From IMG/VR virus record IMGVR_UViG_3300033273_000658, positions 1 through 64,000 of that record: 64,000 bases of DNA, one strand, 5' to 3'. The DNA comes from a virus. Positions within the stretch are counted from its first letter, which is position 1. Each line of letters starts with the position of its first letter. Of the stretch, positions 1 through 64,000 are shown piece after piece. A program made the translations under genes and the position numbers. The notes under the pieces were generated by a model that was not told the origin of the DNA, did no database searches, and worked only from the letters and a program-made list of their open reading frames with translations.

Positions 1-525
1 ATGTGGAAAATAGGCTATTGTACCGAAGGCAGATACGGTGGCCGGATTATTGTTCCATCATTCAATAATGCTGGTAATCTTAATTACTTCATCGCTCGTT
101 CATACGTTGGACATAGAATGAAGTATCTCAACCCACCTATCAGTAAAAACGTTGTATTTAACGAACTGTTTGTCGATTGGGATGAGCCTGTTATTCTTGT
201 CGAAGGTTTATTTGATGCAATCGTTGGAGGGCAAAATGCAATACCTATTCTCGGCTCAACATTACGAGAAGAAAGCAAGTTATTCCAAGCAATTGTTCTC
301 AACGACACGCCGGTATACCTTGCACTTGACGAAGACGCTCAAAAGAAACAAGAATACATGATTCGTACAATGCACAAGTATGACATTGACATGAGAGTTA
401 TTGATACCACCAATGTTGATGACGTAGGTTCAATGAGCAAAGAGCAATTCCAAAAGAGATACTCAAACGCTTATGAGCCTGATATTGATGAGATTAACTT
501 CTTTAATCAATTAGCTAAAATATGA
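1..525 (+). CDS. DNA primase (DnaG/gp61-like), C-terminal part, cut by window edge
   Basis: This is the TOPRIM catalytic part of a DnaG-type primase, which makes RNA primers at the replication fork. The motif ILVEGLFDAI (about residues 65-74) carries the conserved TOPRIM glutamate, and YLALDEDA (about 107-114) carries the D-x-D metal site. The preceding segment (GGRIIVPSFNNAGNLN) is the usual primase core strand just before TOPRIM. The reading frame is already inside the domain at base 1, so the first ATG is probably internal and the zinc-binding N-terminus lies outside the window. Its last codons overlap a minus-strand gene tail to tail. Family assignment is good; whether it is closer to T4 gp61 or bacterial DnaG is not decided. 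Confidence 0.8.
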   Translation: MWKIGYCTEGRYGGRIIVPSFNNAGNLNYFIARSYVGHRMKYLNPPISKNVVFNELFVDWDEPVILVEGLFDAIVGGQNAIPILGSTLREESKLFQAIVLNDTPVYLALDEDAQKKQEYMIRTMHKYDIDMRVIDTTNVDDVGSMSKEQFQKRYSNAYEPDIDEINFFNQLAKI

Positions 526-681
526 TAGACCGGCTATAAACATTAATAAAGAAAAAATAGCCATTGGAGAGAAGATCTCTTCATCGTCTCCATCAAAAGC
601 ACCACTAGCAAAAATGCCTTCAAATAATTCATAACCGGCCAGAGCTACGATAATTCCAGCCGCAATAATAATAAGTTCCAC
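511..681 (-). CDS. Small two-pass membrane protein on the minus strand (GTG start)
   Basis: This 56-residue ORF starts with GTG at 681-679. GGGAGGG sits six bases upstream, a strong ribosome binding site that decides this start over an in-frame TTG further out. The product has two hydrophobic segments (ELIIIAAGIIVALAGYELF and PMAIFSLLMFIAGLSYF) joined by an acidic loop (DGDDEE). It is the only minus-strand gene I can support in the window. Its 3' end overlaps the primase 3' end convergently, and its 5' end faces the promoter of the Mre11-Rad50 gene. Function is unknown; small phage membrane proteins of this kind include superinfection-exclusion and lysis factors, but nothing here selects one. 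Confidence 0.6.
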   Translation of the reverse strand: MELIIIAAGIIVALAGYELFEGIFASGAFDGDDEEIFSPMAIFSLLMFIAGLSYFS

Positions 682-726
682 ATTAAACCCTCCCAAGTCT
701 TGTATGAAATAAATAGAACAAAATAC

Positions 727-754
727 TTGACATGTCGGGAGAATATGTTATAAT
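727..754 (+). promoter_or_regulatory. Sigma70-type promoter upstream of the Mre11-Rad50 fusion gene
   Basis: TTGACA at 727-732 and TATAAT at 749-754 are both exact consensus boxes, separated by 16 bp. AGGAGG follows at 773-778, then the ATG at 783. The spacer ends in ATGT, as in several other promoters here. Confidence 0.85.
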
Positions 755-782
755 AAGTAAATGCTAATCATGAGGAGGAAAT

Positions 783-3700
783 ATGAAAATAGCACACATA
801 TCTGATACCCACATCAGGAATCTTAAGTATCACTACGAGTACAAGTTGGCTTTTGCTGATATGTACAAAAAACTTAAGCAAATGTCACCAGACATTATTG
901 TTCACACAGGAGACATTGCACACACTAAAACTCAACTATCACCAGAGTTTTTCCAGATGTGCACGTCTTTCTTGTATAATCTCGCAGAGATCGCACCTAC
1001 TTATATTATATTAGGTAATCACGATGGCAATCTCAAGAATGATAATCGCCAAGACGCTATCACTCCAATTGTTGAAGCTTTGGAGCATAGCAACATTCAT
1101 TTACTTAAAAACTCCGGAGAGACAAAGGTAAATGATAAGATCACTCTCAATGTTCTATCAGTATTTGATAGAGAAAACTGGATTAAACCGACTGATAGAG
1201 ACGCTATTAATATCGCTCTTTATCATGGCTCTATTCATGGATGTCAAACTTCCCAAGGTTTCACGATTGAAGAAGGTGAAGACTCTATTGACATATTCAA
1301 TGATTTTGACTTTGCTCTTCTTGGTGACATTCATAAGCAGCAGAAAATGGACCTCAAGGGACGAATCCGTTATGCCGGATCTACAATCCAACAAAACTTT
1401 GGAGAATCAATTAACAAAGGTTTTTTGATGTGGAACATCCGAGACAGATATGATTGGTATTGTCAATCTGTCTCTATTCATAATCCACGACCGTTTATCA
1501 CAATTGATCTAACACCCGAAGGTAAACTTCCAGCAACTATAGTGCCAAAAGGATGTCGCCTACGAATTCGCTCATCTGCTAATGTATCTCCAATGATGCT
1601 AAAGGCAGCATGCGACTATGCTCAATCCAAGTGGCAACCATACTCTGTTTCTTTTGTCAATAACGGAACGATGCAGTCATCATCTACATCTTTGATTGGT
1701 AAAGCTGTTCAGAATGAGAACCTCCGAGACCTCACAGTGCAGGAGAAGTACATCCGAGCATACTGTAAAGACCTCAATCTCAAACCAGAGGTTATGGATA
1801 AAATTCTTGAACTTAACAAAAAATACAATCAAATCGTTGAAGAATCAGAGGAGGTATCACGTAATGTTGTTTGGAAAATTAAAGAACTCCAGTGGGATAA
1901 CTTGTTTAACTACGGTGAGAAAAATAAGATTAATTTCGAAAAACTATCCGGACTTGTCGGAATCTTTGGTAAAAACTATTCAGGAAAGTCCTCTATTATC
2001 GACAGCGTGTTATATAATATTTTTAACACGACTTCTAAAGGGGAAAGAAAGAATGTCCACATTGTAAATCAAAATAAAGATTTTGCTAAATGTAAGATTA
2101 AGATTGAGGCTGGTAATGACTCTTATCAGATTACCCGAAATCTTAACAAATACACGAAGAAATCCAAGGGTCAAGAGACTTTCGAAGCGAAGGTGGACCT
2201 TGACTTCACTAAAACAACAGGCGGCGTTTTTGAGTCTAAAAACGGCACAACTCGCAATGAAACTGATGCGAACATTCGTAAGCACTTCGGAACCATTGAT
2301 GACTTCTTTTTGACCTCTATGGCTTCTCAACTTGACTCTATGTCGTTCCTCAAAGAAGGTTCTACCAAGAGAAAAGAGATTATAGCGAAATTTTTGGACT
2401 TGCAAATCTTCGACCAGAAGTATAAGTTAGCCAGAAAGGATGCTGCTGACCTACGTGGTGTTATCAAGCGAATGGAAAGCAAAAAGTTCGAAGAACAACT
2501 CATGAAGAAGAACGATCTTCTCCAAGATATTCAAAAAGACATCGATGAGCAAGTAGATAAGTGCAAGATTTATAATTGCTCAATTGAGCGACTTGAATCT
2601 GAACTTGCAGAGATTAACGATACAATCAATGCAATTCCTGCGGAGATTATTGACATTCTCACTGTTCAACAAGAGATTGCTTTCAAAAGAGTTAAAAAAA
2701 CCAAACTTCTTTCTCGCATTCTTGCTGATCAAGAGAACATCCAAAAGCTTGAAAAATACATGGCTCTTGCTTATGATGAACTTGATCATGATAACTACGG
2801 CCGCTTAAAGCAATTGTTGAAAGAAGCAAAGGATCAAAAAGAACTTGTAAAAGGCTTTGAACAACAAATTCGTCATCAAAAGACTATTGTTAAAAACCTC
2901 AGTAAGACAGCAGCAATGCTTCACACTCATGAATATGATCCTGATTGTGAATTCTGTTGCGACAATGAGTTTGTAAAGAATGCAGAGAAAGCAAAAGCAG
3001 AACTGCCTTACAATCAGAATCTTTTGAACGATCTTGGTGATTCATTAGCACTGGCTATTCAAAAGTATGAAGACTATGGCGTTGAAACTATAGAAAGAAA
3101 TATTGAAAAGTTCAAAGAGTTAAGTGAAGACTATGATTCTGCTTCTAGAAATTCTGAACGTGCAAGAATGTCTATCAAGACAAACGAAGCGACCGTTGCT
3201 CTATTAACAAACGAGATTGAAGTGCTTGAAGCGAAAGCAAAAGAGTACGAAGACAATCGTGAAGCAATCGAAAATAAAGAACAGCTTTATGGAGAACGCT
3301 CTGCGGTTGAGAAGAAAATCAAAGAAAACAAAGCGTTGCTTAAAAAATGCGATGCCCTTACACAAGAGTATCTTATCGAAGAAGCAACAACAAAAGAAAT
3401 GATTCGCGCTATTCATGCTGAGAGAAACGAATACACTGATGTTATGAACGAGTATCGTGCTTATGACATCTACATGACCTGTATGCATGCTAACGGCATC
3501 TCATACGAAATCATTCAGCAGAAGTTGCCGATCATCAATCAAGAGATCTCCAAGGTTCTTGCAAACATTGTTGACTTTGAAGTATTCTTTGAGAATCACT
3601 CTAATAAACTTGAGCTTTCTATCAAGCATCCCAACTATGCGGCTCGTCCGTTGTCTATGGGATCAGGAGCAGAAAAAACGATTGCTTCAATGGCTATTCG

Positions 3701-3932
3701 TCTTGCGATGATTGCGATAACCAATCTTCCAAAGTCCGAACTGTTTATCCTTGACGAACCGGCAACGGCGCTAGATCAAGAGCACATGGAAGGCTTTACA
3801 AGGCTTCTTCAAATGATCAAGAATCAATTTAAGACTGTCTTAATTGTCTCCCATCTTGACCATCTAAAAGATGTGGTTGACATGACGATAGACATTGATA
3901 AAATTGATGGTTATGCCAAAGTAAACATTTAG
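783..3932 (+). CDS. Mre11-Rad50 (SbcD-SbcC; T4 gp47-gp46) fusion protein
   Basis: This 1049-residue protein carries a complete Mre11/SbcD nuclease followed by a complete Rad50/SbcC ATPase, which are separate genes (47 and 46) in T4. The nuclease half (about 1-330) has the phosphoesterase motifs ISDTHI, HTGDIAH, LGNHDGN, ALYHGSIHG and LLGDIHKQ. The ATPase half begins near 366, with Walker A GKNYSGKSS (K402), a long coiled coil containing a CxxC zinc hook (C722, C725), signature LSMGSGAEK (957-965), Walker B LFILDEPA (D991, E992) and H-loop SH (1023-1024). All key residues are present, so it should be active. The complex resects DNA ends for recombination-dependent replication. It has its own consensus promoter and an AGGAGG ribosome binding site. 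Confidence 0.93.
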   Translation: MKIAHISDTHIRNLKYHYEYKLAFADMYKKLKQMSPDIIVHTGDIAHTKTQLSPEFFQMCTSFLYNLAEIAPTYIILGNHDGNLKNDNRQDAITPIVEALEHSNIHLLKNSGETKVNDKITLNVLSVFDRENWIKPTDRDAINIALYHGSIHGCQTSQGFTIEEGEDSIDIFNDFDFALLGDIHKQQKMDLKGRIRYAGSTIQQNFGESINKGFLMWNIRDRYDWYCQSVSIHNPRPFITIDLTPEGKLPATIVPKGCRLRIRSSANVSPMMLKAACDYAQSKWQPYSVSFVNNGTMQSSSTSLIGKAVQNENLRDLTVQEKYIRAYCKDLNLKPEVMDKILELNKKYNQIVEESEEVSRNVVWKIKELQWDNLFNYGEKNKINFEKLSGLVGIFGKNYSGKSSIIDSVLYNIFNTTSKGERKNVHIVNQNKDFAKCKIKIEAGNDSYQITRNLNKYTKKSKGQETFEAKVDLDFTKTTGGVFESKNGTTRNETDANIRKHFGTIDDFFLTSMASQLDSMSFLKEGSTKRKEIIAKFLDLQIFDQKYKLARKDAADLRGVIKRMESKKFEEQLMKKNDLLQDIQKDIDEQVDKCKIYNCSIERLESELAEINDTINAIPAEIIDILTVQQEIAFKRVKKTKLLSRILADQENIQKLEKYMALAYDELDHDNYGRLKQLLKEAKDQKELVKGFEQQIRHQKTIVKNLSKTAAMLHTHEYDPDCEFCCDNEFVKNAEKAKAELPYNQNLLNDLGDSLALAIQKYEDYGVETIERNIEKFKELSEDYDSASRNSERARMSIKTNEATVALLTNEIEVLEAKAKEYEDNREAIENKEQLYGERSAVEKKIKENKALLKKCDALTQEYLIEEATTKEMIRAIHAERNEYTDVMNEYRAYDIYMTCMHANGISYEIIQQKLPIINQEISKVLANIVDFEVFFENHSNKLELSIKHPNYAARPLSMGSGAEKTIASMAIRLAMIAITNLPKSELFILDEPATALDQEHMEGFTRLLQMIKNQFKTVLIVSHLDHLKDVVDMTIDIDKIDGYAKVNI

Positions 3933-3940
3933 CCAATAAC

Positions 3941-3976
3941 ATCCTATTTAGTGTAAAAGCTAAATAGGATTTTTTT
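3941..3976 (+). terminator. Rho-independent terminator after the Mre11-Rad50 gene
   Basis: A perfect 11-bp stem (ATCCTATTTAG with CTAAATAGGAT), an 8-base loop and a T7 tract. The left arm contains CTATTTA, the element proposed as a late promoter elsewhere, so the site could have both roles; the palindrome makes that ambiguous. Confidence 0.85.
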
Positions 3977-3979
3977 ATT

Positions 3980-6022
3980 ATGAAAATTAAAATTAAGAAA
4001 AACAGCAAAGTATTGAAAGAAAGATACGACCAAAGTCCAACTTCTATTAAGCCACTAGAAGAATTGTTTAACGATTTGGGGCTTATGAAAGATGGAATAA
4101 GACAGTTGGAATCAATTTTTCAAAAAGATTTGTTGTTTTATGACTTAGAAACGACTGGTTTAAAGAGATCTCAAACTGAAGGTGGTGCAATTTCTGACAT
4201 GATCCATCAAATAGCAATTCTAAAATATTCTCCCAATGGAGACCCTAATAGCATAAACCCAGAAAATCCAGATGATTATTACGTTGCAAAGGCAGAAATT
4301 ACCAAAGAATACAGTGACCGGTCAAGCAACCTCAAAAAAGATAGAGCAAAAATTTTGAACCAGACAAGTCAAGGCTCATATGCAGATTATAAAAGCATGA
4401 TAGGAGAAGACCTGTCATTTAATAAAAACCCACGGGAGTTTGAAGAAAATTATCAAGCAACAGAAAAAGAAAAACAAGAGCAAAAAAATGACATGAAAGA
4501 AACACTAGGGTTATTTTTTCATGTTTTATTAAATCATCCAGTGAAAAGTCAAGCTGAAAAAACAATCTATCAACAACCTAAATTTCGTAACTTATTTAAT
4601 AAAGCACTAGAATATGCTAGCACTATTAATCTACAAGAAGAAGTGGGAAAAATACTTTTAAATAAAAATCCAAATAGACAACAATTAATTTATCTTTATG
4701 ACAATGTACTCAGTGAAGATAGTGTAGAGGGTGGGATTACTACATGGCTGAAGAGTAAGGGTTTATCTAAATTAGCCGATAAAGTAGATCAAATTATTAG
4801 AGTTACAAACATTACTATAGAAGAAAATAGAGTATTTACAAACTATGGTGATTTTCCTTTAAAAAAATACCAAAATGAAAGCTTTAAAGGTCCAATTTCC
4901 GAAAAAAAAGCATTAGAGGGCATGATGGACTTTATTGATAACCAAGGAAATAAAAACCACACAGATGATGAAATAAGAGGCGATTACATTCTAGTGGGAC
5001 AAAACATCATTTCTTTTGATAATCCTTTCGTTATAGCCAGGTGTAAATTTCATGGAATCACAAATACGAAAAATTTTAGGAATTCACATGTATACGACAC
5101 CAGATTTTTATTTCAAGCAATGATAAAATATTTCAGAACATTTGCATATTTTTATGGTCTAGCTGGAGTAGCCCATTTACGCCAAGCCAAGCTAGAGTCT
5201 TATATGCAAAATGAAGAAGATCCAAAAAAGATAAATGCCTATAAAAAGGCAATAATCGATTTTGAGAAAATAAAATCTTTTAAAGATCCAAAGCTTAGAA
5301 AAGTGGGTAAGGAAGTAAGAGAAATTCTGAAAAAACTTGCAAAAGGCGGAAAAGCGAAAGGCAAACTAGAGACATTGATGAAAGCTTTTATACCAAATGC
5401 TCCGAAACAAACACACACAGCTGATGATGATTGTGAAAAACTAGCAACTGTTATGATACCAGCAATAGAAAAGTTTTATGAAATTTATCAAGCTACATTG
5501 CCCTTTGTTATAGAAATGGACAGAGAAAATGTTGTGGCAATTCATAGAATTGTCAAAGACAGTCCTATTGATCCAAAAACAAAAACAAAAAAGAAAACAA
5601 TACCAAGTGAGATCGATAAGGATAAGGCAGCAATTGGGTTTGAAAAATTTAAAGGAGCAGGAGACATTGCAGATAAAGTAGCATCTAAATTTGCGGAAGA
5701 TTTATCATTTGAATTTTTAGATAATGAAGGAAAACCTTCAAAAGAATTAGCAAAACAAATTATTAAAATTTATTTGCAAAAAAGAGAAGGGCTTCAAGGC
5801 TCAATGAAAGACTCAGAAAAGCTTGAAATTTTTAACAATTATGAAAACTTTACAGAAGATGATACTATAGAATGGTTCACTAAACATCAAGATAATTTAT
5901 CGATAATATACGCACCAGTATCGAAAATTAAAAAAATGACAAAGCTGGAAGAGAACACAAAAACACTAAAAATTAAAATTTTAAAGGAGAACAGAAATGG
6001 AAAACGAACACACTCACGATGA
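3980..6022 (+). CDS. DEDD-family (DnaQ-like) 3'-5' exonuclease with large insertions
   Basis: This 680-residue protein has the three exonuclease motifs widely spaced: Exo I FYDLETTGL (D55, E57), Exo II VGQNIISFDNP (D347) and Exo III HTADDDCEK (H479, D483). About 290 residues separate Exo I from Exo II, far more than in DnaQ, so a large extra domain is inserted. It could proofread for the short polymerase at 47253-48428, which has no exonuclease domain, though it is encoded far away next to virion genes. Both ends carry similar basic tracts, MKIKIKKNSKVLKE and LKIKILKEN, each ending in L-K-E, a plausible cleavage site for a gp21-type protease; this suggests, without proving, that it is packaged. 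The start follows AGGA and a T-rich spacer. Confidence 0.75.
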   Translation: MKIKIKKNSKVLKERYDQSPTSIKPLEELFNDLGLMKDGIRQLESIFQKDLLFYDLETTGLKRSQTEGGAISDMIHQIAILKYSPNGDPNSINPENPDDYYVAKAEITKEYSDRSSNLKKDRAKILNQTSQGSYADYKSMIGEDLSFNKNPREFEENYQATEKEKQEQKNDMKETLGLFFHVLLNHPVKSQAEKTIYQQPKFRNLFNKALEYASTINLQEEVGKILLNKNPNRQQLIYLYDNVLSEDSVEGGITTWLKSKGLSKLADKVDQIIRVTNITIEENRVFTNYGDFPLKKYQNESFKGPISEKKALEGMMDFIDNQGNKNHTDDEIRGDYILVGQNIISFDNPFVIARCKFHGITNTKNFRNSHVYDTRFLFQAMIKYFRTFAYFYGLAGVAHLRQAKLESYMQNEEDPKKINAYKKAIIDFEKIKSFKDPKLRKVGKEVREILKKLAKGGKAKGKLETLMKAFIPNAPKQTHTADDDCEKLATVMIPAIEKFYEIYQATLPFVIEMDRENVVAIHRIVKDSPIDPKTKTKKKTIPSEIDKDKAAIGFEKFKGAGDIADKVASKFAEDLSFEFLDNEGKPSKELAKQIIKIYLQKREGLQGSMKDSEKLEIFNNYENFTEDDTIEWFTKHQDNLSIIYAPVSKIKKMTKLEENTKTLKIKILKENRNGKRTHSR

Positions 6023-6257
6023 AAATTGTGCCCACCTTGACGAACATGATTGCGATCAAGAATGCTCTCACGTCAAAGGAGGAATACTAGACTCAGTTTT
6101 AGGTAAGGCTGTATCACGTAAGCTTCTTGTGTTTATGTGCGCAACAGGACTTCTTATCTGGTCGAATCTAGACCCAGAAACTTGGGCTATGATTGCAACA
6201 ATGTACATTGGCGGACAATCAGTTATTGATGTTGCTAAAGTTTGGAAGGGAATGTAA
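5997..6257 (+). CDS. Holin-like small membrane protein with His/Cys-rich N-terminus
   Basis: This 86-residue protein has an unusual N-terminus: the first 26 residues hold five His, three Cys and many acidic residues (HTHDENCAHLDEHDCDQECSH). A hydrophobic region follows, with two likely membrane segments (KLLVFMCATGLLIWS and MIATMYIGGQSVIDVA). Size, topology and position before two more membrane or coiled-coil genes fit a holin, but no signature proves it. The His/Cys cluster could bind metal. It overlaps the end of the exonuclease gene and has AAAGGAG seven bases before the ATG. Its stop overlaps the next start (TAATG). Confidence 0.5.
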   Translation: MENEHTHDENCAHLDEHDCDQECSHVKGGILDSVLGKAVSRKLLVFMCATGLLIWSNLDPETWAMIATMYIGGQSVIDVAKVWKGM

Positions 6258-6580
6258 TGTTTAGCAAAGTTAAAGACTTTGTTGTTAAATATTGGCAGTG
6301 GATCGTGATGATTATCACGGCCATTGCTTTTTATCTCCTTGGTCGCTCCAAGGATGCAAAACAACAACAAGTAAAATTTTACGAAAAATGGAAAGATTTA
6401 GAGGAAGAACAGCGCGAAGAGATGGTAGAGGACTTAGAAGACCTTGCCGATCAAACACACGCCTCCTTGGTCCAAAACGTTCTAGATTATGAAGAAAAAA
6501 AAGCAAAGATTTTAGAGGAAGCAAAAGAAGTTGACACCGAAGATTTTTTGCTATCAAAAGGTATTGAGAGGGAAGAATGA
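6257..6580 (+). CDS. Membrane-anchored coiled-coil protein, possible lysis accessory
   Basis: Starting at the ATG that overlaps the upstream stop, this gives 107 residues. An N-terminal membrane segment (WQWIVMIITAIAFYLLG) is followed by a highly charged, acidic helical tail likely to form a coiled coil. The architecture resembles inner-membrane spanin subunits (Rz-like), but sequence alone does not show this. It lies between the holin-like gene and another membrane/coiled-coil gene, and its end overlaps the next ATG, so the three are probably translated together. An ATG 15 bases upstream is in frame but has no better ribosome binding site. Confidence 0.45.
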   Translation: MFSKVKDFVVKYWQWIVMIITAIAFYLLGRSKDAKQQQVKFYEKWKDLEEEQREEMVEDLEDLADQTHASLVQNVLDYEEKKAKILEEAKEVDTEDFLLSKGIEREE

Positions 6581-6969
6581 TATTTCTCATCTCTCTTCTT
6601 TTTGCAGAAGAGCCAAAGTATAAGGATTTAAAACAAGGCGAGATTGTTCCATGGGATGGTCGTTTGTTAAATGAACCGGCTATGAGAATTCTTGTTGAAG
6701 ATTCTGTTATCAAAGATTTAAACTGTGAAGCCAAGACAGCATACGAGTTGAACAAGTTAAGAATCGAAGAGAAGTATAGATACGATGTCCTTAAAGTAAA
6801 AACAGATGCGGAGATCAACAAACTTAACGAACTAATTAAATTACAAGACGAACATATTAAAGAATTGAGACCACAAAACAACATTTGGCCTGTTATTGGT
6901 GGATTTATAGCCGGAGCAGGAATTTCAATTGGTATTATGTACGCAGTTAAACCCGGAATTACACAGTGA
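6577..6969 (+). CDS. Secreted or membrane coiled-coil protein with VPWDGRLL motif, possible spanin-like
   Basis: This 130-residue protein begins with a short hydrophobic signal-like segment (MIFLISLLFAEEP), then has the motif GEIVPWDGRLLNEPA. That motif resembles the 'P-[FW]-DG-x-LL' element I recall from phage lysis-region proteins. A charged helical stretch (about 60-105) follows, and a C-terminal membrane segment (WPVIGGFIAGAGISIGIMYAV). This fits a protein spanning the periplasm, as spanins do, but the topology is inferred. It overlaps both neighbours by four bases. Confidence 0.45.
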   Translation: MIFLISLLFAEEPKYKDLKQGEIVPWDGRLLNEPAMRILVEDSVIKDLNCEAKTAYELNKLRIEEKYRYDVLKVKTDAEINKLNELIKLQDEHIKELRPQNNIWPVIGGFIAGAGISIGIMYAVKPGITQ

Positions 6970-7358
6970 AAAGTAAAGACCCAAATTATGCCGTAAAGGT
7001 TGAGAAAGCCATAACAGAAAAGTATGGCGAAGAAACAGTCCAACATCCGAAGAAAGGATGGAACGACGAGAAAGAGAAAGAGTATCTCAACGACCTCAAA
7101 GGATTCTACAAGTACGAAGAGTCTGGATTGAATGAAGAACAAGAAATAAACGGAGTTTTTATACCAAACAAACTAATTACGAAGAATTCTAAACGTTCTT
7201 GTCCTGTTTGTAATGTTTATTCATTTAAATCAAACGATGATGTATACATGTCAAAATTTGATTGCTGTGAAAAGTGTTATATTCAATTTATAGAAGGACG
7301 TGAAGAGCGTTGGAAAACAGGATGGAGACCAAATGAAACTAACAACACAAAGACTTAA
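6966..7358 (+). CDS. Small zinc-finger-like protein (GTG start)
   Basis: Starts with GTG overlapping the previous stop. The N-terminal half is charged and helical. The C-terminal half holds two Cys pairs, CPVC (about 79-82) and CCEKC (about 98-102), which should form a zinc ribbon, followed by a basic end (REERWKTGWRP). I recall similar proteins beside terminase genes in marine T4-like phages, without a known role. The next gene starts inside its last 26 bases. Confidence 0.55.
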   Translation: MKSKDPNYAVKVEKAITEKYGEETVQHPKKGWNDEKEKEYLNDLKGFYKYEESGLNEEQEINGVFIPNKLITKNSKRSCPVCNVYSFKSNDDVYMSKFDCCEKCYIQFIEGREERWKTGWRPNETNNTKT

Positions 7359-7665
7359 GAAACTTATTCGTGAAGAACTAGAAAAAATGAATGAAGGCGT
7401 TGATGATCTTATTCCCGAATTAGAAGAAATAAAATCCTATGCCATAGACGAGTTGCTCATGGATGTTGGCACAATACAATATGCAGAGATTTTACCTTTA
7501 CTCTCCAATCCTGAAGAGGACACAGAGGCTGATTTGTATGTAAAGTACATGGATGATGGCACATATACGTGTCAATATTATGACTACATGGGAGGAAAGA
7601 AAACTGCTTGCCCAACAAAAGATGATGTAAAGACATGGCTAGCTAGCCATAAAAAAGAGGATTAA
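7333..7665 (+). CDS. Small protein with capsid-targeting-like N-terminal tag
   Basis: The start is the ATG at 7333, preceded by GGAG with a 5-base spacer; it gives 110 residues. The first 21 residues (MKLTTQRLKKLIREELEKMN plus E) match the tag shared by several proteins in this window and end in M-N-E before Gly. The rest is acidic (DDLIPELEEIKSYAIDELLMD) with an aromatic, Cys-containing C-terminal part (YTCQYYDYMGGKKTACPT). I recognise no domain. By analogy with T4 internal head proteins I infer that the tag directs it into the prohead. Confidence 0.55.
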   Translation: MKLTTQRLKKLIREELEKMNEGVDDLIPELEEIKSYAIDELLMDVGTIQYAEILPLLSNPEEDTEADLYVKYMDDGTYTCQYYDYMGGKKTACPTKDDVKTWLASHKKED

Positions 7666-7668
7666 ATT

Positions 7669-8232
7669 ATGGCTGAATCAACAACATTAGAAATTATACA
7701 AGGACTATCACAAGCGGCAGCAAATGCTTACGATGGCGTTCATGACGAGAGATTTTCTCTTGACGGACAAGTTCGTAAGGTAGGTCTTAAGAGAGAAGAA
7801 GGGTGTCCTATTATGGATAAGAGAGTAAACGATGGATTTTCTGTTAAGTTTTACGGAAATAAAATCTGTATCAATTATCAATCGGACATTCAACTTCGTG
7901 ACATCCATGGATCAAAAGATTTTGAAGGCGACATCGTTCGTCAAATTGAAGAAGTGAAAAAATTTCTTCAAAAAGAATACAAAGCGATTACCGGTAAATC
8001 TGTCACGCTTACAGCAGACGGAGAACCAAAGGTTATTGCACAATCAACCTCTCGTGTTCGTTCATTTGTACAAGCTTATCAACATTATAAAATCAGTGGT
8101 GTGAAAGAAGAACCTATTCTTGATCCTGCTGTTGAGAACAGTCGTTCAATAACACGAAAGTTTTTGGAGCAAGTAAAAGCTGCGAAACGACCAACTAACG
8201 AATTCATTAAGAAAGGAGACAATGAAAAATGA
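7669..8232 (+). CDS. Conserved-looking hypothetical protein before terminase
   Basis: This 187-residue soluble protein is predicted alpha/beta, with a charged C-terminus (ITRKFLEQVKAAKRPTNEFIKKGD). It has no motif I can name. It lies two genes upstream of the large terminase, where a T4-like phage could encode the small terminase (gp16), and its size is right. However, I see no clear DNA-binding or coiled-coil signature, so that is only a positional guess. It overlaps the next gene by four bases. Confidence 0.5.
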   Translation: MAESTTLEIIQGLSQAAANAYDGVHDERFSLDGQVRKVGLKREEGCPIMDKRVNDGFSVKFYGNKICINYQSDIQLRDIHGSKDFEGDIVRQIEEVKKFLQKEYKAITGKSVTLTADGEPKVIAQSTSRVRSFVQAYQHYKISGVKEEPILDPAVENSRSITRKFLEQVKAAKRPTNEFIKKGDNEK

Positions 8233-8864
8233 AATTAACAACAGCAAACTTAAGACAACTGATTAAAGAAGAGCTTGAAGCAGTAATCGCCGAGGCTAAT
8301 TCCGCTGACATCGATATAAGCCGACAAAATTTATTAGATAGAAAACTCGCAGGAGAATTTGACTACCTTGGAGGAGAAGCAGATTTTATGAATCGGTACA
8401 ACAAACTAGCCCCCAAAGGAAGAACAGGAGAGCCTGGTGTTGATGGGCATGAAGTAATGAATAATAAAGCAAAAGCCAAACGAGCAGCGCAGGCCCAAGC
8501 TGCACAGGATGCACAAGATTACAAAGATGCCAAAGGAAGATACGAAAAATCGGTTGCTGATTATATAAAGAGAGGAGATAAGCTCTCAAATGACATAAAA
8601 GGTGCTTCCAGCGAACAGAAAACAAAACTTGCACAAGTTTATAATGAAATGTTCCCAGGAGCAGGCAAGGCTATAGGGTCGCCAAAAGCAGACCCAGCTA
8701 GGATTGCTCAACAGATGGCTGATACATTTAGTGATCCGAGTTTTTTTAGAGATAATGAAAACTTAAACATGTTTGTAGATTTTGAGATAGCAGCTAAAAA
8801 GGTCCTTAATCCCACAGCAAAAAAGAAGCCTGGATTTTTTAGTCGCTTTTTCAAAGAAGAATAA
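8229..8864 (+). CDS. Capsid-targeted candidate with tag ending in IAE-A
   Basis: This 211-residue protein opens with MKLTTANLRQLIKEELEAV followed by I-A-E-A (20-23). I-A-E before Ala is exactly the type of site cut by T4 gp21 in internal proteins. The body is Lys/Ala-rich and helical (NKAKAKRAAQAQAAQDAQD) and ends FFSRFFKEE. Composition is reminiscent of T4 internal proteins that coat packaged DNA, but there is no recognisable enzyme domain. It sits directly before the terminase gene. Confidence 0.55.
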   Translation: MKLTTANLRQLIKEELEAVIAEANSADIDISRQNLLDRKLAGEFDYLGGEADFMNRYNKLAPKGRTGEPGVDGHEVMNNKAKAKRAAQAQAAQDAQDYKDAKGRYEKSVADYIKRGDKLSNDIKGASSEQKTKLAQVYNEMFPGAGKAIGSPKADPARIAQQMADTFSDPSFFRDNENLNMFVDFEIAAKKVLNPTAKKKPGFFSRFFKEE

Positions 8865-8873
8865 AGGTAATAA

Positions 8874-10457
8874 ATGGCTTTCTCATTATCAAAGAAAGAA
8901 ATTGTAAAGGAAATTGTTAAGTCCGGCAAAGATCCGCAATACTTCATAAATAACTATTGTCGTATTTCGCATCCAATGCACGGGCTTATTCCGTTTAAAA
9001 CTTATCCTTATCAAGATGATTTGATAAATGATTTTAATGATTTTCGTTTCACGGTAATTTTAAAAGCAAGACAGTTAGGTATCTCAACAATCTCGGCTGC
9101 TTATGCTGTTTGGTTTATGTTATTCCACAGAGATAAAAACATACTTGTGATAGCGACAAAATTTCAAACCGCAGCTAACCTCGTAAAGAAAGTCAAGAAC
9201 ATAATGCAATACCTTCCGGAGTGGATGAAAGTCGCTAAGATCAAAGTTGATAACAGAACATCGTTTGAACTTTCAAACGGCTCTCAAATTAAAGCCGCAT
9301 CAACTTCTGGAGATGCTGGTCGTTCGGAAGCATTGTCTCTTCTTATTATTGATGAGGCTGCGCACATTGATGGACTTGACGATCTGTGGACGGGTCTTTA
9401 TCCTACGCTATCAACCGGTGGGCGTTGCATTGCACTCTCAACTCCGAATGGTGTTGGTAACTGGTTTCATAAAACTTATGTTGCAGCAGACAATGGAGAA
9501 TCAGATTTTAAGCCGGTCAACCTCCCATGGGATGTTCACCCAGAAAGAAATCAGGCATGGTTTGAGAAAGAGACAAAAAACATGTCTCGCAGACAAATAG
9601 CACAAGAATTAGAATGTAATTTCAATACTTCCGGTGATACTGTTATTCATTCGGATGACATTGCTTGGTTACAAGAACAAATTAGAGAGCCAATTTATAG
9701 GACAGGATATGATAGAAATTTTTGGATATGGGAGAAGTACCGAGATGGAGGCCATTATCTTCTCGTTGCCGATGTTGCTAGAGGCGATGGGGCTGATAAT
9801 TCTGTATTTCATGTACTAGACGTAGGAAAGATGGAGATTGTAGCAGAGTATCAAGGCAAACCATCACTTGACATGTATGCTCAAATGTTATACTCAGCAG
9901 GAATGGAATATGGTAAATGCCTTCTTGTTGTTGAGAATAATGGTATTGGTATTTCTGTTTTTGAAAAGCTGAAAGATTTAGGCTATGAAAACCTTTACTA
10001 TTCTGTAAAGGGAACTCATGAGTTTGTCGATGCATCTCAAGGTGAATTTATGAATAATGCTATTGGTGGTTTCACGACTTCAACAAAGACACGACCACTT
10101 ATTGTAGCAAAACTTGAAGAATTTATCAGAAATAAAATTATAAAGATTCCTTCCGCAAGAGCATTTGATGAATTTAGAACTTTTATTTGGAACAACGGCA
10201 AACCAGAAGCTATGAGATCTTATCATGATGACATTGTAATGTGCCTTTCTATTATGTGTTGGGTAAGAGACACAGCCCTTGAAGTGTCACAAAAAGACAT
10301 GGAGTATCGTAAAGCTATGATCGATGGAATGTACATGAAAAAGAGTATTATGAATACAACCATAAAAGGGCAAGATGGGTATAATGCGGATTTTGAAACT
10401 AAATATAGAGAAGAGTTAAATAAAACAAGAAAATTTGCTTGGATTTTCAAAGGATAA
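8874..10457 (+). CDS. Terminase large subunit (gp17-like)
   Basis: This 527-residue motor pumps DNA into the prohead and cuts concatemers. The ATPase part has a deviant Walker A KARQLGIST (64-72) and Walker B LLIIDEAAHI (D160, E161), followed by the coupling motif ALSTPNG. The RNase H-fold nuclease begins with VADVARGDGADNSVFHV (D300), with further acidic residues downstream (VVENNGIG, and YHDDIVM near the end). Length is slightly below T4 gp17 (610). It is followed four bases later by the portal gene, the usual T4-like order. Confidence 0.95.
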   Translation: MAFSLSKKEIVKEIVKSGKDPQYFINNYCRISHPMHGLIPFKTYPYQDDLINDFNDFRFTVILKARQLGISTISAAYAVWFMLFHRDKNILVIATKFQTAANLVKKVKNIMQYLPEWMKVAKIKVDNRTSFELSNGSQIKAASTSGDAGRSEALSLLIIDEAAHIDGLDDLWTGLYPTLSTGGRCIALSTPNGVGNWFHKTYVAADNGESDFKPVNLPWDVHPERNQAWFEKETKNMSRRQIAQELECNFNTSGDTVIHSDDIAWLQEQIREPIYRTGYDRNFWIWEKYRDGGHYLLVADVARGDGADNSVFHVLDVGKMEIVAEYQGKPSLDMYAQMLYSAGMEYGKCLLVVENNGIGISVFEKLKDLGYENLYYSVKGTHEFVDASQGEFMNNAIGGFTTSTKTRPLIVAKLEEFIRNKIIKIPSARAFDEFRTFIWNNGKPEAMRSYHDDIVMCLSIMCWVRDTALEVSQKDMEYRKAMIDGMYMKKSIMNTTIKGQDGYNADFETKYREELNKTRKFAWIFKG

Positions 10458-10460
10458 TAA

Positions 10461-12428
10461 ATGGCTAAGAAAAATAAAAATTTAGGGAAGAATCCCTATA
10501 ATCCGGAGAATGGTCTTTTTCGTTCATTAACAAGATTGTTTTCTGGTCCAATTACCCAAAGAAGAACACAACAAGGTCGTGCATTGAGAAGACGACACTT
10601 AGATACATACGCTTCTCGTTTCACATCAGCTTCTGGTAAACAGTTCAAGAAACAAGAATACAATCCCATGAACATCATGACAGTTAACATGATTTCAAAT
10701 AGAAACAGAGCGGAACGTTATGTTGATTTTGATCAAATGGAGTATACACCAGAATGTGCATCTTCGTTGGACATCTATGCAGATGAAATGACAACACATT
10801 CATCCTTACAATCAATGCTCAGAATTAAATGTCCTAATGATGAGATTAAAACTATTCTTGATAATCTTTACCATAATGTATTGAATATTGAACATAATTT
10901 ATTCGGCTGGTGTAGAACCATGTGTAAGTATGGAGATCTTTTTCTTTACTTAGACATTGAAGAAGCTATTGGAGTTCGTGCATGTATTGGGCTTCCTCCA
11001 CAAGAGATTGAAAGACTTGAAGGAGAAGATGAGACAAATCCCAATTATGTTCAATTTCAATGGAACTCAGCTGGTATGACACTAGAAAACTGGCAGATGG
11101 CACATTTTAGAATACTTGGCAATGATAAGCATGCCCCCTATGGGACATCTGTCCTAGAACCAGCAAGAAGAATTTGGAGACAACTTACTCTCCTTGAAGA
11201 CGCTATGATGGCATACCGAATCGTACGTGCTCCGGAGAGACGCGTATTTAAAATCGATGTCGGCAATATTCCTCCACAAGATGTCGAACAATACATGCAG
11301 AAGGTTATGACTCAAATGAAGCGTCATCAAGTCGTGGACCCCAAAACAGGTCGACTTGATTTAAGATACAATCCATTGTCAATTGAAGAAGATTATTATA
11401 TTCCTATTCGCGGTACCTCAAACACGGATATTGTTTCTCTCAAAGGTGGAGAAATGACAGCGCAAATTGAAGATGTGAAGTATCTCAGAGATAAGTTGTT
11501 CTCCGCACTTAAAATCCCTCAATCCTATCTCACAATGGGAGAAGGTGCATCTGAGGATAAAACAACACTTGCACAAAAAGACATTAGATTCGCAAGGACA
11601 ATCCAAAGACTACAAAGAGTTGTTATTGCTGAACTTGAGAAGATTGGGATCGTTCACCTATTCACAATGGGTTTCCGCAACGATGATCTTCTTTGTTTTA
11701 AATTACAGTTAAATAATCCATCAAAGATCGCTGAACTTCAAGAGCTTGAACATTGGGATAAAAAATTCTCTGTTGCTGGAAATGCAACTGAGGGATACTT
11801 CTCACGTCGCTGGGTTGCAGAGAACCTGTTTGGTCTTTCCGATGAGGAATTTGTTCGTATGCAACGTGAAATGTTCTATGATAGAAAATTCTCATCCAGC
11901 CTAGAATCCGTTGGTCAAGCCGCAGAAGGCGGTGGAGCCGGAGGCGGTGGAGGTTTAGACCTTGGAGGAGGTTCATCCGGAGGTGGACTTGACTTAGGCG
12001 GTGATACCGGTGGAGATACTGGCGGTGGATTAGATTTAGGTGGTGACGCAGGAGACAAGGCTGCTGGGGACAAGAGCCCTGGTGCCGAAGGGGGTGATCA
12101 AAAAGACGATGTTCTCCTAGCCGAACCACCAGCTAAACGTGATGATAAGAAGAAAAAGACCAGAGGTCCTTATAAACGTCATCAAACATCATATTCAAAA
12201 GGTGGTAGAAAAAAACAAATGAAAAACCAAGCTACCGGAGAGTATGGAAATACATACAGAACGACTTTCCAAGGTAAATCAGGCTTTGGTGGTTTAGATT
12301 CTATTGCTCGTGGAATTACAGAGAGTAAAGAAACTGAAGAAGAGAAACTATTTAAAACATCAAAGCAAGTTGATAACTTGATTGAAAGTCTATTGAAAAA
12401 GGTGAAAGAAGATGAAACTAACTCTTGA
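10461..12428 (+). CDS. Portal vertex protein (gp20-like) with Gly-rich insertion
   Basis: This 655-residue protein forms the dodecameric DNA gateway of the head and docks the terminase. Core features of gp20 are visible: early ASSLDIYADEMTTHS, ILGNDKHAPYGTSVLEPARRIWRQL, MMAYRIVRAPERRVFKIDVGN, and LKIPQSYLTMGEGASEDKTTLAQKDIRFART. Residues about 490-545 form a long Gly/Asp repeat with several LDLGG units, then a basic tail (KKKKTRGPYKRHQTSYSKGGRKKQ). These C-terminal additions are not part of the T4 core and may sit inside the head or be trimmed. The next gene begins inside its last codons. Confidence 0.93.
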   Translation: MAKKNKNLGKNPYNPENGLFRSLTRLFSGPITQRRTQQGRALRRRHLDTYASRFTSASGKQFKKQEYNPMNIMTVNMISNRNRAERYVDFDQMEYTPECASSLDIYADEMTTHSSLQSMLRIKCPNDEIKTILDNLYHNVLNIEHNLFGWCRTMCKYGDLFLYLDIEEAIGVRACIGLPPQEIERLEGEDETNPNYVQFQWNSAGMTLENWQMAHFRILGNDKHAPYGTSVLEPARRIWRQLTLLEDAMMAYRIVRAPERRVFKIDVGNIPPQDVEQYMQKVMTQMKRHQVVDPKTGRLDLRYNPLSIEEDYYIPIRGTSNTDIVSLKGGEMTAQIEDVKYLRDKLFSALKIPQSYLTMGEGASEDKTTLAQKDIRFARTIQRLQRVVIAELEKIGIVHLFTMGFRNDDLLCFKLQLNNPSKIAELQELEHWDKKFSVAGNATEGYFSRRWVAENLFGLSDEEFVRMQREMFYDRKFSSSLESVGQAAEGGGAGGGGGLDLGGGSSGGGLDLGGDTGGDTGGGLDLGGDAGDKAAGDKSPGAEGGDQKDDVLLAEPPAKRDDKKKKTRGPYKRHQTSYSKGGRKKQMKNQATGEYGNTYRTTFQGKSGFGGLDSIARGITESKETEEEKLFKTSKQVDNLIESLLKKVKEDETNS

Positions 12429-12684
12429 AAGAATAAAAAAATTGATCAAAGAAGAACTTAATAATCTTAATGAAAACAAAGAAGATGAAGGAGTTGAAAA
12501 TTTGACTGATGAAGAGATCAAAGCAATAAGAAACGGTCTTTTTAATAAATACCTAGAAGGAATGAGACCAGAAGAAAGAGAAATAAATAAGGAAGAAGCA
12601 AAAGACATGTCAATACGTACACAAGAAGGAAGCAATGCTGTAGAATTCGAATATAAAGGAAAAAAATATTACGGACAAATTTAA
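12412..12684 (+). CDS. Small protein with capsid-targeting-like tag
   Basis: This 90-residue protein starts within the portal 3' end. It begins MKLTLERIKKLIKEELNNL, then N-E before Asn, so L-N-E at 19-21 is the candidate protease site. The remaining 69 residues are charged and end in a short beta-like segment (NAVEFEYKGKKYYGQI). No domain recognised. It is one of six proteins here with a close version of this N-terminus. Confidence 0.55.
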   Translation: MKLTLERIKKLIKEELNNLNENKEDEGVENLTDEEIKAIRNGLFNKYLEGMRPEEREINKEEAKDMSIRTQEGSNAVEFEYKGKKYYGQI

Positions 12685-12699
12685 ACAGAGGATAAATAC

Positions 12700-13512
12700 A
12701 TGAAACATAATAAGAAAAGAAATACCGCTTTTCTTTACGAATCTCTTGTAAAAGAACTAACAAAAGCGATTGTAAGACAACAAGAAGAAAGAAAAGGAAA
12801 GATTATAACAATTATCAAAGAAAACTTTGCAAAAGGATCTTTGCTAGAACAAGACTTAAGTCTTTACAAATCTATCTTGGAAAATAAAGATAAAATGACA
12901 AAAGACTTCATAGATCGTTTTCTTGTTGAAACAAAAAAAGATTACAATTCTTTAAATCGTAAATCTGTTTTCAATGCTCAAACAAAAGTCATAACACAAA
13001 TTAATCAACAACTCGGATCAGATGTGTTTAAGAACTTTGTTCCAAACTACAAAGACATTGCAACAGTTGGTGCTTGGTTTCAAGATAACATTCCACATGC
13101 CAAATCTCGCCTTATTGTTGAAACAAAAGTCAAAGCCTTGCTTGTTCCTTCCGAGAAACAAGAGAAAGAGATGAAGCACATCGACAATCTAACTTACAAA
13201 ACTTTTGTTAACAAGTTCAATGAAACCTATAAAAATTCTCTAAAAGAAAACCAGAAAAAACTCTTAACAAATTACATTGTTTCTTTCTCAGACAATGGTT
13301 TGGGATTGAAAACTTTTGTTAACGAAGAAGTGGGAATTTTAAAGAAAAAAATCTCCCAAAAACTTTCGGAGAGTATTGACACCCTTGGCGAAGAAAAGCG
13401 CCAAAATCTTGAAAAAGTTTCCATAATACTTGAAGATTTTACCAAAAAACAACTAGATCACAAAATGGTTGAGAAGCTGTTTTATATACAAGATCTTATG
13501 GGAGAATTATAA
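12700..13512 (+). CDS. Conserved hypothetical helical protein in head-assembly operon
   Basis: This 270-residue, Lys-rich, largely helical protein lies between portal and protease genes, the place where T4 carries 67 and 68 (prohead core). It is much longer than either and has no tag. I recall homologues at this position in marine T4-like phages, so a head-assembly role is plausible, but there is no motif to define it. Its stop overlaps the next start. Confidence 0.55.
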   Translation: MKHNKKRNTAFLYESLVKELTKAIVRQQEERKGKIITIIKENFAKGSLLEQDLSLYKSILENKDKMTKDFIDRFLVETKKDYNSLNRKSVFNAQTKVITQINQQLGSDVFKNFVPNYKDIATVGAWFQDNIPHAKSRLIVETKVKALLVPSEKQEKEMKHIDNLTYKTFVNKFNETYKNSLKENQKKLLTNYIVSFSDNGLGLKTFVNEEVGILKKKISQKLSESIDTLGEEKRQNLEKVSIILEDFTKKQLDHKMVEKLFYIQDLMGEL

Positions 13513-14111
13513 TGGTTCGTGTTAATGTTGTAAAGCCAGGAGGCTCAGAGGTTATACAAGATGATGTTGGGATTGATGTCAAACCAACAATTGACATCAA
13601 AGTTAATAAGACCAGTACTAATAGACATGTTTTTGAGTTGTATGTTCGCGAAGCTTTAAATGGAGATCTTATGATTTTTGATCATAAGGACATTGACATT
13701 ATCTTGATGCAAGAGCAAAAAAAGATTGTTGCGTTTGCAAAAGACATGTTAACCGATAATGTATATGGAGCTGAGTCTCGTTTGTTTGAATTTTTGAGAA
13801 AAAAAGGAATTGTTGCTTATGATTCTGTGCAGGGCGGCAACATCTATGGATCCATGGAAGCAAAAATTCTAGATTCAAAAAAATACAACTCTATCAAAGC
13901 TGCTTTGCTAAACATAGCTGAGTGGTTCAAAGAAGAAAAGCCAATGACTGATTCTTTGGAAGCACACGATGAATTGATGGACGATGCACTTTTAAACCCA
14001 GATGAAGAGCATGCAACAGAACTTGGAGAAGTGCCACATGAAGAAGAGAAAGGTTCAATACTTCAAAAGAATCTTTTTGCACCTTATCTATACGGTAGGT
14101 ACACTTACTAG
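13512..14111 (+). CDS. Conserved hypothetical protein in head-assembly operon
   Basis: This 199-residue protein has a beta-rich N-terminus, a helical middle (FEFLRKKGIVAYDSVQ, AALLNIAEWFKEE) and a strongly acidic stretch (HDELMDDALLNPDEEHATELGE) before an aromatic end (FAPYLYGRYTY). It is translationally coupled to the upstream gene (TAATG). No domain recognised; position suggests a role in head assembly. Confidence 0.5.
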   Translation: MVRVNVVKPGGSEVIQDDVGIDVKPTIDIKVNKTSTNRHVFELYVREALNGDLMIFDHKDIDIILMQEQKKIVAFAKDMLTDNVYGAESRLFEFLRKKGIVAYDSVQGGNIYGSMEAKILDSKKYNSIKAALLNIAEWFKEEKPMTDSLEAHDELMDDALLNPDEEHATELGEVPHEEEKGSILQKNLFAPYLYGRYTY

Positions 14112-14119
14112 AGGTTAAC

Positions 14120-14431
14120 GTGGAAACATTACATTTTATTCTCGCCTGTTATGGTATGACTTTCATTCTCGTCTATGGGAAAATCTTTGAAGACTTGAGA
14201 CCAGAGAAAGACTATACAAAGAAATGGAACACACTATTTCATTGCCCACTATGTATGGGGTTTTGGGTTGGCGTGTTTATGTGGGCGATAAATGGTTTTA
14301 CGGAACTATTTACATTTGAATATTCATTAATTAACGCATTTTTATGCGGATGTATCTCTGCTGGTACATCTTACATTCTATCGATGTTGGTTGATGATTT
14401 TGGTTTTAAACATGGAGTTAAAGATGATTAG
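14120..14431 (+). CDS. DUF1360-like membrane protein (GTG start)
   Basis: This 103-residue protein starts at GTG. It has about three membrane segments and the motif FHCPLCMGFWVGV, the CPxCxGFW signature typical of the DUF1360 family of small membrane proteins found in phages and bacteria. The family has no settled function. It lies between head-assembly genes, and its last codons overlap a short 18-codon ORF. Confidence 0.65.
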   Translation: METLHFILACYGMTFILVYGKIFEDLRPEKDYTKKWNTLFHCPLCMGFWVGVFMWAINGFTELFTFEYSLINAFLCGCISAGTSYILSMLVDDFGFKHGVKDD

Positions 14432-14480
14432 TAAAAAATGGATGCTACAACCTGTGAGACGTTGCTGCTCAGGGTCCTGA
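14424..14480 (+). CDS. Possible 18-residue peptide immediately before a terminator
   Basis: The ATG at 14424 overlaps the previous stop and has GGAG six bases upstream (GGAGTTAAAG-ATG). It encodes MISKKWMLQPVRRCCSGS and stops with TGA three bases before a rho-independent hairpin. The peptide is basic, with a Cys pair. The tight link between stop codon and hairpin resembles leader peptides that affect termination, but it could be chance. Not certain to be a gene. Confidence 0.3.
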   Translation: MISKKWMLQPVRRCCSGS

Positions 14481-14483
14481 CTC

Positions 14484-14512
14484 AAGCGGAGAGAGACCGC
14501 TTATTTTTTTTT
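14484..14512 (+). terminator. Rho-independent terminator between the membrane-protein gene and the next tag gene
   Basis: AAGCGG and CCGCTT form a 6-bp stem with a 7-base loop, followed by a run of nine T. It divides the head operon just before the gene at 14524; TTGGAG after the T run is that gene's ribosome binding site. Confidence 0.75.
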
Positions 14513-14523
14513 GGAGAATATAA

Positions 14524-14730
14524 ATGAAATTAACAGCTGAAAAACTTAAAAAATTAATTAAAGAAGAAATGGAAAATCTTTCTGAGCAACCAAGCGATTC
14601 GGATGAACTTATGATGAATCTACAAAGAGCTCTTGAGGCTGCAACAGATCAAGCAAAAGATGGAGAAGTAAACTCAAAGATTAACGAGCTTTTAGAAATA
14701 GTTAGAAAATACAACACTGGTGAGAAATAA
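14524..14730 (+). CDS. Small protein with capsid-targeting-like tag
   Basis: 68 residues, starting MKLTAEKLKKLIKEEMENL, then S-E before Gln: L-S-E at 19-21 is the candidate cleavage site. Removing the tag would leave a 47-residue acidic helical peptide. It lies directly upstream of the protease gene predicted to process it. Such a small product resembles the T4 prohead-core proteins gp67 and gp68 and internal peptides in scale, but homology is not visible. Confidence 0.55.
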   Translation: MKLTAEKLKKLIKEEMENLSEQPSDSDELMMNLQRALEAATDQAKDGEVNSKINELLEIVRKYNTGEK

Positions 14731-14732
14731 TT

Positions 14733-15350
14733 ATGCCTAAACAACTCTTAACAGAATTTTACGCTCTTTGCAAAGATGGTGTTTGTTTAGATCTCTTATC
14801 AGAATCTGAAAGACGAGAGGTTGTCAAAGAAGGTGCAACGTATCTAACCGGTCGCCTTCAGACTGCTGATAAAAAGAATGGAAATGGAAGAACCTATCCA
14901 TACAAAGTTCTCAAGAGAGAGATTGAGAATTATAAGAAACTTGTCGCAGATAAAAGATCTTGCGGAGAACTTGATCATCCGGATGACTCTGTCATCAACC
15001 TTAAGAATGTTTCTCACATTGTCACTGACATTTGGTGGGAAGGTAAAGATGTGATGGGGAAGATCAAGGTTCTCACAACTCCTTCTGGTCGTATTTTAAA
15101 AGACCTAATCAATGATGGTGTTAAGCTTGGTATTTCTTCTCGTGGCCTTGGCTCTGTCAAAGAGTCCATGGGTGGACTAACAGAAGTTCAAGATGATTTT
15201 GAACTTATCTGTTTTGACATCGTTTCAGAGCCATCAACGCCAAATGCATTTGTTTACCCAAAAGGTAAAGGAACAATGTATGAGAACAAAATCAACGAAG
15301 CAAAGCAAAACATCGTTGATAATCTGTTTAAAAAAATACTTGAGGATTAA
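14733..15350 (+). CDS. Prohead core protease (gp21-like)
   Basis: This 205-residue serine protease matures the head by cleaving scaffold, capsid and internal proteins. Family signatures are clear: NGNGRTYPYKVLKREI, GELDHPDD (catalytic His82), GISSRGLGSV (nucleophile Ser135 or Ser136) and FDIVSEPSTPNAFV. Length matches T4 gp21 (212). T4 gp21 cuts after [L/I]-x-E; if this enzyme does the same, it would process the tags on the neighbouring small proteins and the capsid protein at LRE-A (59/60). It is flanked on both sides by tagged genes. Confidence 0.93.
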   Translation: MPKQLLTEFYALCKDGVCLDLLSESERREVVKEGATYLTGRLQTADKKNGNGRTYPYKVLKREIENYKKLVADKRSCGELDHPDDSVINLKNVSHIVTDIWWEGKDVMGKIKVLTTPSGRILKDLINDGVKLGISSRGLGSVKESMGGLTEVQDDFELICFDIVSEPSTPNAFVYPKGKGTMYENKINEAKQNIVDNLFKKILED

Positions 15351-15353
15351 ATT

Positions 15354-16046
15354 ATGAACTTGTCTTCTAGAGAATTAATTTCACTAATAAGAGAAGAGTT
15401 AAGTAATTTTCTAGATGAAATGAAATATGATTCTCGCAAAGATGTTGAAGGGTATGTTGATGCTGATGAACTAAAAGGTAAGCGCGTTTGGACACATACC
15501 AATAGGACACATAGAAACCAAGGTAAAAATGGAATGATTGGAATCTATGGCACAACTAGTTCTGGTGCGAGAACAGGCAACCCTTTATATTATACAAATT
15601 GTATCCGATTAGGACCTCCAGTTGTTTTCCAAACCAGCGAATCTGGTGTTGAAAGAATTCAAAAAACTGGAAAGAGGACTTTGGTCGCCGGTACTTCTGG
15701 TAAAGTCCTAGAAACCAACGAAGGAGAAAATCTATCAGGTTTTCTTCCGTTTACTTTTAGTCCTTTTGGAGATAAAAAGTTTTTTCACTTAGAAAGTGAT
15801 CCCAATAAAAAATTAGTTTCCGGAGATGAAGTTTACTTCCAAGCCTCTGAGGATGGTAAATATACATCGCTAGTTAAAAATCCTGTATTTCAAAATGACT
15901 CGGAAAACAAACAACTCTATTTACCTTATGAACCAGATGAAATGAAAAACATCACCAAGCTATCTCCTAAAGAAAAAAGAAGATACAATAGAAAACCAAA
16001 ACAAACGCCAAATAAAATACAATTACCATTAGAATTTGAGGATTAA
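15354..16046 (+). CDS. Capsid-targeted candidate, 230 residues, unknown function
   Basis: The N-terminus MNLSSRELISLIREELSNF, then L-D-E before Met, is a variant of the shared tag, with L-D-E at 20-22 as candidate cleavage site. The body appears beta-rich, with an SH3-like look (GKRVWTHTNRTHRNQGKNGMIG, SGDEVYFQASEDGKYTSL), and ends in a basic, Pro/Lys-rich tail. I do not recognise the fold. Its position after the protease gene supports a head role. Confidence 0.55.
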   Translation: MNLSSRELISLIREELSNFLDEMKYDSRKDVEGYVDADELKGKRVWTHTNRTHRNQGKNGMIGIYGTTSSGARTGNPLYYTNCIRLGPPVVFQTSESGVERIQKTGKRTLVAGTSGKVLETNEGENLSGFLPFTFSPFGDKKFFHLESDPNKKLVSGDEVYFQASEDGKYTSLVKNPVFQNDSENKQLYLPYEPDEMKNITKLSPKEKRRYNRKPKQTPNKIQLPLEFED

Positions 16047-16463
16047 ATGAAAAAGAACGAACTAAAGAAAATTTTAAAGCCGCTAATTAAAGAGTGCATC
16101 AAAGAGGTAATCTTTGAAGAAGGCGCTCTTTCTACTATCATTACTGAGGTTGTAAAGGGCACTTCCGGATCTCAACAGATTGTTGAAACAAGAGCGCAAG
16201 AACCCAAGCAAGACTTTGCAAGACAAGAGAGAAAGATGCAAGAGGCAAAAGAACGAAAGCGTAAACTTCTAGATTCAATTGGAAAAGATGCATACAACGG
16301 GGTTAACCTATTTGAAGGAACAACACCTACGTCAGCTCCTTCTTCTACTCAAGGTCAGGGGCCACTTGATAGTGTTGCTCCTCATGATCCAGGTGTTGAC
16401 ATCTCTGGTATTTTCTCTGGTCATTCTGCAAAGATTTGGCAAAAACTATCAGGAAAGGATTAA
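16047..16463 (+). CDS. Helical protein with a divergent tag-like N-terminus
   Basis: 138 residues. The N-terminus (KKILKPLIKECIKEV, then I-F-E-E) keeps the L-I-K-E core of the shared tag and a possible I-F-E site at 22-24, but the opening M-K-L-T is lost. A charged helical middle (QDFARQERKMQEAKERKRKLLD) and a Ser/Pro/Gly-rich linker follow. The TAATG stop/start overlap couples it to the bS21 homologue. Function unknown; possibly another internal head protein. Confidence 0.5.
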   Translation: MKKNELKKILKPLIKECIKEVIFEEGALSTIITEVVKGTSGSQQIVETRAQEPKQDFARQERKMQEAKERKRKLLDSIGKDAYNGVNLFEGTTPTSAPSSTQGQGPLDSVAPHDPGVDISGIFSGHSAKIWQKLSGKD

Positions 16464-16678
16464 TGGCTGCTAATCATACAGTTCGACCTCGCAGAAATGA
16501 AAGCGGGGAACGTTTAATAAGAAGGTTTACAAGAAAGATCAAGAAGCTTGGTCTTATCGAAGAGATAAAAGAAAGACGACATCACAAGAAGCGTTCTGAT
16601 GTCAAAAGACGTGCAAAGCAACGTGCAATTGCAAGGCGGAAGAAAAAAGAGCAAAAAGAGAAGAAAAATACTAATTAA
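16463..16678 (+). CDS. Ribosomal protein bS21 homologue
   Basis: Starting at the ATG that overlaps the previous stop gives 71 residues. The pattern RPRRNESGERLIRRFTRKIKKLGLI and then KKRSDVKRRAKQRAIARR matches bS21: a conserved 'ENE..D.ALRRFKR....G' start, a helix, then a basic C-terminal helix. bS21 helps the small ribosomal subunit begin translation. From memory, S21 genes occur in several marine phages and may bias host ribosomes to phage mRNA. Here it sits inside the head operon, so it should be expressed late. A purely DNA-binding role for such a basic protein cannot be excluded. Confidence 0.7.
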   Translation: MAANHTVRPRRNESGERLIRRFTRKIKKLGLIEEIKERRHHKKRSDVKRRAKQRAIARRKKKEQKEKKNTN

Positions 16679-16695
16679 GTTAGTTCGGAGAAAAG

Positions 16696-17049
16696 ATGTC
16701 AAATTTTCAATATACAGTAGGTTTAAATAATGTTGGTTCTTATCAAGTAGCAGGATCTCCCTTTCTAACAGCCTCATCGGTAACAAACGAAGTTAAAACA
16801 ATAAACTTCTCAAATGTTACAAAAAACATAACAATACATAACACAGGATCAGTTGATTTACATTTCTATTTTGTATCATCTCCTTCTGTGAAATTAATTT
16901 TACCAGCAGATAAAAAGATGTCCATGGATGTAAGATGCAAAGAGCTTTATGTATCAGCATCAACAGGAACAGGGTTTCAGGTTTTTGCTGAATTAACAAA
17001 CATACCTACTTCTAGAATGTTTTCACTTTCTGGCTTGGAGGGTGTATAA
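16696..17049 (+). CDS. Structural protein, first of three tandem paralogues
   Basis: 117-residue, beta-rich protein. It shares an N-terminal signature (YTVGLNNVGSYQVAGSPF) and a C-terminal signature (AELTNIPTSRMFSLSG) with the next two genes. No outside family recognised. Compact size and location between head and fibre genes suggest a small virion surface or decoration protein. A CTAATTA variant of the late element lies about 20 bases upstream, and CGGAG provides the ribosome binding site. Confidence 0.55.
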   Translation: MSNFQYTVGLNNVGSYQVAGSPFLTASSVTNEVKTINFSNVTKNITIHNTGSVDLHFYFVSSPSVKLILPADKKMSMDVRCKELYVSASTGTGFQVFAELTNIPTSRMFSLSGLEGV

Positions 17050-17420
17050 TGTCAAATAATATTTATAACCCTGGTCTTTATCATGTTGGTTCTTATCAAG
17101 CATCAGGTCGTCCATTTGGAGCTACCGGCTCTTTGTTGGCAAACTCAACTGCTAGTATTGATTTTCCGGAAGTAACAAAACAAATTGTAGTTTTAAACAG
17201 ATCGGCTGCCAACACATTTATTTATGTTCAATTTCATGAAGACGCGACCGATGGAAACAAATTTGCTATCAATGGTGGAGAACAACAAACATTTGATGTT
17301 AAATGCAATAACATTATTTTGAGCTCTTCCGCAATTGTAGATTATACCCTTTATGCTTCTCTTACAAACATTAAAGCCTCTTACATGTATGACCTTACTG
17401 GTTCTGGCGTAACGGAGTAA
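17049..17420 (+). CDS. Structural protein, second tandem paralogue
   Basis: 123 residues, coupled to the previous gene by TAATG. It repeats the family layout: GLYHVGSYQASGRPFGATGS at the start, a middle beta region, and ASLTNIKASYMYDLTGSG at the end. Divergence from the first copy is substantial outside these ends, so the duplication is old. Function as for the first copy: probably a virion surface component, by inference. Confidence 0.55.
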   Translation: MSNNIYNPGLYHVGSYQASGRPFGATGSLLANSTASIDFPEVTKQIVVLNRSAANTFIYVQFHEDATDGNKFAINGGEQQTFDVKCNNIILSSSAIVDYTLYASLTNIKASYMYDLTGSGVTE

Positions 17421-17422
17421 TA

Positions 17423-18559
17423 ATGAGTGAGAAGTTTAAATATACAGTAGGTCTTCATAACGTTGGCTCCTATCAGGTTGCCGGTTCTCCGTATGTTACA
17501 GCATCAACCGTAAGTCAAGATACCGAGACTCAAATAGAGTTTCCGAATGTTACAAACAATGTAACAGTGAAACTTGACTCTGCTGGCGGGCAGGCTTCCA
17601 CCAGTCTGCATCTTTCCCCCACAGATGGAAACTTAAGCTATTTTATTAATGACACATCAAGCGCATGGAACCCATCAGATGGGGATTCTATGACTTTATC
17701 TGTTTGGATTAGTGGCTCAGGACAAACGACAGCAACAGATAACGGTATGATTTTTGGACATGCTGCTGTTCCGAATGATACTGCTAGATTTTCTCTGCGA
17801 GAAAAAGATAAAAAAATACAAATTGTTACGAAAGACACAGCTGGTGTTGGTCAAAGTAAATTATCTGCTGTTGTTTTTCCAACTAATGGTTGGATACATG
17901 TTGCTGGTGTTCTTGAAAATAATCGATTAGAATTGTATATTAATGGTAATTCAGTTGCTATAGATGTTGGACCTTTTACCACCAAGGGTGATCATATGAC
18001 CGCACCTTTTCAGATTGGCGGATCGCAGAATGTTGATGGAGAATACAAATTTAGAGATGCAATCATTTGGGATGCAGCACTTAGTAGTGCACAGATTTTT
18101 GATCTCTTCCAGGCTAGTGGATCGTATAGTGATTCTAGATTTAATCCAGCGGGTGTTACTAAATTAGGGTGGATGAAACCAACTGGAAGTGCTGGTGAAA
18201 AATCTCCTTTGATAAATACACTTACAAACCACGGAACAGGTTTTTCATCATGGGTTCTAGATGGCTCAGGATCAGGTGAAATCATAGAAATTTCATCCGA
18301 CTCTCCATTTGCTTCTGGTGGTGCTGGTGGAGAACTTCGTATTCACTATAGATCAACCGGTTCTCTTCCAAATGTCGAAGCAAATAAGCATTATTGGACT
18401 TTATCTTCTCAAGATGAGGAGATCAAAATGAACGTAAAAACAAAAGAAATTTATCTTTCTGCTGTTGATGGAGATTGCGACTTCTCTTTGCAAGCAGACT
18501 TAACAAACATTCCTTCTTCTAGGATGTATCAACACACAGGCTCAGGAGTGGATGAATAA
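17423..18559 (+). CDS. Structural protein, third paralogue, interrupted by a LamG/concanavalin-like domain
   Basis: 378 residues. The ends match the two smaller paralogues (YTVGLHNVGSYQVAGSPY; ADLTNIPSSRMYQHTGSG), but a block of roughly 200-240 residues is inserted between them. The insert has the look of a laminin-G/concanavalin jellyroll (MTLSVWISGSG, GWIHVAGVLENNRLELYINGN, FRDAIIWDAALSSAQIFDLF). Such domains usually bind sugars or proteins. The result is a virion protein displaying an extra, potentially adhesive domain. Coupled to its neighbours by short spacing or overlap. Confidence 0.65.
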   Translation: MSEKFKYTVGLHNVGSYQVAGSPYVTASTVSQDTETQIEFPNVTNNVTVKLDSAGGQASTSLHLSPTDGNLSYFINDTSSAWNPSDGDSMTLSVWISGSGQTTATDNGMIFGHAAVPNDTARFSLREKDKKIQIVTKDTAGVGQSKLSAVVFPTNGWIHVAGVLENNRLELYINGNSVAIDVGPFTTKGDHMTAPFQIGGSQNVDGEYKFRDAIIWDAALSSAQIFDLFQASGSYSDSRFNPAGVTKLGWMKPTGSAGEKSPLINTLTNHGTGFSSWVLDGSGSGEIIEISSDSPFASGGAGGELRIHYRSTGSLPNVEANKHYWTLSSQDEEIKMNVKTKEIYLSAVDGDCDFSLQADLTNIPSSRMYQHTGSGVDE

Positions 18560-21500
18560 TGGCAGAATTCGGATGGGCATATGTAAGCGGCTCTAATTTA
18601 CCACAAGGGCCCAATAAATCAGTTCAAGTAAAAAATAATGATGAATTTACTGGTTCTGCTAATTTTACTTATGATACCAATACAAATGATTTAATTTTAT
18701 CTGGTAACATGGAAATTTCCGGTAGTCTTTATGCCAACGAATTTGTTACAAATGTAACAACAAAAAATGTTATAAACCTCTCTGCAACAGGTTCAACTTC
18801 CTTCGGAGATACAACAGATGATACGCACACATTTACAGGAAGCATTTTACTTAGTTCTTCCACGCACCCACTTCACATTTCAGGCTTACAAGCAGGAGAC
18901 AGAAGAGATGCAAACAGTTATTTAGCACTAGACTCATCTGGTCGTATTATTCTAACCGCCTCTTTGACAACTACACAGACACAAGGCATAGCAAGTCTTG
19001 GTGAAGAAGAAGAATCTGGTAACATTGGTGATGCTGAAGATGGAGATTATACCGATGGACTGTTTACAGACTTTATTACCTCAACCCCAGTTGGAACCGC
19101 TGTTGATAGATTCAATGAAGTTCTTAAGATCCTTGCACCCAGCCCTGCACCAAGTTTAAAATCCATGAAAGCCGATGAGACTAATGGCGTAACTGCAAAA
19201 CTATCGTTTGATGCATCTAATGCAATCACCGATTACTCTAATGCTGTTGCTGGTACATACTACTTTAGAGGTCCTAGTCTACTTCAATTACCTGTTTTTT
19301 CTGCGGTTAGTCAAAATTCTATTTACCAACCAACATCTTCAACTATAACAGATGGTGTTGCTGGTAATTTTGGAAATGGAACGCATTTCCAAATGGGTAT
19401 TTATAATAATCAAGAAATAACTGGTACTTTAAATTATGATGTTGGGTCAAATTCTACAAATGGATACTTAGCATACGCTTCAGGGGCTTTTGGTCTCGCT
19501 GACTCTGGCTCTTTAGAGCTTATAATAAATGGTGTAACGAGACATACAGTCGACCTTTCTTCTTTTACAGGCTCCGGAAACCCTGCTACTGGCTCTGCAA
19601 CTAGTGTAAATTCATCTGGCTCCGGTTTTATTTTCTTATCCACAACAGCATCATCATTTGATGGTAACAACGCAGAGTGGTACATTTTTAAACATAGGAC
19701 AGCAGGGTTTAAGGTTGCAGTAGCAGATCAAAGAAAAGGTTTAAATAGCGTACACATAAAACATGAAGGAAACGGAGTTAGTAAATTTACTAATGAAATT
19801 AAATGGATCAACGATCCGGATGGAGCATCAGCTGCGCTTTCTGTCAATAATCCAAGAATAGAAGATGTTTTCCTGACCGGTTCTAAATACATTTCTGGTG
19901 TACAGTACAATACTGATTTAACTGCGAGTTATAAAGCAGACATTATAAACATGTATAGAAATGTTTTTCCGGCAGATAGCGATACAATAACTTTTAATCC
20001 AACAAATTCGACAACTCCATCTGCTCAGTCTGTTCCAGACATTGGAGGCTCAGAGGACTATACAAAGACACTTGGTATAACCGCTAGTGTAGACTACAAT
20101 GGAAGTTACTTGCTAAATGGTACAATAGGTATGAGTCTAGATGCTACTCATCCATTAAAAGCAAATTTATCAAATGCGGGTTCCGCGACAATTACTGGTA
20201 TGCTTATTGATGCCGATACCAGTACGCCTAACTCCAATCTAACAGAAACTTTTGAAGATGAAGATTTTAGAATTTCTTCTGGTTCATATGACACAGAATC
20301 TTCGGCTTCTTCGGCAACTTGGGACTCTACTGCTCACATGACCTCTTCTGGTCTTGCAGGGCATGAAGATGGTATGCTTATTTACAATAGAAGACTTTAT
20401 AACCCTAGAGATGCTGACATACCAAATAGCGGTGATTTTTCTGCTCTTGCAAATGTTGAGAGTGGTCAACCAGATTATTCTTCCATAACTGGTATAAGAA
20501 CCTATTTCAGAAAAATTCAAAACACTTCAGGTGGAGAGATAAGAGACCTTAAAATAACTTCTGAAAAAACCGGTTTTAAATTTAACGTAGATACTCAAAC
20601 ACTTGATACAAACGATTCTCACTTTTACGTAAAAATACCGGGCAAAACAGGCTGGATGAACATCACAGAAAACTTTACTTATGGATCTACTTCTGATGGT
20701 GATGGAGGACTTGTAAATGGTGCTGATAACAATTCTAATACAGCAGGCACTGGTAACTCTGTTCACTGTGTGACTTTTGGAACCCAATCAATTTCTAATA
20801 ATGAACATGTGTTGATGAAAATCGAAACAAATGGAATGCAAGGTTATGTATCGCAATTAGATTTTCAATTAGGGGCTTCTACTGAAATAGCGGCTACACC
20901 TCAGGTTTTATCGGATATTGATGCAAATGATGCTGGTTTTTCACAGGCAAAGTTATCATTTGGTTCTTCAAATACCATTTCTGGTTATAGCAATGCTACT
21001 GGTTCTTCTATATCATTATCTGATTTTGATACAAATGCATTATATTCTTCTTCCGGCAACAGAAGAGGTGTGTTTTCTTCTTATCCAACGATAGACGGAG
21101 AAATTAATGATGCTATCTCCGGAGATGGTGGTGGGGACTATCCAGCAAAAGCTTTTTATAATGCATACTCAGGATCTTTAATTCTAGAAGTTAACGGCTC
21201 CGAAGTTCACTCAATTGACTTATCCAGCACTTTGTCAGCAATAGATACAACAAATGGCGTTGGATCCAGACTTAGTGTAAGTGCAGTAGATTTTTCTACA
21301 ACTTCTGATTCAATACCAGATTATCGAAGACCTTATAGAACAGGAACTTACGAAGTAAATCCGAATGATCAAAATACAGGTTGGAACTATGCAAGACTTA
21401 TTCATAGAACATCCGGAGATGCTGTAACAAATTATGTGGAATGGGTTGTAGATCCATCTGGCTCTACAAATGATACAGCTGTTTCAACACCTGTTTTAGA

Positions 21501-22668
21501 TGATTTTGACCACAGTGATGTTTACTATCAGTCAGGTATTGGTTATTTTGCTTCTCGCCCATCAGCTAGTTTTGCTTATACTGCATCTAATTTCTATAGA
21601 AACGTATATCAAAATGGAACAGCTATAACATTTCCGACAACAACAAATTGTTCTGTTACCAACACAAGAATCACGGGCTCTGGTATAACAACTTTTAATT
21701 CAGGTGTTTCATCAACATCAATGCCGGCATTGAATAACACAGCAAATTGTGAAGAGACAAGCATAGAGATTACAGGAACAGTTTTGTTTGATAGTCTCAC
21801 ATCCATCTCTGGTGGATTAGGGCTATTTACAGATTACGATGTGTCGGTTACAGGACGAGTTCTTCATCCATTCAAAGATGATAAGACCACTACGACTGCT
21901 TCAAAGACAGCTTTCATGGTTTATTCTGGCTCTATTGGAAGCACAAATCTAAATACTAACGAATACTTCAATACAGAAGATTATCGTATTGTTTCCGGAA
22001 ACTATGTATCCCAATCAAATGTTACATCTGCGGGCAACTCATGGAATTCTGAATACTCTGTAAATGATGGCTCTACATACCCAGCTTACAATGATGGCAT
22101 GGTAACAGTTAATGGTTATGCAATTTCTCCTTTAAAAATTGGTAATGCAGGAGACACAAGAAACAATGCAGAAGGCACAACTGGATTGCAAGCACCATCT
22201 GGGAATCCAAACTACTCAACTCTTTCTGGGAGCACGAGAACCTTCTATAGATACTTCCAAAACAATTCTGGTTTAGCTAAGCCAACATTTACTTTGACTC
22301 TGTATGGTGATGCAAACTTAATTTCTAAGTCTGGTGCATTCTATACGGGTACACTTGGAGAAAACAAAAACATTCAAGTAGAACTTAAAGTACCGTTTGA
22401 CCCCTCTTTTACAGGAGATGATGACACTTCAACTGCATGGGGTGACTGCATAAAACCCTATAGTCTTGGTACGCAACCTGATACTGATGGAGTTGGTATT
22501 TTTAATGGTGGTGGTTCTGATCTAACTCAAACAGTTAGTAGTGGTGGACGTGCTATAGCTTTACAACTTCAAGGTAAACAAGTTCGAAGCAATCAGTATT
22601 TTGTTGTTAAGATTTCGGCACATGAAGACTGGACTGGATACCTGTCTAGAATTGAGATAACATATTAG
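18559..22668 (+). CDS. Large fibre or adhesin-like structural protein with internal duplication
   Basis: 1369 residues, rich in Ser, Thr, Asn and Gly and almost free of charged helices, as in phage fibres. The N-terminus (EFGWAYVSGSNLPQGP) resembles, from memory, the start of fibre-like virion proteins of marine T4-like phages. Two copies of a roughly 570-residue unit follow: each opens AKLSF.(S)SN.I..YSNA (near 213 and 797) and ends in a 'YvSqL/YLSRIeI' strand (near 780 and 1365). It is the longest protein in the window and probably forms an external appendage. The receptor is unknown. Confidence 0.65.
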   Translation: MAEFGWAYVSGSNLPQGPNKSVQVKNNDEFTGSANFTYDTNTNDLILSGNMEISGSLYANEFVTNVTTKNVINLSATGSTSFGDTTDDTHTFTGSILLSSSTHPLHISGLQAGDRRDANSYLALDSSGRIILTASLTTTQTQGIASLGEEEESGNIGDAEDGDYTDGLFTDFITSTPVGTAVDRFNEVLKILAPSPAPSLKSMKADETNGVTAKLSFDASNAITDYSNAVAGTYYFRGPSLLQLPVFSAVSQNSIYQPTSSTITDGVAGNFGNGTHFQMGIYNNQEITGTLNYDVGSNSTNGYLAYASGAFGLADSGSLELIINGVTRHTVDLSSFTGSGNPATGSATSVNSSGSGFIFLSTTASSFDGNNAEWYIFKHRTAGFKVAVADQRKGLNSVHIKHEGNGVSKFTNEIKWINDPDGASAALSVNNPRIEDVFLTGSKYISGVQYNTDLTASYKADIINMYRNVFPADSDTITFNPTNSTTPSAQSVPDIGGSEDYTKTLGITASVDYNGSYLLNGTIGMSLDATHPLKANLSNAGSATITGMLIDADTSTPNSNLTETFEDEDFRISSGSYDTESSASSATWDSTAHMTSSGLAGHEDGMLIYNRRLYNPRDADIPNSGDFSALANVESGQPDYSSITGIRTYFRKIQNTSGGEIRDLKITSEKTGFKFNVDTQTLDTNDSHFYVKIPGKTGWMNITENFTYGSTSDGDGGLVNGADNNSNTAGTGNSVHCVTFGTQSISNNEHVLMKIETNGMQGYVSQLDFQLGASTEIAATPQVLSDIDANDAGFSQAKLSFGSSNTISGYSNATGSSISLSDFDTNALYSSSGNRRGVFSSYPTIDGEINDAISGDGGGDYPAKAFYNAYSGSLILEVNGSEVHSIDLSSTLSAIDTTNGVGSRLSVSAVDFSTTSDSIPDYRRPYRTGTYEVNPNDQNTGWNYARLIHRTSGDAVTNYVEWVVDPSGSTNDTAVSTPVLDDFDHSDVYYQSGIGYFASRPSASFAYTASNFYRNVYQNGTAITFPTTTNCSVTNTRITGSGITTFNSGVSSTSMPALNNTANCEETSIEITGTVLFDSLTSISGGLGLFTDYDVSVTGRVLHPFKDDKTTTTASKTAFMVYSGSIGSTNLNTNEYFNTEDYRIVSGNYVSQSNVTSAGNSWNSEYSVNDGSTYPAYNDGMVTVNGYAISPLKIGNAGDTRNNAEGTTGLQAPSGNPNYSTLSGSTRTFYRYFQNNSGLAKPTFTLTLYGDANLISKSGAFYTGTLGENKNIQVELKVPFDPSFTGDDDTSTAWGDCIKPYSLGTQPDTDGVGIFNGGGSDLTQTVSSGGRAIALQLQGKQVRSNQYFVVKISAHEDWTGYLSRIEITY
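19195..22665 (+). repeat. Tandem duplication inside the large fibre gene (two units of about 1.7 kb)
   Basis: The second unit begins about 1752 bases after the first. Matching landmarks include GSLELIINGV/GSLILEVNGS, NMYRNVFPADSDTITF/NFYRNVYQNGTAITF and FEDEDFRISSGSY/FNTEDYRIVSGNY. The similarity is visible in protein but weak in DNA, so the duplication is ancient. Confidence 0.6.
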
Positions 22669-22676
22669 AGGAAATA

Positions 22677-23774
22677 ATGAGTACAGGTAAAACGAATTTA
22701 ACATCAACGCAATTTGCTGCAAAGAAACTTTTAGGTAAAGCACAAACCTCTAATTTAAAATCCGACGTTAACGAAACAATACCGTCAAATGTTTCTATGC
22801 CATCTGAGGGTATTTTCGCAGAAGCTATTCCAAATGACCCTGGGACAGATTTTTACACCTTATACTCTGCATCAGCAGGAGAACCAGCAACAGTTGAACA
22901 GGTTTACTTTGACATCGTTTCTATTTCAGATACTGTATACGATGCTAACGATTCAGGTGGTGGTGGGGATGAAGCATCTTCAAATGGTGCTCACGGCTAC
23001 TACCTCAAACTACCTGCTGCATATGAAACAACATCATCAAATCCACAGCGAGGATCAGGAAGCTTTACAAATGGGAAGCGAGTATATGATTCTCGTGGTG
23101 GGCTACAATTGATTCCCCCTCTCATTTCAAATGCATCTCCTAACAGATACGTAATGAAAATTTACAAAGGAGACCCTTCTAATCCTGCAAACGAAATCAC
23201 TTCTGGCGACTCTATTGATTGGCAAGTCGATTATTATGCCGGCACTATTTTTATACAGGATTATGATTCTTCTAAGATCCCACTCACGGCCTCTGCATAC
23301 TTGTATGTCGGAAATTATCTTAATCAAAAGATTGACAACCTATCAGCTTCTGTTTCTCCGATTACAGTAAAAGATGAAGGAAGTAATCTAACAACCGAAG
23401 TCAGCAGTCTAGATTTTGTTGGTTCTGGTGTAACTGCAACAACTTCCGGGAATGATGTAACGGTTACAATTGCTGGTGGTATTTCTTATTCTCGGAGAGC
23501 AGTTACATCAACAATTACAGCTTCTGTCAATGATAGAATACTTGGTGTTTCTGGTTCATCCGCTTTGGAGATTAGATTGCCATCAGCGGGTGATTATGAA
23601 TCCGGTCAATACTTTACCATAAAAGATGAGAGTGGTGGAGCAGATGTAAATAACATAACAGTCCTTACAACTGGTGGTGAAACTATTGATGGTTCAACCT
23701 CAGTTATTTTAGAAAGTCCCCATGCTGCCGTCAATATTTACTCAGACGGTACATCAAAATTCTTTATCTACTAA
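22677..23774 (+). CDS. Fibre or neck-associated structural protein
   Basis: 365 residues. The Lys-containing N-terminus (TQFAAKKLLGKAQTSNL) may attach it to the virion; the middle is beta-rich. The last ~90 residues form a module (GQYFTIKDESGGADVNNITVL and GETIDGSTSVILESPHAAVNIYSDGTSKFFIY in outline) that recurs at the C-terminus of the next protein, likely a trimeric fibre tip or shared assembly domain. Spaced eight bases after the large fibre gene. Specific role unknown. Confidence 0.55.
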   Translation: MSTGKTNLTSTQFAAKKLLGKAQTSNLKSDVNETIPSNVSMPSEGIFAEAIPNDPGTDFYTLYSASAGEPATVEQVYFDIVSISDTVYDANDSGGGGDEASSNGAHGYYLKLPAAYETTSSNPQRGSGSFTNGKRVYDSRGGLQLIPPLISNASPNRYVMKIYKGDPSNPANEITSGDSIDWQVDYYAGTIFIQDYDSSKIPLTASAYLYVGNYLNQKIDNLSASVSPITVKDEGSNLTTEVSSLDFVGSGVTATTSGNDVTVTIAGGISYSRRAVTSTITASVNDRILGVSGSSALEIRLPSAGDYESGQYFTIKDESGGADVNNITVLTTGGETIDGSTSVILESPHAAVNIYSDGTSKFFIY

Positions 23775-23796
23775 GTGCCTTTGTGTGCCTGAAAGA

Positions 23797-23803
23797 CTAT
23801 TTA
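23797..23803 (+). promoter_or_regulatory. CTATTTA element, candidate late promoter
   Basis: CTATTTA in the gap before the fibre gene at 23856. A short terminator-like hairpin lies between this element and the start, so its use as promoter is uncertain at this position. Confidence 0.35.
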
Positions 23804-23809
23804 GTATCG

Positions 23810-23829
23810 AAGACCTACATGGTCTTTTT
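23810..23829 (+). terminator. Weak rho-independent terminator
   Basis: AAGACC and GGTCTT form a 6-bp stem with a 5-base loop, running into TTTTT. It lies 36 bases after the stop of the fibre/neck gene. Confidence 0.55.
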
Positions 23830-23855
23830 GCTATAATTTCTTGGAGGATTTTTTT

Positions 23856-25436
23856 ATGGCTTATAAATTTCAATTGGGAACTGCTAAGCTTAGCGGTTCT
23901 GTACAATTAACGGATGGTTCTATTGATAGCACTAATGTTGACGATACAACCGCTGCTAATATTGTAACTCAAATCGATGCTGGTGAGATTCCAACTGCGA
24001 AACTTGCTAACGATACTATTTCTGGTATTACTCTTGGTTCTAACTTGAACTCTCTTTCTAAAGCAACTAATGGTGGTGTTAATTTTTCATCTTATAATGG
24101 ATCTGCCGCTGTTTCTGATCTTGCTTTGGATCTTTCCGACCTTGCCGCTGCTGCTGTAAATGTTGGTGCAGATTCAATCGCTATTTACGATGCTGATGCT
24201 GATGTAACTGGTAAAGAAACAATTGCAGACCTTATGACTGCTGTCGCTGGTGACGGTCTTGCTGCATCTTCTGGTGTTCTTGCAGTTGGTGTTGATGATT
24301 CATCTCTTGAGATCAATTCTGATGCACTTCGTGTTAAGGCTTCTGGTGTAACAAATGCTATGCTTGCTGGCTCTATTGCTAATGATAAATTATCAAATAG
24401 CACTATTTCAGGCATTTCTTTGGGTTCTAACTTGAACTCTCTTTCTAAGGCAACCAATGGTGGTGTTAATTTCTCATCTTACAACGGTTCTGCTGCTGTT
24501 TCTGATCTTGCTTTGGACCTCAGTGATCTTGCTGCTGCAGCTGTAGATGCTTCTGCTGATTCGATTGCTATTTATGATTCTGATGCTGATGTAACAGGTC
24601 TTGAATCAATCGCGGATCTTGCTTCTGCTATGGCTTCCGGAACTGGTATTGTTGCTTCTTCTGGTCAATTTGCTGTTGATGGTGTTCTTGAGGATCTAGA
24701 CTCTCTAGGTGCTCCTTCTGCTGATGGTGAATTCATTGTTGCTACTGGTGCAGGTGCATTTGCTTATGAAAGCGGTGCTACTGTTCGTACTTCACTTGGT
24801 CTTGGTACTGGCGACAGCCCACAGTTTACTGACTTGACTCTTTCTGGTGATTTGACTGTGAATGGCTCTTTGACTACTATTAACACTACTGATTTAGAAG
24901 TTACTGATAAGAATATTCTTATTGCTTCTGGTTCAAATGCTGCTGGTGCTGTTGGTGCTGGTTTGTCTGTTGATGGTGCAAATGTTGATTGGATTTACGC
25001 TGACCAAGGTGAAAACGTTGGTGGTGTTGATGCTACTGGATCCGGAGACATTTGGATTGCTTCTGGTTCTGCTGGACTTATCGACATTCAAGCTGCTAAT
25101 TTTTATGGTGATTTCAATGGAGATGGTAGTGGTCTTACTGGTGTCAGCATTGTACTGAATGTTAATGAAATTGGAGATGCTAATGCAACTCTTGCTATTG
25201 GTGTAAATGTGGCTACTGCTAACACTACTGCAGCAAGAACTTGGACACTTCCTGCTTCGCCATCTGTCGGACAATCAGTAAAAGTTAAAGTAGCTGGTGT
25301 TTCTTCTGGTGCGATTACCGTTCAGCGCGCAGGATCTCAAACAATTGACGGTTCAGAAACTTCAATTTTGCTTGAATCAGATAATGCAGCTGTTGAATTG
25401 ATTTACGTTGCATCTGATGATTGGAGAGTATTCTAA
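23856..25436 (+). CDS. Fibre-like structural protein with internal repeat
   Basis: The start is ATG 23856, preceded by TTGGAGGA with a T-rich spacer; the product is 526 residues. It is very rich in Ala, Ser, Asp and Gly, and U-ending codons dominate, like the capsid gene, which suggests high expression. A unit of about 73 residues (SGISLGSNLNSLSKATNGG to the ADVTG..SIADL end) occurs twice, 129 residues apart. The C-terminus (IDGSETSILLESDNAAVEL) is the module shared with the preceding protein. Probably a fibre or decoration protein; binding target unknown. Confidence 0.6.
   Translation: MAYKFQLGTAKLSGSVQLTDGSIDSTNVDDTTAANIVTQIDAGEIPTAKLANDTISGITLGSNLNSLSKATNGGVNFSSYNGSAAVSDLALDLSDLAAAAVNVGADSIAIYDADADVTGKETIADLMTAVAGDGLAASSGVLAVGVDDSSLEINSDALRVKASGVTNAMLAGSIANDKLSNSTISGISLGSNLNSLSKATNGGVNFSSYNGSAAVSDLALDLSDLAAAAVDASADSIAIYDSDADVTGLESIADLASAMASGTGIVASSGQFAVDGVLEDLDSLGAPSADGEFIVATGAGAFAYESGATVRTSLGLGTGDSPQFTDLTLSGDLTVNGSLTTINTTDLEVTDKNILIASGSNAAGAVGAGLSVDGANVDWIYADQGENVGGVDATGSGDIWIASGSAGLIDIQAANFYGDFNGDGSGLTGVSIVLNVNEIGDANATLAIGVNVATANTTAARTWTLPASPSVGQSVKVKVAGVSSGAITVQRAGSQTIDGSETSILLESDNAAVELIYVASDDWRVF
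24015..24619 (+). repeat. Intragenic direct repeat, two units of about 218 bases
   Basis: Units at about 24015-24232 and 24402-24619 are offset by exactly 387 bases (129 codons). They remain highly similar in DNA (for example GGTTCTAACTTGAACTCTCT in both), so this copy event is recent or kept alike by recombination. Confidence 0.75.
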
Positions 25437-25463
25437 TTTAAAGTTAGATGTTTTGTCATCGGG

Positions 25464-25489
25464 GGGTCGGGCTTTGCTCGGCCCTTTTT
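25464..25489 (+). terminator. Rho-independent terminator after the repeat-containing fibre gene
   Basis: GGGTCGG and TCGGCCC form a GC-rich 7-bp stem with two G-T pairs, loop GCTTTGC, then TTTTT. It is followed at once by the CTATTTA element. Confidence 0.85.
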
Positions 25490-25496
25490 CTATTTA
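25490..25496 (+). promoter_or_regulatory. CTATTTA element, candidate late promoter
   Basis: CTATTTATAAA begins directly after a terminator and 18 bases before the ATG of the next fibre gene, with AAAGGAG in between. Terminator-then-element order is repeated elsewhere in the virion block. Confidence 0.5.
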
Positions 25497-25514
25497 TAAA
25501 AAAGGAGAATTTTT

Positions 25515-26714
25515 ATGGCTTATAAATATACAAAAGGTTCCCAAGTCGTTGGAGATCTCAAAGCAGCGGATGATGCAGAAAGAAACACACAAATTGATTT
25601 CGAAGAAGATGAAATAAAATTTGATACCGGAGGAGAAACGCGTTTAACCGTGGAGAACACTATAATAACAACAACGGTACCAATTCACATCTCAGGTTCG
25701 GTTACAGAAGGATTGAGAATTGGAAAAGCAGGTAACCATTACAGAGAAATTCAATTTGAAACAGATGGTACAGACACAGCATTTATTCAGGTAGATGCAT
25801 CAGAAGGTATGATTATAGGATGTCAATCTGTTAATGATGAGATCATATTCCAAACAACAGACACCGGTGGAATTAGCGAGGTTATGAGAGTAACAGCAAA
25901 TGGCAGACTCGGTATTCAAGAAACATCACCAAGTGAAACTCTACATATAAATGGCAATGCGCGAGTAGATGGAAATGTTAGTTCTTCGGCTGAAATTCAA
26001 GGATTGACCGGTTCTTTTCAGGTAATTGATATTGACAGACTTTCATTGACTTCAACACAAACAACTGTTCCTCCTCTTCAATTAACTGCTAACAGTTTAC
26101 AAGACAATGTTGGAGCTTTGAGAATTGACGGCTCAGAGCCGGACATTTATCTCAATCAAACCGGTGCTGCTGGTTTTACAACTGTGACGTTTGCCCATGG
26201 AGAACAGCCAATGGTTGGTTTTGGGAAAAACAGCGATCACAATCTGTATTTTTTCAGAGAGACTGGGCAAGATGGAGATCCGCACACCTATGTTAACACA
26301 GACTTTGTTTTTGATCGATCAACGGGAAACATTACAATTGGTCAAGATCTGACTGTTGCCGGTGAACTATTTTTTGAAGATTATATTGTAGCAGAGCTTT
26401 CTATTCCTGGACTTGATCTGCAGACAGATACAAACGCATTTCGTTTTAATTGTCCGTATAATCTTACAGTTGAAGGCCTTCAATTGTTTTTAGACCAACA
26501 TACAACATCTGGTAATGTAACTGTTACTGTTACCAATACAACTGATACTAATCAAATGATTTCTTTATCTGTAACCGGTACAAATACTTCGGCTAACACA
26601 ACTACAGTATCGAATCAAGATTGCGATGTCGGCGACATAATTACTTTTGCAATTACAGCAACACCAGCCAACGCTCAAGGGCTGAGAGCTAACCTACAAT
26701 TCAGGAGAAGATAA
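25515..26714 (+). CDS. Fibre-like structural protein
   Basis: 399 residues. The N-terminus MAYKYTKGSQVVGDL echoes the MAYKFQLGTAKLSG start of the preceding fibre protein, pointing to a shared attachment segment. The middle has the phrase RLGIQETSPSETLHINGNARVDGNV, cut here as LGIQETSPSETLHINGN, typical of fibre shafts of the 'P.-LHV-G' type. The C-terminal ~110 residues look like a beta-sandwich (NLTVEGLQLFLDQHTTSG, VTVTNTTDTNQMISLSVTG). Ribosome binding site AAAGGAGAATTTTT-ATG. Receptor not known. Confidence 0.6.
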   Translation: MAYKYTKGSQVVGDLKAADDAERNTQIDFEEDEIKFDTGGETRLTVENTIITTTVPIHISGSVTEGLRIGKAGNHYREIQFETDGTDTAFIQVDASEGMIIGCQSVNDEIIFQTTDTGGISEVMRVTANGRLGIQETSPSETLHINGNARVDGNVSSSAEIQGLTGSFQVIDIDRLSLTSTQTTVPPLQLTANSLQDNVGALRIDGSEPDIYLNQTGAAGFTTVTFAHGEQPMVGFGKNSDHNLYFFRETGQDGDPHTYVNTDFVFDRSTGNITIGQDLTVAGELFFEDYIVAELSIPGLDLQTDTNAFRFNCPYNLTVEGLQLFLDQHTTSGNVTVTVTNTTDTNQMISLSVTGTNTSANTTTVSNQDCDVGDIITFAITATPANAQGLRANLQFRRR

Positions 26715-26715
26715 A

Positions 26716-27288
26716 ATGGCCACTGTTTATCGTAAACAATTAGCTTCTGGTCTTTATATAAGAAAGTTTGATGTTTATCTTAACGCAGATAGTGGAGGAT
26801 CACATACAAGCACAAACGATGACCCAGGAAGACTAGAAGGAAATTTGGACACCAACTGGAGTGGTGAAGGACCTATTACAACTGTTGACAGAAGAGATCA
26901 GATTGCAACCGGAGACACTCATGTTATTTGTGGAGTTTTTTTGGCCAATGAAACAGGGGCATGGGATTTCAGAATTAGAGCAGATGATGCTGGATACATC
27001 TGGGTAGGAGCAAATGCAGAGCCACTTGAGTGGGATTTAAATAAAGACAATGCCGTTGGAGATGCCGGTGGTGCTCATGCTGAAACCAATGGTGATGGAA
27101 CCGTTAATCTTGTAGCGGGCCAATATTATGCTATCAAAGCAATGGTTGGCGACCGTGGTGGTGGAGATGCATTTAGAATAGATTTCAAAGCTCCATCGGA
27201 AGGAGCTCTTTCCAACACAGGTAGAGACGGAACAGGTTTTTATTTTCATAACCCTTACGCTCCAAACGGATACAATTTGAATAGTTAG
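26716..27288 (+). CDS. PA14/GLEYA-like adhesin-domain protein
   Basis: 190 residues forming essentially one domain. The pattern ANETGAWDFRIRADDAGYIWVGANA, quoted in part as GAWDFRIRADDAGYIWVG, followed by GQYYAIKAMVGDRGGGDAF, matches PA14/GLEYA domains: a 'G.Y.F...sDDg..lwig' core and a 'Y.i.....n..GG..' strand. Those domains bind carbohydrates in adhesins and glycosidases. I infer it is a host-binding fibre tip subunit, since it follows fibre genes. The DD pair that binds calcium in the family is present. Confidence 0.55.
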   Translation: MATVYRKQLASGLYIRKFDVYLNADSGGSHTSTNDDPGRLEGNLDTNWSGEGPITTVDRRDQIATGDTHVICGVFLANETGAWDFRIRADDAGYIWVGANAEPLEWDLNKDNAVGDAGGAHAETNGDGTVNLVAGQYYAIKAMVGDRGGGDAFRIDFKAPSEGALSNTGRDGTGFYFHNPYAPNGYNLNS

Positions 27289-27290
27289 TC

Positions 27291-27533
27291 ATGGAAGAAG
27301 CACATACAATTTTACATCAGATTTCTACCTTTATTGGGTTAAAACAATGTACTTCTACACAAGTATTTGGGATTTGTCTAGAGTTTTGGGTTGGCGGTAT
27401 GGTGTCAATTGGGTTACTAAAAGTCAAAGATCTTCTCAATATTAAGAAAAGATTTGAAGAGTTAAACGCTCAACCAGAAGCAAAGAAGAGCAAAAAGAAA
27501 AAGAAGAAAAAGAAATCTAAGAAGAAGAAATGA
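27291..27533 (+). CDS. Small protein with membrane segment and poly-lysine tail
   Basis: 80 residues: a hydrophobic stretch (TQVFGICLEFWVGGMVSIGLL) followed by a charged helix and a C-terminus of almost uninterrupted lysine (15 of the last 17 residues). The A-rich codon run could cause ribosome or polymerase slippage. No strong ribosome binding site precedes the ATG, so expression may depend on coupling to the gene three bases upstream. Function unknown. Confidence 0.4.
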   Translation: MEEAHTILHQISTFIGLKQCTSTQVFGICLEFWVGGMVSIGLLKVKDLLNIKKRFEELNAQPEAKKSKKKKKKKKSKKKK

Positions 27534-27573
27534 CCGTGACCAAATAACAACTGTCTTTTTCCTTACTTTCTCA

Positions 27574-27580
27574 CTATTTA
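27574..27580 (+). promoter_or_regulatory. CTATTTA element, candidate late promoter for scaffold and capsid genes
   Basis: CACTATTTA in a 78-base gap, 31 bases upstream of the scaffold start. The same CACTATTTA string precedes the sheath gene. Confidence 0.55.
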
Positions 27581-27611
27581 GAATGATACGTATTATTTAG
27601 GAGTTAACTTA

Positions 27612-28787
27612 ATGTCTTCAATGTTAGAACAAGCTATCGTTGACGCACAAGCGTTGCGTGAAGCTGCTCTCAAAAACGCAGAGCAAACACTTATTGAAAA
27701 ATTTGCACCACAGATTAAGGATGCAGTTGAAAGCCTTTTGGAGGCAGAAATGGCAGAAACCAAAAGAAGAGTTTCATATGAAGGACTAAATTATAATCTT
27801 TTGGAAATTAATGAAGATCAAGCTACTATCCAAAGAGAAAATCAGAAAGCCTTCATCGTGGAAGTTAGCGAGTTGGGCGAAGAGCTAGATGAAGAATTGC
27901 TTCAAGAAGAAGAGCTTGGACAAGAAGAGCCAGCCGAAAAACTTTCAAACGTTATTGATGCCCCATCAGCAGCTACCCCGGATGATGGAGAGCCAGTAGA
28001 AATGACAATTGACGTTGAAAAGAAAATTTTTGAAATTGACCTTGATAGTATAAAAAATGAACTAGGCGACGATTCTGAGCCTGTTACACAAGAAACACCA
28101 GCAGAAGTTACTGATGATCTTGGGCTTGATGATCTAGATCTTGGAGCATTGCAAGAATCTAAAGAAGTTGATGATGATGAACTTGTAAATGAAATCATGA
28201 ATCTCATGAATGAAATGTACGATGATGAACCAGAAATTCTAGAAGAAGAACTTATTGTTGACATGGGCGCTGGAAAAGATGGAACGTTCCGTACTGATAA
28301 AGCAACTCTAGAATATTACAAAGAAATGCAAAATGCCAAAGAATATGCTGAAGGTTTGGCACAAGAAAAAGAAAAGGAAAATGAGAACCTTAAAGAAACT
28401 CTCAAACGATTTAAATTGAAGAATAAACAATATAAAGACGCTGTTGAGAAGCTGTCCGATAAACTTAACGAGACACTTCTTTCCAACGCTAAGTTGATTT
28501 ATTCTAACAAAACATTAGGCGATGCCTCCTTGAATGAGCGACAAAAGAATAAAATTGTCGAAGCCATCGCCAAGGCAAGAACTCCCGAAGAAGCAAAGAA
28601 TCTTCATGAGGCTCTGAATGCTACGGTAACTTCTGGAAATGACAAAAAGTCTCCTAGAACCCTAAGCGAGTCTGTAACAAGAAAATCTACTTTGTCTGGA
28701 ATTCTTCCACGTAGAAAACAGCAAGTTAATGAATCTGAAGAGCATACATTTGCAGAGCAGATGAAAAAACTTGCGGGCATTAAATAA
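27612..28787 (+). CDS. Prohead scaffold/core protein (gp22-like)
   Basis: 391 residues, very acidic and predicted mostly helical or coiled coil, as expected for the T4 core protein gp22, which shapes the prohead and is then digested. The assignment rests on composition, on position immediately before the major capsid gene, and on the helical N-terminus (EQAIVDAQALREAALKNAEQ). It is longer than T4 gp22 (269), mainly through an acidic insert at about 95-215. The C-terminus (FAEQMKKLAGIK) is a short basic helix of the kind scaffolds use to contact capsid protein. Many [L/I]-x-E sites could be cut by the protease. Confidence 0.75.
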   Translation: MSSMLEQAIVDAQALREAALKNAEQTLIEKFAPQIKDAVESLLEAEMAETKRRVSYEGLNYNLLEINEDQATIQRENQKAFIVEVSELGEELDEELLQEEELGQEEPAEKLSNVIDAPSAATPDDGEPVEMTIDVEKKIFEIDLDSIKNELGDDSEPVTQETPAEVTDDLGLDDLDLGALQESKEVDDDELVNEIMNLMNEMYDDEPEILEEELIVDMGAGKDGTFRTDKATLEYYKEMQNAKEYAEGLAQEKEKENENLKETLKRFKLKNKQYKDAVEKLSDKLNETLLSNAKLIYSNKTLGDASLNERQKNKIVEAIAKARTPEEAKNLHEALNATVTSGNDKKSPRTLSESVTRKSTLSGILPRRKQQVNESEEHTFAEQMKKLAGIK

Positions 28788-28809
28788 CAATATTTAAGGA
28801 GGTTAAAAA

Positions 28810-30621
28810 ATGTCTATTATCGAAACACTTACAGAAGGCATCGTAAACCGTGACATGAAGAAGGAAGGCTCTGCTCTTCTTTCCAAGTGGGGAAAAACCG
28901 GTCTACTTGAAGGTCTTCAATCAGAACACGAGAAAGCAGGAATGGCTCGTCTTCTTGAAAATCAAGCAAAAGAACTTCTTCGCGAAGCTAACACAATGAC
29001 TGGTACTGACGTTGAAGGTTTTGCTGCTGTTGCATTCCCAATCGTTCGTCGTGTATTCGCCGGACTTATCGCAAACCAATTGGTTAGCGTTCAACCGATG
29101 AGCCTTCCTTCCGGACTCATCTTCTTCCTTGACTTCACTTTTGGAGCAAACATTGGAGATGGAAACCCAGCTTCTGATCGTCTTGGTAACGCAGTAGATG
29201 CTTCTATCTATGGTACCGATCAGGTTGGTTCTGAGGTAACTGGTGGTGTTGAACTTGTTGGTTCTAACAAGCAAGGGTTCTCTGGCCCTGGTCGTGATGG
29301 TCAAGTTGGTTACGCTTACGCATCTGCTACTAAAGATGTTACTGTACTAAATGCTAACTATGATGTTCAAGCAATCGACCTAGATTCTGCTACTGAAGAA
29401 CAAAAGAAGCTTCTTAAATTTGATGCTGATCTTCTTGCACTTAGTGGTTCTAGCACATCCCAGGCGGTGGCGGTTATTGCTATTGCGGCTGCTGGACTTT
29501 CTTCAGAAAATCCTGACTTTGAAAACTGCTCTCCTATGCTTCTTAATGATGCATCACTTACAGGCCAAACCGGTATTGGTGCTTCTGTTACAGCCGCCGG
29601 ATCTTTGGTTCGTCGTTTGACTCGTCGCGCTTCTGCTGCTGATGAAGCCACTGGTCTTGTAACCGAGGGTGAACTATTGTTCTTTGTTTCTGCTCCTTCT
29701 GGATCTAATGCTACTGAGATTGATCCTGGATCTCTGGCTAAAGTTGGTAACATTACAGCTTCTATCGTACAACGTGATGATGTTGGTACATCTTCAAACG
29801 TCCGTGGTGCGATTGCTGGATATAATTATCCTCTTGAGGGTGAAACAGAAATCCCTGAGATCGACATCAAGGTAGATAGCATCGCTATTACAGCACAAAC
29901 CAAGAAGTTGAAAGCAAAGTGGACTCCAGAACTTGGACAAGACTTGAACGCTTACCACAACTTGGATGCTGAGGTTGAATTGACTTCTATCCTTTCTGAG
30001 CAAATTGCTCTTGAAATCGATCGCGAGATCCTTGCTGACCTCGTAAATGGTGCAACTGCTGGTACATTCTACTGGTCTCGTTCTCCAGGTCTTTTTGTTA
30101 ATCGTGAAACCGGTGCTGAAATTGGTGCAAACACAGCTGCTCCTGATTTCACTGGTACAGTTAGCGAATGGTACGAGACTCTCATTGAAACCATCAATGA
30201 TGTATCTGCTCAAATCCATCGTAAGACACTTCGTGGTGGAGCGAACTTCGTAATCGTTTCTCCTGAAGTTGCTAACATTCTTGAATTCACTAGCGGATTC
30301 CGTGCAAACGTAACTGCTGATGCTGACAAGGGTGACATCGGTGCTGTTAAAGTTGGATCTCTCAGCCGTAAGTTCGACGTTATTGTTGATCCTTACTTCC
30401 CACGTCAAGTAATTCTTGTAGGACGTAAAGGAAACAGCTTCCTTGAATCTGGATACGTATATGCTCCGTATGTACCTCTCCAAACTACTCCTACAATCTT
30501 TGGCCCAGAGGATTTCGTACCTCGTAAGGGTGTCATGACTCGCTATGCGAAGAAAATGGTACGCCCTGACATGTACGGTCTTGTAATCGTCCGTGGCCTT
30601 CTCGGAGAGTCCGGAGCTTAA
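28810..30621 (+). CDS. Major capsid protein (gp23-like)
   Basis: 603 residues; forms the head shell with an HK97-type fold. T4-family landmarks: TGTDVEGFAAVAFPIVRRVF then IANQLVSVQPMSLPSGLIFF, the C-terminal TIFGPEDFVPRKGVMTRYAKK, and VRPDMYGLVIVRGLLG. The N-terminal propeptide contains L-R-E before Ala at 59/60, close to where T4 gp23 is cut (65/66). The gene uses a restricted set of codons, consistent with very high expression. A strong AAGGAGG precedes it, and a GC-rich terminator follows. Confidence 0.96.
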   Translation: MSIIETLTEGIVNRDMKKEGSALLSKWGKTGLLEGLQSEHEKAGMARLLENQAKELLREANTMTGTDVEGFAAVAFPIVRRVFAGLIANQLVSVQPMSLPSGLIFFLDFTFGANIGDGNPASDRLGNAVDASIYGTDQVGSEVTGGVELVGSNKQGFSGPGRDGQVGYAYASATKDVTVLNANYDVQAIDLDSATEEQKKLLKFDADLLALSGSSTSQAVAVIAIAAAGLSSENPDFENCSPMLLNDASLTGQTGIGASVTAAGSLVRRLTRRASAADEATGLVTEGELLFFVSAPSGSNATEIDPGSLAKVGNITASIVQRDDVGTSSNVRGAIAGYNYPLEGETEIPEIDIKVDSIAITAQTKKLKAKWTPELGQDLNAYHNLDAEVELTSILSEQIALEIDREILADLVNGATAGTFYWSRSPGLFVNRETGAEIGANTAAPDFTGTVSEWYETLIETINDVSAQIHRKTLRGGANFVIVSPEVANILEFTSGFRANVTADADKGDIGAVKVGSLSRKFDVIVDPYFPRQVILVGRKGNSFLESGYVYAPYVPLQTTPTIFGPEDFVPRKGVMTRYAKKMVRPDMYGLVIVRGLLGESGA

Positions 30622-30647
30622 TCTATAACTTAGATTAACTCATAAGA

Positions 30648-30681
30648 GCCCCCTTCCTTTCGGTTGGGGGTTTTCTTTTTT
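30648..30681 (+). terminator. Strong rho-independent terminator after the capsid gene
   Basis: CCCCC and GGGGG (with an inner CC/GG) form the stem; TTTTC and a T-rich tract follow. A second small palindrome, AATCTA/TAGATT, lies at about 30621-30637 just after the stop codon. Confidence 0.85.
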
Positions 30682-30717
30682 TAAACTAATTACATTATTC
30701 ATTTAAGGAGAATTTTT

Positions 30718-30945
30718 ATGAAACCGAAGAAGAAAAGACTTCTAGCTAAAAAGCTTGCTGCTGAGAAGGCGGCTAAGGAATTGCAAACTAAGCGTCTTGC
30801 TGAAGAGGCAGCTAAAAAAGCCGCTGTTGAAAAGAAGGCAAAAGAAGAAGCAGAAAAGGCTGCTAAACTTGCTGCTGAAAAAGAAGCTAAGAAAAAAGCA
30901 GCTGCTAAACGTAAAGCTAAGAAGGAAGCAACCTCAGAAGACTAG
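30718..30945 (+). CDS. Lys/Ala-rich helical protein after the capsid gene
   Basis: 75 residues, almost entirely Lys, Ala and Glu (for example KKAAVEKKAKEEAEKAAK), predicted to be one long charged helix. The composition resembles histone H1-like tails and TolA-type linkers. It carries a strong ribosome binding site, AAGGAGAATTTTT-ATG, so it is probably abundant. It may bind packaged DNA or be a structural spacer; no sequence family can be claimed because low complexity makes matches meaningless. Confidence 0.5.
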   Translation: MKPKKKRLLAKKLAAEKAAKELQTKRLAEEAAKKAAVEKKAKEEAEKAAKLAAEKEAKKKAAAKRKAKKEATSED

Positions 30946-30969
30946 TTATTATGACTCGGAGGATCATTA

Positions 30970-32229
30970 ATGTCATTACCTGAATTAACACCAGCTTCTC
31001 AAACATCAGCTATTATACTTCCAATAACAGGAACAATTTCAAATGTAACCGCTGCATTGCCACTGGGTGTATATAAAGATTCATCAGAATTTCTATCTGG
31101 TGCTGTTGCGCAAGTTGCATTTACCTATAAAAGATTGGGTGGTGATGTTTTAGATATTGAATTGACAGAAGAAAATGTATACGCAAATTTTGAAGATGCT
31201 GTGTTGGAATATTCTTATCTTGTCAACATTCATCAATCCAAAAACATTCTTGGTTCTGCTCTTGGTGGAACAACCGGTTCTTTTAACCATAAAGGACAAA
31301 TTGCATCTGGTGATGCATTGAGTGGTTCAAACGTTCAATTGAAGTATCCAAAGCTTAATTTTGAAATTGCATTTCAAATCGGAAACAAATTTGCAACAGA
31401 AGCCGGTATTGGTGGAGAACAGACAATCTATTCTGCTTCTTTCGATACTGTTTCAGATCAACAAGACTATGATCTTCAACAGATCGTATCAGCTTCTGCT
31501 ACTACATCTTCCATGCCTTTTTATAACAAGGTTGGAGATAAAAGAATCAAGATTAGAAACGTCTACTATGTCACACCTCGCCAGATGTGGAGATTCTATG
31601 GTTATTATGGTGGACTCAATGTCGTTGGTGATTATCATACTTATGGACAGTATGCAGATGATTCCACATTTCAGGTAATTCCGGCTTGGCAAAACAAGAT
31701 ACAGGCAATCTCCTATGAAGACCACCTTTACACTCGTACATCGCATTATAGCTACGAAGTTATCAATAATAAGCTAAGATTATACCCAATACCGGATACT
31801 GTGTCACCTGAGAAGTTCTGGTTTAGATTTACAGTTGATGATACGGATATTTGGGAAGATGAAAACAACTCCGGTCAAGATGGTATCAACAACATGAATA
31901 CGCTTCCATTTGAAAACATTCCATACGAGAACATCAATTCAATTGGACACCAATGGATCAGAAGATTTGCTCTTGCTCTATCCAAGGAAACACTTGGACA
32001 GGTCCGTGGAAAGTTTGGTGGAAACGTACCGATTCCTGGGGAGAATGTGAGCTTAAACGCGTCGGACTTGCTAAGTCAGGCTAAGGAAGAGCAACAAGCA
32101 TTAAGAGATGAATTGAAGACAATACTTGACGAATTAACGTATCCAAAGCTTCTTGAGTCGGATAAAGGGATGGTTGATAATGCAAAAGCTATTGTTGCCG
32201 AGTCTCCATTGAAGATTTTTGTAGGGTAA
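30970..32229 (+). CDS. Neck protein (gp13-like)
   Basis: 419 residues. The segment AFTYKRLGGDVLDIELTEEN followed by a 'fEdAvLEYSYLVN' helix is the conserved N-terminal part I associate with gp13-type neck proteins, which close the filled head and receive the tail. The middle contains IRNVYYVTPRQMWRFYGYYGG, here quoted as NVYYVTPRQMWRFYG, and the end is helical (AKEEQQALRDELKTILDELT). T4 gp13 is shorter (309). Position after capsid and before the next neck gene agrees. Confidence 0.7.
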   Translation: MSLPELTPASQTSAIILPITGTISNVTAALPLGVYKDSSEFLSGAVAQVAFTYKRLGGDVLDIELTEENVYANFEDAVLEYSYLVNIHQSKNILGSALGGTTGSFNHKGQIASGDALSGSNVQLKYPKLNFEIAFQIGNKFATEAGIGGEQTIYSASFDTVSDQQDYDLQQIVSASATTSSMPFYNKVGDKRIKIRNVYYVTPRQMWRFYGYYGGLNVVGDYHTYGQYADDSTFQVIPAWQNKIQAISYEDHLYTRTSHYSYEVINNKLRLYPIPDTVSPEKFWFRFTVDDTDIWEDENNSGQDGINNMNTLPFENIPYENINSIGHQWIRRFALALSKETLGQVRGKFGGNVPIPGENVSLNASDLLSQAKEEQQALRDELKTILDELTYPKLLESDKGMVDNAKAIVAESPLKIFVG

Positions 32230-32233
32230 ATAA

Positions 32234-32728
32234 ATGTCAGAAGATAATAAATGGAAAAAACCCTCAGCCCCTCCTCCTCCAATGTTCTTTGGAGAGAAAG
32301 AGCGTGATCTTGTAAAACAAGTGAATGATGAGATTATCGAAAGAGTTATTGGCCAACAAGTTCTTTACTTTCCGATTGACATTGAGACAACAAATTATCA
32401 TCCTCTATATGGCGAAGCAATTGAGAAAACGTTCCTGCCTCCAATTAGAGTTCATGCTTTGGTTGAGTTTCAAGGCATTGAATCGTCTTTCATGGAAAAC
32501 GTTGCAATTGACAAAGCAACAAAAATAAAAATAAACTTCCACAAAAGACGTTTAACAGAAGATCAAGATTTGTTTGTTAAAGATGGAGACTTTGTTAAGT
32601 ATGGTGATGTGTTCTATGAAATTGTAAAACTAATGGAACCAAAATTATTATTTGGACAAGTTGAACATAGATTCGAAATACAAGCAGAATGCATAAGAGC
32701 AAGAGACGGAGTATTCAATGCCCAATAA
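32234..32728 (+). CDS. Probable neck/head-closure protein (gp14 position)
   Basis: 164 residues with a Pro-rich N-terminus (KKPSAPPPPMFFGEKERDLV), then a beta-rich body. The assignment rests mostly on order: it lies between the gp13-like and gp15-like genes, as gene 14 does in T4. Motifs typical of head-closure beta-barrels (a strand run ending DGDFVKYGDVFYEIVKL) are compatible. It overlaps the next gene by 11 bases. Confidence 0.55.
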   Translation: MSEDNKWKKPSAPPPPMFFGEKERDLVKQVNDEIIERVIGQQVLYFPIDIETTNYHPLYGEAIEKTFLPPIRVHALVEFQGIESSFMENVAIDKATKIKINFHKRRLTEDQDLFVKDGDFVKYGDVFYEIVKLMEPKLLFGQVEHRFEIQAECIRARDGVFNAQ

Positions 32729-33551
32729 AGTACAAACACTAGAGCCATCAACAATTGAAACAATAGATCTCGGTATCTACAAATACGTAGATGAAGTATT
32801 GGACTTGCATACCAACACAAATTCTGGCTATAAAAAGGTACCATCTATTTGGCTGGGATCTGAGAGAACATTTCAAGTAAAAAACGATAAAGACATCAGA
32901 GATTCCGTTGGCAAACTTAAATTACCACTTATAACTGTTAATCGTGATTCTATTGCAAAAGATCCGTCTTTTAAAGGCTCCTTCCAGGCTCATGTTTTTG
33001 AGCAGGGTGATTATAAAGGTGGAGCTATAACAAGAGTTAGACGTATTCAACAAAAGAAAACAAGAAATTTTAAAAACGCTGATGTGGCTAGAGATTCAAA
33101 AAATGCAAATGACACCGGTAAATTTGATAGTAGCAAAGTTGTATACGAGTTCTTAACAAGCCCTATACCAACCTATGTCACTGTAATGTATACAATAACC
33201 TTGAGAACTGAGTATCAACAACAAATGAACGATTTAATGACACCTTTCATAACAAGAACCGGTCAATTGAATTCTTTTATCTTTGAACAAGACGGACATA
33301 AGTATGAGGCTTTTATCGAATCAAACCTTGCAGAAAACAAAAATACAACATCTCTTAATGAAGATGAGAGAATGTTTGAGACAAAAATAGTCATAAAAGT
33401 TCTTGGTTATTTAATTGGAGATGGAGATAATAGAGATAAACCACAAATAACAGTTAGAGAGAATGTTGTTGAAGTGAAGATCTCTAGAGAGCGTGTAATC
33501 GTTGGCGACAAGACTCCATGGAAAAAGAAAGACAAAGACTATCGAGAATAG
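32718..33551 (+). CDS. Tail terminator / sheath stabiliser (gp15-like)
   Basis: 277 residues. The conserved core SPIPTYVTVMYTITLRTEYQ (quoted to 20) and MNDLMTPFITRTGQLNSF matches the gp15 family, which caps the tail tube and sheath after assembly and joins the tail to the neck. T4 gp15 has 272 residues. The gene lies just upstream of the sheath gene. Confidence 0.75.
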   Translation: MPNKVQTLEPSTIETIDLGIYKYVDEVLDLHTNTNSGYKKVPSIWLGSERTFQVKNDKDIRDSVGKLKLPLITVNRDSIAKDPSFKGSFQAHVFEQGDYKGGAITRVRRIQQKKTRNFKNADVARDSKNANDTGKFDSSKVVYEFLTSPIPTYVTVMYTITLRTEYQQQMNDLMTPFITRTGQLNSFIFEQDGHKYEAFIESNLAENKNTTSLNEDERMFETKIVIKVLGYLIGDGDNRDKPQITVRENVVEVKISRERVIVGDKTPWKKKDKDYRE

Positions 33552-33572
33552 TTCGTTTGGTAATAAACTACA

Positions 33573-33579
33573 CTATTTA
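33573..33579 (+). promoter_or_regulatory. CTATTTA element, candidate late promoter for tail sheath
   Basis: CACTATTTATAAAG in the 59-base gap before the sheath gene, 31 bases from its ATG. The leader then carries TTAAGGAGAATTTTTA-ATG. Confidence 0.55.
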
Positions 33580-33610
33580 TAAAGAATAATAGTTTTAAGG
33601 AGAATTTTTA

Positions 33611-36445
33611 ATGCCTAGTAAATTTGATTTTGTATCACCTGACATCCTTCTGCGTGAAGTTGACATGAGTGAACTACCACCAGATCCACCCAATGAAGGT
33701 GCTCTGATTATAGGTCAAGCCGTAAAAGGTCCGGCTATGAAGCCAATTAAGATAAATAACATTTCTGATCTTGAATCAGTATTTGGTTCACCATACCAAG
33801 GATCTCCAAAGGGAGACATCTACAGAAATGGTAATACTGCAAATCCAACTTACGGTATGTTTGCTGCACAAGCTTGGCTTGCTTCGAATACATCACCTGT
33901 AACATTTGTAAGATTGGCTGGTGAAGAAACTGGTTCTGGCTATACCGTTGCTAAGGCCGGATGGAATCTTGGTGGCGTTTCAGCTTCACTTAATGACCAA
34001 GCGGATGTGAAATTGGCTTATGGTCTCTGGATGGTTCCAAGTTCTAGTGGAGATGCTAGTGGAACTCTAGCTGCTATTTTCTATACAAATGGTGCAGCAA
34101 TGACGCTCTCCGGAACAATTGCTGGAACATCTACTGCAACTTCCTCACTCGGAACAATGATTGAATCTGTGGGTGCAGATGGTGGGTTTATTGTTGATGT
34201 TGATGACGGTACCTCCGTAGAGCAACTTAAATTTAACATGATACCAGGTGCCTCTTCTTTCATTAGAAAAGCTTGCAACACAGATCCGCACAAAGTTATT
34301 TCAGGACAAAAAGCTGAAACCAAAAAATACTTCCTAGGTGAATCTTTTGAGACAGAAATCAGTGATTTAGTTCTTGATACTTCTTCTTCTGCTGGTGACG
34401 TATACGGTATGCTACTGCCTTTAGCTAAAGAAGATACCCCAGCAAGTAGCTGGCTTGATCACACTCGTGCTGTAACTGCTGCTAGGACAGGGTGGTTCAT
34501 TGCTAATGATCCAACACCAACTGTTAACACTAGCTCTTTTGATGCAGCTAACATGAAAAAGCTTTTTAGACTTCATTCTTTAATTGAAGGAGAAGATTTT
34601 CAAAAACAATATTGTACAAGAATCATAATTCAATCTCTTGGTACTACAACAAAACCTTACACTACTTTCACAGTTCAAGTTTTCGACATGCATGCTAAAA
34701 CATATGTTGAGCAGTTTTCTTGTGACTTGAATCCAAATAGCGAAGACTACATAGCTAAAAAGATTGGAGACCAGCAAGTAACTTGGAACTCTACAAAACA
34801 AAAGTTTATCACTAGTGGAGAATTCCCAAATAACTCTAGCTACATTAGAGTAGAAATGTCCGGTGAAGATTATGCGGATGATGCTATTCCATTTGGATTT
34901 TATGGACCTTCTCGTCCAAAATCATGGGCTGTGGCTGGTCATGCTACAACATCATCAATTCCTGCCGCTTTGCAAGAAGGTGCTGATGCAACTTATGTTG
35001 CGAAAGGTGATGATGGTTACGTTTACGGTGGACACGATGGGCCTGGTTGGGCTGATTATCGTGTAACTGCGACGGCTTCATTTACTTGGCCAACATTGCA
35101 GTTGACAGACAATAATTCTAGCTCAACTTTCAGAAAACATAGCTTCTTTGGATTTAGAAGCTTTGCAAATGATAGTTCTTTTAGTGGTGTTAGTTCTGTA
35201 TACGGTCATGACTCTGTTGATTATGTTGACCTTTTGCGAGCTCTTCCAGATAGTCAAGAAATAGATGCAACTGGTGATTACACTGAAACTGCATTTATCT
35301 TTACACTAGATGACTTGCGTAAAGATGCTAATGAAGATAATAAATACTATTATGAATCCGGCTCACACGCTGCAGGTAATTCATACACCGGTACAAATGG
35401 AGTATCCTCTTTAATTGAAACTGAGGGTGTTAATAAGATTATTGCTCCTTTCATGGGCGGATTTGATGGTGTTGACATCACTTATGTTGATCCTTTCTCA
35501 TCAGATCGCGTTTTAGGTGCCGGCGGAACTAAAAATGATCACTATGCTGTTGCGGCAGTAGATAAGGCTCTTGATTTTATCTCAGATTCTGAACTAGTTC
35601 AATACGATGTTGTGGCTATGCCGGGAATCACCAAGACTTCATTGGTGGATACTCTTGCTGGTAACACAGAAGAACGCGGAGATGCCCTAGCTATTCTTGA
35701 CATTGAGTCTGGCTTCCAAAGCGAACTTGAATACGACTCTTCAAATAATGGATCGGTTTCAACTGTAATTACGAATACTAAGAATCACAATTTCAATACA
35801 AGCTATTGTGCAACTTATTATCCAGAAATTAAAGTTAGAGTAGCGAATGGCTCAACTATCACAATGCCGTCTTCTGTAGCTGGTATTGGAGCTATCGCAC
35901 AATCTGAGGCTGCTTCTGGTGCACCATGGTTTGCTCCTGCGGGATTCAATCGTGGTGGAATTGGAACACTTGGCGGACCTCTTGGGCCAAAAGTCATGAG
36001 AGCCGCTGAAACTCTTTCAAAATCTGAGAGAGACAGCCTGTACTCTGCAAACATCAATCCAATTGCAAACTTCCCAGGTGAAGGACCAGTTGTATTCGGA
36101 CAAAAAACTCTTCAACAGACAGCATCTGCTTTGGATAGAATCAATGTTCGTCGCTTGATGATTTATCTTAAGAAAAATGTTGGTCAAGTTGCTCGCACAA
36201 TCTTGTTTGATAACAATGTTCAAGCCACATGGAATCGTTTCAAAGCAGGAGCAAATCCAATTTTGGCAGATGCAAAAGCTAGATTCGGTCTTGCAGATTA
36301 CAAATTGGTTCTTGATGAGACAACAACAACACCTGATTTGGTTGACAGAAACATCATGTATGCCAAGGTATTTATTAAGCCAGCATATGCAATTGAATTC
36401 ATTGCAATCGATTTCAACATCACACGCTCCGGAATTGAGTTCTAA
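33611..36445 (+). CDS. Tail sheath protein (gp18-like)
   Basis: 944 residues; polymerises around the tail tube and contracts on infection. The N-terminus (SPDILLREVDMSELPP, GALIIGQAVKGPAM, then 'DLESVFGSP') and C-terminus (ARFGLADYKLVLDETTTTPD and a final 'AYAIEFIAIDFNITRSG') are diagnostic. The C-terminal polymerisation core is well kept (RLMIYLKKNVGQVARTILFD). It is about 285 residues longer than T4 gp18, with additional Ser/Gly-rich beta domains between roughly 90 and 570, probably exposed on the sheath surface. Confidence 0.95.
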   Translation: MPSKFDFVSPDILLREVDMSELPPDPPNEGALIIGQAVKGPAMKPIKINNISDLESVFGSPYQGSPKGDIYRNGNTANPTYGMFAAQAWLASNTSPVTFVRLAGEETGSGYTVAKAGWNLGGVSASLNDQADVKLAYGLWMVPSSSGDASGTLAAIFYTNGAAMTLSGTIAGTSTATSSLGTMIESVGADGGFIVDVDDGTSVEQLKFNMIPGASSFIRKACNTDPHKVISGQKAETKKYFLGESFETEISDLVLDTSSSAGDVYGMLLPLAKEDTPASSWLDHTRAVTAARTGWFIANDPTPTVNTSSFDAANMKKLFRLHSLIEGEDFQKQYCTRIIIQSLGTTTKPYTTFTVQVFDMHAKTYVEQFSCDLNPNSEDYIAKKIGDQQVTWNSTKQKFITSGEFPNNSSYIRVEMSGEDYADDAIPFGFYGPSRPKSWAVAGHATTSSIPAALQEGADATYVAKGDDGYVYGGHDGPGWADYRVTATASFTWPTLQLTDNNSSSTFRKHSFFGFRSFANDSSFSGVSSVYGHDSVDYVDLLRALPDSQEIDATGDYTETAFIFTLDDLRKDANEDNKYYYESGSHAAGNSYTGTNGVSSLIETEGVNKIIAPFMGGFDGVDITYVDPFSSDRVLGAGGTKNDHYAVAAVDKALDFISDSELVQYDVVAMPGITKTSLVDTLAGNTEERGDALAILDIESGFQSELEYDSSNNGSVSTVITNTKNHNFNTSYCATYYPEIKVRVANGSTITMPSSVAGIGAIAQSEAASGAPWFAPAGFNRGGIGTLGGPLGPKVMRAAETLSKSERDSLYSANINPIANFPGEGPVVFGQKTLQQTASALDRINVRRLMIYLKKNVGQVARTILFDNNVQATWNRFKAGANPILADAKARFGLADYKLVLDETTTTPDLVDRNIMYAKVFIKPAYAIEFIAIDFNITRSGIEF

Positions 36446-36446
36446 A

Positions 36447-36453
36447 CTATTTA
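36447..36453 (+). promoter_or_regulatory. CTATTTA element, candidate late promoter for tail tube
   Basis: AAACTATTTACTG begins two bases after the sheath stop codon, 26 bases before the first tube gene. Confidence 0.5.
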
Positions 36454-36479
36454 CTGTATACTAATAGGAGATTTATACA

Positions 36480-37025
36480 ATGGCATTTTGGTCAACAAAC
36501 GATGTAGAACCTAAAAGAAATTTTAGATTTCAAGTTCAAATAACAGGACTTTCTGATTTGGGAGCTCCCACCGATATTCTTTGGTGGGCCAAAACCGTGA
36601 CGACTCCTTCATTTGATGTTTCAGAAGTAGAACATAATTACTTGGATAACAAGTTTTATTTTCCTGGTCGTGTATCATGGAATGAAGTTAGCTTAACTTT
36701 AGTTGATCCAATTTCTGTAGATGCTGTCCAGTTGACTAATAAGCTTCTAGAAAAATCTGGCTATGTTGTTAAAGCAAATGAGTTCAGTCTAGAAACAATG
36801 TCCAAAGTGAAAGCTACTGCTACTGCTATAAAAGGGATGAAAATAACAATTATGGATGCAGAAGGATTTCCCATTGAAGAATGGACTCTAAACAATGTCT
36901 TTATAAAATCAGCAAAATATGGTGATTTGGATTATAGTAATGACGATTTAAGGACTGTGGAGATGACTGTCCGTTACGATTGGGCAACATGCGAAAATAA
37001 CGATACTCAATTTGAACCACAATAG
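36480..37025 (+). CDS. Tail tube protein (gp19-like), copy 1
   Basis: 181 residues. The start MAFWSTNDVEPKRNFRFQVQ, the central PGRVSWNEVSLTLVDPIS and the end KSAKYGDLDYSNDDLRTVEM are the standard gp19 landmarks (T4 gp19: 163). It forms the inner tube through which DNA passes. Directly follows the sheath, as in all T4-like phages, and is followed by a second, related tube gene. Confidence 0.92.
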   Translation: MAFWSTNDVEPKRNFRFQVQITGLSDLGAPTDILWWAKTVTTPSFDVSEVEHNYLDNKFYFPGRVSWNEVSLTLVDPISVDAVQLTNKLLEKSGYVVKANEFSLETMSKVKATATAIKGMKITIMDAEGFPIEEWTLNNVFIKSAKYGDLDYSNDDLRTVEMTVRYDWATCENNDTQFEPQ

Positions 37026-37033
37026 GAGCATAA

Positions 37034-37579
37034 ATGGCTTTCTGGTCAACAAATACAATTGAACCTTTAAGAAAATTTAGGTTCCAAGTGACACTCGGAG
37101 AAGTGCTTTACCATGCAAAAACCGCAGGTAAGCCTTCTTTTGATGTATCACAATCAGAGTATCAATTAATAAACCATAAAATAAAGTATCCGGGAATAGC
37201 TACATGGAACGACATTGAAGTAACAATTGTTGATTCTGTTGACAAAAAGTTTGGTGTTTCTTATTATAATAAACTTTTAGAATCAGGCTACAGTTTCGAA
37301 GGAAACAAAGATGGCATAAAAAAACAACAGTATAATGATGGAGACATTATCATAACACAGATAGATGCGGCTGGAAATCCACACGAAGAGTGGACATTAA
37401 AAAACGCATTTATAAAATCAGTAAAATTTGGAGATCTAGATTATTCTTCAGATGATTTGATGGAAATAACAATTACAATTGCTTATGATAGCGCAGAACT
37501 AGTAGATAAAGCCGGTGAACGAGAAGCCGGATTAAAAAAAGCTAAAGACGTCAATAATGGAACAGGTGACATATTTTAA
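37034..37579 (+). CDS. Tail tube protein (gp19-like), copy 2
   Basis: 181 residues with the same landmarks as copy 1: MAFWSTNTIEPLRKFRFQV, PGIATWNDIEVTIVDSVD, KSVKFGDLDYSSDDLMEI. Overall identity to copy 1 is only moderate, so the two have diverged in function or position. One may build the tube and the other cap or start it, as gp54 starts the T4 tube, but which does what cannot be read here. Confidence 0.88.
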   Translation: MAFWSTNTIEPLRKFRFQVTLGEVLYHAKTAGKPSFDVSQSEYQLINHKIKYPGIATWNDIEVTIVDSVDKKFGVSYYNKLLESGYSFEGNKDGIKKQQYNDGDIIITQIDAAGNPHEEWTLKNAFIKSVKFGDLDYSSDDLMEITITIAYDSAELVDKAGEREAGLKKAKDVNNGTGDIF

Positions 37580-37592
37580 CAAAGAGGTATAA

Positions 37593-38444
37593 ATGAGCAG
37601 AAATAAAGATAGACTTGGGGGACATACCCCAGAGCCAGCAGAGGCACCACAACAACCGGTAGAAAAAGCTTTTGACCCATTAAGCTTTGTTGCACCAACA
37701 GAATTCGTTGAACTACCATCAAAAGGAAATTATCCGGAGGATCATCCCCTTCACGGCAAAGATGTTCTAGAGATGAGATTCATGACAGCAAAGGAGGAAG
37801 ACATCCTTGCATCCCAGACTCTTCTCAAGAAAGGGTTGGCGATTGAAAGAATGTTGGATTCCCTTATTGTAGATAAGAGCATAAAAGCGATGGATCTTCT
37901 TGTGGGAGATAGAAATGCTTTGATTATTGCTGCTCGTATCTCAGGATACGGAGCAAACTATAAAACCCAAGTTGCTTGTCCATCATGCGGATCCAGATCA
38001 CATTTTGATTTTGATCTTACACAACAAAAAATTCATGAGTCACAAGAAAGCGAAGAACTTAATCTTAAGAAACTTCCAAACGGAAACTTTACAACAAAAA
38101 TGCCGTATTCAAAGTTTAACATTGAATTCAAATTGCTTGATGGAAAAGACGAAAGAATGTTGACAAAATTAACAACAGACAAAAAGAAAAGAAAAATGCC
38201 GGAGACAATGTTGACCGACCAATTTAAACAGATGATTGTATCAATTGAAGGACACAGCGATCGCTCAATTATAGGAAAATACGTTGATAACATGCCAACT
38301 TTAGACTCTACACAGCTCAAAGCGTGTTACAGGGTAGCCTCACCCGATGTAAAAGTTTCAAGCGATTTTGAGTGCAATTCTTGTGGATTTACGCAAGAAA
38401 TGGAGGTTCCGTTTAATACGGACTTTTTTTGGCCTAACCGATAA
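37593..38444 (+). CDS. gp26-like baseplate/tail assembly protein with two zinc ribbons
   Basis: 283 residues. The block VELPSKGNYPEDHPLHGKDV, then MRFMTAKEEDILASQTLL and 'LLVGDRNALIIAARISGYG', is the T4 baseplate gp26 (T4_baseplate) family pattern. Two Cys pairs, CPSC (129-132) and CNSC (261-264), should form zinc ribbons. It ends with TAA at 38444, just after a T7 run, and a second reading frame continues across the stop. Its place between tail tube and tape measure matches tail-assembly chaperones of other phages. Confidence 0.8.
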   Translation: MSRNKDRLGGHTPEPAEAPQQPVEKAFDPLSFVAPTEFVELPSKGNYPEDHPLHGKDVLEMRFMTAKEEDILASQTLLKKGLAIERMLDSLIVDKSIKAMDLLVGDRNALIIAARISGYGANYKTQVACPSCGSRSHFDFDLTQQKIHESQESEELNLKKLPNGNFTTKMPYSKFNIEFKLLDGKDERMLTKLTTDKKKRKMPETMLTDQFKQMIVSIEGHSDRSIIGKYVDNMPTLDSTQLKACYRVASPDVKVSSDFECNSCGFTQEMEVPFNTDFFWPNR

Positions 38445-38619
38445 ATACTCCGAGGCTTTATACGAACAAATCTTTCTTATGAAGCATTTTGGAGGTTGGT
38501 CTTTCACAGAGATTTATAATCTTCCAATCGGACTTAGAAATTGGTTTTGCGAGAGAATGAGAAAGCAATTCGAAGATGAAAAGAAAGAAATGGAAAAAGC
38601 CTCAAAGAAAAGAAGATGA
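38431..38619 (+). CDS. Downstream frame of the gp26-like gene, probably reached by +1 (or -2) frameshift
   Basis: The open frame continues past the upstream stop as GLTDKYSEALYEQIFLMKHF, then GWSFTEIYNLPIGLRNWF and a charged helical tail. I recall this 'f..iynLPi.lR.wf' pattern in small ORFs after gp26-type genes. It is in the +1 frame relative to the upstream gene. No ATG, GTG or TTG with a ribosome binding site precedes it; the first ATG (38479) lacks one and would lose 16 residues. The T7 run at 38424-38430 is a plausible slip site. A terminator begins at the stop codon. Confidence 0.6.
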   Translation, partial: GLTDKYSEALYEQIFLMKHFGGWSFTEIYNLPIGLRNWFCERMRKQFEDEKKEMEKASKKRR

Positions 38620-38640
38620 TGCCCTAACGGGCATTTTTTT
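38619..38640 (+). terminator. Rho-independent terminator after the frameshift ORF
   Basis: ATGCCC and GGGCAT form a 6-bp stem with a 4-base loop (TAAC), followed by a T7 run. It begins at the stop codon of the downstream frame and precedes a CTATTTA element by eight bases. Confidence 0.85.
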
Positions 38641-38647
38641 ATGTAAA

Positions 38648-38654
38648 CTATTTA
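38648..38654 (+). promoter_or_regulatory. CTATTTA element, candidate late promoter before the tape-measure pair
   Basis: AAACTATTTATG lies right after a terminator and 18 bases before the ATG at 38673, with AAGGAGA between. Confidence 0.55.
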
Positions 38655-38672
38655 TGTTAAGGAGAACTTATA

Positions 38673-39032
38673 ATGCAAAAATTCGATCTAAACAAAGAGA
38701 AAGGTACTTTGAACGAGTCAATCAGCAGAAGCATAGCTAGCTGGACAAAGACACTTCTTAAATACATGTATGGGAAAGATGCACATCTTGTCGTTAATCT
38801 CAATGAAGAAGATGAAGAAGTTAATACTACGAGATTTGTTATCAAAGGCGAATTTAAAGACGTTAAATCATACGCAAAAGCTGTTGTTGCGATGAAAGAA
38901 TTTTTGGATGCTTATTTAGAGTTCGGAGATCCTCACCCACAAACAGCGAAGAAAAGAACAGAACTTAGAACACACGTTGCAAATTTCGAAAATACAACCG
39001 GTTTGACTTGGCCATTTAAAGACGAGGATTAA
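38673..39032 (+). CDS. Conserved-looking hypothetical protein upstream of tape measure
   Basis: 119 residues. A helical N-terminus (ISRSIASWTKTLLKYMYG) is followed by an alpha/beta body ending in a helix (YLEFGDPHPQTAKKRTELR). No family recognised. It shares a leader with the tape-measure gene, which starts four bases later, so it may assist tail-length assembly; this is positional inference only. Confidence 0.5.
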   Translation: MQKFDLNKEKGTLNESISRSIASWTKTLLKYMYGKDAHLVVNLNEEDEEVNTTRFVIKGEFKDVKSYAKAVVAMKEFLDAYLEFGDPHPQTAKKRTELRTHVANFENTTGLTWPFKDED

Positions 39033-39036
39033 ATGA

Positions 39037-41151
39037 ATGACAGATCAAGAAAAAATTGAGCAGTTAGAGAAAAAAGTTAAAGAATTGGAAAAGAAAGTCA
39101 AGACAGAAAAAGAAATAAGTAAGGCCGATAGAGTCGCTTTGGACAAACAAGAACTTGAAATCTTAATTTCTCAAAATAAAGTTTTGGGAGAAAAGAATAA
39201 CAAAATACAAAACGAAATAAAACTAAGAACACTTCTGGAACAACAAGCAGACGCAGCTTATCAATCTGAACAGGATCTTAGAGATCTTAGAGACGAAAAA
39301 GCAGCTGCTGTGAATCAAATGCTGAGTGACGAAAAGGAGGCAGAATTAGCCAGACTAGAAAGACTTGCCGCTGAAAAGGCAGCAAATGCAACTTTATTAG
39401 CTCAATTAAGACAAAATACTGCCGGTGTAGAAGAATATACAGAAGCACAAAAAAAGGCAAGAAAAGTATTTGATGATGGCTTTACAAGCATAGGTGAGAA
39501 GCTATTTCTAATCGATTCAGGAGCAAATGCATTTGTTAAGAAATTAACCGAGTTTGGTAAACTTGGAAAAGATAACGTTGATGTACTTGGTCAAAGCTTT
39601 GCTGATACTTTCAATGCAAAAACTCTTGCAATTGGTTTGCTAGCAAATGTAATTGAGAAGACTTTAGAGTTTTCCAGTGCTGTTGACAAGGCTTCTGCTG
39701 CATTTGCAGCAAATACGGGGGCTGGTAGAATTATGACAGCAGAGATTTCCGCTGTTGGTGGTTCATTCAGAAACCTTGGTATTGGAGCAGAAGATGCAGG
39801 AAAGGCAGCAGAAAGTTTGTTTAATGGTTTCACAGGGTTTATGCAACTATCTGGTACAGCGAGAAAAGATTTAATGAAAACTGTTGCTTCTTTGGAGAAA
39901 TTTGGTATCTCCGGAGAAAACGCATCCCAGGCATTGCAACTAATGACACACAACTTTGGAGAGTCCACTAGTGAAGCATCTAGAATGACAAAACAATTAG
40001 CCATAGCTGGTACAAAGATTGGAATCTCTGCTTCAAAGATGATGGATGGATTTGTTCAGGCCTCAAAATCTCTTGCTGTGTATGGTAAAGATTCAATTAA
40101 AGTGTTTACGGATCTTGCCGCACAAGCAAAAGCCGCAGGTGTTGAGGCTGCAACTTTGTTGGGTATAGCAGAAAAATTTGACACATTCTCAAGTGCCGCA
40201 GATGCTGCTGGTAAACTCAACTCTATCTTAGGTACGCAAATGTCGGCGGTTGAACTTTTAACAATGAAAGAGAACGAAAGAGTTGAAACATTAATACGTT
40301 CAATACAAGCACAAGGAAGAAATTTCAAGGACATGGATAGATTCTCTCAAAAAGCAATTGCAAATGCCGCTGGTATCACAGACATGGCTGAGGCGCAAAG
40401 AATTTTTAGTATGTCTGTGAATGATTACAGAAAAGGATTGAGAGAAAATGCTTCTCAAGAGGAATTTAATCAAAGACTGAAAGATGCTATGGATATTTTT
40501 AAAAAACTTGAGATGGCTGCTCAAAATTTTGCGATTCAGTTTTCTCCTGTTATTGACATGGTTGCTAGCGCTGTTCAAACATTCTTAGATTTCAGTCAAA
40601 GTATGAATGGGGTTCCTGTTATGATTCTTGGCATTGCTGCTGCTATTGGAGTATTACTTGTTTTAGCCCCGGCTATAATCAGTTTCTTCACAGTTGCCTT
40701 GCCTGCAATGTTTGCCGGGCTTACTGCCGGTGCTCCAATTCTTGGTACAATTGGAGCAATTATAGGTGGAGTTTTAGTTTATGCTTTGGCTTCTTTGGTA
40801 GCTACTATAGCAATGTTGAATTTAGAAAAACTTCAATCTTTAGCTACAATTTTTGGTGGATTAAGTCAAATGGGACAAGTCTCTGTTGCTGTTGATGCAA
40901 TTGACGATTTTACAGATTCCTTAGATGATAAATCGGCGACACTAAAACCAATCTTGGGTGATCTTGCTTTGATTGCAACAGGAAAAACAACGCAGAGTGT
41001 TACAACAAATACTGTTGGCTATAGTTTGAATACCTTTGCAGCAAAATTTGAAAACACATTTAAGCCCAATGTAACTGTCAAGATTGGAAATAAAGAAATA
41101 GAATCATTTATTGTTGATACAACAAACAAAGCAAACGTAAACCCTAATTGA
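39037..41151 (+). CDS. Tape measure protein (gp29-like role)
   Basis: 704 residues. A strongly charged coiled coil (1-130, starting EKIEQLEKKVKELEKKVK) leads into a long Ala/Gly-rich helical region (about 145-500) and a hydrophobic C-terminal part with membrane-like helices (MILGIAAAIGVLLVLAPAII and ILGTIGAIIGGVLVYALASL). This organisation is typical of myovirus tape measure proteins, which set tail length and are ejected through the tube. T4 gp29 has 590 residues. Position after tube and assembly chaperone agrees. Sequence homology to gp29 itself is not evident. Confidence 0.85.
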   Translation: MTDQEKIEQLEKKVKELEKKVKTEKEISKADRVALDKQELEILISQNKVLGEKNNKIQNEIKLRTLLEQQADAAYQSEQDLRDLRDEKAAAVNQMLSDEKEAELARLERLAAEKAANATLLAQLRQNTAGVEEYTEAQKKARKVFDDGFTSIGEKLFLIDSGANAFVKKLTEFGKLGKDNVDVLGQSFADTFNAKTLAIGLLANVIEKTLEFSSAVDKASAAFAANTGAGRIMTAEISAVGGSFRNLGIGAEDAGKAAESLFNGFTGFMQLSGTARKDLMKTVASLEKFGISGENASQALQLMTHNFGESTSEASRMTKQLAIAGTKIGISASKMMDGFVQASKSLAVYGKDSIKVFTDLAAQAKAAGVEAATLLGIAEKFDTFSSAADAAGKLNSILGTQMSAVELLTMKENERVETLIRSIQAQGRNFKDMDRFSQKAIANAAGITDMAEAQRIFSMSVNDYRKGLRENASQEEFNQRLKDAMDIFKKLEMAAQNFAIQFSPVIDMVASAVQTFLDFSQSMNGVPVMILGIAAAIGVLLVLAPAIISFFTVALPAMFAGLTAGAPILGTIGAIIGGVLVYALASLVATIAMLNLEKLQSLATIFGGLSQMGQVSVAVDAIDDFTDSLDDKSATLKPILGDLALIATGKTTQSVTTNTVGYSLNTFAAKFENTFKPNVTVKIGNKEIESFIVDTTNKANVNPN

Positions 41152-41161
41152 GGAGAATAAA

Positions 41162-41758
41162 ATGGCAGCACCAAAAATCAATATTTCCGACGTAACTTCT
41201 GTTAATCAATATGTTAGTAACACAGGAGCTATACTCACAATAAAAAGTGTTGTGTCTAAAAAACGACCAGCAGTAAAATTTGCTGCTTTTTTAACAGATT
41301 TTTCTCAAACATTTGATGCAACATGGAACACAGAAGAGGTTTTTGGAAGAATGGATCCCATCGCAACTTATCAGGGCACAAAAAGAACAATGTCATTAGG
41401 GTTCGATGTTCCAGCTGGATCTTTAGAGCGCGCAAAAAATAACCTAGATCAGACAGAGGGTCTTGTCAAAATGGTTTACCCTGTCTATAGTAACATTGGG
41501 GGCAATAAAATTCTTTCCAAACCTCCTTTGGTTAGAATAAAATTTGCAAATCTAATAACAGGTATTAAAGACCCCGCAGCATTAGGGTGGATTAGTGGCT
41601 TAAATTGGAGTCCTGATTTAGAAATGGGGATGTTTACTGAAAAACAGAAATTTTACCCAAAAACAATAAAAATTTCATTTAATTTTAATGTTCTTCATGA
41701 AACAACATTAGACCAAAGCGCTATGAAAGAACTAACCTCATGGCCATTCGGAGTATAA
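41162..41758 (+). CDS. Baseplate hub or tube-initiator-like protein
   Basis: 198 residues, beta-rich. The segment DATWNTEEVFGRMDPIATYQ, then 'TKRTMSLGFDVPAGS', resembles the start of baseplate proteins that follow the tape measure in many myoviruses, often with a tube-like fold (compare T4 gp48/gp54). It directly precedes a LysM-like protein. The precise T4 counterpart is unclear. Confidence 0.55.
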   Translation: MAAPKINISDVTSVNQYVSNTGAILTIKSVVSKKRPAVKFAAFLTDFSQTFDATWNTEEVFGRMDPIATYQGTKRTMSLGFDVPAGSLERAKNNLDQTEGLVKMVYPVYSNIGGNKILSKPPLVRIKFANLITGIKDPAALGWISGLNWSPDLEMGMFTEKQKFYPKTIKISFNFNVLHETTLDQSAMKELTSWPFGV

Positions 41759-41759
41759 A

Positions 41760-42092
41760 ATGTCAAGATACATAGATAGATCAAAAGCAGTTAATGATAA
41801 AGAACAATATGATAAATTGTTTGAAAAAAGAGGTGTGAAAAAAGTCATACAATATAGATCACCTTTTGCTAACTTCACAACAGAAGAAGAAAAAGCAAAA
41901 ATTGATTGTCACCAAATTGTTTGGAAATACGGAATGTCTTATGAATCCTTGGCATCCGAGTATTATGGTGATTTTAGACAGTGGTGGGTAATTGCAAGTT
42001 TCAATAATAAACCAACAGAGAGCCATGTTCAATTGGGCGATACAATAAAAATTCCAAAAGACATTTCTGAGGCTCTTGAGGTGGTGTCGTAA
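41760..42092 (+). CDS. LysM-like baseplate protein (gp53-like)
   Basis: 110 residues. The C-terminal half (MSYESLASEYYGDFRQWWVI, then 'ASFNNKP', 'VQLGDTIKIP') matches a LysM motif: a first helix, an aromatic second helix and the closing 'G..I.IP' strand. T4 gp53 is a wedge subunit with this fold. The gene overlaps the next one by TAATG. Confident for LysM-like, less so for gp53 identity. Confidence 0.65.
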   Translation: MSRYIDRSKAVNDKEQYDKLFEKRGVKKVIQYRSPFANFTTEEEKAKIDCHQIVWKYGMSYESLASEYYGDFRQWWVIASFNNKPTESHVQLGDTIKIPKDISEALEVVS

Positions 42093-45000
42093 TGGCTAAA
42101 AAATCTGCAAGAAAAAACATTAGTTTTCTAGAAAATCTAACCATAGATGAGTACGATAGTTTAGGTCTATATGTCGTCAATAAAGGCATACCTAAAGAAG
42201 ATATAACGCCAGAAATTTATTTAGACCAACATACAAATGATGCAGGAAAATCGGAGATAGGGCTTTATCATCCGGATGACATTCGGTATATAAATGAAAA
42301 TTATCCAGATTTACCAAAAGAATTTCTCTGGACCATTAGACCTAATCTATCGGACAATAGCTACTTCCAACGAGGTCTATTTGTAGATTTGTTTGATGCT
42401 CTTCGTGAAGGAAGTGAACTGGATCTCAGTAGTGAGTTCATAAAACTATTTTTAAAGTACTATAGTAAAAAAGAAAATAGAGAATGGCTGTTTCAAAAAT
42501 ACATGCCGATGCAAACATTTTCAGGTGCTGATAGCAAACAAGTAGAAATAAATAATACTTTAGCTAAACTCATAGAAAAACATGAAGATGACATTTTTGA
42601 ACTAGTTGCTTTTGATAAATACAAATTTGAAGAGTTCGACAAACAAGTGGTTGTTTTATTGAATGAACATCTATCTAAATCCTTTCCTGTACATGGTCTA
42701 GAGTATGCTTACAAATCAAAAAGCGGTTATCGCTGGACAGGAGAAGGGATTATTGATCAAGTTGGCGCAACTGTTTTACCAGAAGAAAAGGTACACAAAG
42801 TTGAATCTTCTCTATTTTTTAATAAAGTTAATGATTATAGAAAACCTTTTGATTTTATTAAAGGCGAAGAGGGAACAAATGACGCAAAATTTATTGAAGG
42901 AAGTAGATTTTCAGATTTTAAAATTTCAAACCAAGTATCTGATACAACTGCTTGGTTTGACAAAGGGCCACAAGTACATGTAAAGTTTGCTTATAATAAT
43001 TTTTTAGTGAAATTTTTAAATGTTTTAGAATTACAGAAATCTGGGGAAATATCATACAATGATGAAGCAGTTGAAGTATTATTCCATAATAGTTTAGCTG
43101 ATTATTTAAATTCTCCAATAAAATTTTCAATCGGTAGTGATTTAGCTGGAACATCGCAAGAGTTTTCTTTAATGCTCGGTAATTATGTTGCAAAAAAGTT
43201 TTTAGATGATTTTAGATTTGCTGCTTGGAAAAAAGCAGTTAAAATTTTTAGTGAATTATCTGAAGATGAAATAAGTAAACTTACAGCTGATGATGAAAAA
43301 AAATTAGCTCAAGAATCTTTTGAGGCCGGGGAACGAGCTGCTCTAAAATCTGATGTTTTGGATAGAGACCCGAATACAGCTAGTGAAGATGAACTGTCAC
43401 AAGCAGAAATTGAAGAACGACAAAAGTTTTTTAAACAATGCGCATTAATGACAAGATTAGATGAATTCAGTAATGAATACGAACAAGCAGTTATTGAAAG
43501 AGCTGAAAAAATTAACCCAGGAAACTTTGCTTATAATGGAGATCGTTTTTATTTAGTAAAAGATGGTGACGGAGAGCAAAACGGTATTGTTTCTAAATTA
43601 CTTTTACCAAAGGCCTCTCAAATAGAAGAGTTTCTAGAAATTGAACCTTCTGCTCATGCCTATCTTGTACCAAAACTAAGGTTTTACAAAGTATCTCAAA
43701 AAGGAAGTACTGTTGTTGAAGAAGAATTTAAATTTCGCAATTTTACTTCGAACAATAGAGTCTCTAAACTTTTAAATGAACAATACGATAAAGGCGGTGA
43801 TTATGGTATAAGAGAGTTTTCTTTTTCTTTTGAAGGAACGACACCGGCAACAGCTAAAAACGACATACAAGCTAGTCTTTCTCTTTATTTTCAAACGTTT
43901 GATGATTTTGTCGACAAACAGCCGGAAAATAATTCTCCGTTTGTTGACATGCTTCTATTATCAGGTGGTACCAACAAAAAGGGGTCTGGTAAAGAAAGTA
44001 GGTTTCAATTTCAACCTGACTATTATAGGATGAGAGTTGATGTTGGATGGCTTATACCAGATAAAGACCACAAAGATTTAAAAAAGATAATAGGTAACAA
44101 TAGATTCTTACAACTAAAAACAGCGCTGCAAAAAACAAATAAAAGCTTTTACTTAAACATGATTGATCACACAATTGATTTTAGAGATGATGGGTCTGTG
44201 CAAATAGATGTTGAGTATAGAGCCTACATAGAATCATCTTTAAAAGGAACGGTTTTGGATGCATTAGCCAATAGAGAAACCAAGGCTTCTCGCAAAAAAA
44301 CACAAGATGATTATCTAACTATTTTAAATTCTAAAAGATGTACTGTGGGTGAATTAAATAAAATCAAAAGACAATTGTTACAAATCGAAGATCTCCTAAA
44401 AAAACAAGCGTATCAATCTATTATGAATCGCTTGATTAAAAATGGTTTTTTGTTTTTTAAAAAACTAAAAATAACCAGCGATGCAGAGAACTTTCAGAGA
44501 AATGGATTCTTTTCCGGAAAAGTTAAATTTGCATCAGATTCAGAAGAACCAAATGAGGAGAAAAAACTAAAAGAAGCAGCATCTGGAAAAACATTTGATC
44601 TAGATGACAATTTCTTCAATGAAAAGTTATCAAATGACGAAGATTATTTGTTTGTAAACTATTTTTACCTTGGGGATTTACTGTATGTTATCCTAGACTC
44701 TCTTTATGATGATAATGATAACTATCTTGAAGGCAACGAAAATTTTAAATTTATTTTGGGTTCTTTGCAATATGAAGATCTTTTTGATACAGCAACTACC
44801 TTCAAAACAATCAATATAGCATCTATACCAATCTCAGCTGAATTGTTTTTTGAATGGTTTACTGAAAATGTAATAAAACCAGAGAGAAATAGTTATCCGA
44901 TTATGTATTTTATAAGAGATTTATGTAAATATTTAATTGGGCAAATTTTATCTGAATCTTGCTTTAAAAGATCTTTAGATAAAAGATTGCAATTCAAAAC

Positions 45001-46015
45001 AACAAACTTTGTAGGAATTGGAGATCAATTAGAATCAATGGTGGATCTAGGAAAACCAATAATAGATTTAGAAACTGAATATAATAATGGAAATGTTCCA
45101 TTGTTTCAAGATTCTGATAAAAAAGTTCCGATTAGCAATTATACAAATTACATTCTTATTTATGTTGATGCACCAAAGCTTTTCGTGCCAGGTGATACAA
45201 TAAAAAGAGGCATAAAGTCTAATGATGGAGATGTAGGCATCTATCATTATCAAATAGGAAAAGACAGAGGACTTCTCAAAAAATTGAAATTCTCAAAAAC
45301 AGACATGCAATACGTACGAGAAGCAAGATTCTTTAGAAATGGTCGTGATGGTTTAATGCAACTTGCTAATGTATACAATGTAAATTTGGACATGATCGGA
45401 AATACATTGTATTATCCCGGCATGGAAATTTATATAAATCCGCTCGGATTCATGGGAGCAAAAAGCAAACAATTTAATCCTACAATAAAACAAAGTGTAG
45501 CTAATAGACTTGGATTTGGAGGCTATCACCTGGTAACAAATGTAAAATCTACAATAGCACCTGGTAAGTTTAATACTCAAGTAACAGCAATGTTCAATTA
45601 TTCGGGAGATGGAGATCCTTCTTCTGTCATAGTTGGCGGCAAGGACGACATAAAGCCAATCACAAAAGAAGATAAAATAGATGATGCTCATAGGCCCAAA
45701 GCAAATAAAAATTATTGTTCTTCTGCATACAATAAAATTATTAATGTTGCACTTGACATCTCAAACAATAAGCTGCAAAGCTATCCTGGTATAGACATTA
45801 AATCTCTGAATGACAAAGCAAGAGTTACAGGAAACGTAGAAGAAATGAGAGAGCAAAGAGCAATAGAAGCTTCAAGTGCCGAGCTACTAGGCAGCGGATT
45901 TGCAGACACCGGTGTTTCTGATGATGTTAGAGAAATAATCTCAGATGCTGGTGGGTTTAGAGAAGAATCCGCTCTTGAAACGCTTCTAAGACAGGCTGAA
46001 GAGGAAGAAGAATAA
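42092..46015 (+). CDS. Large baseplate-associated structural protein
   Basis: 1307 residues with no domain I can name with certainty. The N-terminal ~800 residues are mixed alpha/beta; the segment FSFSFEGTTPATAKNDIQAS (about 579-598), then 'SLYFQTFDDFVD', and a repeated alternation of strands suggest a baseplate hub-like fold. The region NRLGFGGYHLVTNVKSTIAP near 1135-1155 resembles ends of hub proteins with a LysM-type element upstream (LANVYNVNLDMIGNTLYYPG). It ends in an acidic tail (RQAEEEEE). Position after tape measure and LysM protein supports a baseplate role. Confidence 0.6.
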   Translation: MAKKSARKNISFLENLTIDEYDSLGLYVVNKGIPKEDITPEIYLDQHTNDAGKSEIGLYHPDDIRYINENYPDLPKEFLWTIRPNLSDNSYFQRGLFVDLFDALREGSELDLSSEFIKLFLKYYSKKENREWLFQKYMPMQTFSGADSKQVEINNTLAKLIEKHEDDIFELVAFDKYKFEEFDKQVVVLLNEHLSKSFPVHGLEYAYKSKSGYRWTGEGIIDQVGATVLPEEKVHKVESSLFFNKVNDYRKPFDFIKGEEGTNDAKFIEGSRFSDFKISNQVSDTTAWFDKGPQVHVKFAYNNFLVKFLNVLELQKSGEISYNDEAVEVLFHNSLADYLNSPIKFSIGSDLAGTSQEFSLMLGNYVAKKFLDDFRFAAWKKAVKIFSELSEDEISKLTADDEKKLAQESFEAGERAALKSDVLDRDPNTASEDELSQAEIEERQKFFKQCALMTRLDEFSNEYEQAVIERAEKINPGNFAYNGDRFYLVKDGDGEQNGIVSKLLLPKASQIEEFLEIEPSAHAYLVPKLRFYKVSQKGSTVVEEEFKFRNFTSNNRVSKLLNEQYDKGGDYGIREFSFSFEGTTPATAKNDIQASLSLYFQTFDDFVDKQPENNSPFVDMLLLSGGTNKKGSGKESRFQFQPDYYRMRVDVGWLIPDKDHKDLKKIIGNNRFLQLKTALQKTNKSFYLNMIDHTIDFRDDGSVQIDVEYRAYIESSLKGTVLDALANRETKASRKKTQDDYLTILNSKRCTVGELNKIKRQLLQIEDLLKKQAYQSIMNRLIKNGFLFFKKLKITSDAENFQRNGFFSGKVKFASDSEEPNEEKKLKEAASGKTFDLDDNFFNEKLSNDEDYLFVNYFYLGDLLYVILDSLYDDNDNYLEGNENFKFILGSLQYEDLFDTATTFKTINIASIPISAELFFEWFTENVIKPERNSYPIMYFIRDLCKYLIGQILSESCFKRSLDKRLQFKTTNFVGIGDQLESMVDLGKPIIDLETEYNNGNVPLFQDSDKKVPISNYTNYILIYVDAPKLFVPGDTIKRGIKSNDGDVGIYHYQIGKDRGLLKKLKFSKTDMQYVREARFFRNGRDGLMQLANVYNVNLDMIGNTLYYPGMEIYINPLGFMGAKSKQFNPTIKQSVANRLGFGGYHLVTNVKSTIAPGKFNTQVTAMFNYSGDGDPSSVIVGGKDDIKPITKEDKIDDAHRPKANKNYCSSAYNKIINVALDISNNKLQSYPGIDIKSLNDKARVTGNVEEMREQRAIEASSAELLGSGFADTGVSDDVREIISDAGGFREESALETLLRQAEEEEE

Positions 46016-46016
46016 G

Positions 46017-47216
46017 ATGGCAAAATTCAAAGCAAAAAACACAGGTCAATCAGCAGCTTTTCAAGGTTACTATCGTTCTCAATATAGACAACGTGCATTT
46101 CCAGAAAATAATTCGTTGGGTCCTGTTGGTGTTGTTGATTTTTTATTTGCCGAGAGAAATTTGTATGGAAGAGTTGATCAAGATTTGAATGTAGTGATCC
46201 CAAATACAGATACCATCAAAAGATTAACATCCAATAACAACCCAACGGGTGTAATTGCAATGAATTTTGTTGTAGATCAGTTTATTGACCTCAAAAAGGC
46301 ATTCCAAAGAGCATTAAATACAAGAAAAATTAGACAAAATGATCCATACCTCTCAAATCTAGAAGTATCTAGGTCGTATGTCAACCCGAAAGGTCTTTAT
46401 GAATCTTATTTTGCAAAAATTATGAGAAATTTTGAAGATAATTTCTTGGATAAGAGAAAAACAATAAAACCAGAAGATTATTTTTCACAATTTTTGCTTT
46501 ATATACAACAAATCACACCTACTTTCCCATTAACCTTCACAGCTTGGCAAAGAAGCAAGAATTCTTCTATTTTTACAAGTGGTTTAGCATTAGATTTATC
46601 TGGATTAGATGTAGGAAACGATGAACTAAAGGAAACTTTCATAGAAAGCGAAAATTTCCCATACTTTTTGAACGCATGTAATAATTTTGGTTTCTCCGTA
46701 GTTAAGAACTCGCCATGGATAATCGTGGCAGATCTAGGCAGTCCTGCTTCTACAATATACCATGATTTTTACAATTTGTCAAGTGTAAAACAAATATTTT
46801 CTCAACAATTTATAAAAACATCTGATTCTGATGTTGATTACATAAAACAAATGTTATTTAATTCTTATAATAATTTTGTTGATAGATTTAACTATGAAAA
46901 GAATTTTACTTTATGTAATAAAAAATTATTAAAAAATAATTTATATAGAAATAATATTAATATTAATAAATTTAATAATATATATAACAATAAATATTTT
47001 ATAGAATATTATAATAATATAAGATACTTTGAAGAAGAATCTGGCTTCTCTGTATCTGATAGAAACAAATTCACAGAAAATGCAAAAAAGTTAGAAAAAA
47101 CATTTGACATGGACAGAGCTATCGGTTATATTAATGAACAGTACAGAAGTGTTTATAAATCAAAACCTGGTGGATTAAACCATGTACTAAAGAGGGCAGA
47201 AAAAAAGAAGAGATAA
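46017..47216 (+). CDS. Structural protein at the end of the late block, with Asn-rich AT tract
   Basis: 399 residues. The N-terminus (QGYYRSQYRQRAFPENNSLG) and middle look like an ordinary folded virion protein; the segment around 46900-47020 encodes a run of Asn, Ile, Tyr and Lys (NNININKFNNIYNNKYF). It overlaps no other gene but starts one base after the upstream stop. A terminator overlaps its stop codon. Function unknown; tail or baseplate by position. Confidence 0.55.
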   Translation: MAKFKAKNTGQSAAFQGYYRSQYRQRAFPENNSLGPVGVVDFLFAERNLYGRVDQDLNVVIPNTDTIKRLTSNNNPTGVIAMNFVVDQFIDLKKAFQRALNTRKIRQNDPYLSNLEVSRSYVNPKGLYESYFAKIMRNFEDNFLDKRKTIKPEDYFSQFLLYIQQITPTFPLTFTAWQRSKNSSIFTSGLALDLSGLDVGNDELKETFIESENFPYFLNACNNFGFSVVKNSPWIIVADLGSPASTIYHDFYNLSSVKQIFSQQFIKTSDSDVDYIKQMLFNSYNNFVDRFNYEKNFTLCNKKLLKNNLYRNNININKFNNIYNNKYFIEYYNNIRYFEEESGFSVSDRNKFTENAKKLEKTFDMDRAIGYINEQYRSVYKSKPGGLNHVLKRAEKKKR

Positions 47217-47240
47217 GTGTGGCAGTTTATCTCTCTTTTG
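47210..47240 (+). terminator. Rho-independent terminator closing the late block
   Basis: AGAGATAA and TTATCTCT form an 8-bp stem, followed by CTTTT. The left arm includes the stop codon of the upstream gene. This separates virion genes from the replication region. Confidence 0.8.
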
Positions 47241-47252
47241 TATGGAGGATAA

Positions 47253-48428
47253 ATGCTATTTCAAATTTTAGATGATAAACAAGAATGTCTTGGTTTATTT
47301 GCAAATGGAGATTTTTACTATGGTCAAATTAAAAGAGCTTTTGAGAAAACATGGGATTGGTCTCCTCACTTATCAGATGATGATTATGAATATGCTAGGA
47401 TTTGGTGTGGAGGTAAGTCACTTGAAGACGCTTGTCCCGAACATCTCTCAGATCGCTTGGAGATCCACAAAAAGAGAGTTAAGAATTTTGTAAAAGCAGC
47501 TTCGGTTGCTAAAATCAACCTTGACGATGTATGTTTGTTTGACATCATTCCAAAACAAGCATTGATACACTGGTGTCAAGTTAAAAATGAGATCTGTGAT
47601 TATGTGTTTGAAAATTACACAAAACCAGCAAATCATAAATTCATGATAGATCTCAGCAAGATGGTTTATGAAATTTCTAACAATCCCGTTGTTTTGGATC
47701 AAAATAAACTATTTAACTATCAGAAGACCGACTATAAGGCTAAGTCTCTTTGGAACAGTTTTGGAGGGAAAACTTCCAACATTTCATACGAAATTTATGG
47801 CTCTGTAACAGGTCGTCTAACAACAAAATCTGGTTCATTTCCAATCTTAAATCTTAAGAAAGAAATTGCTGACATTGTTGTTCCAAAGAATGATGCATTC
47901 ATTCAATTTGATTTCAATGGAGCAGAGATCAGAACTCTTCTATCTTTGTCCGGAGAAACACAACCCCAGGAAGATATACATGAATTTAACGCAAAAATAC
48001 TTAAATGTTCTCGTGACGAAGCTAAGAAAAAATTCTTCGCATGGTTCTATAATCCCAACAAAAAAAGCGTAGAACTTTCACAACATTACAGAAGAGATGT
48101 TGTATTAGATAGACACTATTCAAACGGTATTGTAAAGACACCGTTTGGTAGAGAGATTGAAGCAGATGACTTTCATTCGTTTAATTATCTGCTTCAATCC
48201 ACGTCTTCTGATAATTGTTTAGCTCAAGCAATAAAAATCAATAAATTTCTATCTGGGAAAAAATCATTTGTACATTCTGTAGTACACGATTCAATAACTA
48301 TTGATTTTCACAAAGATGATAGAGAACTAGTTACTCAGATAAAACAAATTTTTGAAGATACCAGATTAGGCCAATTTAAATCTTCAATGCACATAGGTAA
48401 AAATTATAGAGACATGGAGGAAGTATGA
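47253..48428 (+). CDS. Short family A DNA polymerase (PolA-like)
   Basis: 391 residues. Core motifs are present in order: VTGRLTTKSG (TGR at 186-188), motif A QFDFNGAEIR (D220), motif B RDEAKKKFFAWFYN with the exact R-x3-K-x3-F-x3-Y spacing from R254, and motif C VVHDSI (D346), in which the usual Glu after HD is Ser. There is no 3'-5' exonuclease domain and the region before motif A is only about 185 residues, so the protein is little more than palm and fingers. It is the only polymerase in the window and probably the replicase, inferred from nearby SSB, helicase and RecA. It overlaps the next gene by ATGA. Confidence 0.88.
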   Translation: MLFQILDDKQECLGLFANGDFYYGQIKRAFEKTWDWSPHLSDDDYEYARIWCGGKSLEDACPEHLSDRLEIHKKRVKNFVKAASVAKINLDDVCLFDIIPKQALIHWCQVKNEICDYVFENYTKPANHKFMIDLSKMVYEISNNPVVLDQNKLFNYQKTDYKAKSLWNSFGGKTSNISYEIYGSVTGRLTTKSGSFPILNLKKEIADIVVPKNDAFIQFDFNGAEIRTLLSLSGETQPQEDIHEFNAKILKCSRDEAKKKFFAWFYNPNKKSVELSQHYRRDVVLDRHYSNGIVKTPFGREIEADDFHSFNYLLQSTSSDNCLAQAIKINKFLSGKKSFVHSVVHDSITIDFHKDDRELVTQIKQIFEDTRLGQFKSSMHIGKNYRDMEEV

Positions 48429-49231
48429 CAGTTTTAATAGGTTTAGGAAAAGCCGGATGTGAAATTGTTAATAAATTTTCTGACTCCTATAAAAAGATTA
48501 CCATAGATGCTGGTTCGGAACTCCCAGAGTTCAACTCACCAGAGGATTACGACCAAAAACTGACGAACTATTCCCATCTCTTAGATTTTGACGAGGAAGA
48601 GTGTTATTTCTTTGTTTGCGGAGCTGGTAAAGTTTCGGCAGCCTCACTCAGATTGTTAGAGCTTGTACAATCTAAAAAAATAAATCTTGTATACATCTAT
48701 CCGGAAGAGATTATGTTGTCTCCAACACAGAAGAAACTCAACAGAGTTGCTTTTAATGTGTTTCAGCAGTATGCGAGATCAGGTCTTCTTAATTCTATGT
48801 ACATCATGTCGAACGAAGAAATTTGTTCGTTTCTTCCTTATTATTCTTTGGAAGACATGTATGATCACATAAACAATGCAATTGTAAATGTTTTTGAGAG
48901 TGTGATTTTTTACCTTAACCAGAGACCGGTCTTAGGTTCACATCATGAAGCGAAAGAAATTTCCCGCATTAGAACAGTTGAATACGGAGAATTTAAAAAA
49001 AATAAAAAAAACATGTACTTTCCACTTGACAATGTTACCGAGACATGCTACATTAATATAGTAAATGATGAGGACATGAAAAACAATAGAGAGTTGTTGG
49101 ATCTATTAAAGAATAAAATTAAAGAAGATACTGATAACAACATCAATTCTTCTTTTGTAGTATTCAGATCTGACTATGAACACTCTTTTTATTATGCGAT
49201 TCGGTTTACGCATTATTTACAAGAAAATTAA
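48425..49231 (+). CDS. Divergent tubulin/FtsZ-superfamily-like protein
   Basis: 268 residues. An N-terminal Rossmann-type start GLGKAGCEIVNKF (6-18) resembles the first nucleotide loop of FtsZ/tubulin. FFVCGAGKVSAASLRLLE (62-79) falls where tubulins have the GGGTG[ST]G loop, followed by a beta-strand and loop (INLVYIYPEE) as in FtsZ. The glycine signature is degenerate (GAGKVSA), so GTP binding is uncertain. From memory, similar proteins occur beside PolA in marine T4-like phages. It could form filaments for replication or positioning, or be a non-polymerising relative. Translationally coupled to PolA. Confidence 0.5.
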   Translation: MTVLIGLGKAGCEIVNKFSDSYKKITIDAGSELPEFNSPEDYDQKLTNYSHLLDFDEEECYFFVCGAGKVSAASLRLLELVQSKKINLVYIYPEEIMLSPTQKKLNRVAFNVFQQYARSGLLNSMYIMSNEEICSFLPYYSLEDMYDHINNAIVNVFESVIFYLNQRPVLGSHHEAKEISRIRTVEYGEFKKNKKNMYFPLDNVTETCYINIVNDEDMKNNRELLDLLKNKIKEDTDNNINSSFVVFRSDYEHSFYYAIRFTHYLQEN

Positions 49232-49239
49232 AAAAATAC

Positions 49240-49267
49240 TTGACAAGTTCTGAGAACATGTTATATT
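49240..49267 (+). promoter_or_regulatory. Sigma70-type promoter for the mini-lipoprotein gene
   Basis: TTGACA at 49240-49245 and TATATT at 49262-49267, 16 bp apart, with ACATG at the end of the spacer. It overlaps nothing and lies just after the tubulin-like gene. Confidence 0.8.
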
Positions 49268-49293
49268 ATAAAGGTAAGCAAAAAGGAGAACAA

Positions 49294-49410
49294 ATGATTG
49301 CTTTAATGATGTTATTCTTTGCCTGTGGTGAAGAAAAAGCTGACGATTCTGCTCAACCGGCTGAGGAACAGCAAGAGCAGGTAGAAGATACAGCAGCAAT
49401 TGCTGAATAA
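49294..49410 (+). CDS. Mini-lipoprotein, 38 residues
   Basis: The ATG at 49294 follows AAAAAGGAGAACAA, a strong ribosome binding site, and its own promoter. The peptide starts MIALMMLFFACGEEKADDSA; LFFAC is a lipobox with Cys11, giving a 28-residue acidic mature lipoprotein rich in Glu and Gln. The signal is short and lacks a basic residue, so export is not certain. Small phage lipoproteins often block superinfection or act as outer-membrane spanins; a dedicated early-type promoter favours the first. Confidence 0.6.
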   Translation: MIALMMLFFACGEEKADDSAQPAEEQQEQVEDTAAIAE

Positions 49411-49436
49411 AAAACTGAAAAAAAATAAAAAAATAC

Positions 49437-49465
49437 TTGACAACTTAAACAAAACATGCTATAAT
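49437..49465 (+). promoter_or_regulatory. Sigma70-type promoter for the 82-residue conserved protein
   Basis: TTGACA at 49437-49442 and TATAAT at 49460-49465, 17 bp apart. About 100 untranslated bases follow before the gene at 49572, long enough to hold RNA structure; I see no clear riboswitch in it. Confidence 0.85.
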
Positions 49466-49571
49466 ATAAAAGTAATTGAGAAGTGAAACTCCAAAACATT
49501 CACAAAGAGGTTAAGACTTGATCCGGTTTAAAAAGTCAAAAAACTAGACATTTCAATTTATAGGAGGAAAC

Positions 49572-49820
49572 ATGTCAAATTCTAACGTAACAATCTTTAA
49601 CGGTACTTTCCAAAAGCAAAATGGTGATCGCCGTACAATGCGATTCATTCGTCGCCAAGATCTTCCAAGCTCTATGGTTAATGAAGGCACAATTCGTACT
49701 ATGGAACAAAAGACTGGCTCTGAAGTCGTTTATGATGTTGATGCTCGTGCATTCCGTCAATTCAACTGGAAAACTGTTGAAGGTGATGTAACACGAACCA
49801 ATACAACCTTTAACTTCTAA
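49572..49820 (+). CDS. Small conserved-looking protein, unknown function
   Basis: 82 residues, beta-rich, basic at the start (NGTFQKQNGDRRTMRFIRRQ) with an aromatic C-terminal part (AFRQFNWKTVEGDV). I recall short proteins of this pattern (V-F-N-G-T-F-x-K ... F-R-x-F-N) in marine phages, without known role. It has its own consensus promoter, a long leader and TAGGAGGAAAC-ATG, so it is probably made early and in quantity. Confidence 0.6.
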   Translation: MSNSNVTIFNGTFQKQNGDRRTMRFIRRQDLPSSMVNEGTIRTMEQKTGSEVVYDVDARAFRQFNWKTVEGDVTRTNTTFNF

Positions 49821-49857
49821 GATCTCCTGTCTTGGATAAAGCAACGGTTTTTGAGTT

Positions 49858-49890
49858 AGGGTTTTCCGTTTAAAAAAACCCTTTCGTTTG
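49858..49890 (+). terminator. Probable rho-independent terminator in a 262-base gap
   Basis: AGGGTTTT (49858-49865) and AAAACCCT (49875-49882) form an 8-bp stem, followed by TTCGTTT. The remainder of the gap, 49890-49970, holds further T-rich and A-rich tracts (GGTTTTTC/GAAAAAAC could pair) but no ORF or RNA gene that I can support. Confidence 0.55.
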
Positions 49891-49973
49891 GACAACTATT
49901 TCCTGGGCTGAAGGATTAGTTGGCGGTTTTTCGGGTTGCTTTTCCGTTGTTGAAAAAAACTTCCCCTGTTTTC

Positions 49974-50002
49974 TTGACAGTATCAAGATAAAATGTTATT
50001 AT
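49974..50002 (+). promoter_or_regulatory. Sigma70-type promoter for SSB
   Basis: TTGACA at 49974-49979 and TATTAT at 49997-50002, 17 bp apart, again preceded by ATGT. A leader of about 75 bases precedes the SSB start. In T4 this leader is where gp32 represses its own translation; no obvious pseudoknot is visible here. Confidence 0.75.
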
Positions 50003-50082
50003 AAAATGGGAGCAAGATTAAAACTCTGCTTACCTTAGTCTGAGAAGACAATAAACATCGCCTAACTAATGGAGAAACTAAC

Positions 50083-50835
50083 ATGGCACTTAATATTGAA
50101 CTAATGAAACAAAAACTTGCAAACTCACAAAACAAGAATGCAGGAAAAACAAATGATACTAAATGGCGACCATCAGAAGGAGACCAAACAATTCGAATCC
50201 TTCCAACCAAAGATGGAGACCCGTTCAAGGAATTCCACTTCCACTACAATGTAGGAAAGAATCCTGGTATCCTTTGTCCTAAAAAGAACTACGGCGAGCA
50301 CTGCCCTATTTGCGACTTTGCCTCCAATCTCTGGCGAGATGGTGTGGATAACAATGACGATCAAACTAAAAATGCTGCAAAGAAGTTATTCGCTCGTAAG
50401 CGTTACTACTCTCCAATCCTTGTCCGTGGTCAAGAGACCTCTGGTGTAAAGGTATGGGCTTACGGTAAGACTGCGTATGAGACACTTCTTGGTTATGTAT
50501 TGGATCCTGATTATGGAGACATTACCTCTGCCGAAACCGGAACTGACATCGTTCTTTCGTACACAGTTCCTGGCACACCCGGTTCTTTCCCAAAGACCCA
50601 ACTTAAACCTCGTCGCCGTCCCTCCGTACTATGTGATGAGGCAATCGCTGACTGTGATGCTCTTCTAGATAGTGTGCCCGACATCGAAGCACAATTTACA
50701 AGACTGTCATCTGAAGATATACAAGCTCTGTTGGACGACTATCTGTCTACGGATTCCTCCTCCGAAATGTCCTCCTCAGAAACTGCTAAGTACGGCAGTT
50801 CCGTAGATAAAAAGATTAGCGACTTTCTAAGTTAG
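50083..50835 (+). CDS. Single-stranded DNA-binding protein (gp32-like)
   Basis: 250 residues. The gp32 layout is clear: a basic N-terminal cooperativity segment (MKQKLANSQNKNAGK), then a zinc site from FHFHYNVG (H52/H54), C65, C74 and C77 (CPKKNYGEHCPIC), aromatic DNA-binding strands (ARKRYYSPILVRG), and a Ser/Asp-rich acidic C-terminus ending KKISDFLS, which in this family recruits other replication proteins. Slightly shorter than T4 gp32 (301). It has its own promoter and a terminator follows. Confidence 0.93.
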   Translation: MALNIELMKQKLANSQNKNAGKTNDTKWRPSEGDQTIRILPTKDGDPFKEFHFHYNVGKNPGILCPKKNYGEHCPICDFASNLWRDGVDNNDDQTKNAAKKLFARKRYYSPILVRGQETSGVKVWAYGKTAYETLLGYVLDPDYGDITSAETGTDIVLSYTVPGTPGSFPKTQLKPRRRPSVLCDEAIADCDALLDSVPDIEAQFTRLSSEDIQALLDDYLSTDSSSEMSSSETAKYGSSVDKKISDFLS

Positions 50836-50848
50836 TGATTGTTCGCCT

Positions 50849-50883
50849 TGCCCCTTGGCGTTGTAAATAAAGGGGTATTTTTT
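50849..50883 (+). terminator. Rho-independent terminator after SSB
   Basis: CCCCTT (50851-50856) and AAGGGG (50870-50875), extendable by a G-T and a T-A pair, followed by ATTTTTT. Confidence 0.7.
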
Positions 50884-50910
50884 ATGACATTTAAACAACA
50901 GGAGGAAATA

Positions 50911-52065
50911 ATGTCCAATATTGATTTAACTGAATTCTCAAGACTTGAGAGTAGACTGAGCAACGCTCCATTTTCTGTCCACAAAGAGTTTATGAAAATT
51001 CTACGTGATGTATTGAAAGAAGGAAAAAATTCTTCTTTTCTTCAGAATGTAGATGGAACAACAGTTGATTGTAATTCTCACAACTCACAATGCAGAGCAA
51101 TCAACATTGACCCTAAGAACCTAGCAGAAATAAAAAATGATGCTGCAGCGAGAGGGATAGAAAACCCTATTTTCATTTATCAACTTCCATCAAACTCAAA
51201 GTACAAATTTGGATTGATCAATGGCAGACACAGAAACGAAGCTGGAACCAGTCTGCAAATAAATATACCGGCAGTCGTTATCTCTTATTCTGTTTTCACC
51301 AAGATAATTCCGATCATGTCAGAAATCCAAGCGATTTTAAATGACAACAAACCTTCAAAATCTAATAATGAAAATGATCTCAAAAAACACATTAGAACAA
51401 TTGTTGAAAGAGATGGCATAAATTTGGAGAACGATCTTCAATACGAAAGACTCTTAAGAAGGCTAGAATTTTGCCACAAAGGAATCAGTCGTAATGCCAT
51501 TAAGAATAATCTAACCCGGATTAAGAAGGCTATAAAGCAAGAACGATCTGATGTATTTTGTGCAAAAGGAGAAACTTTTAAGAAGTTGTACTCACAAAAC
51601 AACATTGTCACTCTGAATGAAGAGACAAAAGTTGTTTCAACAAGAGGCTCTTCTCTTGATCAAGAATGGCCAAGATCTGTAAGGCTAAAAGCAGAACATC
51701 CTAGAAGAAAACTTACATGGATTTATTCTGATAATAATAACAATGGAGATTCTCAATCCGTAATAGACTGTAGAAAATCCTTCTTCGAAAGACTGCACAA
51801 AACCGTTAAGTGCTTTAGCACGATCTACGGTAAAAACGTATTGCCTTTCGATACCTTGGTCATTGCTCCTCAGATAAAGAGTGAATTCACGTTCTTCTTT
51901 AATGATGAGGAAGTAACTTCGAAAGCTGAAGTTGTGAATGATCAAAAATGTTGGAAAAGAATAACTGCCCAACAAATTTTGCAAGCTTTCGAAGCAAAAA
52001 AATCTTATCGTGAAGAGTTTATCTTTACAAAAAAGATTTCTAAGAAAGATAAGAAAGTTAGCTAA
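50911..52065 (+). CDS. ParB/Srx-like domain protein between SSB and RecA
   Basis: The start is ATG 50911, seven bases after AGGAGG (CAGGAGGAAATA-ATG), giving 384 residues; an earlier in-frame ATG is much weaker. Residues about 55-125 resemble a ParB/sulfiredoxin fold: AINIDPKNLAEIKNDAAARG, then 'NPIFIYQL', 'KFGLINGRHRNEAG' with the characteristic G-R-H-R, and 'NIPAVVIS'. The middle is helical (about 170-235), perhaps DNA-binding, and the rest is unrecognised. ParB-like phage proteins include nucleases, CTP-dependent clamps and regulators. Position between SSB and UvsX suggests a DNA-linked role. Confidence 0.6.
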   Translation: MSNIDLTEFSRLESRLSNAPFSVHKEFMKILRDVLKEGKNSSFLQNVDGTTVDCNSHNSQCRAINIDPKNLAEIKNDAAARGIENPIFIYQLPSNSKYKFGLINGRHRNEAGTSLQINIPAVVISYSVFTKIIPIMSEIQAILNDNKPSKSNNENDLKKHIRTIVERDGINLENDLQYERLLRRLEFCHKGISRNAIKNNLTRIKKAIKQERSDVFCAKGETFKKLYSQNNIVTLNEETKVVSTRGSSLDQEWPRSVRLKAEHPRRKLTWIYSDNNNNGDSQSVIDCRKSFFERLHKTVKCFSTIYGKNVLPFDTLVIAPQIKSEFTFFFNDEEVTSKAEVVNDQKCWKRITAQQILQAFEAKKSYREEFIFTKKISKKDKKVS

Positions 52066-52076
52066 AATTAAAGCCA

Positions 52077-52100
52077 TGGAGCAGGGCTTAAACTGCTCCA
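52077..52100 (+). promoter_or_regulatory. Hairpin without T-tract in the UvsX leader
   Basis: TGGAGCAG and CTGCTCCA form a perfect 8-bp stem with an 8-base loop, ending 18 bases before the UvsX start and not followed by T residues. It is not a standard terminator and could be a translational control site or mRNA end protector. Confidence 0.45.
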
Positions 52101-52118
52101 ACTTACAATGGAGAAACA

Positions 52119-53219
52119 ATGACTAAAGCAGGTAAAATTGACCTAAAAGCGATGCAAAAACTTGTTAACAAAAAGACCGGCTTAAACGTTGCTCACAACC
52201 TAAACGAAAATAATCCCACTATTGTGAAAGAGTGGATTCCGACAGGGTCTCGCTGGCTTGATTCTATTACATGTAGAGGAAGACTTGGTGGTATTCCAGT
52301 AGGAAAGATAACAGAGATTGCCGGACTATCTGGTGCCGGTAAATCATTCATGGCTGCTCAAATTGCTGCTAATGCTCAGAAGATGGGAAAGTTTCCTGTA
52401 TACTTTGATGCTGAATCTGCAATTGACCCAGAATTCTTGGAGAATGCCGGAATTGATACTCAAAACCTAATGTATGTTCAGGCAATCTCTGTTGAAAAAG
52501 TATTAGAAACAATTGAGACTCTTATCGATCAATACGAAGACACACAATTCTTGTTTATCTGGGACTCAATTGCTGCAACAAGTTCTGAAAAAGAACTTGA
52601 ATCAGATTTTAATCCTCAATCAACAATGTCCGTTAAGCCAAGAATCTTTGGCAAGGCATTTCCCAAACTAACTATTCCCTTGGCTAATGGACAACACACT
52701 TTGCTTCTGATAAACCAGTTGAAAACCAACATCAATACTCAGAACCCAATGGCTGCACTTATTGAGCCTTACATTGCTCCCGGTGGCAAAGCTATTGAAT
52801 ACTTCTGTTCTATGCGTATTTGGCTTACAAAGCGTAAATCAAAGGCAGCATACTTGCAAGATGATACTGGTCTTCGTATTGGTTCGGAAGTAAAGTGTAA
52901 ACTTCAGAAGTCTCGTTTCGGGACTGAAGGAAGAGAGTGCACATTCAAAATTCTATGGTCTGGTGGCGCTGCTATTCAAGATGAAGAGTCTTGGCTGTTA
53001 GCACTCAAATCCTCTGGAACCAAACGCTTGAAGTTATCAGGTGCATGGTATACTCTTGTTGATAAAGATGGAAAAGAAATGAAATTCCAAGGAAAACAAT
53101 GGAAGGCAAAGCTTCAAGATCCACATTTTAGACAAACAGTTCTAGATATTATGGATGAAGAGATTGTTAAGAAATTTGATTCCGAAGGTAAAAATTTTGG
53201 TGTGAGTGAAGACGACTAG
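52119..53219 (+). CDS. uvsX: RecA/UvsX-like recombinase
   Basis: 366 residues. Walker A GLSGAGKS (69-76), Walker B FLFIWDS (144-150), and the DNA-binding L1/L2 region including LLLINQLKTNINTQNP are in the expected order; the opening 'IPTGSRWLD' and the acidic C-terminus are also standard. UvsX coats single strands and drives strand invasion for recombination-dependent replication, working with the SSB and the Mre11-Rad50 fusion. Length is close to T4 UvsX (391). A strong terminator follows. Confidence 0.93.
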   Translation: MTKAGKIDLKAMQKLVNKKTGLNVAHNLNENNPTIVKEWIPTGSRWLDSITCRGRLGGIPVGKITEIAGLSGAGKSFMAAQIAANAQKMGKFPVYFDAESAIDPEFLENAGIDTQNLMYVQAISVEKVLETIETLIDQYEDTQFLFIWDSIAATSSEKELESDFNPQSTMSVKPRIFGKAFPKLTIPLANGQHTLLLINQLKTNINTQNPMAALIEPYIAPGGKAIEYFCSMRIWLTKRKSKAAYLQDDTGLRIGSEVKCKLQKSRFGTEGRECTFKILWSGGAAIQDEESWLLALKSSGTKRLKLSGAWYTLVDKDGKEMKFQGKQWKAKLQDPHFRQTVLDIMDEEIVKKFDSEGKNFGVSEDD

Positions 53220-53242
53220 TTTTGTTTTCATGTTTTTCTCCT

Positions 53243-53278
53243 GGCGGTGGGTTGTGGTTGGCTCACCGCCTTTTTTTT
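53243..53278 (+). terminator. Strong rho-independent terminator after UvsX
   Basis: GGCGGTG (53243-53249) and CACCGCC (53264-53270) form the stem, followed by eight T. Confidence 0.92.
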
Positions 53279-53289
53279 ATTGTTTTTAC

Positions 53290-53318
53290 TTGACAAATTG
53301 AGATCAATATGATATAAT
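53290..53318 (+). promoter_or_regulatory. Sigma70-type promoter after the UvsX terminator
   Basis: TTGACA at 53290-53295 and TATAAT at 53313-53318, both exact, 17 bp apart. The ribosome binding site AAAAGGAGGAAGG of the small gene at 53338 starts three bases after the -10 box, so the leader is very short. Confidence 0.85.
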
Positions 53319-53337
53319 ATAAAAGGAGGAAGGAAAA

Positions 53338-53490
53338 ATGAATGATAAACTTTGGCTATTAGTTGATAGTGTTCACAAAAAACTATTGAGAGCGAGACTT
53401 TGGGCAACTTCGCTTGATGATTACAAACAAGACATTGAAGATGCGATAAAAGCATTGGAAGAGGCAAAAAGAAAGATGGAGGAAAAATGA
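53338..53490 (+). CDS. Small helical protein, 50 residues
   Basis: MNDKLWLLVDSVHKKLLRAR begins a single amphipathic, charged helix ending in EALEEAKRKMEEK-like sequence. It has an exact-consensus promoter and GGAGG ribosome binding site and overlaps the next gene by ATGA, all signs of a real gene despite its size. No family recognised. Confidence 0.6.
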   Translation: MNDKLWLLVDSVHKKLLRARLWATSLDDYKQDIEDAIKALEEAKRKMEEK

Positions 53491-53996
53491 GCGAGTGCCC
53501 TTATAAAAAAGATCTTAGTAGGTTTTTAGAGTTGGTTGTAAAACCAATGAAAGAGTTTAATGGATTTCCACCATGTCCATTTGCCGCTAAAGAATTGAAT
53601 CAAGATAAATTAATGATAGATGTTATAAACCCAGAAGAAACTGACATAATTAAAATGATAAAGAAATTAGAAGAATCAAATTATGACAGTGCTCTTCTTA
53701 TACAGAAAACAGAAAATCAGATTTCTGGAGCTGAGACAGGCAGTTATCAAAAGTTTTTGAATAAAATTCTAAAAGAATTCGGATACGAAAATTATAGGTG
53801 TATCTGTATGAATCCCAACGATCCCTTTGAATCAGATGGATACAACATAAGAAGTGAATCGCCGTACTTTTTGATAAACGTTGTAAAGAAAAATTTTTTA
53901 TTTGATGCTAATCGAAAAATGAAGAATACAAAGTACTATGACAAAATGAATGAAGAGTATTTAAATTATTTAAATGTAAAGAGGAGGAAAAAATGA
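53487..53996 (+). CDS. Hypothetical protein with CPFA motif
   Basis: 169 residues. The N-terminal segment KEFNGFPPCPFAAKELN contains a 'FPPCPFA' motif that I recall in uncharacterised phage and marine bacterial proteins with a redox- or metal-like Cys-Pro site. The rest is alpha/beta with no nameable active site; two more Cys (RCICMNPND) lie near residue 107. It overlaps both neighbours by four bases. Function unknown. Confidence 0.5.
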   Translation: MSECPYKKDLSRFLELVVKPMKEFNGFPPCPFAAKELNQDKLMIDVINPEETDIIKMIKKLEESNYDSALLIQKTENQISGAETGSYQKFLNKILKEFGYENYRCICMNPNDPFESDGYNIRSESPYFLINVVKKNFLFDANRKMKNTKYYDKMNEEYLNYLNVKRRKK

Positions 53997-54331
53997 GAGC
54001 ATTATTTGCAATTATATTATTTACAGCAGCCCAGATTTTAGCTTGGTTTCAATCAAACTCTGGTATTATCGGAGAACCATTTAAATCAAATTATGTTTTA
54101 ATAGCTTTGATTTTTGGACCTATTGTATCCCTATTGTTTGCTCACGCAACAATAATGCTTTATGAGTCTATGCCTTTGTGGTCCATCAGGTTTGTAACAT
54201 TTGCGATAGGTTATTTAATTTTCATACCATTGACTTGGTATTTCTTGGGAGAAGAGGTGTTTACCCTTAAGAACATTTTATCGTTCTTGTTGTGTTGTGC
54301 TTTGATCTCAATACAGTTTTTCATGAAATAG
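53993..54331 (+). CDS. Four-pass membrane protein
   Basis: 112 residues with about four hydrophobic segments (ALFAIILFTAAQILAWF, YVLIALIFGPIVSLLFAH, SIRFVTFAIGYLIFIPLTW, ILSFLLCCALISIQFF). The final pair has a small-multidrug-resistance or DMT-like look (TWYFLGEEVFTLKNILSFLL), but that is weak. Coupled to the previous gene (ATGA) and closely followed by the 5' nuclease. Role unknown. Confidence 0.55.
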   Translation: MRALFAIILFTAAQILAWFQSNSGIIGEPFKSNYVLIALIFGPIVSLLFAHATIMLYESMPLWSIRFVTFAIGYLIFIPLTWYFLGEEVFTLKNILSFLLCCALISIQFFMK

Positions 54332-54339
54332 GAGGAGAA

Positions 54340-55290
54340 ATGAAAAGGGTTATGATTATTGATGGTCTCAACATGTTTTTGAGGTCATACATCAACGTTC
54401 CGTCAATGGATAAGCACGGAGCACCGAACGGAGGAACATACGGCTTCATGAAGTCGCTCCAAAAAATTTGCGGGATGTTCAGTCCAGATCAGGTTATTAT
54501 CTGTTGGGATGGACAAGGAGGCTCGCAAAAGCGCAAGCAAATGAACAGTGACTACAAAGCAGGTAGAGCACCTGTTCGTTTCAATCGGAGACTTATTGAC
54601 TTGTCACCAGAAGAAGCAGACAAGAATAAATACAATCAACAGTACCGTTTGATGGAGTATCTTAACGATCTTCCCATCATTCAAACAATGATTGATTATA
54701 TCGAAGCAGACGATTGTATTTCTTACATTTGTCAACATAAGAAATACGAAGATTGGGAGAAGCTGATAGTCTCCTCAGATAAGGATTTTTTCCAGCTAAT
54801 TTCAAAGAAAACCAAGCTGTATCGTCCGATACAAGACAAGGTGGTAGATTACCCTACCTTGCTTGAAGAACACAAAATTCACCCCAAAAATTTCGCATTA
54901 GCGAGAAGTTTGGTTGGAGATAAATCGGACAATCTTCCGGGTGTTCCGAGAGTCGGTTTGAAGACAGTCGCTGGTAAATTTACATTTCTAAAAGAAGACA
55001 AACAGTATGAAGTTGAAGACATTATGCAGCATTGTGAATCTTTAGATAAAATGCTTAAGGTTCACGAAAACATTTTAGAACATTCTCATCTAGTTGAGAA
55101 GAACTTTGAAATAATGCAACTATATAGTCCACTCATTTCTAATCTACATAAAAAGCAAATAAATTTTTCTTTGGAAGAGTTTGAGCCTGAGATGAATAAA
55201 CTAGAAATCATGAAAAAGCTCGTAGCAGACGGCATTAATGCAGGAAACTTTAATGTTTTGTTTAATGCAATGAAAAAAATAACTTTATAA
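54340..55290 (+). CDS. 5'-3' exonuclease / RNase H (FEN family, T4 Rnh-like)
   Basis: The start is ATG 54340 with TAGGAGGAGAA upstream, giving 316 residues; an earlier in-frame ATG overlaps the membrane-protein gene and has no ribosome binding site. Family motifs: MIIDGLNMFLRS (first metal site), ICWDGQGGSQKRKQMNSDYK, IEADDCISYI, IVSSDKDFFQL, and the helix-hairpin-helix LVGDKSDNLPGVPRVGLKTV (20 residues). It removes RNA primers and flaps during lagging-strand synthesis. T4 Rnh is 305 residues. Confidence 0.9.
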   Translation: MKRVMIIDGLNMFLRSYINVPSMDKHGAPNGGTYGFMKSLQKICGMFSPDQVIICWDGQGGSQKRKQMNSDYKAGRAPVRFNRRLIDLSPEEADKNKYNQQYRLMEYLNDLPIIQTMIDYIEADDCISYICQHKKYEDWEKLIVSSDKDFFQLISKKTKLYRPIQDKVVDYPTLLEEHKIHPKNFALARSLVGDKSDNLPGVPRVGLKTVAGKFTFLKEDKQYEVEDIMQHCESLDKMLKVHENILEHSHLVEKNFEIMQLYSPLISNLHKKQINFSLEEFEPEMNKLEIMKKLVADGINAGNFNVLFNAMKKITL

Positions 55291-55300
55291 AAATAAAAAC

Positions 55301-55328
55301 TTGACAGACTTTTAAATTATGTTATAAT
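55301..55328 (+). promoter_or_regulatory. Sigma70-type promoter for the helicase gene
   Basis: TTGACA at 55301-55306 and TATAAT at 55323-55328, both exact, 16 bp apart. CGGAGGAAAC-ATG follows. Confidence 0.85.
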
Positions 55329-55349
55329 ACTTATAACATCGGAGGAAAC

Positions 55350-56708
55350 ATGAATAACAAAACGGAAACGTTTCAAAGGTTTGGCAAAGCCTTTCAAGAA
55401 AAATTCTGCCACATTATGCTTTCGGACAGACCATTTTGCGATCAAGTTGCAGAGGTTTTGAACGTGGAGTTTTTGGATTATGAATACCTTCGTGTATTTA
55501 CCCAGATTCTCTTTGAGCATAGAACAAAGTATAAGGTACACCCTTCTTATGAGATCATGGAATCAAGAATCAGGACAGAATGTAACAAGTATACAAAAGC
55601 ACTCAAAGAACAGCTTTTGCAATTCTACGCATCCATTCTTGCCACTGACCGTATTGACAACTCACAGTACATTAAGGATAGTTCAATCGACTTCTGTCGC
55701 AAACAAGTGCTTAAGGGCGCTATGATGAAGTCAGTTAAACTTATTAAGTCATCGTCATTCGATGAAATCCAGTCTGTTATTGAGGAAGCCTTGAAGCTAG
55801 GAACCGACAACAACTTTGGTCATGACTTCATCAAAGACTTTGAGGAACGATATACAATTACATCGCGAGATCCTGTTTCCACAGGTTTTGAACGCATTGA
55901 TGAGATTTGTAAGGGCGGTCTTGGTAAGTCTGAGTTAGGAGTTGTTATTGCACCAACAGGTGCTGGAAAGTCAATGGTATTGGTTCACTTAGGTTCCGAA
56001 GCGCTAAAGCAAGGCAAGACTGTTGTACACTACACATTGGAGTTACAAGATACGGTTGTTGGTAATCGTTATGATTCTTGCATTTCGGGTGTACCTTTGG
56101 GAGATCTCTTTCATAACAAACAGCAGGTTCTTTACAAAATTAAAGACATTCCTGGTCAACTTATTATAAAAGAGTATCCCACAAAGTCTGCATCAACAGA
56201 GACTATCAAGCAACACATCGAACGTCTTAAAAAACGTGGTATTGAGCCTGATATGATCATTGTTGATTATGCTGATCTTCTGCGACCTGTTCGTTCAACT
56301 GCTGAGAAGCGCTTTGATCTTGAGAACACTTATGAAGAGCTGCGAGCAATTGCTCAAATCTATAAGTGCCCTGTTTGGACTGCTTCCCAGACAAACCGTT
56401 CCGGTCTCAATGCAGAAGTTATCACCATGGAAGCTATTTCAGAAGCATTCAATAAGTGTTTCGTTGCAGACTTTATTTGTTCTTTGTCTCGTACTGTTCA
56501 AGACAAGCAAGCTAATAAAGGCCGCATGTTTATTGCAAAGAACAGAAATGGTCCCGATGGCCTTATATTCCCAGCGTTTGTTGACTGGTCGAATGTAAAC
56601 ATGAAGGTTTTAAACCAAGAAAGTGGAGAGTCTATCGCTGATGTTATCAAAGACTCAGATAGAAATACTCTAGACTTTCTTAAAGAAAAATATAAAAAAC
56701 ATAAATGA
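55350..56708 (+). CDS. Replicative DNA helicase (DnaB/gp41-like)
   Basis: 452 residues. The RecA-like core has Walker A APTGAGKS (201-208), the H1a motif YTLEL (228-232), Walker B MIIVDYADLL (302-311), WTASQTNRSG with the family's Q, and FIAKNRNGPDG near the arginine finger. It unwinds the fork on the lagging strand, loading the primase whose C-terminus starts this window. Length matches T4 gp41 (475). Confidence 0.93.
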   Translation: MNNKTETFQRFGKAFQEKFCHIMLSDRPFCDQVAEVLNVEFLDYEYLRVFTQILFEHRTKYKVHPSYEIMESRIRTECNKYTKALKEQLLQFYASILATDRIDNSQYIKDSSIDFCRKQVLKGAMMKSVKLIKSSSFDEIQSVIEEALKLGTDNNFGHDFIKDFEERYTITSRDPVSTGFERIDEICKGGLGKSELGVVIAPTGAGKSMVLVHLGSEALKQGKTVVHYTLELQDTVVGNRYDSCISGVPLGDLFHNKQQVLYKIKDIPGQLIIKEYPTKSASTETIKQHIERLKKRGIEPDMIIVDYADLLRPVRSTAEKRFDLENTYEELRAIAQIYKCPVWTASQTNRSGLNAEVITMEAISEAFNKCFVADFICSLSRTVQDKQANKGRMFIAKNRNGPDGLIFPAFVDWSNVNMKVLNQESGESIADVIKDSDRNTLDFLKEKYKKHK

Positions 56709-56717
56709 GGATTTAAA

Positions 56718-58691
56718 ATGTTAAAATTAAAAGATGTAAATGTAAGAAAGTTTCGACTTTCTGAGCAGTTTATTGCTCAATATAAAGAAGCCGAGGTTCC
56801 TTGGGGACCTGTCGGCTATGTTACGTTTAAGCGTACATATGCTCGTCGTTTGAGCGAGTTTGAAGAAGGTGCTGAAGGAACTGAAGAATGGTGGCAAACA
56901 TGTCGCCGTGTTATCGAAGGAATGTTTGATATTCAGAAACGTCACGCTTTCATGATCGGAATTGAATGGAATGATGCTAAAGCTCAGAAAACAGCTAAAG
57001 AAGCGTATGATCGCCTGTTCAATCTTAAGTGGACACCACCCGGTCGTGGTCTTTGGATGATGGGCACCAAGTTTATCATGGAGAGAACAGGCGCAGGTCT
57101 TTTCAACTGTGCTTTCCGCTCTACACGAGACATTGCTAATAAAGGTGGATATCTCTTTGCTTGGATGATGGATGCTCTCATGGTTGGCATCGGTGTCGGC
57201 TTTGATACACTTGGAGCTAAAACTTTTTCTGTAAAAGAACCACAGTGGACAAATGATACACTACTTATTGAGGATTCTCGTGAAGGTTGGGTTAATAGTG
57301 TTCATATCCTATTGGATGGTTACATACTTGGTAAAAAAGTTCCCAACTTTGATTACTCCGCTATTCGTGGAAAAGGTGAACCAATCCGTGGTTTTGGTGG
57401 AACATCTTCCGGTCCTGATCCACTCATTGAATTGCACAATAATTTGAGAGAACTTCTCGGTCCAAAAGTAGGAGAGTTAATTGAGTCTGTTGATATTGTT
57501 GACATTGAGAACCTTATTGGTCGTTGTGTCGTTGCTGGTAATGTACGCCGTTCTGCTGCACTTGCAATCGGTGGGTATGATGATAAAGATTATCTTACGA
57601 TGAAGAATGATCAAGAGAAGCTTTATCACCATCGTTGGGGATCTAACAACTCCTTTGAAGCAAAGGTTGGTATGGACTACACTTGGCATGCTGCTCAATC
57701 TGCAATCAATGGAGAACCTGGTTATATTTGGTTGGATAATGCCCGTAATTACGGACGTATGAAGGACGGAAAGCGTTCTGATGACCTTAAGGTGATGGGG
57801 TTCAACCCTTGCGTGGAACAACAGCTTGAAGACGCAGAACTTTGTTGTTTGGTGGAAACATTCCCTGCCAAGCACGATACATACGAAGACTATGTCAAGA
57901 CTCTTGAAATTGCTTATATGTATGGAAAGACTGTAACTCTTATCAACACTCATTGGCCTGAGACAAATGCTATCATGCTAAAGAATCGCCGTATTGGTCT
58001 TTCTCAATCTGGTGTTATCCAAGCGTTCAACAAGTTTGGAAGACGCACAATGATTAACTGGTGTGATGATGCTTATAAGCATGTTGAAGAACTTGATACA
58101 AAATACTCAGACTGGCTCTGTGTTCCACGCTCTGTCCGTATGACTTCTATCAAGCCATCAGGCACAGTGTCTCTTCTTAACGGTTCAACACCGGGTATTC
58201 ACTATCCAGAGGATGAGTACTACATCCGCCGTATACGTTTTGCTGAGACCTCTGACATTCTTCCAACACTTGAAAAAGCTGGTTATAAGATTGAAAAAGA
58301 TTCTTACTCTCCAAACACTATGTGTGTTGAGTTTCCTGTTCATGAGCCGTTCTTTAAGAAAGGAAAGCGAGAGATTACAATGTGGGAGCAACTTGAGATT
58401 GCTGCGCAGTATCAATATTATTGGGCTGACAACTCTGTTTCTATCACCGTGACTTTCCAAGAGCACGAAGCAGAAGAGATCAAGGATGCACTTGAAATGT
58501 ATGAAGCGAGACTAAAAGCTGTTTCGTTCCTTAAATATCAAGAGACCGGATACAAACAAGCACCTTATGAGCCAATCACTAAAGAAGAATATGAGAAGAT
58601 GATTGTAGGCATCACTCCTGTTCAAAAGATTGAGACATCCGAAAGTGGTGTAGGATCCAAGTTCTGTTCAAACGACACATGCGAATTATAG
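56718..58691 (+). CDS. Adenosylcobalamin-dependent ribonucleoside triphosphate reductase (class II, monomeric)
   Basis: 657 residues. It reduces ribonucleotides to deoxyribonucleotides using vitamin B12. The monomeric class II pattern is clear: VPWGPVGYVTFKRTYAR, first redox Cys in GLFNCAFRST (C131), active-site GFNPCVEQQ (C365, E367), partner C376/C377 in ELCCLVETFP, SIKPSGTVSLLNGSTPGIHY (20), and a C-terminal Cys pair C650/C655 in CSNDTCEL for thioredoxin exchange. It depends on cobalamin from the host. Follows the helicase by nine bases. Confidence 0.93.
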   Translation: MLKLKDVNVRKFRLSEQFIAQYKEAEVPWGPVGYVTFKRTYARRLSEFEEGAEGTEEWWQTCRRVIEGMFDIQKRHAFMIGIEWNDAKAQKTAKEAYDRLFNLKWTPPGRGLWMMGTKFIMERTGAGLFNCAFRSTRDIANKGGYLFAWMMDALMVGIGVGFDTLGAKTFSVKEPQWTNDTLLIEDSREGWVNSVHILLDGYILGKKVPNFDYSAIRGKGEPIRGFGGTSSGPDPLIELHNNLRELLGPKVGELIESVDIVDIENLIGRCVVAGNVRRSAALAIGGYDDKDYLTMKNDQEKLYHHRWGSNNSFEAKVGMDYTWHAAQSAINGEPGYIWLDNARNYGRMKDGKRSDDLKVMGFNPCVEQQLEDAELCCLVETFPAKHDTYEDYVKTLEIAYMYGKTVTLINTHWPETNAIMLKNRRIGLSQSGVIQAFNKFGRRTMINWCDDAYKHVEELDTKYSDWLCVPRSVRMTSIKPSGTVSLLNGSTPGIHYPEDEYYIRRIRFAETSDILPTLEKAGYKIEKDSYSPNTMCVEFPVHEPFFKKGKREITMWEQLEIAAQYQYYWADNSVSITVTFQEHEAEEIKDALEMYEARLKAVSFLKYQETGYKQAPYEPITKEEYEKMIVGITPVQKIETSESGVGSKFCSNDTCEL

Positions 58692-58699
58692 GAGGCAAA

Positions 58700-58966
58700 A
58701 TGAAACCATTTAACAGACACATACTTATCAAACTAGTTGAGAAGAAACAAGAAAAGAAAGAATCCTTGATTGTTCTTCCAACTGATTATAAAAAACCAGA
58801 GTCGCCACATCAACTTGGTGTGGTGTTGGAGACGGCAGAGGATTGTTCCCTGCCGGTCTCTGCAGGAGATACCGTTGTTTTTGAGAAAAGAATGATAAAT
58901 AAGATACAAATAGATGAAGAAACCTACTATTTAGTGTTAGAAAATTACATTTATGGGAGAATTTAA
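58700..58966 (+). CDS. GroES-like co-chaperonin (T4 gp31-like role)
   Basis: The start at 58700 follows ATAGGAGGCAAA and gives 88 residues. MKPFNRHILIKLVEKK, a mobile-loop-like Lys/Glu-rich segment, GVVLETAEDCSLPVSAGDTV and the closing YYLVLENYIYGRI fit the GroES beta-barrel. T4 gp31 replaces host GroES so that GroEL can fold the capsid protein, and the same is likely here. A late-type element lies inside its 3' end and serves the next gene. Confidence 0.75.
   Translation: MKPFNRHILIKLVEKKQEKKESLIVLPTDYKKPESPHQLGVVLETAEDCSLPVSAGDTVVFEKRMINKIQIDEETYYLVLENYIYGRI
58927..58933 (+). promoter_or_regulatory. CTATTTA element, candidate late promoter for a tagged gene in the early region
   Basis: CTATTTAGTGT lies inside the GroES-like coding region, 33 bases upstream of the tagged gene at 58967. 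The same 11 bases (CTATTTAGTGT) occur upstream of the exonuclease gene at 3980. Confidence 0.45.
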
Positions 58967-59767
58967 ATGAAACTTACAGCTGAAAAATTAAAATCTTTGA
59001 TTAAAGAAGTCAAGTCTGAAAAAAATAGTGATTCCATGCTTCTTAGTTCACCAAACGATAAAAAAATAATTGTGCAAGAGGGCAAGCACAGCTTTTCTCT
59101 TCAGAGGCTCAACGAAACCACAATGACTGCGATACAAGGTAAATACATGGAGAATGGGTTTGTTGTTTTAACTTCAGACCGCAGTTGTCATGCAGAGCTT
59201 GGTATACCTTATGGAGAACCCTGTCCGGAAAAAGAAGAATACTTTTTCCAACAAAATAACATTGAAAATCGTGAAGTTTTAAAAAAATGGGTTAGATCCA
59301 AAGGCTATGGTTATACACCAGTTTATGGAGGGTTCAAAGAAGATGTTAAAGATGAAGAAGGAAATGTTGTCGGTAAAGTAGATTCACCAGAACCAGAACA
59401 TGCACTTTTGATAATGGCAAGAAATGAAAAAGATTCTACAAACCATTTATCTCTTAAAGATTTTGCAAAAGAAATTTGCGAAGTTTTTAATCAAGATGCT
59501 TTTTTCTACAAGCCGCCAAATTCTGAGGATAAAAATGCATACTTCATTGATAAAGACGGTAAACCATCTCAAACATTTTCGAACTTTGTGTTCGGAGATT
59601 TGCAACAAGACTATTTCACACAGCTAGCTAAAGGAAGAGAAAAATTACAACCAGAAAAAAGATTTTCTGCTATTCCAGAGGCTTTGTATGTTCCCAAACC
59701 ACCACTGTCAGCTGTCGAAGCTAGAGAAAGACGAGGAGAGATTTTCATAACTGTGAGGGGTAAATGA
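58967..59767 (+). CDS. DUF3293-like protein with capsid-targeting-like tag
   Basis: 266 residues. The first 14 residues, MKLTAEKLKSLIKE, are nearly the same as the tag at 14524 (MKLTAEKLKKLIKE). Residues about 65-190 resemble DUF3293: VVLTSDRSCHAELGIPYG at the start, NREVLKKWVRSKGYGYTPVY, then EPEHALLIMA and a helix before a 'FNQDAFFYKPP' strand. DUF3293 has no known biochemical role. Being tagged, it may be packaged and injected into the host despite lying among nucleotide-metabolism genes. Overlaps ThyX by ATGA. Confidence 0.55.
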   Translation: MKLTAEKLKSLIKEVKSEKNSDSMLLSSPNDKKIIVQEGKHSFSLQRLNETTMTAIQGKYMENGFVVLTSDRSCHAELGIPYGEPCPEKEEYFFQQNNIENREVLKKWVRSKGYGYTPVYGGFKEDVKDEEGNVVGKVDSPEPEHALLIMARNEKDSTNHLSLKDFAKEICEVFNQDAFFYKPPNSEDKNAYFIDKDGKPSQTFSNFVFGDLQQDYFTQLAKGREKLQPEKRFSAIPEALYVPKPPLSAVEARERRGEIFITVRGK

Positions 59768-60510
59768 TCAACTATGAAAAATCAATTGATCTCTATGGAG
59801 ATAACATCGGTAGGGTGGACTATGTTTCTCATATGGGTAGCGACCTTACCGTTGTTAATAGTGCTCGTGTCTCTTTTGGTACTACAAAATCAGAACTGGA
59901 TAAACGAGATAGGAAGCTTATCCGCTACCTTATTTCCCACAAGCACACTTCTACTTTGGAGCATTGTGTTGTTACCTATAAATTTACTGTCCCTTTATTC
60001 ATTCGTTCTCAACATCACCGTCACAGAACGTGGAGTTATAACGAAATTAGTAGACGATACACAGACAAAGAACTTCGGTTTTATTGTCCACGAGAATTTA
60101 GAACACAACACAAATCAAACAGACAAGCCTCAAACGTAGAAGAACTTATTGACCCCTTCCTGTGGCATGATGGAGAGTCTCAAATTATTCCTGCTTTCCA
60201 TCCACAGGCTTCTGAGGTATACCGAGAGCACTGCCAAAGTTCTTTGAACCTATTTCATGAACTAGTTAATAAAGGAGTGTGTAGAGAACAAGCAAGAGGC
60301 GTTTTACCACAAACACTTTACACAGAATATTATGGAACTTGCAATCTCAATAACCTTCTTAAATTTGTTTCTCTTCGTTTACATGATGGTGCACAATATG
60401 AAATACAAAAAGTCGCAGAAGCATGCTTGGAAATCGCCACCGACCTTTTCCCTGTCACAGTCAAAGCGTACAGAAATGCAACTGGTCACAGCGAAGTACA
60501 GCAAGGGTGA
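59764..60510 (+). CDS. thyX: Flavin-dependent thymidylate synthase ThyX
   Basis: 248 residues. It methylates dUMP to dTMP using FAD and folate. The ThyX signature RHRTWSYNEISRRYT (86-100) is present, as are the early 'RVSFG' segment, HTSTLEHCVVTYKF, and EQARGVLPQTLYTEYYGTCN (20) near the C-terminus with the catalytic-site arginine and tyrosines. Works with the B12-dependent reductase to supply dTTP. The next gene starts inside its 3' end. Confidence 0.93.
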   Translation: MINYEKSIDLYGDNIGRVDYVSHMGSDLTVVNSARVSFGTTKSELDKRDRKLIRYLISHKHTSTLEHCVVTYKFTVPLFIRSQHHRHRTWSYNEISRRYTDKELRFYCPREFRTQHKSNRQASNVEELIDPFLWHDGESQIIPAFHPQASEVYREHCQSSLNLFHELVNKGVCREQARGVLPQTLYTEYYGTCNLNNLLKFVSLRLHDGAQYEIQKVAEACLEIATDLFPVTVKAYRNATGHSEVQQG

Positions 60511-60736
60511 TTTAGTAAATTTAAATACATTCGGTCTCATACTGAGATCAACAGGAAATCAAGCGAGGATCGGCATTGTTATGTCGCATCCTCGTAACTA
60601 TTATAAGGCTAACGCAGATCAAGAACTAATCTATTGGGTATATGACGTAGTAGTTGGAAACGAACTAATTATAGACGTACCTCAAGAATTTTTGATAAGG
60701 ATTAATAAAGATGAAAATGAAGAAGATCTTGACTGA
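60476..60736 (+). CDS. Small beta-rich protein, SH3-like
   Basis: Starting at ATG 60476 inside the 3' end of thyX gives 86 residues: MQLVTAKYSKGDLVNLNTFG, then ARIGIVMSHPRNYYKANADQ and a closing VPQEFLIRI. The 'KGDLV....G.iG.V' layout suggests an SH3-like barrel, common in small phage proteins. No function can be given. It overlaps the next gene by 26 bases. Confidence 0.5.
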   Translation: MQLVTAKYSKGDLVNLNTFGLILRSTGNQARIGIVMSHPRNYYKANADQELIYWVYDVVVGNELIIDVPQEFLIRINKDENEEDLD

Positions 60737-61808
60737 GTGGCGCAAGTTTATTAAAGAAGGCGTTTCAAACGAAGATATAAGAAACAAAGAAATACAAAGA
60801 ATTAATAATTCTAGAATACCAGATAAAGAAGCACAAAAACAAATTGCTTCTATCTACCTGCCAATGTCTTTGATGGGTCATATCCCAAGAGGAGCAAAAG
60901 AGTTTTATGAAAATAAAAGAACATCGGCTAGAGATTTATTAATGATGCTTGATGTCCTAGGAGATGATGTTCATGAACACGAACTACTAAACCGACAAAC
61001 AACAGACTCAGAGTATTTTACAATTGAAACTGTTGGAGGGTTAGCTAAAGGAAGTGCAATAGAGAAGATAAGACTTAGAAGCAAAGTGACAGAAGCATCA
61101 GAAGGTATTTTTGACAGTACACAAGATCTTAAAAAAAGAATATTCACAGCAGAAGATATGATAAGTCAAAAAGATTTTGATTTTTCGAAACTTTCTGGTG
61201 AGTTTGAGCTTGGCCCGTCTAAAGGAGGCTATCACAAAGGGCCTGATAGTGGCAATGCCGGCATTCAGATCCCAAAAGATAAAATGTCTCCTGCCGAGAT
61301 AGCCGAATGGGAAAAAATGATGGATGAGTTTTCGAAACATCATGCGGTTGAGTTATATTGGAACGGCCCAAAAGATAGAGAATTTTATTTAATGCTTCAA
61401 CGTACTCATCAAGAACGAAAAAAGTTTTATGAATACATGTACAAACTTTGGTATGAAAAAACAGGTCCCGAAAACTACTTCACTAATTTATTTTATGATG
61501 CAACATTCGATGAAGGTTACGAGGAAGCGCTTCAACACCTTATTGATAGTATGACTGTTGTAGATGAAAGGCCAGATCAGCAAAAAGCTCTTGATGCGAC
61601 AGCTGAAATAGTGTTGAGTCTTAAAGAAGAATTTGATAATTTAATTGCAGGGACTTCATTACTCACAGGCAAAGATCTGGAAATACACCTAGAAACTATA
61701 GAAATCGTTAAAGAAAAAATGAAAAAAGCCAGAAAGGATTTCCGTGTAGCTCAAAGAAAATTAAGAGATTACCAGAGGGAATTAAGAAGAACTCAGAGTT
61801 CTAAATGA
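60711..61808 (+). CDS. Capsid-targeted candidate, 365 residues, helical
   Basis: The N-terminus MKMKKILTEWRKFIKEG (or starting at the second Met) resembles T4 internal-protein targeting sequences: an amphipathic helix ending F-I-K-E before Gly, comparable with F-I-A-E before Ala in T4. It differs from the M-K-L-T tags in the late block. The body is hydrophilic and helical (EYMYKLWYEKTGPENYFTNL, then a long charged coil to the end) with no family recognised. Could be an internal head protein encoded away from the head block. Confidence 0.5.
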   Translation: MKMKKILTEWRKFIKEGVSNEDIRNKEIQRINNSRIPDKEAQKQIASIYLPMSLMGHIPRGAKEFYENKRTSARDLLMMLDVLGDDVHEHELLNRQTTDSEYFTIETVGGLAKGSAIEKIRLRSKVTEASEGIFDSTQDLKKRIFTAEDMISQKDFDFSKLSGEFELGPSKGGYHKGPDSGNAGIQIPKDKMSPAEIAEWEKMMDEFSKHHAVELYWNGPKDREFYLMLQRTHQERKKFYEYMYKLWYEKTGPENYFTNLFYDATFDEGYEEALQHLIDSMTVVDERPDQQKALDATAEIVLSLKEEFDNLIAGTSLLTGKDLEIHLETIEIVKEKMKKARKDFRVAQRKLRDYQRELRRTQSSK

Positions 61809-62650
61809 ATCTAATATTGCCGAAGATAATAACAGGTGGCTCTCTTGAATCCTTGTTCTATGCTTACATCCATGAGACACCGATAGTTCTTACACAACCC
61901 TATGTTCCATTCGAACTTGATATGGTTGAAGATAATTCTTTCTTTGAGCTGCTCGGATATACAGCAGAAATGCCGTTAACCAAAGTTCAAGTGTGGGATC
62001 GACTTGTATTTGTACTCTCAATGGCCGGTCTCGTTATGATGCCCAACAACGTGAGAAATGTCCGAGAAGAAGGGAATAAAATTATCTTCTCATTAAATGA
62101 CAATTCTCGCTTCATTATAGCCTATGAGAGAAAGGTGTCTTTTGATAAACACCTAGATGGCGAAGTTGATGTTTACGATTGGTTCGACATCAGATCAGGA
62201 GCAAAAACAGAATTACAGGAGATAAATGATTCAGAAGATGACCTCGTTCATAAAGTTGTTTTTTATGATTCACGAAGAAAGGGAACAGGAGGTAAAGGCT
62301 TCAAAGACCTTGTCGCTGTATCTCGCATGCAAACGTCGGAGCTACACGAATATGAAAATAGTGAGGGTTACGTCCGCCTTAAAACAATCAAGATGATGAA
62401 AGATCAAGGCATGAGAGGAAGACCGAATGGCTATAACAAGAAAGGCAAACAACAATTTTATGCTCTCAAAATAGAGCACATGCATCGTGAGATTATAAAA
62501 AGATACGAACCAAAATTCACCATGCAAGAAGCAATAAATCAAATAAGAGAAGAGAAGGAGATATGGAAACTTACGAAAAAACTATTACATCAAAAGCAAA
62601 TTTCCATCTTGCGGGAATCGTCCCGGTTGCCGGTGGACATACTAGTTTAA
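61805..62650 (+). CDS. Conserved-looking protein paired with a nucleotidyltransferase-like gene
   Basis: 281 residues. The opening LPKIITGGSLESLFYAYIHE and VWDRLVFVLSMAGLVMMPNN are features I recall from a protein that sits next to the same nucleotidyltransferase-like gene in marine T4-like phages. A 'GGS' loop after a first strand could suggest nucleotide binding, but no complete motif follows. The C-terminal third is basic and helical (KMMKDQGMRGRPNGYNKKGK). It overlaps the next gene by 88 bases, so the two are probably made together. Confidence 0.55.
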   Translation: MNLILPKIITGGSLESLFYAYIHETPIVLTQPYVPFELDMVEDNSFFELLGYTAEMPLTKVQVWDRLVFVLSMAGLVMMPNNVRNVREEGNKIIFSLNDNSRFIIAYERKVSFDKHLDGEVDVYDWFDIRSGAKTELQEINDSEDDLVHKVVFYDSRRKGTGGKGFKDLVAVSRMQTSELHEYENSEGYVRLKTIKMMKDQGMRGRPNGYNKKGKQQFYALKIEHMHREIIKRYEPKFTMQEAINQIREEKEIWKLTKKLLHQKQISILRESSRLPVDILV

Positions 62651-63447
62651 AGTTTCCGTTTCCTGATGTGATGCTCCCAATAGCGAACGACTATACGTTA
62701 TTAGATGCTGCTATTGTTGAATGTGCCTATGCTGGTTGCGATACAATCTGGATTGTCTGTAATGATGACACAGCTCCACTGCTACGTCACAGGATTGGAG
62801 ATTACATAGAAGATCCTTCTTATTATTATTTTAATACATCGGTTAATAAATACGACAGAAAACGTATCCCTATCTTTTGGGTACCTCAGCATCCCAAGGA
62901 TAGAGATAAGCGAGACTGCCTTTCTTGGAGCGTAATCTATGGAGCACTCAGCAGTTTCATGATTTCATCAAAAATCTCTAAATGGATCATACCGGACAAA
63001 TACTATGTTAGTTTTCCGTACGGTCTTATCAATCCTAGAGATCTTATGGAAAGTAGAAAGTTTATAAGTTCCAAAGATAATTTCTATGTGATGCATAATA
63101 ATCAGACAGTTCAAGACAACCTATACAGTTCTTTTACATTTGGTAAGGATGAATTTGTCAAATACCGAAGAAATGTTCGCAAAGGAACTGGACGATGGAA
63201 AGGTTCTTATGGCAACATGGAAGAGTTGCCACTAGAAGAGCGTTGGTCTGCTAGATTTTTTGAACCAAAAGATGTCTTCACGGACTTAGACATTGAAGAT
63301 TCTAACGTTTTATCAACAGAGAACTATCATAACATAGCCAGTTGGGAAGAGTACCATAAGTACATGAACTCATCATACTCCAGAGAGATTATTAAGCCAC
63401 CTGGGGATTTATTCTCTTATAAAGAATTCAACGGTGTTGCAACCTAA
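62563..63447 (+). CDS. Nucleotidyltransferase-like (GT-A fold) protein
   Basis: 294 residues. The N-terminal strand GIVPVAGGHTSLKFPFPDVM, then LPIANDYTLLDAAIVECAYAG and CDTIWIVCNDDTAP, resembles sugar-phosphate nucleotidyltransferases, including the 'P..A.G....L' loop and a following D-x-D-like NDD. The canonical Lys of such enzymes is not obvious, so activity may differ. Possible roles include sugar activation for DNA or virion modification. Start follows GAGAAGGAGATA. Confidence 0.55.
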   Translation: METYEKTITSKANFHLAGIVPVAGGHTSLKFPFPDVMLPIANDYTLLDAAIVECAYAGCDTIWIVCNDDTAPLLRHRIGDYIEDPSYYYFNTSVNKYDRKRIPIFWVPQHPKDRDKRDCLSWSVIYGALSSFMISSKISKWIIPDKYYVSFPYGLINPRDLMESRKFISSKDNFYVMHNNQTVQDNLYSSFTFGKDEFVKYRRNVRKGTGRWKGSYGNMEELPLEERWSARFFEPKDVFTDLDIEDSNVLSTENYHNIASWEEYHKYMNSSYSREIIKPPGDLFSYKEFNGVAT

Positions 63448-63454
63448 TTATCAC

Positions 63455-64000
63455 ATGTCAATACAACAAAAGAAATATAAAAGACTTAGGAAAGAATTGC
63501 AGTTTGTTCAAAGCGAACTTGAGTATGTAGAAGAGGTTTTGAGTGAGTGGCACTTGATTTTTGAAGAATACCACAGAGACTATTGCAAAAGGAAAGGAAT
63601 TGATCTAAATCAATTAAATAAAAAATCTAGTAAAAAAATTGACCAGCTAATACCTGAACCAGTAAAAAAAGATACCGGTTTAATTGTGTATGATAATAAA
63701 AAAGATAAAGATGTTTTTAAAAAACTGTTTAAACAAATTGCTAGGAAATTGCATCCTGATCTGGGTGGAGACGAAAAAAAGTTTCAAGAAGCTACATCTG
63801 CTATGGAAGAAAAAAACTTTGAAAAAATTCTTGACATCTGTGATGAGCATGGTATATTAATAGAGATCAACAAAGAAATGTTGGAACTTTTGGAACAACA
63901 AATTTCAGAAACAAAAGAAAAAATAAGTAAAGAAAAATCTACTTATTCTTGGAGTCTTTATTCATGCACAAATGACAAATGTAAAGATAAAGTAATTCAA
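63455..64000 (+). CDS. J-domain (DnaJ-like) protein, cut by window end
   Basis: The frame is open for 182 codons to the window end. A coiled-coil N-terminus (LRKELQFVQSELEYVEEV) and linker are followed by KKLFKQIARKLHPDLGGDEK, which contains the J-domain HPD (100-102), then a short helix. J-domains stimulate host DnaK, and phage versions may redirect the chaperone. A C-terminal zinc-like CTNDKC begins at the edge. The ATG lacks a good ribosome binding site and probably depends on coupling to the upstream gene. Confidence 0.7.
   Translation, partial: MSIQQKKYKRLRKELQFVQSELEYVEEVLSEWHLIFEEYHRDYCKRKGIDLNQLNKKSSKKIDQLIPEPVKKDTGLIVYDNKKDKDVFKKLFKQIARKLHPDLGGDEKKFQEATSAMEEKNFEKILDICDEHGILIEINKEMLELLEQQISETKEKISKEKSTYSWSLYSCTNDKCKDKVIQ
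63831..63858 (+). promoter_or_regulatory. Possible sigma70-type promoter inside the J-domain gene
   Basis: TTGACA at 63831-63836 and TATATT at 63853-63858, 16 bp apart, with GCATG at the end of the spacer. It is inside coding sequence, so it may be chance or may drive a gene beyond the window. Confidence 0.35.

Follow-up and report, generated by a model that had tools for sequence, protein, structure and literature searches.

Single-chain fusions of Mre11 and Rad50 were published in 2011 by Yoshida, Claverie and Ogata, who described them in Mimivirus (R555), a Bacillus phage, bacteria, plasmids and eukaryotes, and reported R555-like sequences to be abundant in aquatic viral metagenomes, with many suspected to be phage-borne (PMC3175470); by that account, the fusion architecture is neither unique nor new. 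In R555-like fusions, the nuclease-first order and a linker of 9–12 residues fit a gap of ~28 Å in the Thermotoga complex, and R555 carries a His for the Asp of GDxxD together with an Asp for P. furiosus His206 (PMC3175470). The T4 gp47/gp46, SPO1-like and T5-like pairs have the same domains as the protein described here, in the same order and replication context (UvsX, gp32, helicase), but are encoded by two separate genes rather than a single open reading frame; the T4-like and SPO1-like nucleases also read GHxH where ours reads GDIH. For T4, gp46/gp47 are assigned to recombination and host-DNA degradation (T4 record note). E. coli SbcCD and archaeal Mre11-Rad50 share the fold of both halves, but as two chains, with E. 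coli again having GHxH as well as a longer SbcC (1048 aa).

The DNA analysed here, ‘the window’, is a stretch of 64,000 nucleotides (positions 1 to 64,000 of IMG/VR record IMGVR_UViG_3300033273_000658). An open reading frame at 783..3932 on the plus strand starts with ATG and encodes 1049 amino acids, with no internal stops. We are confident that its product is an R555-type single-chain Mre11-Rad50, which most likely acts as the gp46/gp47 of a T4-like phage; the assignment as a fusion rests on the reading frame itself, on hits in Pfam and PHROG that cover the two halves, and on 130 unique, intact, full-length homologues. Like R555, it has an N-terminal nuclease and C-terminal Rad50, retains the helix-loop-helix, and has a short joint, a GDxxH motif and an Asp for the P. 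furiosus His206 (PMC3175470); it is, however, shorter than the 1351 aa giant-virus protein, and belongs to a phage. The RNxxW motif of the joint and the forms of hook that we describe below are seen in the family of the window protein, and are not reported for the R555 type in the part of that paper drawn on here (PMC3175470).

A sequence-only reading of the window had placed a Mre11 nuclease and a Rad50 ATPase in this one 1049-residue frame, and our searches bear this out. Pfam matches Metallophos to residues 1–185 (E 1e-13), AAA_23 to residues 369–588 (E 8e-10) and SMC_N to the C-lobe of the Rad50 ATPase, whilst PHROG_77 (SbcC-like) aligns with residues 301–1047 (E 3e-56). A family profile compared with solved structures returns both Mre11/SbcD and Rad50/SbcC, as does Foldseek with the AlphaFold2 model of the monomer. 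That model has a mean pLDDT of 83 and a pTM of 0.46, the latter value probably being due to the long rod of the predicted structure.

Moving along the chain from its N-terminus, we assign the Mre11-type phosphoesterase to residues ~1–232 and the capping domain to residues ~233–295 (together 783..1667, plus strand), on the basis of the Metallophos match, the AlphaFold2 model, Foldseek and residue counts. The nuclease motifs read D8xH10, GD44IAH47, GN79H80D, H148G and GD182IH184. The earlier description of a ‘full set’ of Mre11 motifs consequently holds for most of them but fails at two positions: the expected GHxH reads GDIH, with residue counts placing Asp182 where His is usual (1326–1334, plus strand), and the second Asp of GDxxD is His47. 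Both His47 and Asp182 are present in 130 of 130 relatives, and, judged by its published residues, Mimivirus R555 makes the same two departures (PMC3175470). The counted active-site residues are otherwise invariant across the 130 unique full-length relatives, barring terminal gaps and one S403T. From sequence, the change of His to Asp182 could alter the activity of the nuclease.

Beyond the capping domain, the model loses confidence (pLDDT < 50) over residues 296–310 (1668..1712, plus strand), a stretch of low conservation that we take to be a flexible tether leading to the Rad50-binding helix-loop-helix of Mre11; the latter is predicted as helices 317–331 and 335–355 (1731..1847, plus strand), with pLDDT values of 78–92. 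There then follows a joint of ~7 residues before the first strand of Rad50 begins at residue 363. The fusion joint (residues 356–364; 1848..1874, plus strand) is ordered in the model and almost free of gaps in the alignment, with R360, N361 and W364 invariant in all 130 unique relatives; it is an ordered, invariant R-N-x-x-W motif, and not a loose linker. What is loose in the predicted structure sits earlier, in the tether at 296–310. The suggestion that a covalent tie restricts geometry near the joint finds support in both the modelled helices with their short ordered joint and the invariance of its three residues.

Given that Mre11 and Rad50 act elsewhere as separate chains, the fused gene might nonetheless yield two working proteins, if the chain were processed at its joint or if an internal start gave free Rad50, and the unstructured 296–310 stretch could admit a protease. 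The joint itself, however, is ordered and carries its three invariant residues, and across the 130 relatives there is no conserved start codon within it (position 362 is V or I; position 363 mostly N, I, V or K), which disfavours internal initiation at this point. We regard action as two separate proteins as very unlikely, and prefer to read the product as one chain.

The Rad50 half opens with the N-lobe of the ATPase (1869..2402, plus strand; AAA_23, matches to Rad50 structures in the PDB and residue counts), which contains the Walker A motif GKNYSGKS (residues 396–403; 1968–1991, plus strand) and the Q-loop residue Q516. Predicted helices and identity profiles delineate an ascending coiled coil (residues 541–715; 2403..2927, plus strand) that evolves fast, and the descending coiled coil, again from predicted helices, spans residues 729–927 (2967..3563, plus strand). 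Between them, flanked by helices 669–715 and 729–764, lies the apex of the hook, read from alignments of relatives as the CxxC-type sequence HEYDPDCEFCC (2928..2966, plus strand); its canonical pair of cysteines, C722 and C725, is encoded at 2946–2957. The C-lobe (3564..3929, plus strand; SMC_N match and invariance) holds the signature SGAEK (961–965), the Walker B residues D991 and E992, D998 in the D-loop, and H1024 in the H-loop. The set of ABC ATPase motifs (Walker A, Q-loop, signature, Walker B and H-loop) is therefore complete.

With a single metagenome contig as its source, a fusion of this kind might be an artefact of assembly or sequencing, in which a stop or frameshift between two genes had been missed. 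The same gene is found in many other assemblies. With the window protein as the sole query, IMG/VR yielded 18 loci, several of them full-length at 66–96% identity, and a profile recovered at least 584 related stretches; from the profile search and three more searches we gathered 189 loci (some being the same contig twice), which encode 130 unique single-chain proteins that are intact and full-length. Most of the short loci are partial matches that run into the end of the locus. No translated full-length match has a stop at the junction, where the joint residues are invariant. An isolate, Microcystis phage Mel-JY01, also has the fusion annotated as a single CDS (31% identity over its full length), and uncultured phages of 484 kb and 735 kb carry the same architecture. 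As the gene is intact in 130 distinct relatives and in Mel-JY01, the fusion is not a product of assembly, a possibility that these independent homologues refute and to which we give a negligible chance. The sequence-only reading had seen neither stop nor frameshift between the halves, and had looked to other fused homologues as a check; independent assemblies agree with it, and none of the intact homologues is split at the junction.

Several relatives appeared at first sight to be interrupted. The gene at L018:5001-8105 (IMGVR 3300013126_000062) contains five in-frame TGA codons, one of which falls where relatives carry Trp, and is open only with TGA read as Trp (code 4); it is thus unbroken and, by its sequence, the phage is recoded. 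The pairs L005/L013 and L007/L016 each prove to be two pieces of one contig lying 10 bases apart, the interval presumably being a scaffold gap. In the 484-kb phage (LR756508.1), by contrast with the window gene, ~0.9 kb interrupts the fused gene after GDIHKRQK (L021:8600-9600). This insert holds an open reading frame that encodes Cys-rich fingers together with a TnsA-like nuclease domain (PF08722, E 6e-6), and a search of Rfam found no intron in it; it is possibly a homing element or marks a split gene. As a separate observation, full-length fused genes at 44% identity are present in two metagenome-assembled genomes, labelled ‘Acidiferrobacteraceae’ (L103) and ‘Flavobacteriales’ (L104). L103 and the IMG/VR contig L090 are equally long (24,260) and agree in their ranges and matches, so that L103 is probably viral sequence placed in a bacterial bin. 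A further candidate for a cellular fused homologue, L106, was rejected as a free nuclease, and a search of plasmids for fused homologues gave short partial matches only.

Trees place the fused proteins apart from the split systems. In the ATPase tree, the fused family, with the exception of the Rhizobium phage protein considered below, forms one clade (support 99/98) distinct from the split proteins of T4, SPO1-like and T5-like phages and of E. coli; the nuclease tree agrees in outline, although the free Bacteroidales nuclease (L106) is placed ambiguously among the fused ones. T4-like and SPO1-like proteins form separate clades on both. A single clade of all fused proteins is not rejected by the nuclease tree (p 0.11), and forms one side of a 91/81 branch in the ATPase tree. 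Mel-JY01 (WWT39521.1) and the 484-kb and 735-kb phages supply diverged fused relatives at 24–32% identity. The best match to the model in BFVD is a Tupanvirus repair protein (A0A6N1NVE8) of 1379 aa, a length fitting a fusion, with 22% identity and E 5.5e-64; the best viral structure matches as a whole come from Tupanvirus, Harvfovirus, other giant viruses and the Tenacibaculum phages pT24 and PTm1, all with lengths fitting the fusion. Rhizobium phage RHph_Y65 gp240 (L117:3245-6124) is a 959-aa CDS annotated as SbcD-like only, yet encodes a single-chain SbcD-SbcC with the same GDIH as the window protein. It differs in having GQHD for GNHD and in lacking most of the helix-loop-helix region in the alignment, and it sits on a long branch of unsure position; from its sequence, it is possibly a separate and independent fusion.

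The genes that accompany the fusion are those of a phage with recombination and replication functions. Directly upstream, at 1..525 (plus strand), is a primase fragment (its TOPRIM part, cut by the end of the record; PHROG_47 DNA primase, E 1e-23), and a primase occupies the same place in L014, L020 and L021, which include the Microcystis and 484-kb phages. Further along, on the plus strand, are a gp32-like single-stranded DNA-binding protein (50083..50835; PF08804, E 1.5e-17), a UvsX/RecA-like recombinase (52119..53219; PF00154, E 2e-36; PHROG_97, E 5e-62) and a DnaB-like, gp41-type helicase (55350..56708; PF03796, E 3e-19; PHROG_19, E 8e-74); a 5′–3′ exonuclease (54292–55290; PF02739, E 1e-28) adjoins these recombination and replication genes. 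The phage also has a portal, terminase and protease of T4 type. On the other side of the fusion, directly 3′ of it, 3980–6022 encodes a 680-aa protein with no match in PHROG and only a sub-threshold similarity to RNase_T (residues 446–491). The source record is linear, 141 kb long and possibly incomplete, so separate gp46/gp47 genes could lie elsewhere.

Judged from family and context, the fusion most likely does the job of gp46/gp47 in this phage, i.e. the processing of DNA ends for recombination-dependent replication. Two chains would dimerise through their nucleases and through ATPase heads that sandwich ATP, with the hook apices linking the coiled coils by means of a shared metal site; ATP hydrolysis would then gate the nuclease, such that DNA ends are trimmed to leave a 3′ single strand onto which UvsX can be loaded. 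The outcome would be recombination-dependent replication and end repair, and perhaps breakdown of host DNA. The fusion itself may have arisen from a Mre11-Rad50 operon with its nuclease-first order kept; the covalent link would fix the two activities in a 1:1 ratio and hold the Rad50-binding helices beside the head that they grip. Alternatively, the gp46/gp47 role may have been abandoned in favour of another task, such as degrading the DNA of the host or of competitors, or scavenging nucleotides, as the His-to-Asp change in the nuclease and the degradation of host DNA by T4 gp46/47 might suggest. This is unlikely in our view: all ATPase motifs and the remaining nuclease motifs are retained, a primase adjoins the fusion, and the phage has the full set of UvsX, gp32 and helicase. 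End processing remains our preferred reading.

The Rad50 hook is usually described as a CxxC zinc clasp, and all of the split Rad50s in a sample of eight phages have CxxC hooks. The fused family is different. Reading the apex first in an alignment of 70 members, we see it as either H-[EK]-Y-D-P-[DN]-C-x-[FY]-C or [IV]-P-C-G-x-x-[FY]-x-x-C-[KR]-F-I, discrete types from which few members depart. At least two apex cysteines are present in all 130 unique proteins, which divide into 70 with PCGx5C, 53 with CxxC, three with CxC and four others, 125 of the 130 fitting one of the two broad patterns. The CxC form, GCKC, occurs in L086, L091 and L100, within EFLRGCKCLREA or a similar sequence; in L077, L085, L095 and L198 the hook is a PCS or ACG variant whose spacing is longer. 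Both main forms are modelled as a short loop joining two long helices, in the same place.

The two forms are scattered across the family. On a tree of the core (with the coiled coil left out) they interchange at least 15 times, 13 of these being forced by well-supported branches; the tree of 70 members had 10 interchanges. In pairs with a core identity of ~0.90, the identity over positions 711–730 is 0.78–0.80 when the hooks are of the same type and 0.27–0.29 when they are not, whereas the remainder of the rod differs much less between hook types. The cores of L034 (CxxC) and L038 (PCG) are 97.4% identical, yet the identity between the two proteins drops sharply at around codon 690 and recovers by ~800–890. 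The nearest cassettes to their hooks lie in different relatives: L122/L123 for L034 (78–80%), and L124/L126 for L038 (65%). With 11 sequences in each case, and with groups that were picked after the data had been seen, AU tests reject a grouping of L038 with L124 and L126 for the core (p 6.5e-6), and a grouping of L034 with L038 for the cassette (p 0.0016).

We read the hook apex as a module that appears, from these comparisons, to be exchanged by recombination in at least two forms, CxxC (that of the window protein) and PCGx5C, an exchange shown for one near-identical pair. Repeated local mutation (i.e. convergence) or chimeric contigs might instead have produced the two forms without any recombination. 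L069 and its relatives L134, L139 and L137 (95–97% core identity) differ mainly in apex type, in a rod that is variable anyway, with the L069 and L137 contigs sharing the IMG/VR dataset number 3300020477; when L069 is set against L134, the change of type is confined to ~20 residues, with similar sequence on either side of the apex, and a tract of that length would be short for an exchange. Against this, L034 and L038 have drawn their cassettes from two different relatives, the core and cassette each reject the grouping that the other would imply, and intermediate hook forms are few. A chimera is disfavoured for L038, since another assembly (the 131-kb contig of L120) contains a 100% match to its protein. 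On balance, an origin without recombination seems improbable to us, and exchange is the preferred account. It is this swapping of hooks that is new, the fusion itself being known; we found no papers on hook swapping in phages in the open-access literature, outside which most subscription journals lie.

In an engineered yeast Rad50, an SMC-type hinge can replace the hook with function kept, the two behaving as interchangeable dimerisation modules (PMC6969161), and for this reason a natural exchange of two-cysteine tips may be tolerated. Speculatively, an exchange of tips could change which chains pair. We offer, as a tentative idea that we hold to be rather less than an even bet, that the hook is a module of pairing specificity: the CxxC and PCGx5C forms (the latter having two cysteines but not CxxC) would each preferentially self-pair and pass by recombination between near-identical phages, being kept as alternative types either to prevent mixed complexes in co-infection or to evade a factor that recognises the hook; the specificity itself is speculation.

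The main value of the fusion is as a compact Mre11-Rad50 of fixed stoichiometry that could simplify structural work. Its points of interest are the constrained joint and, above all, the swapped hook, the latter being beyond the reach of any one sequence. Near-identical pairs such as L034/L038 and L069/L134 provide a means to probe the duties of the hook, its need for zinc, and the control of pairing by the tip, and a natural exchange of hooks would mirror the hook/hinge experiment engineered in yeast Rad50 (PMC6969161). In place of the usual CxxC clasp alone, this family of phages uses at least two conserved designs of tip and, as it appears, trades them.
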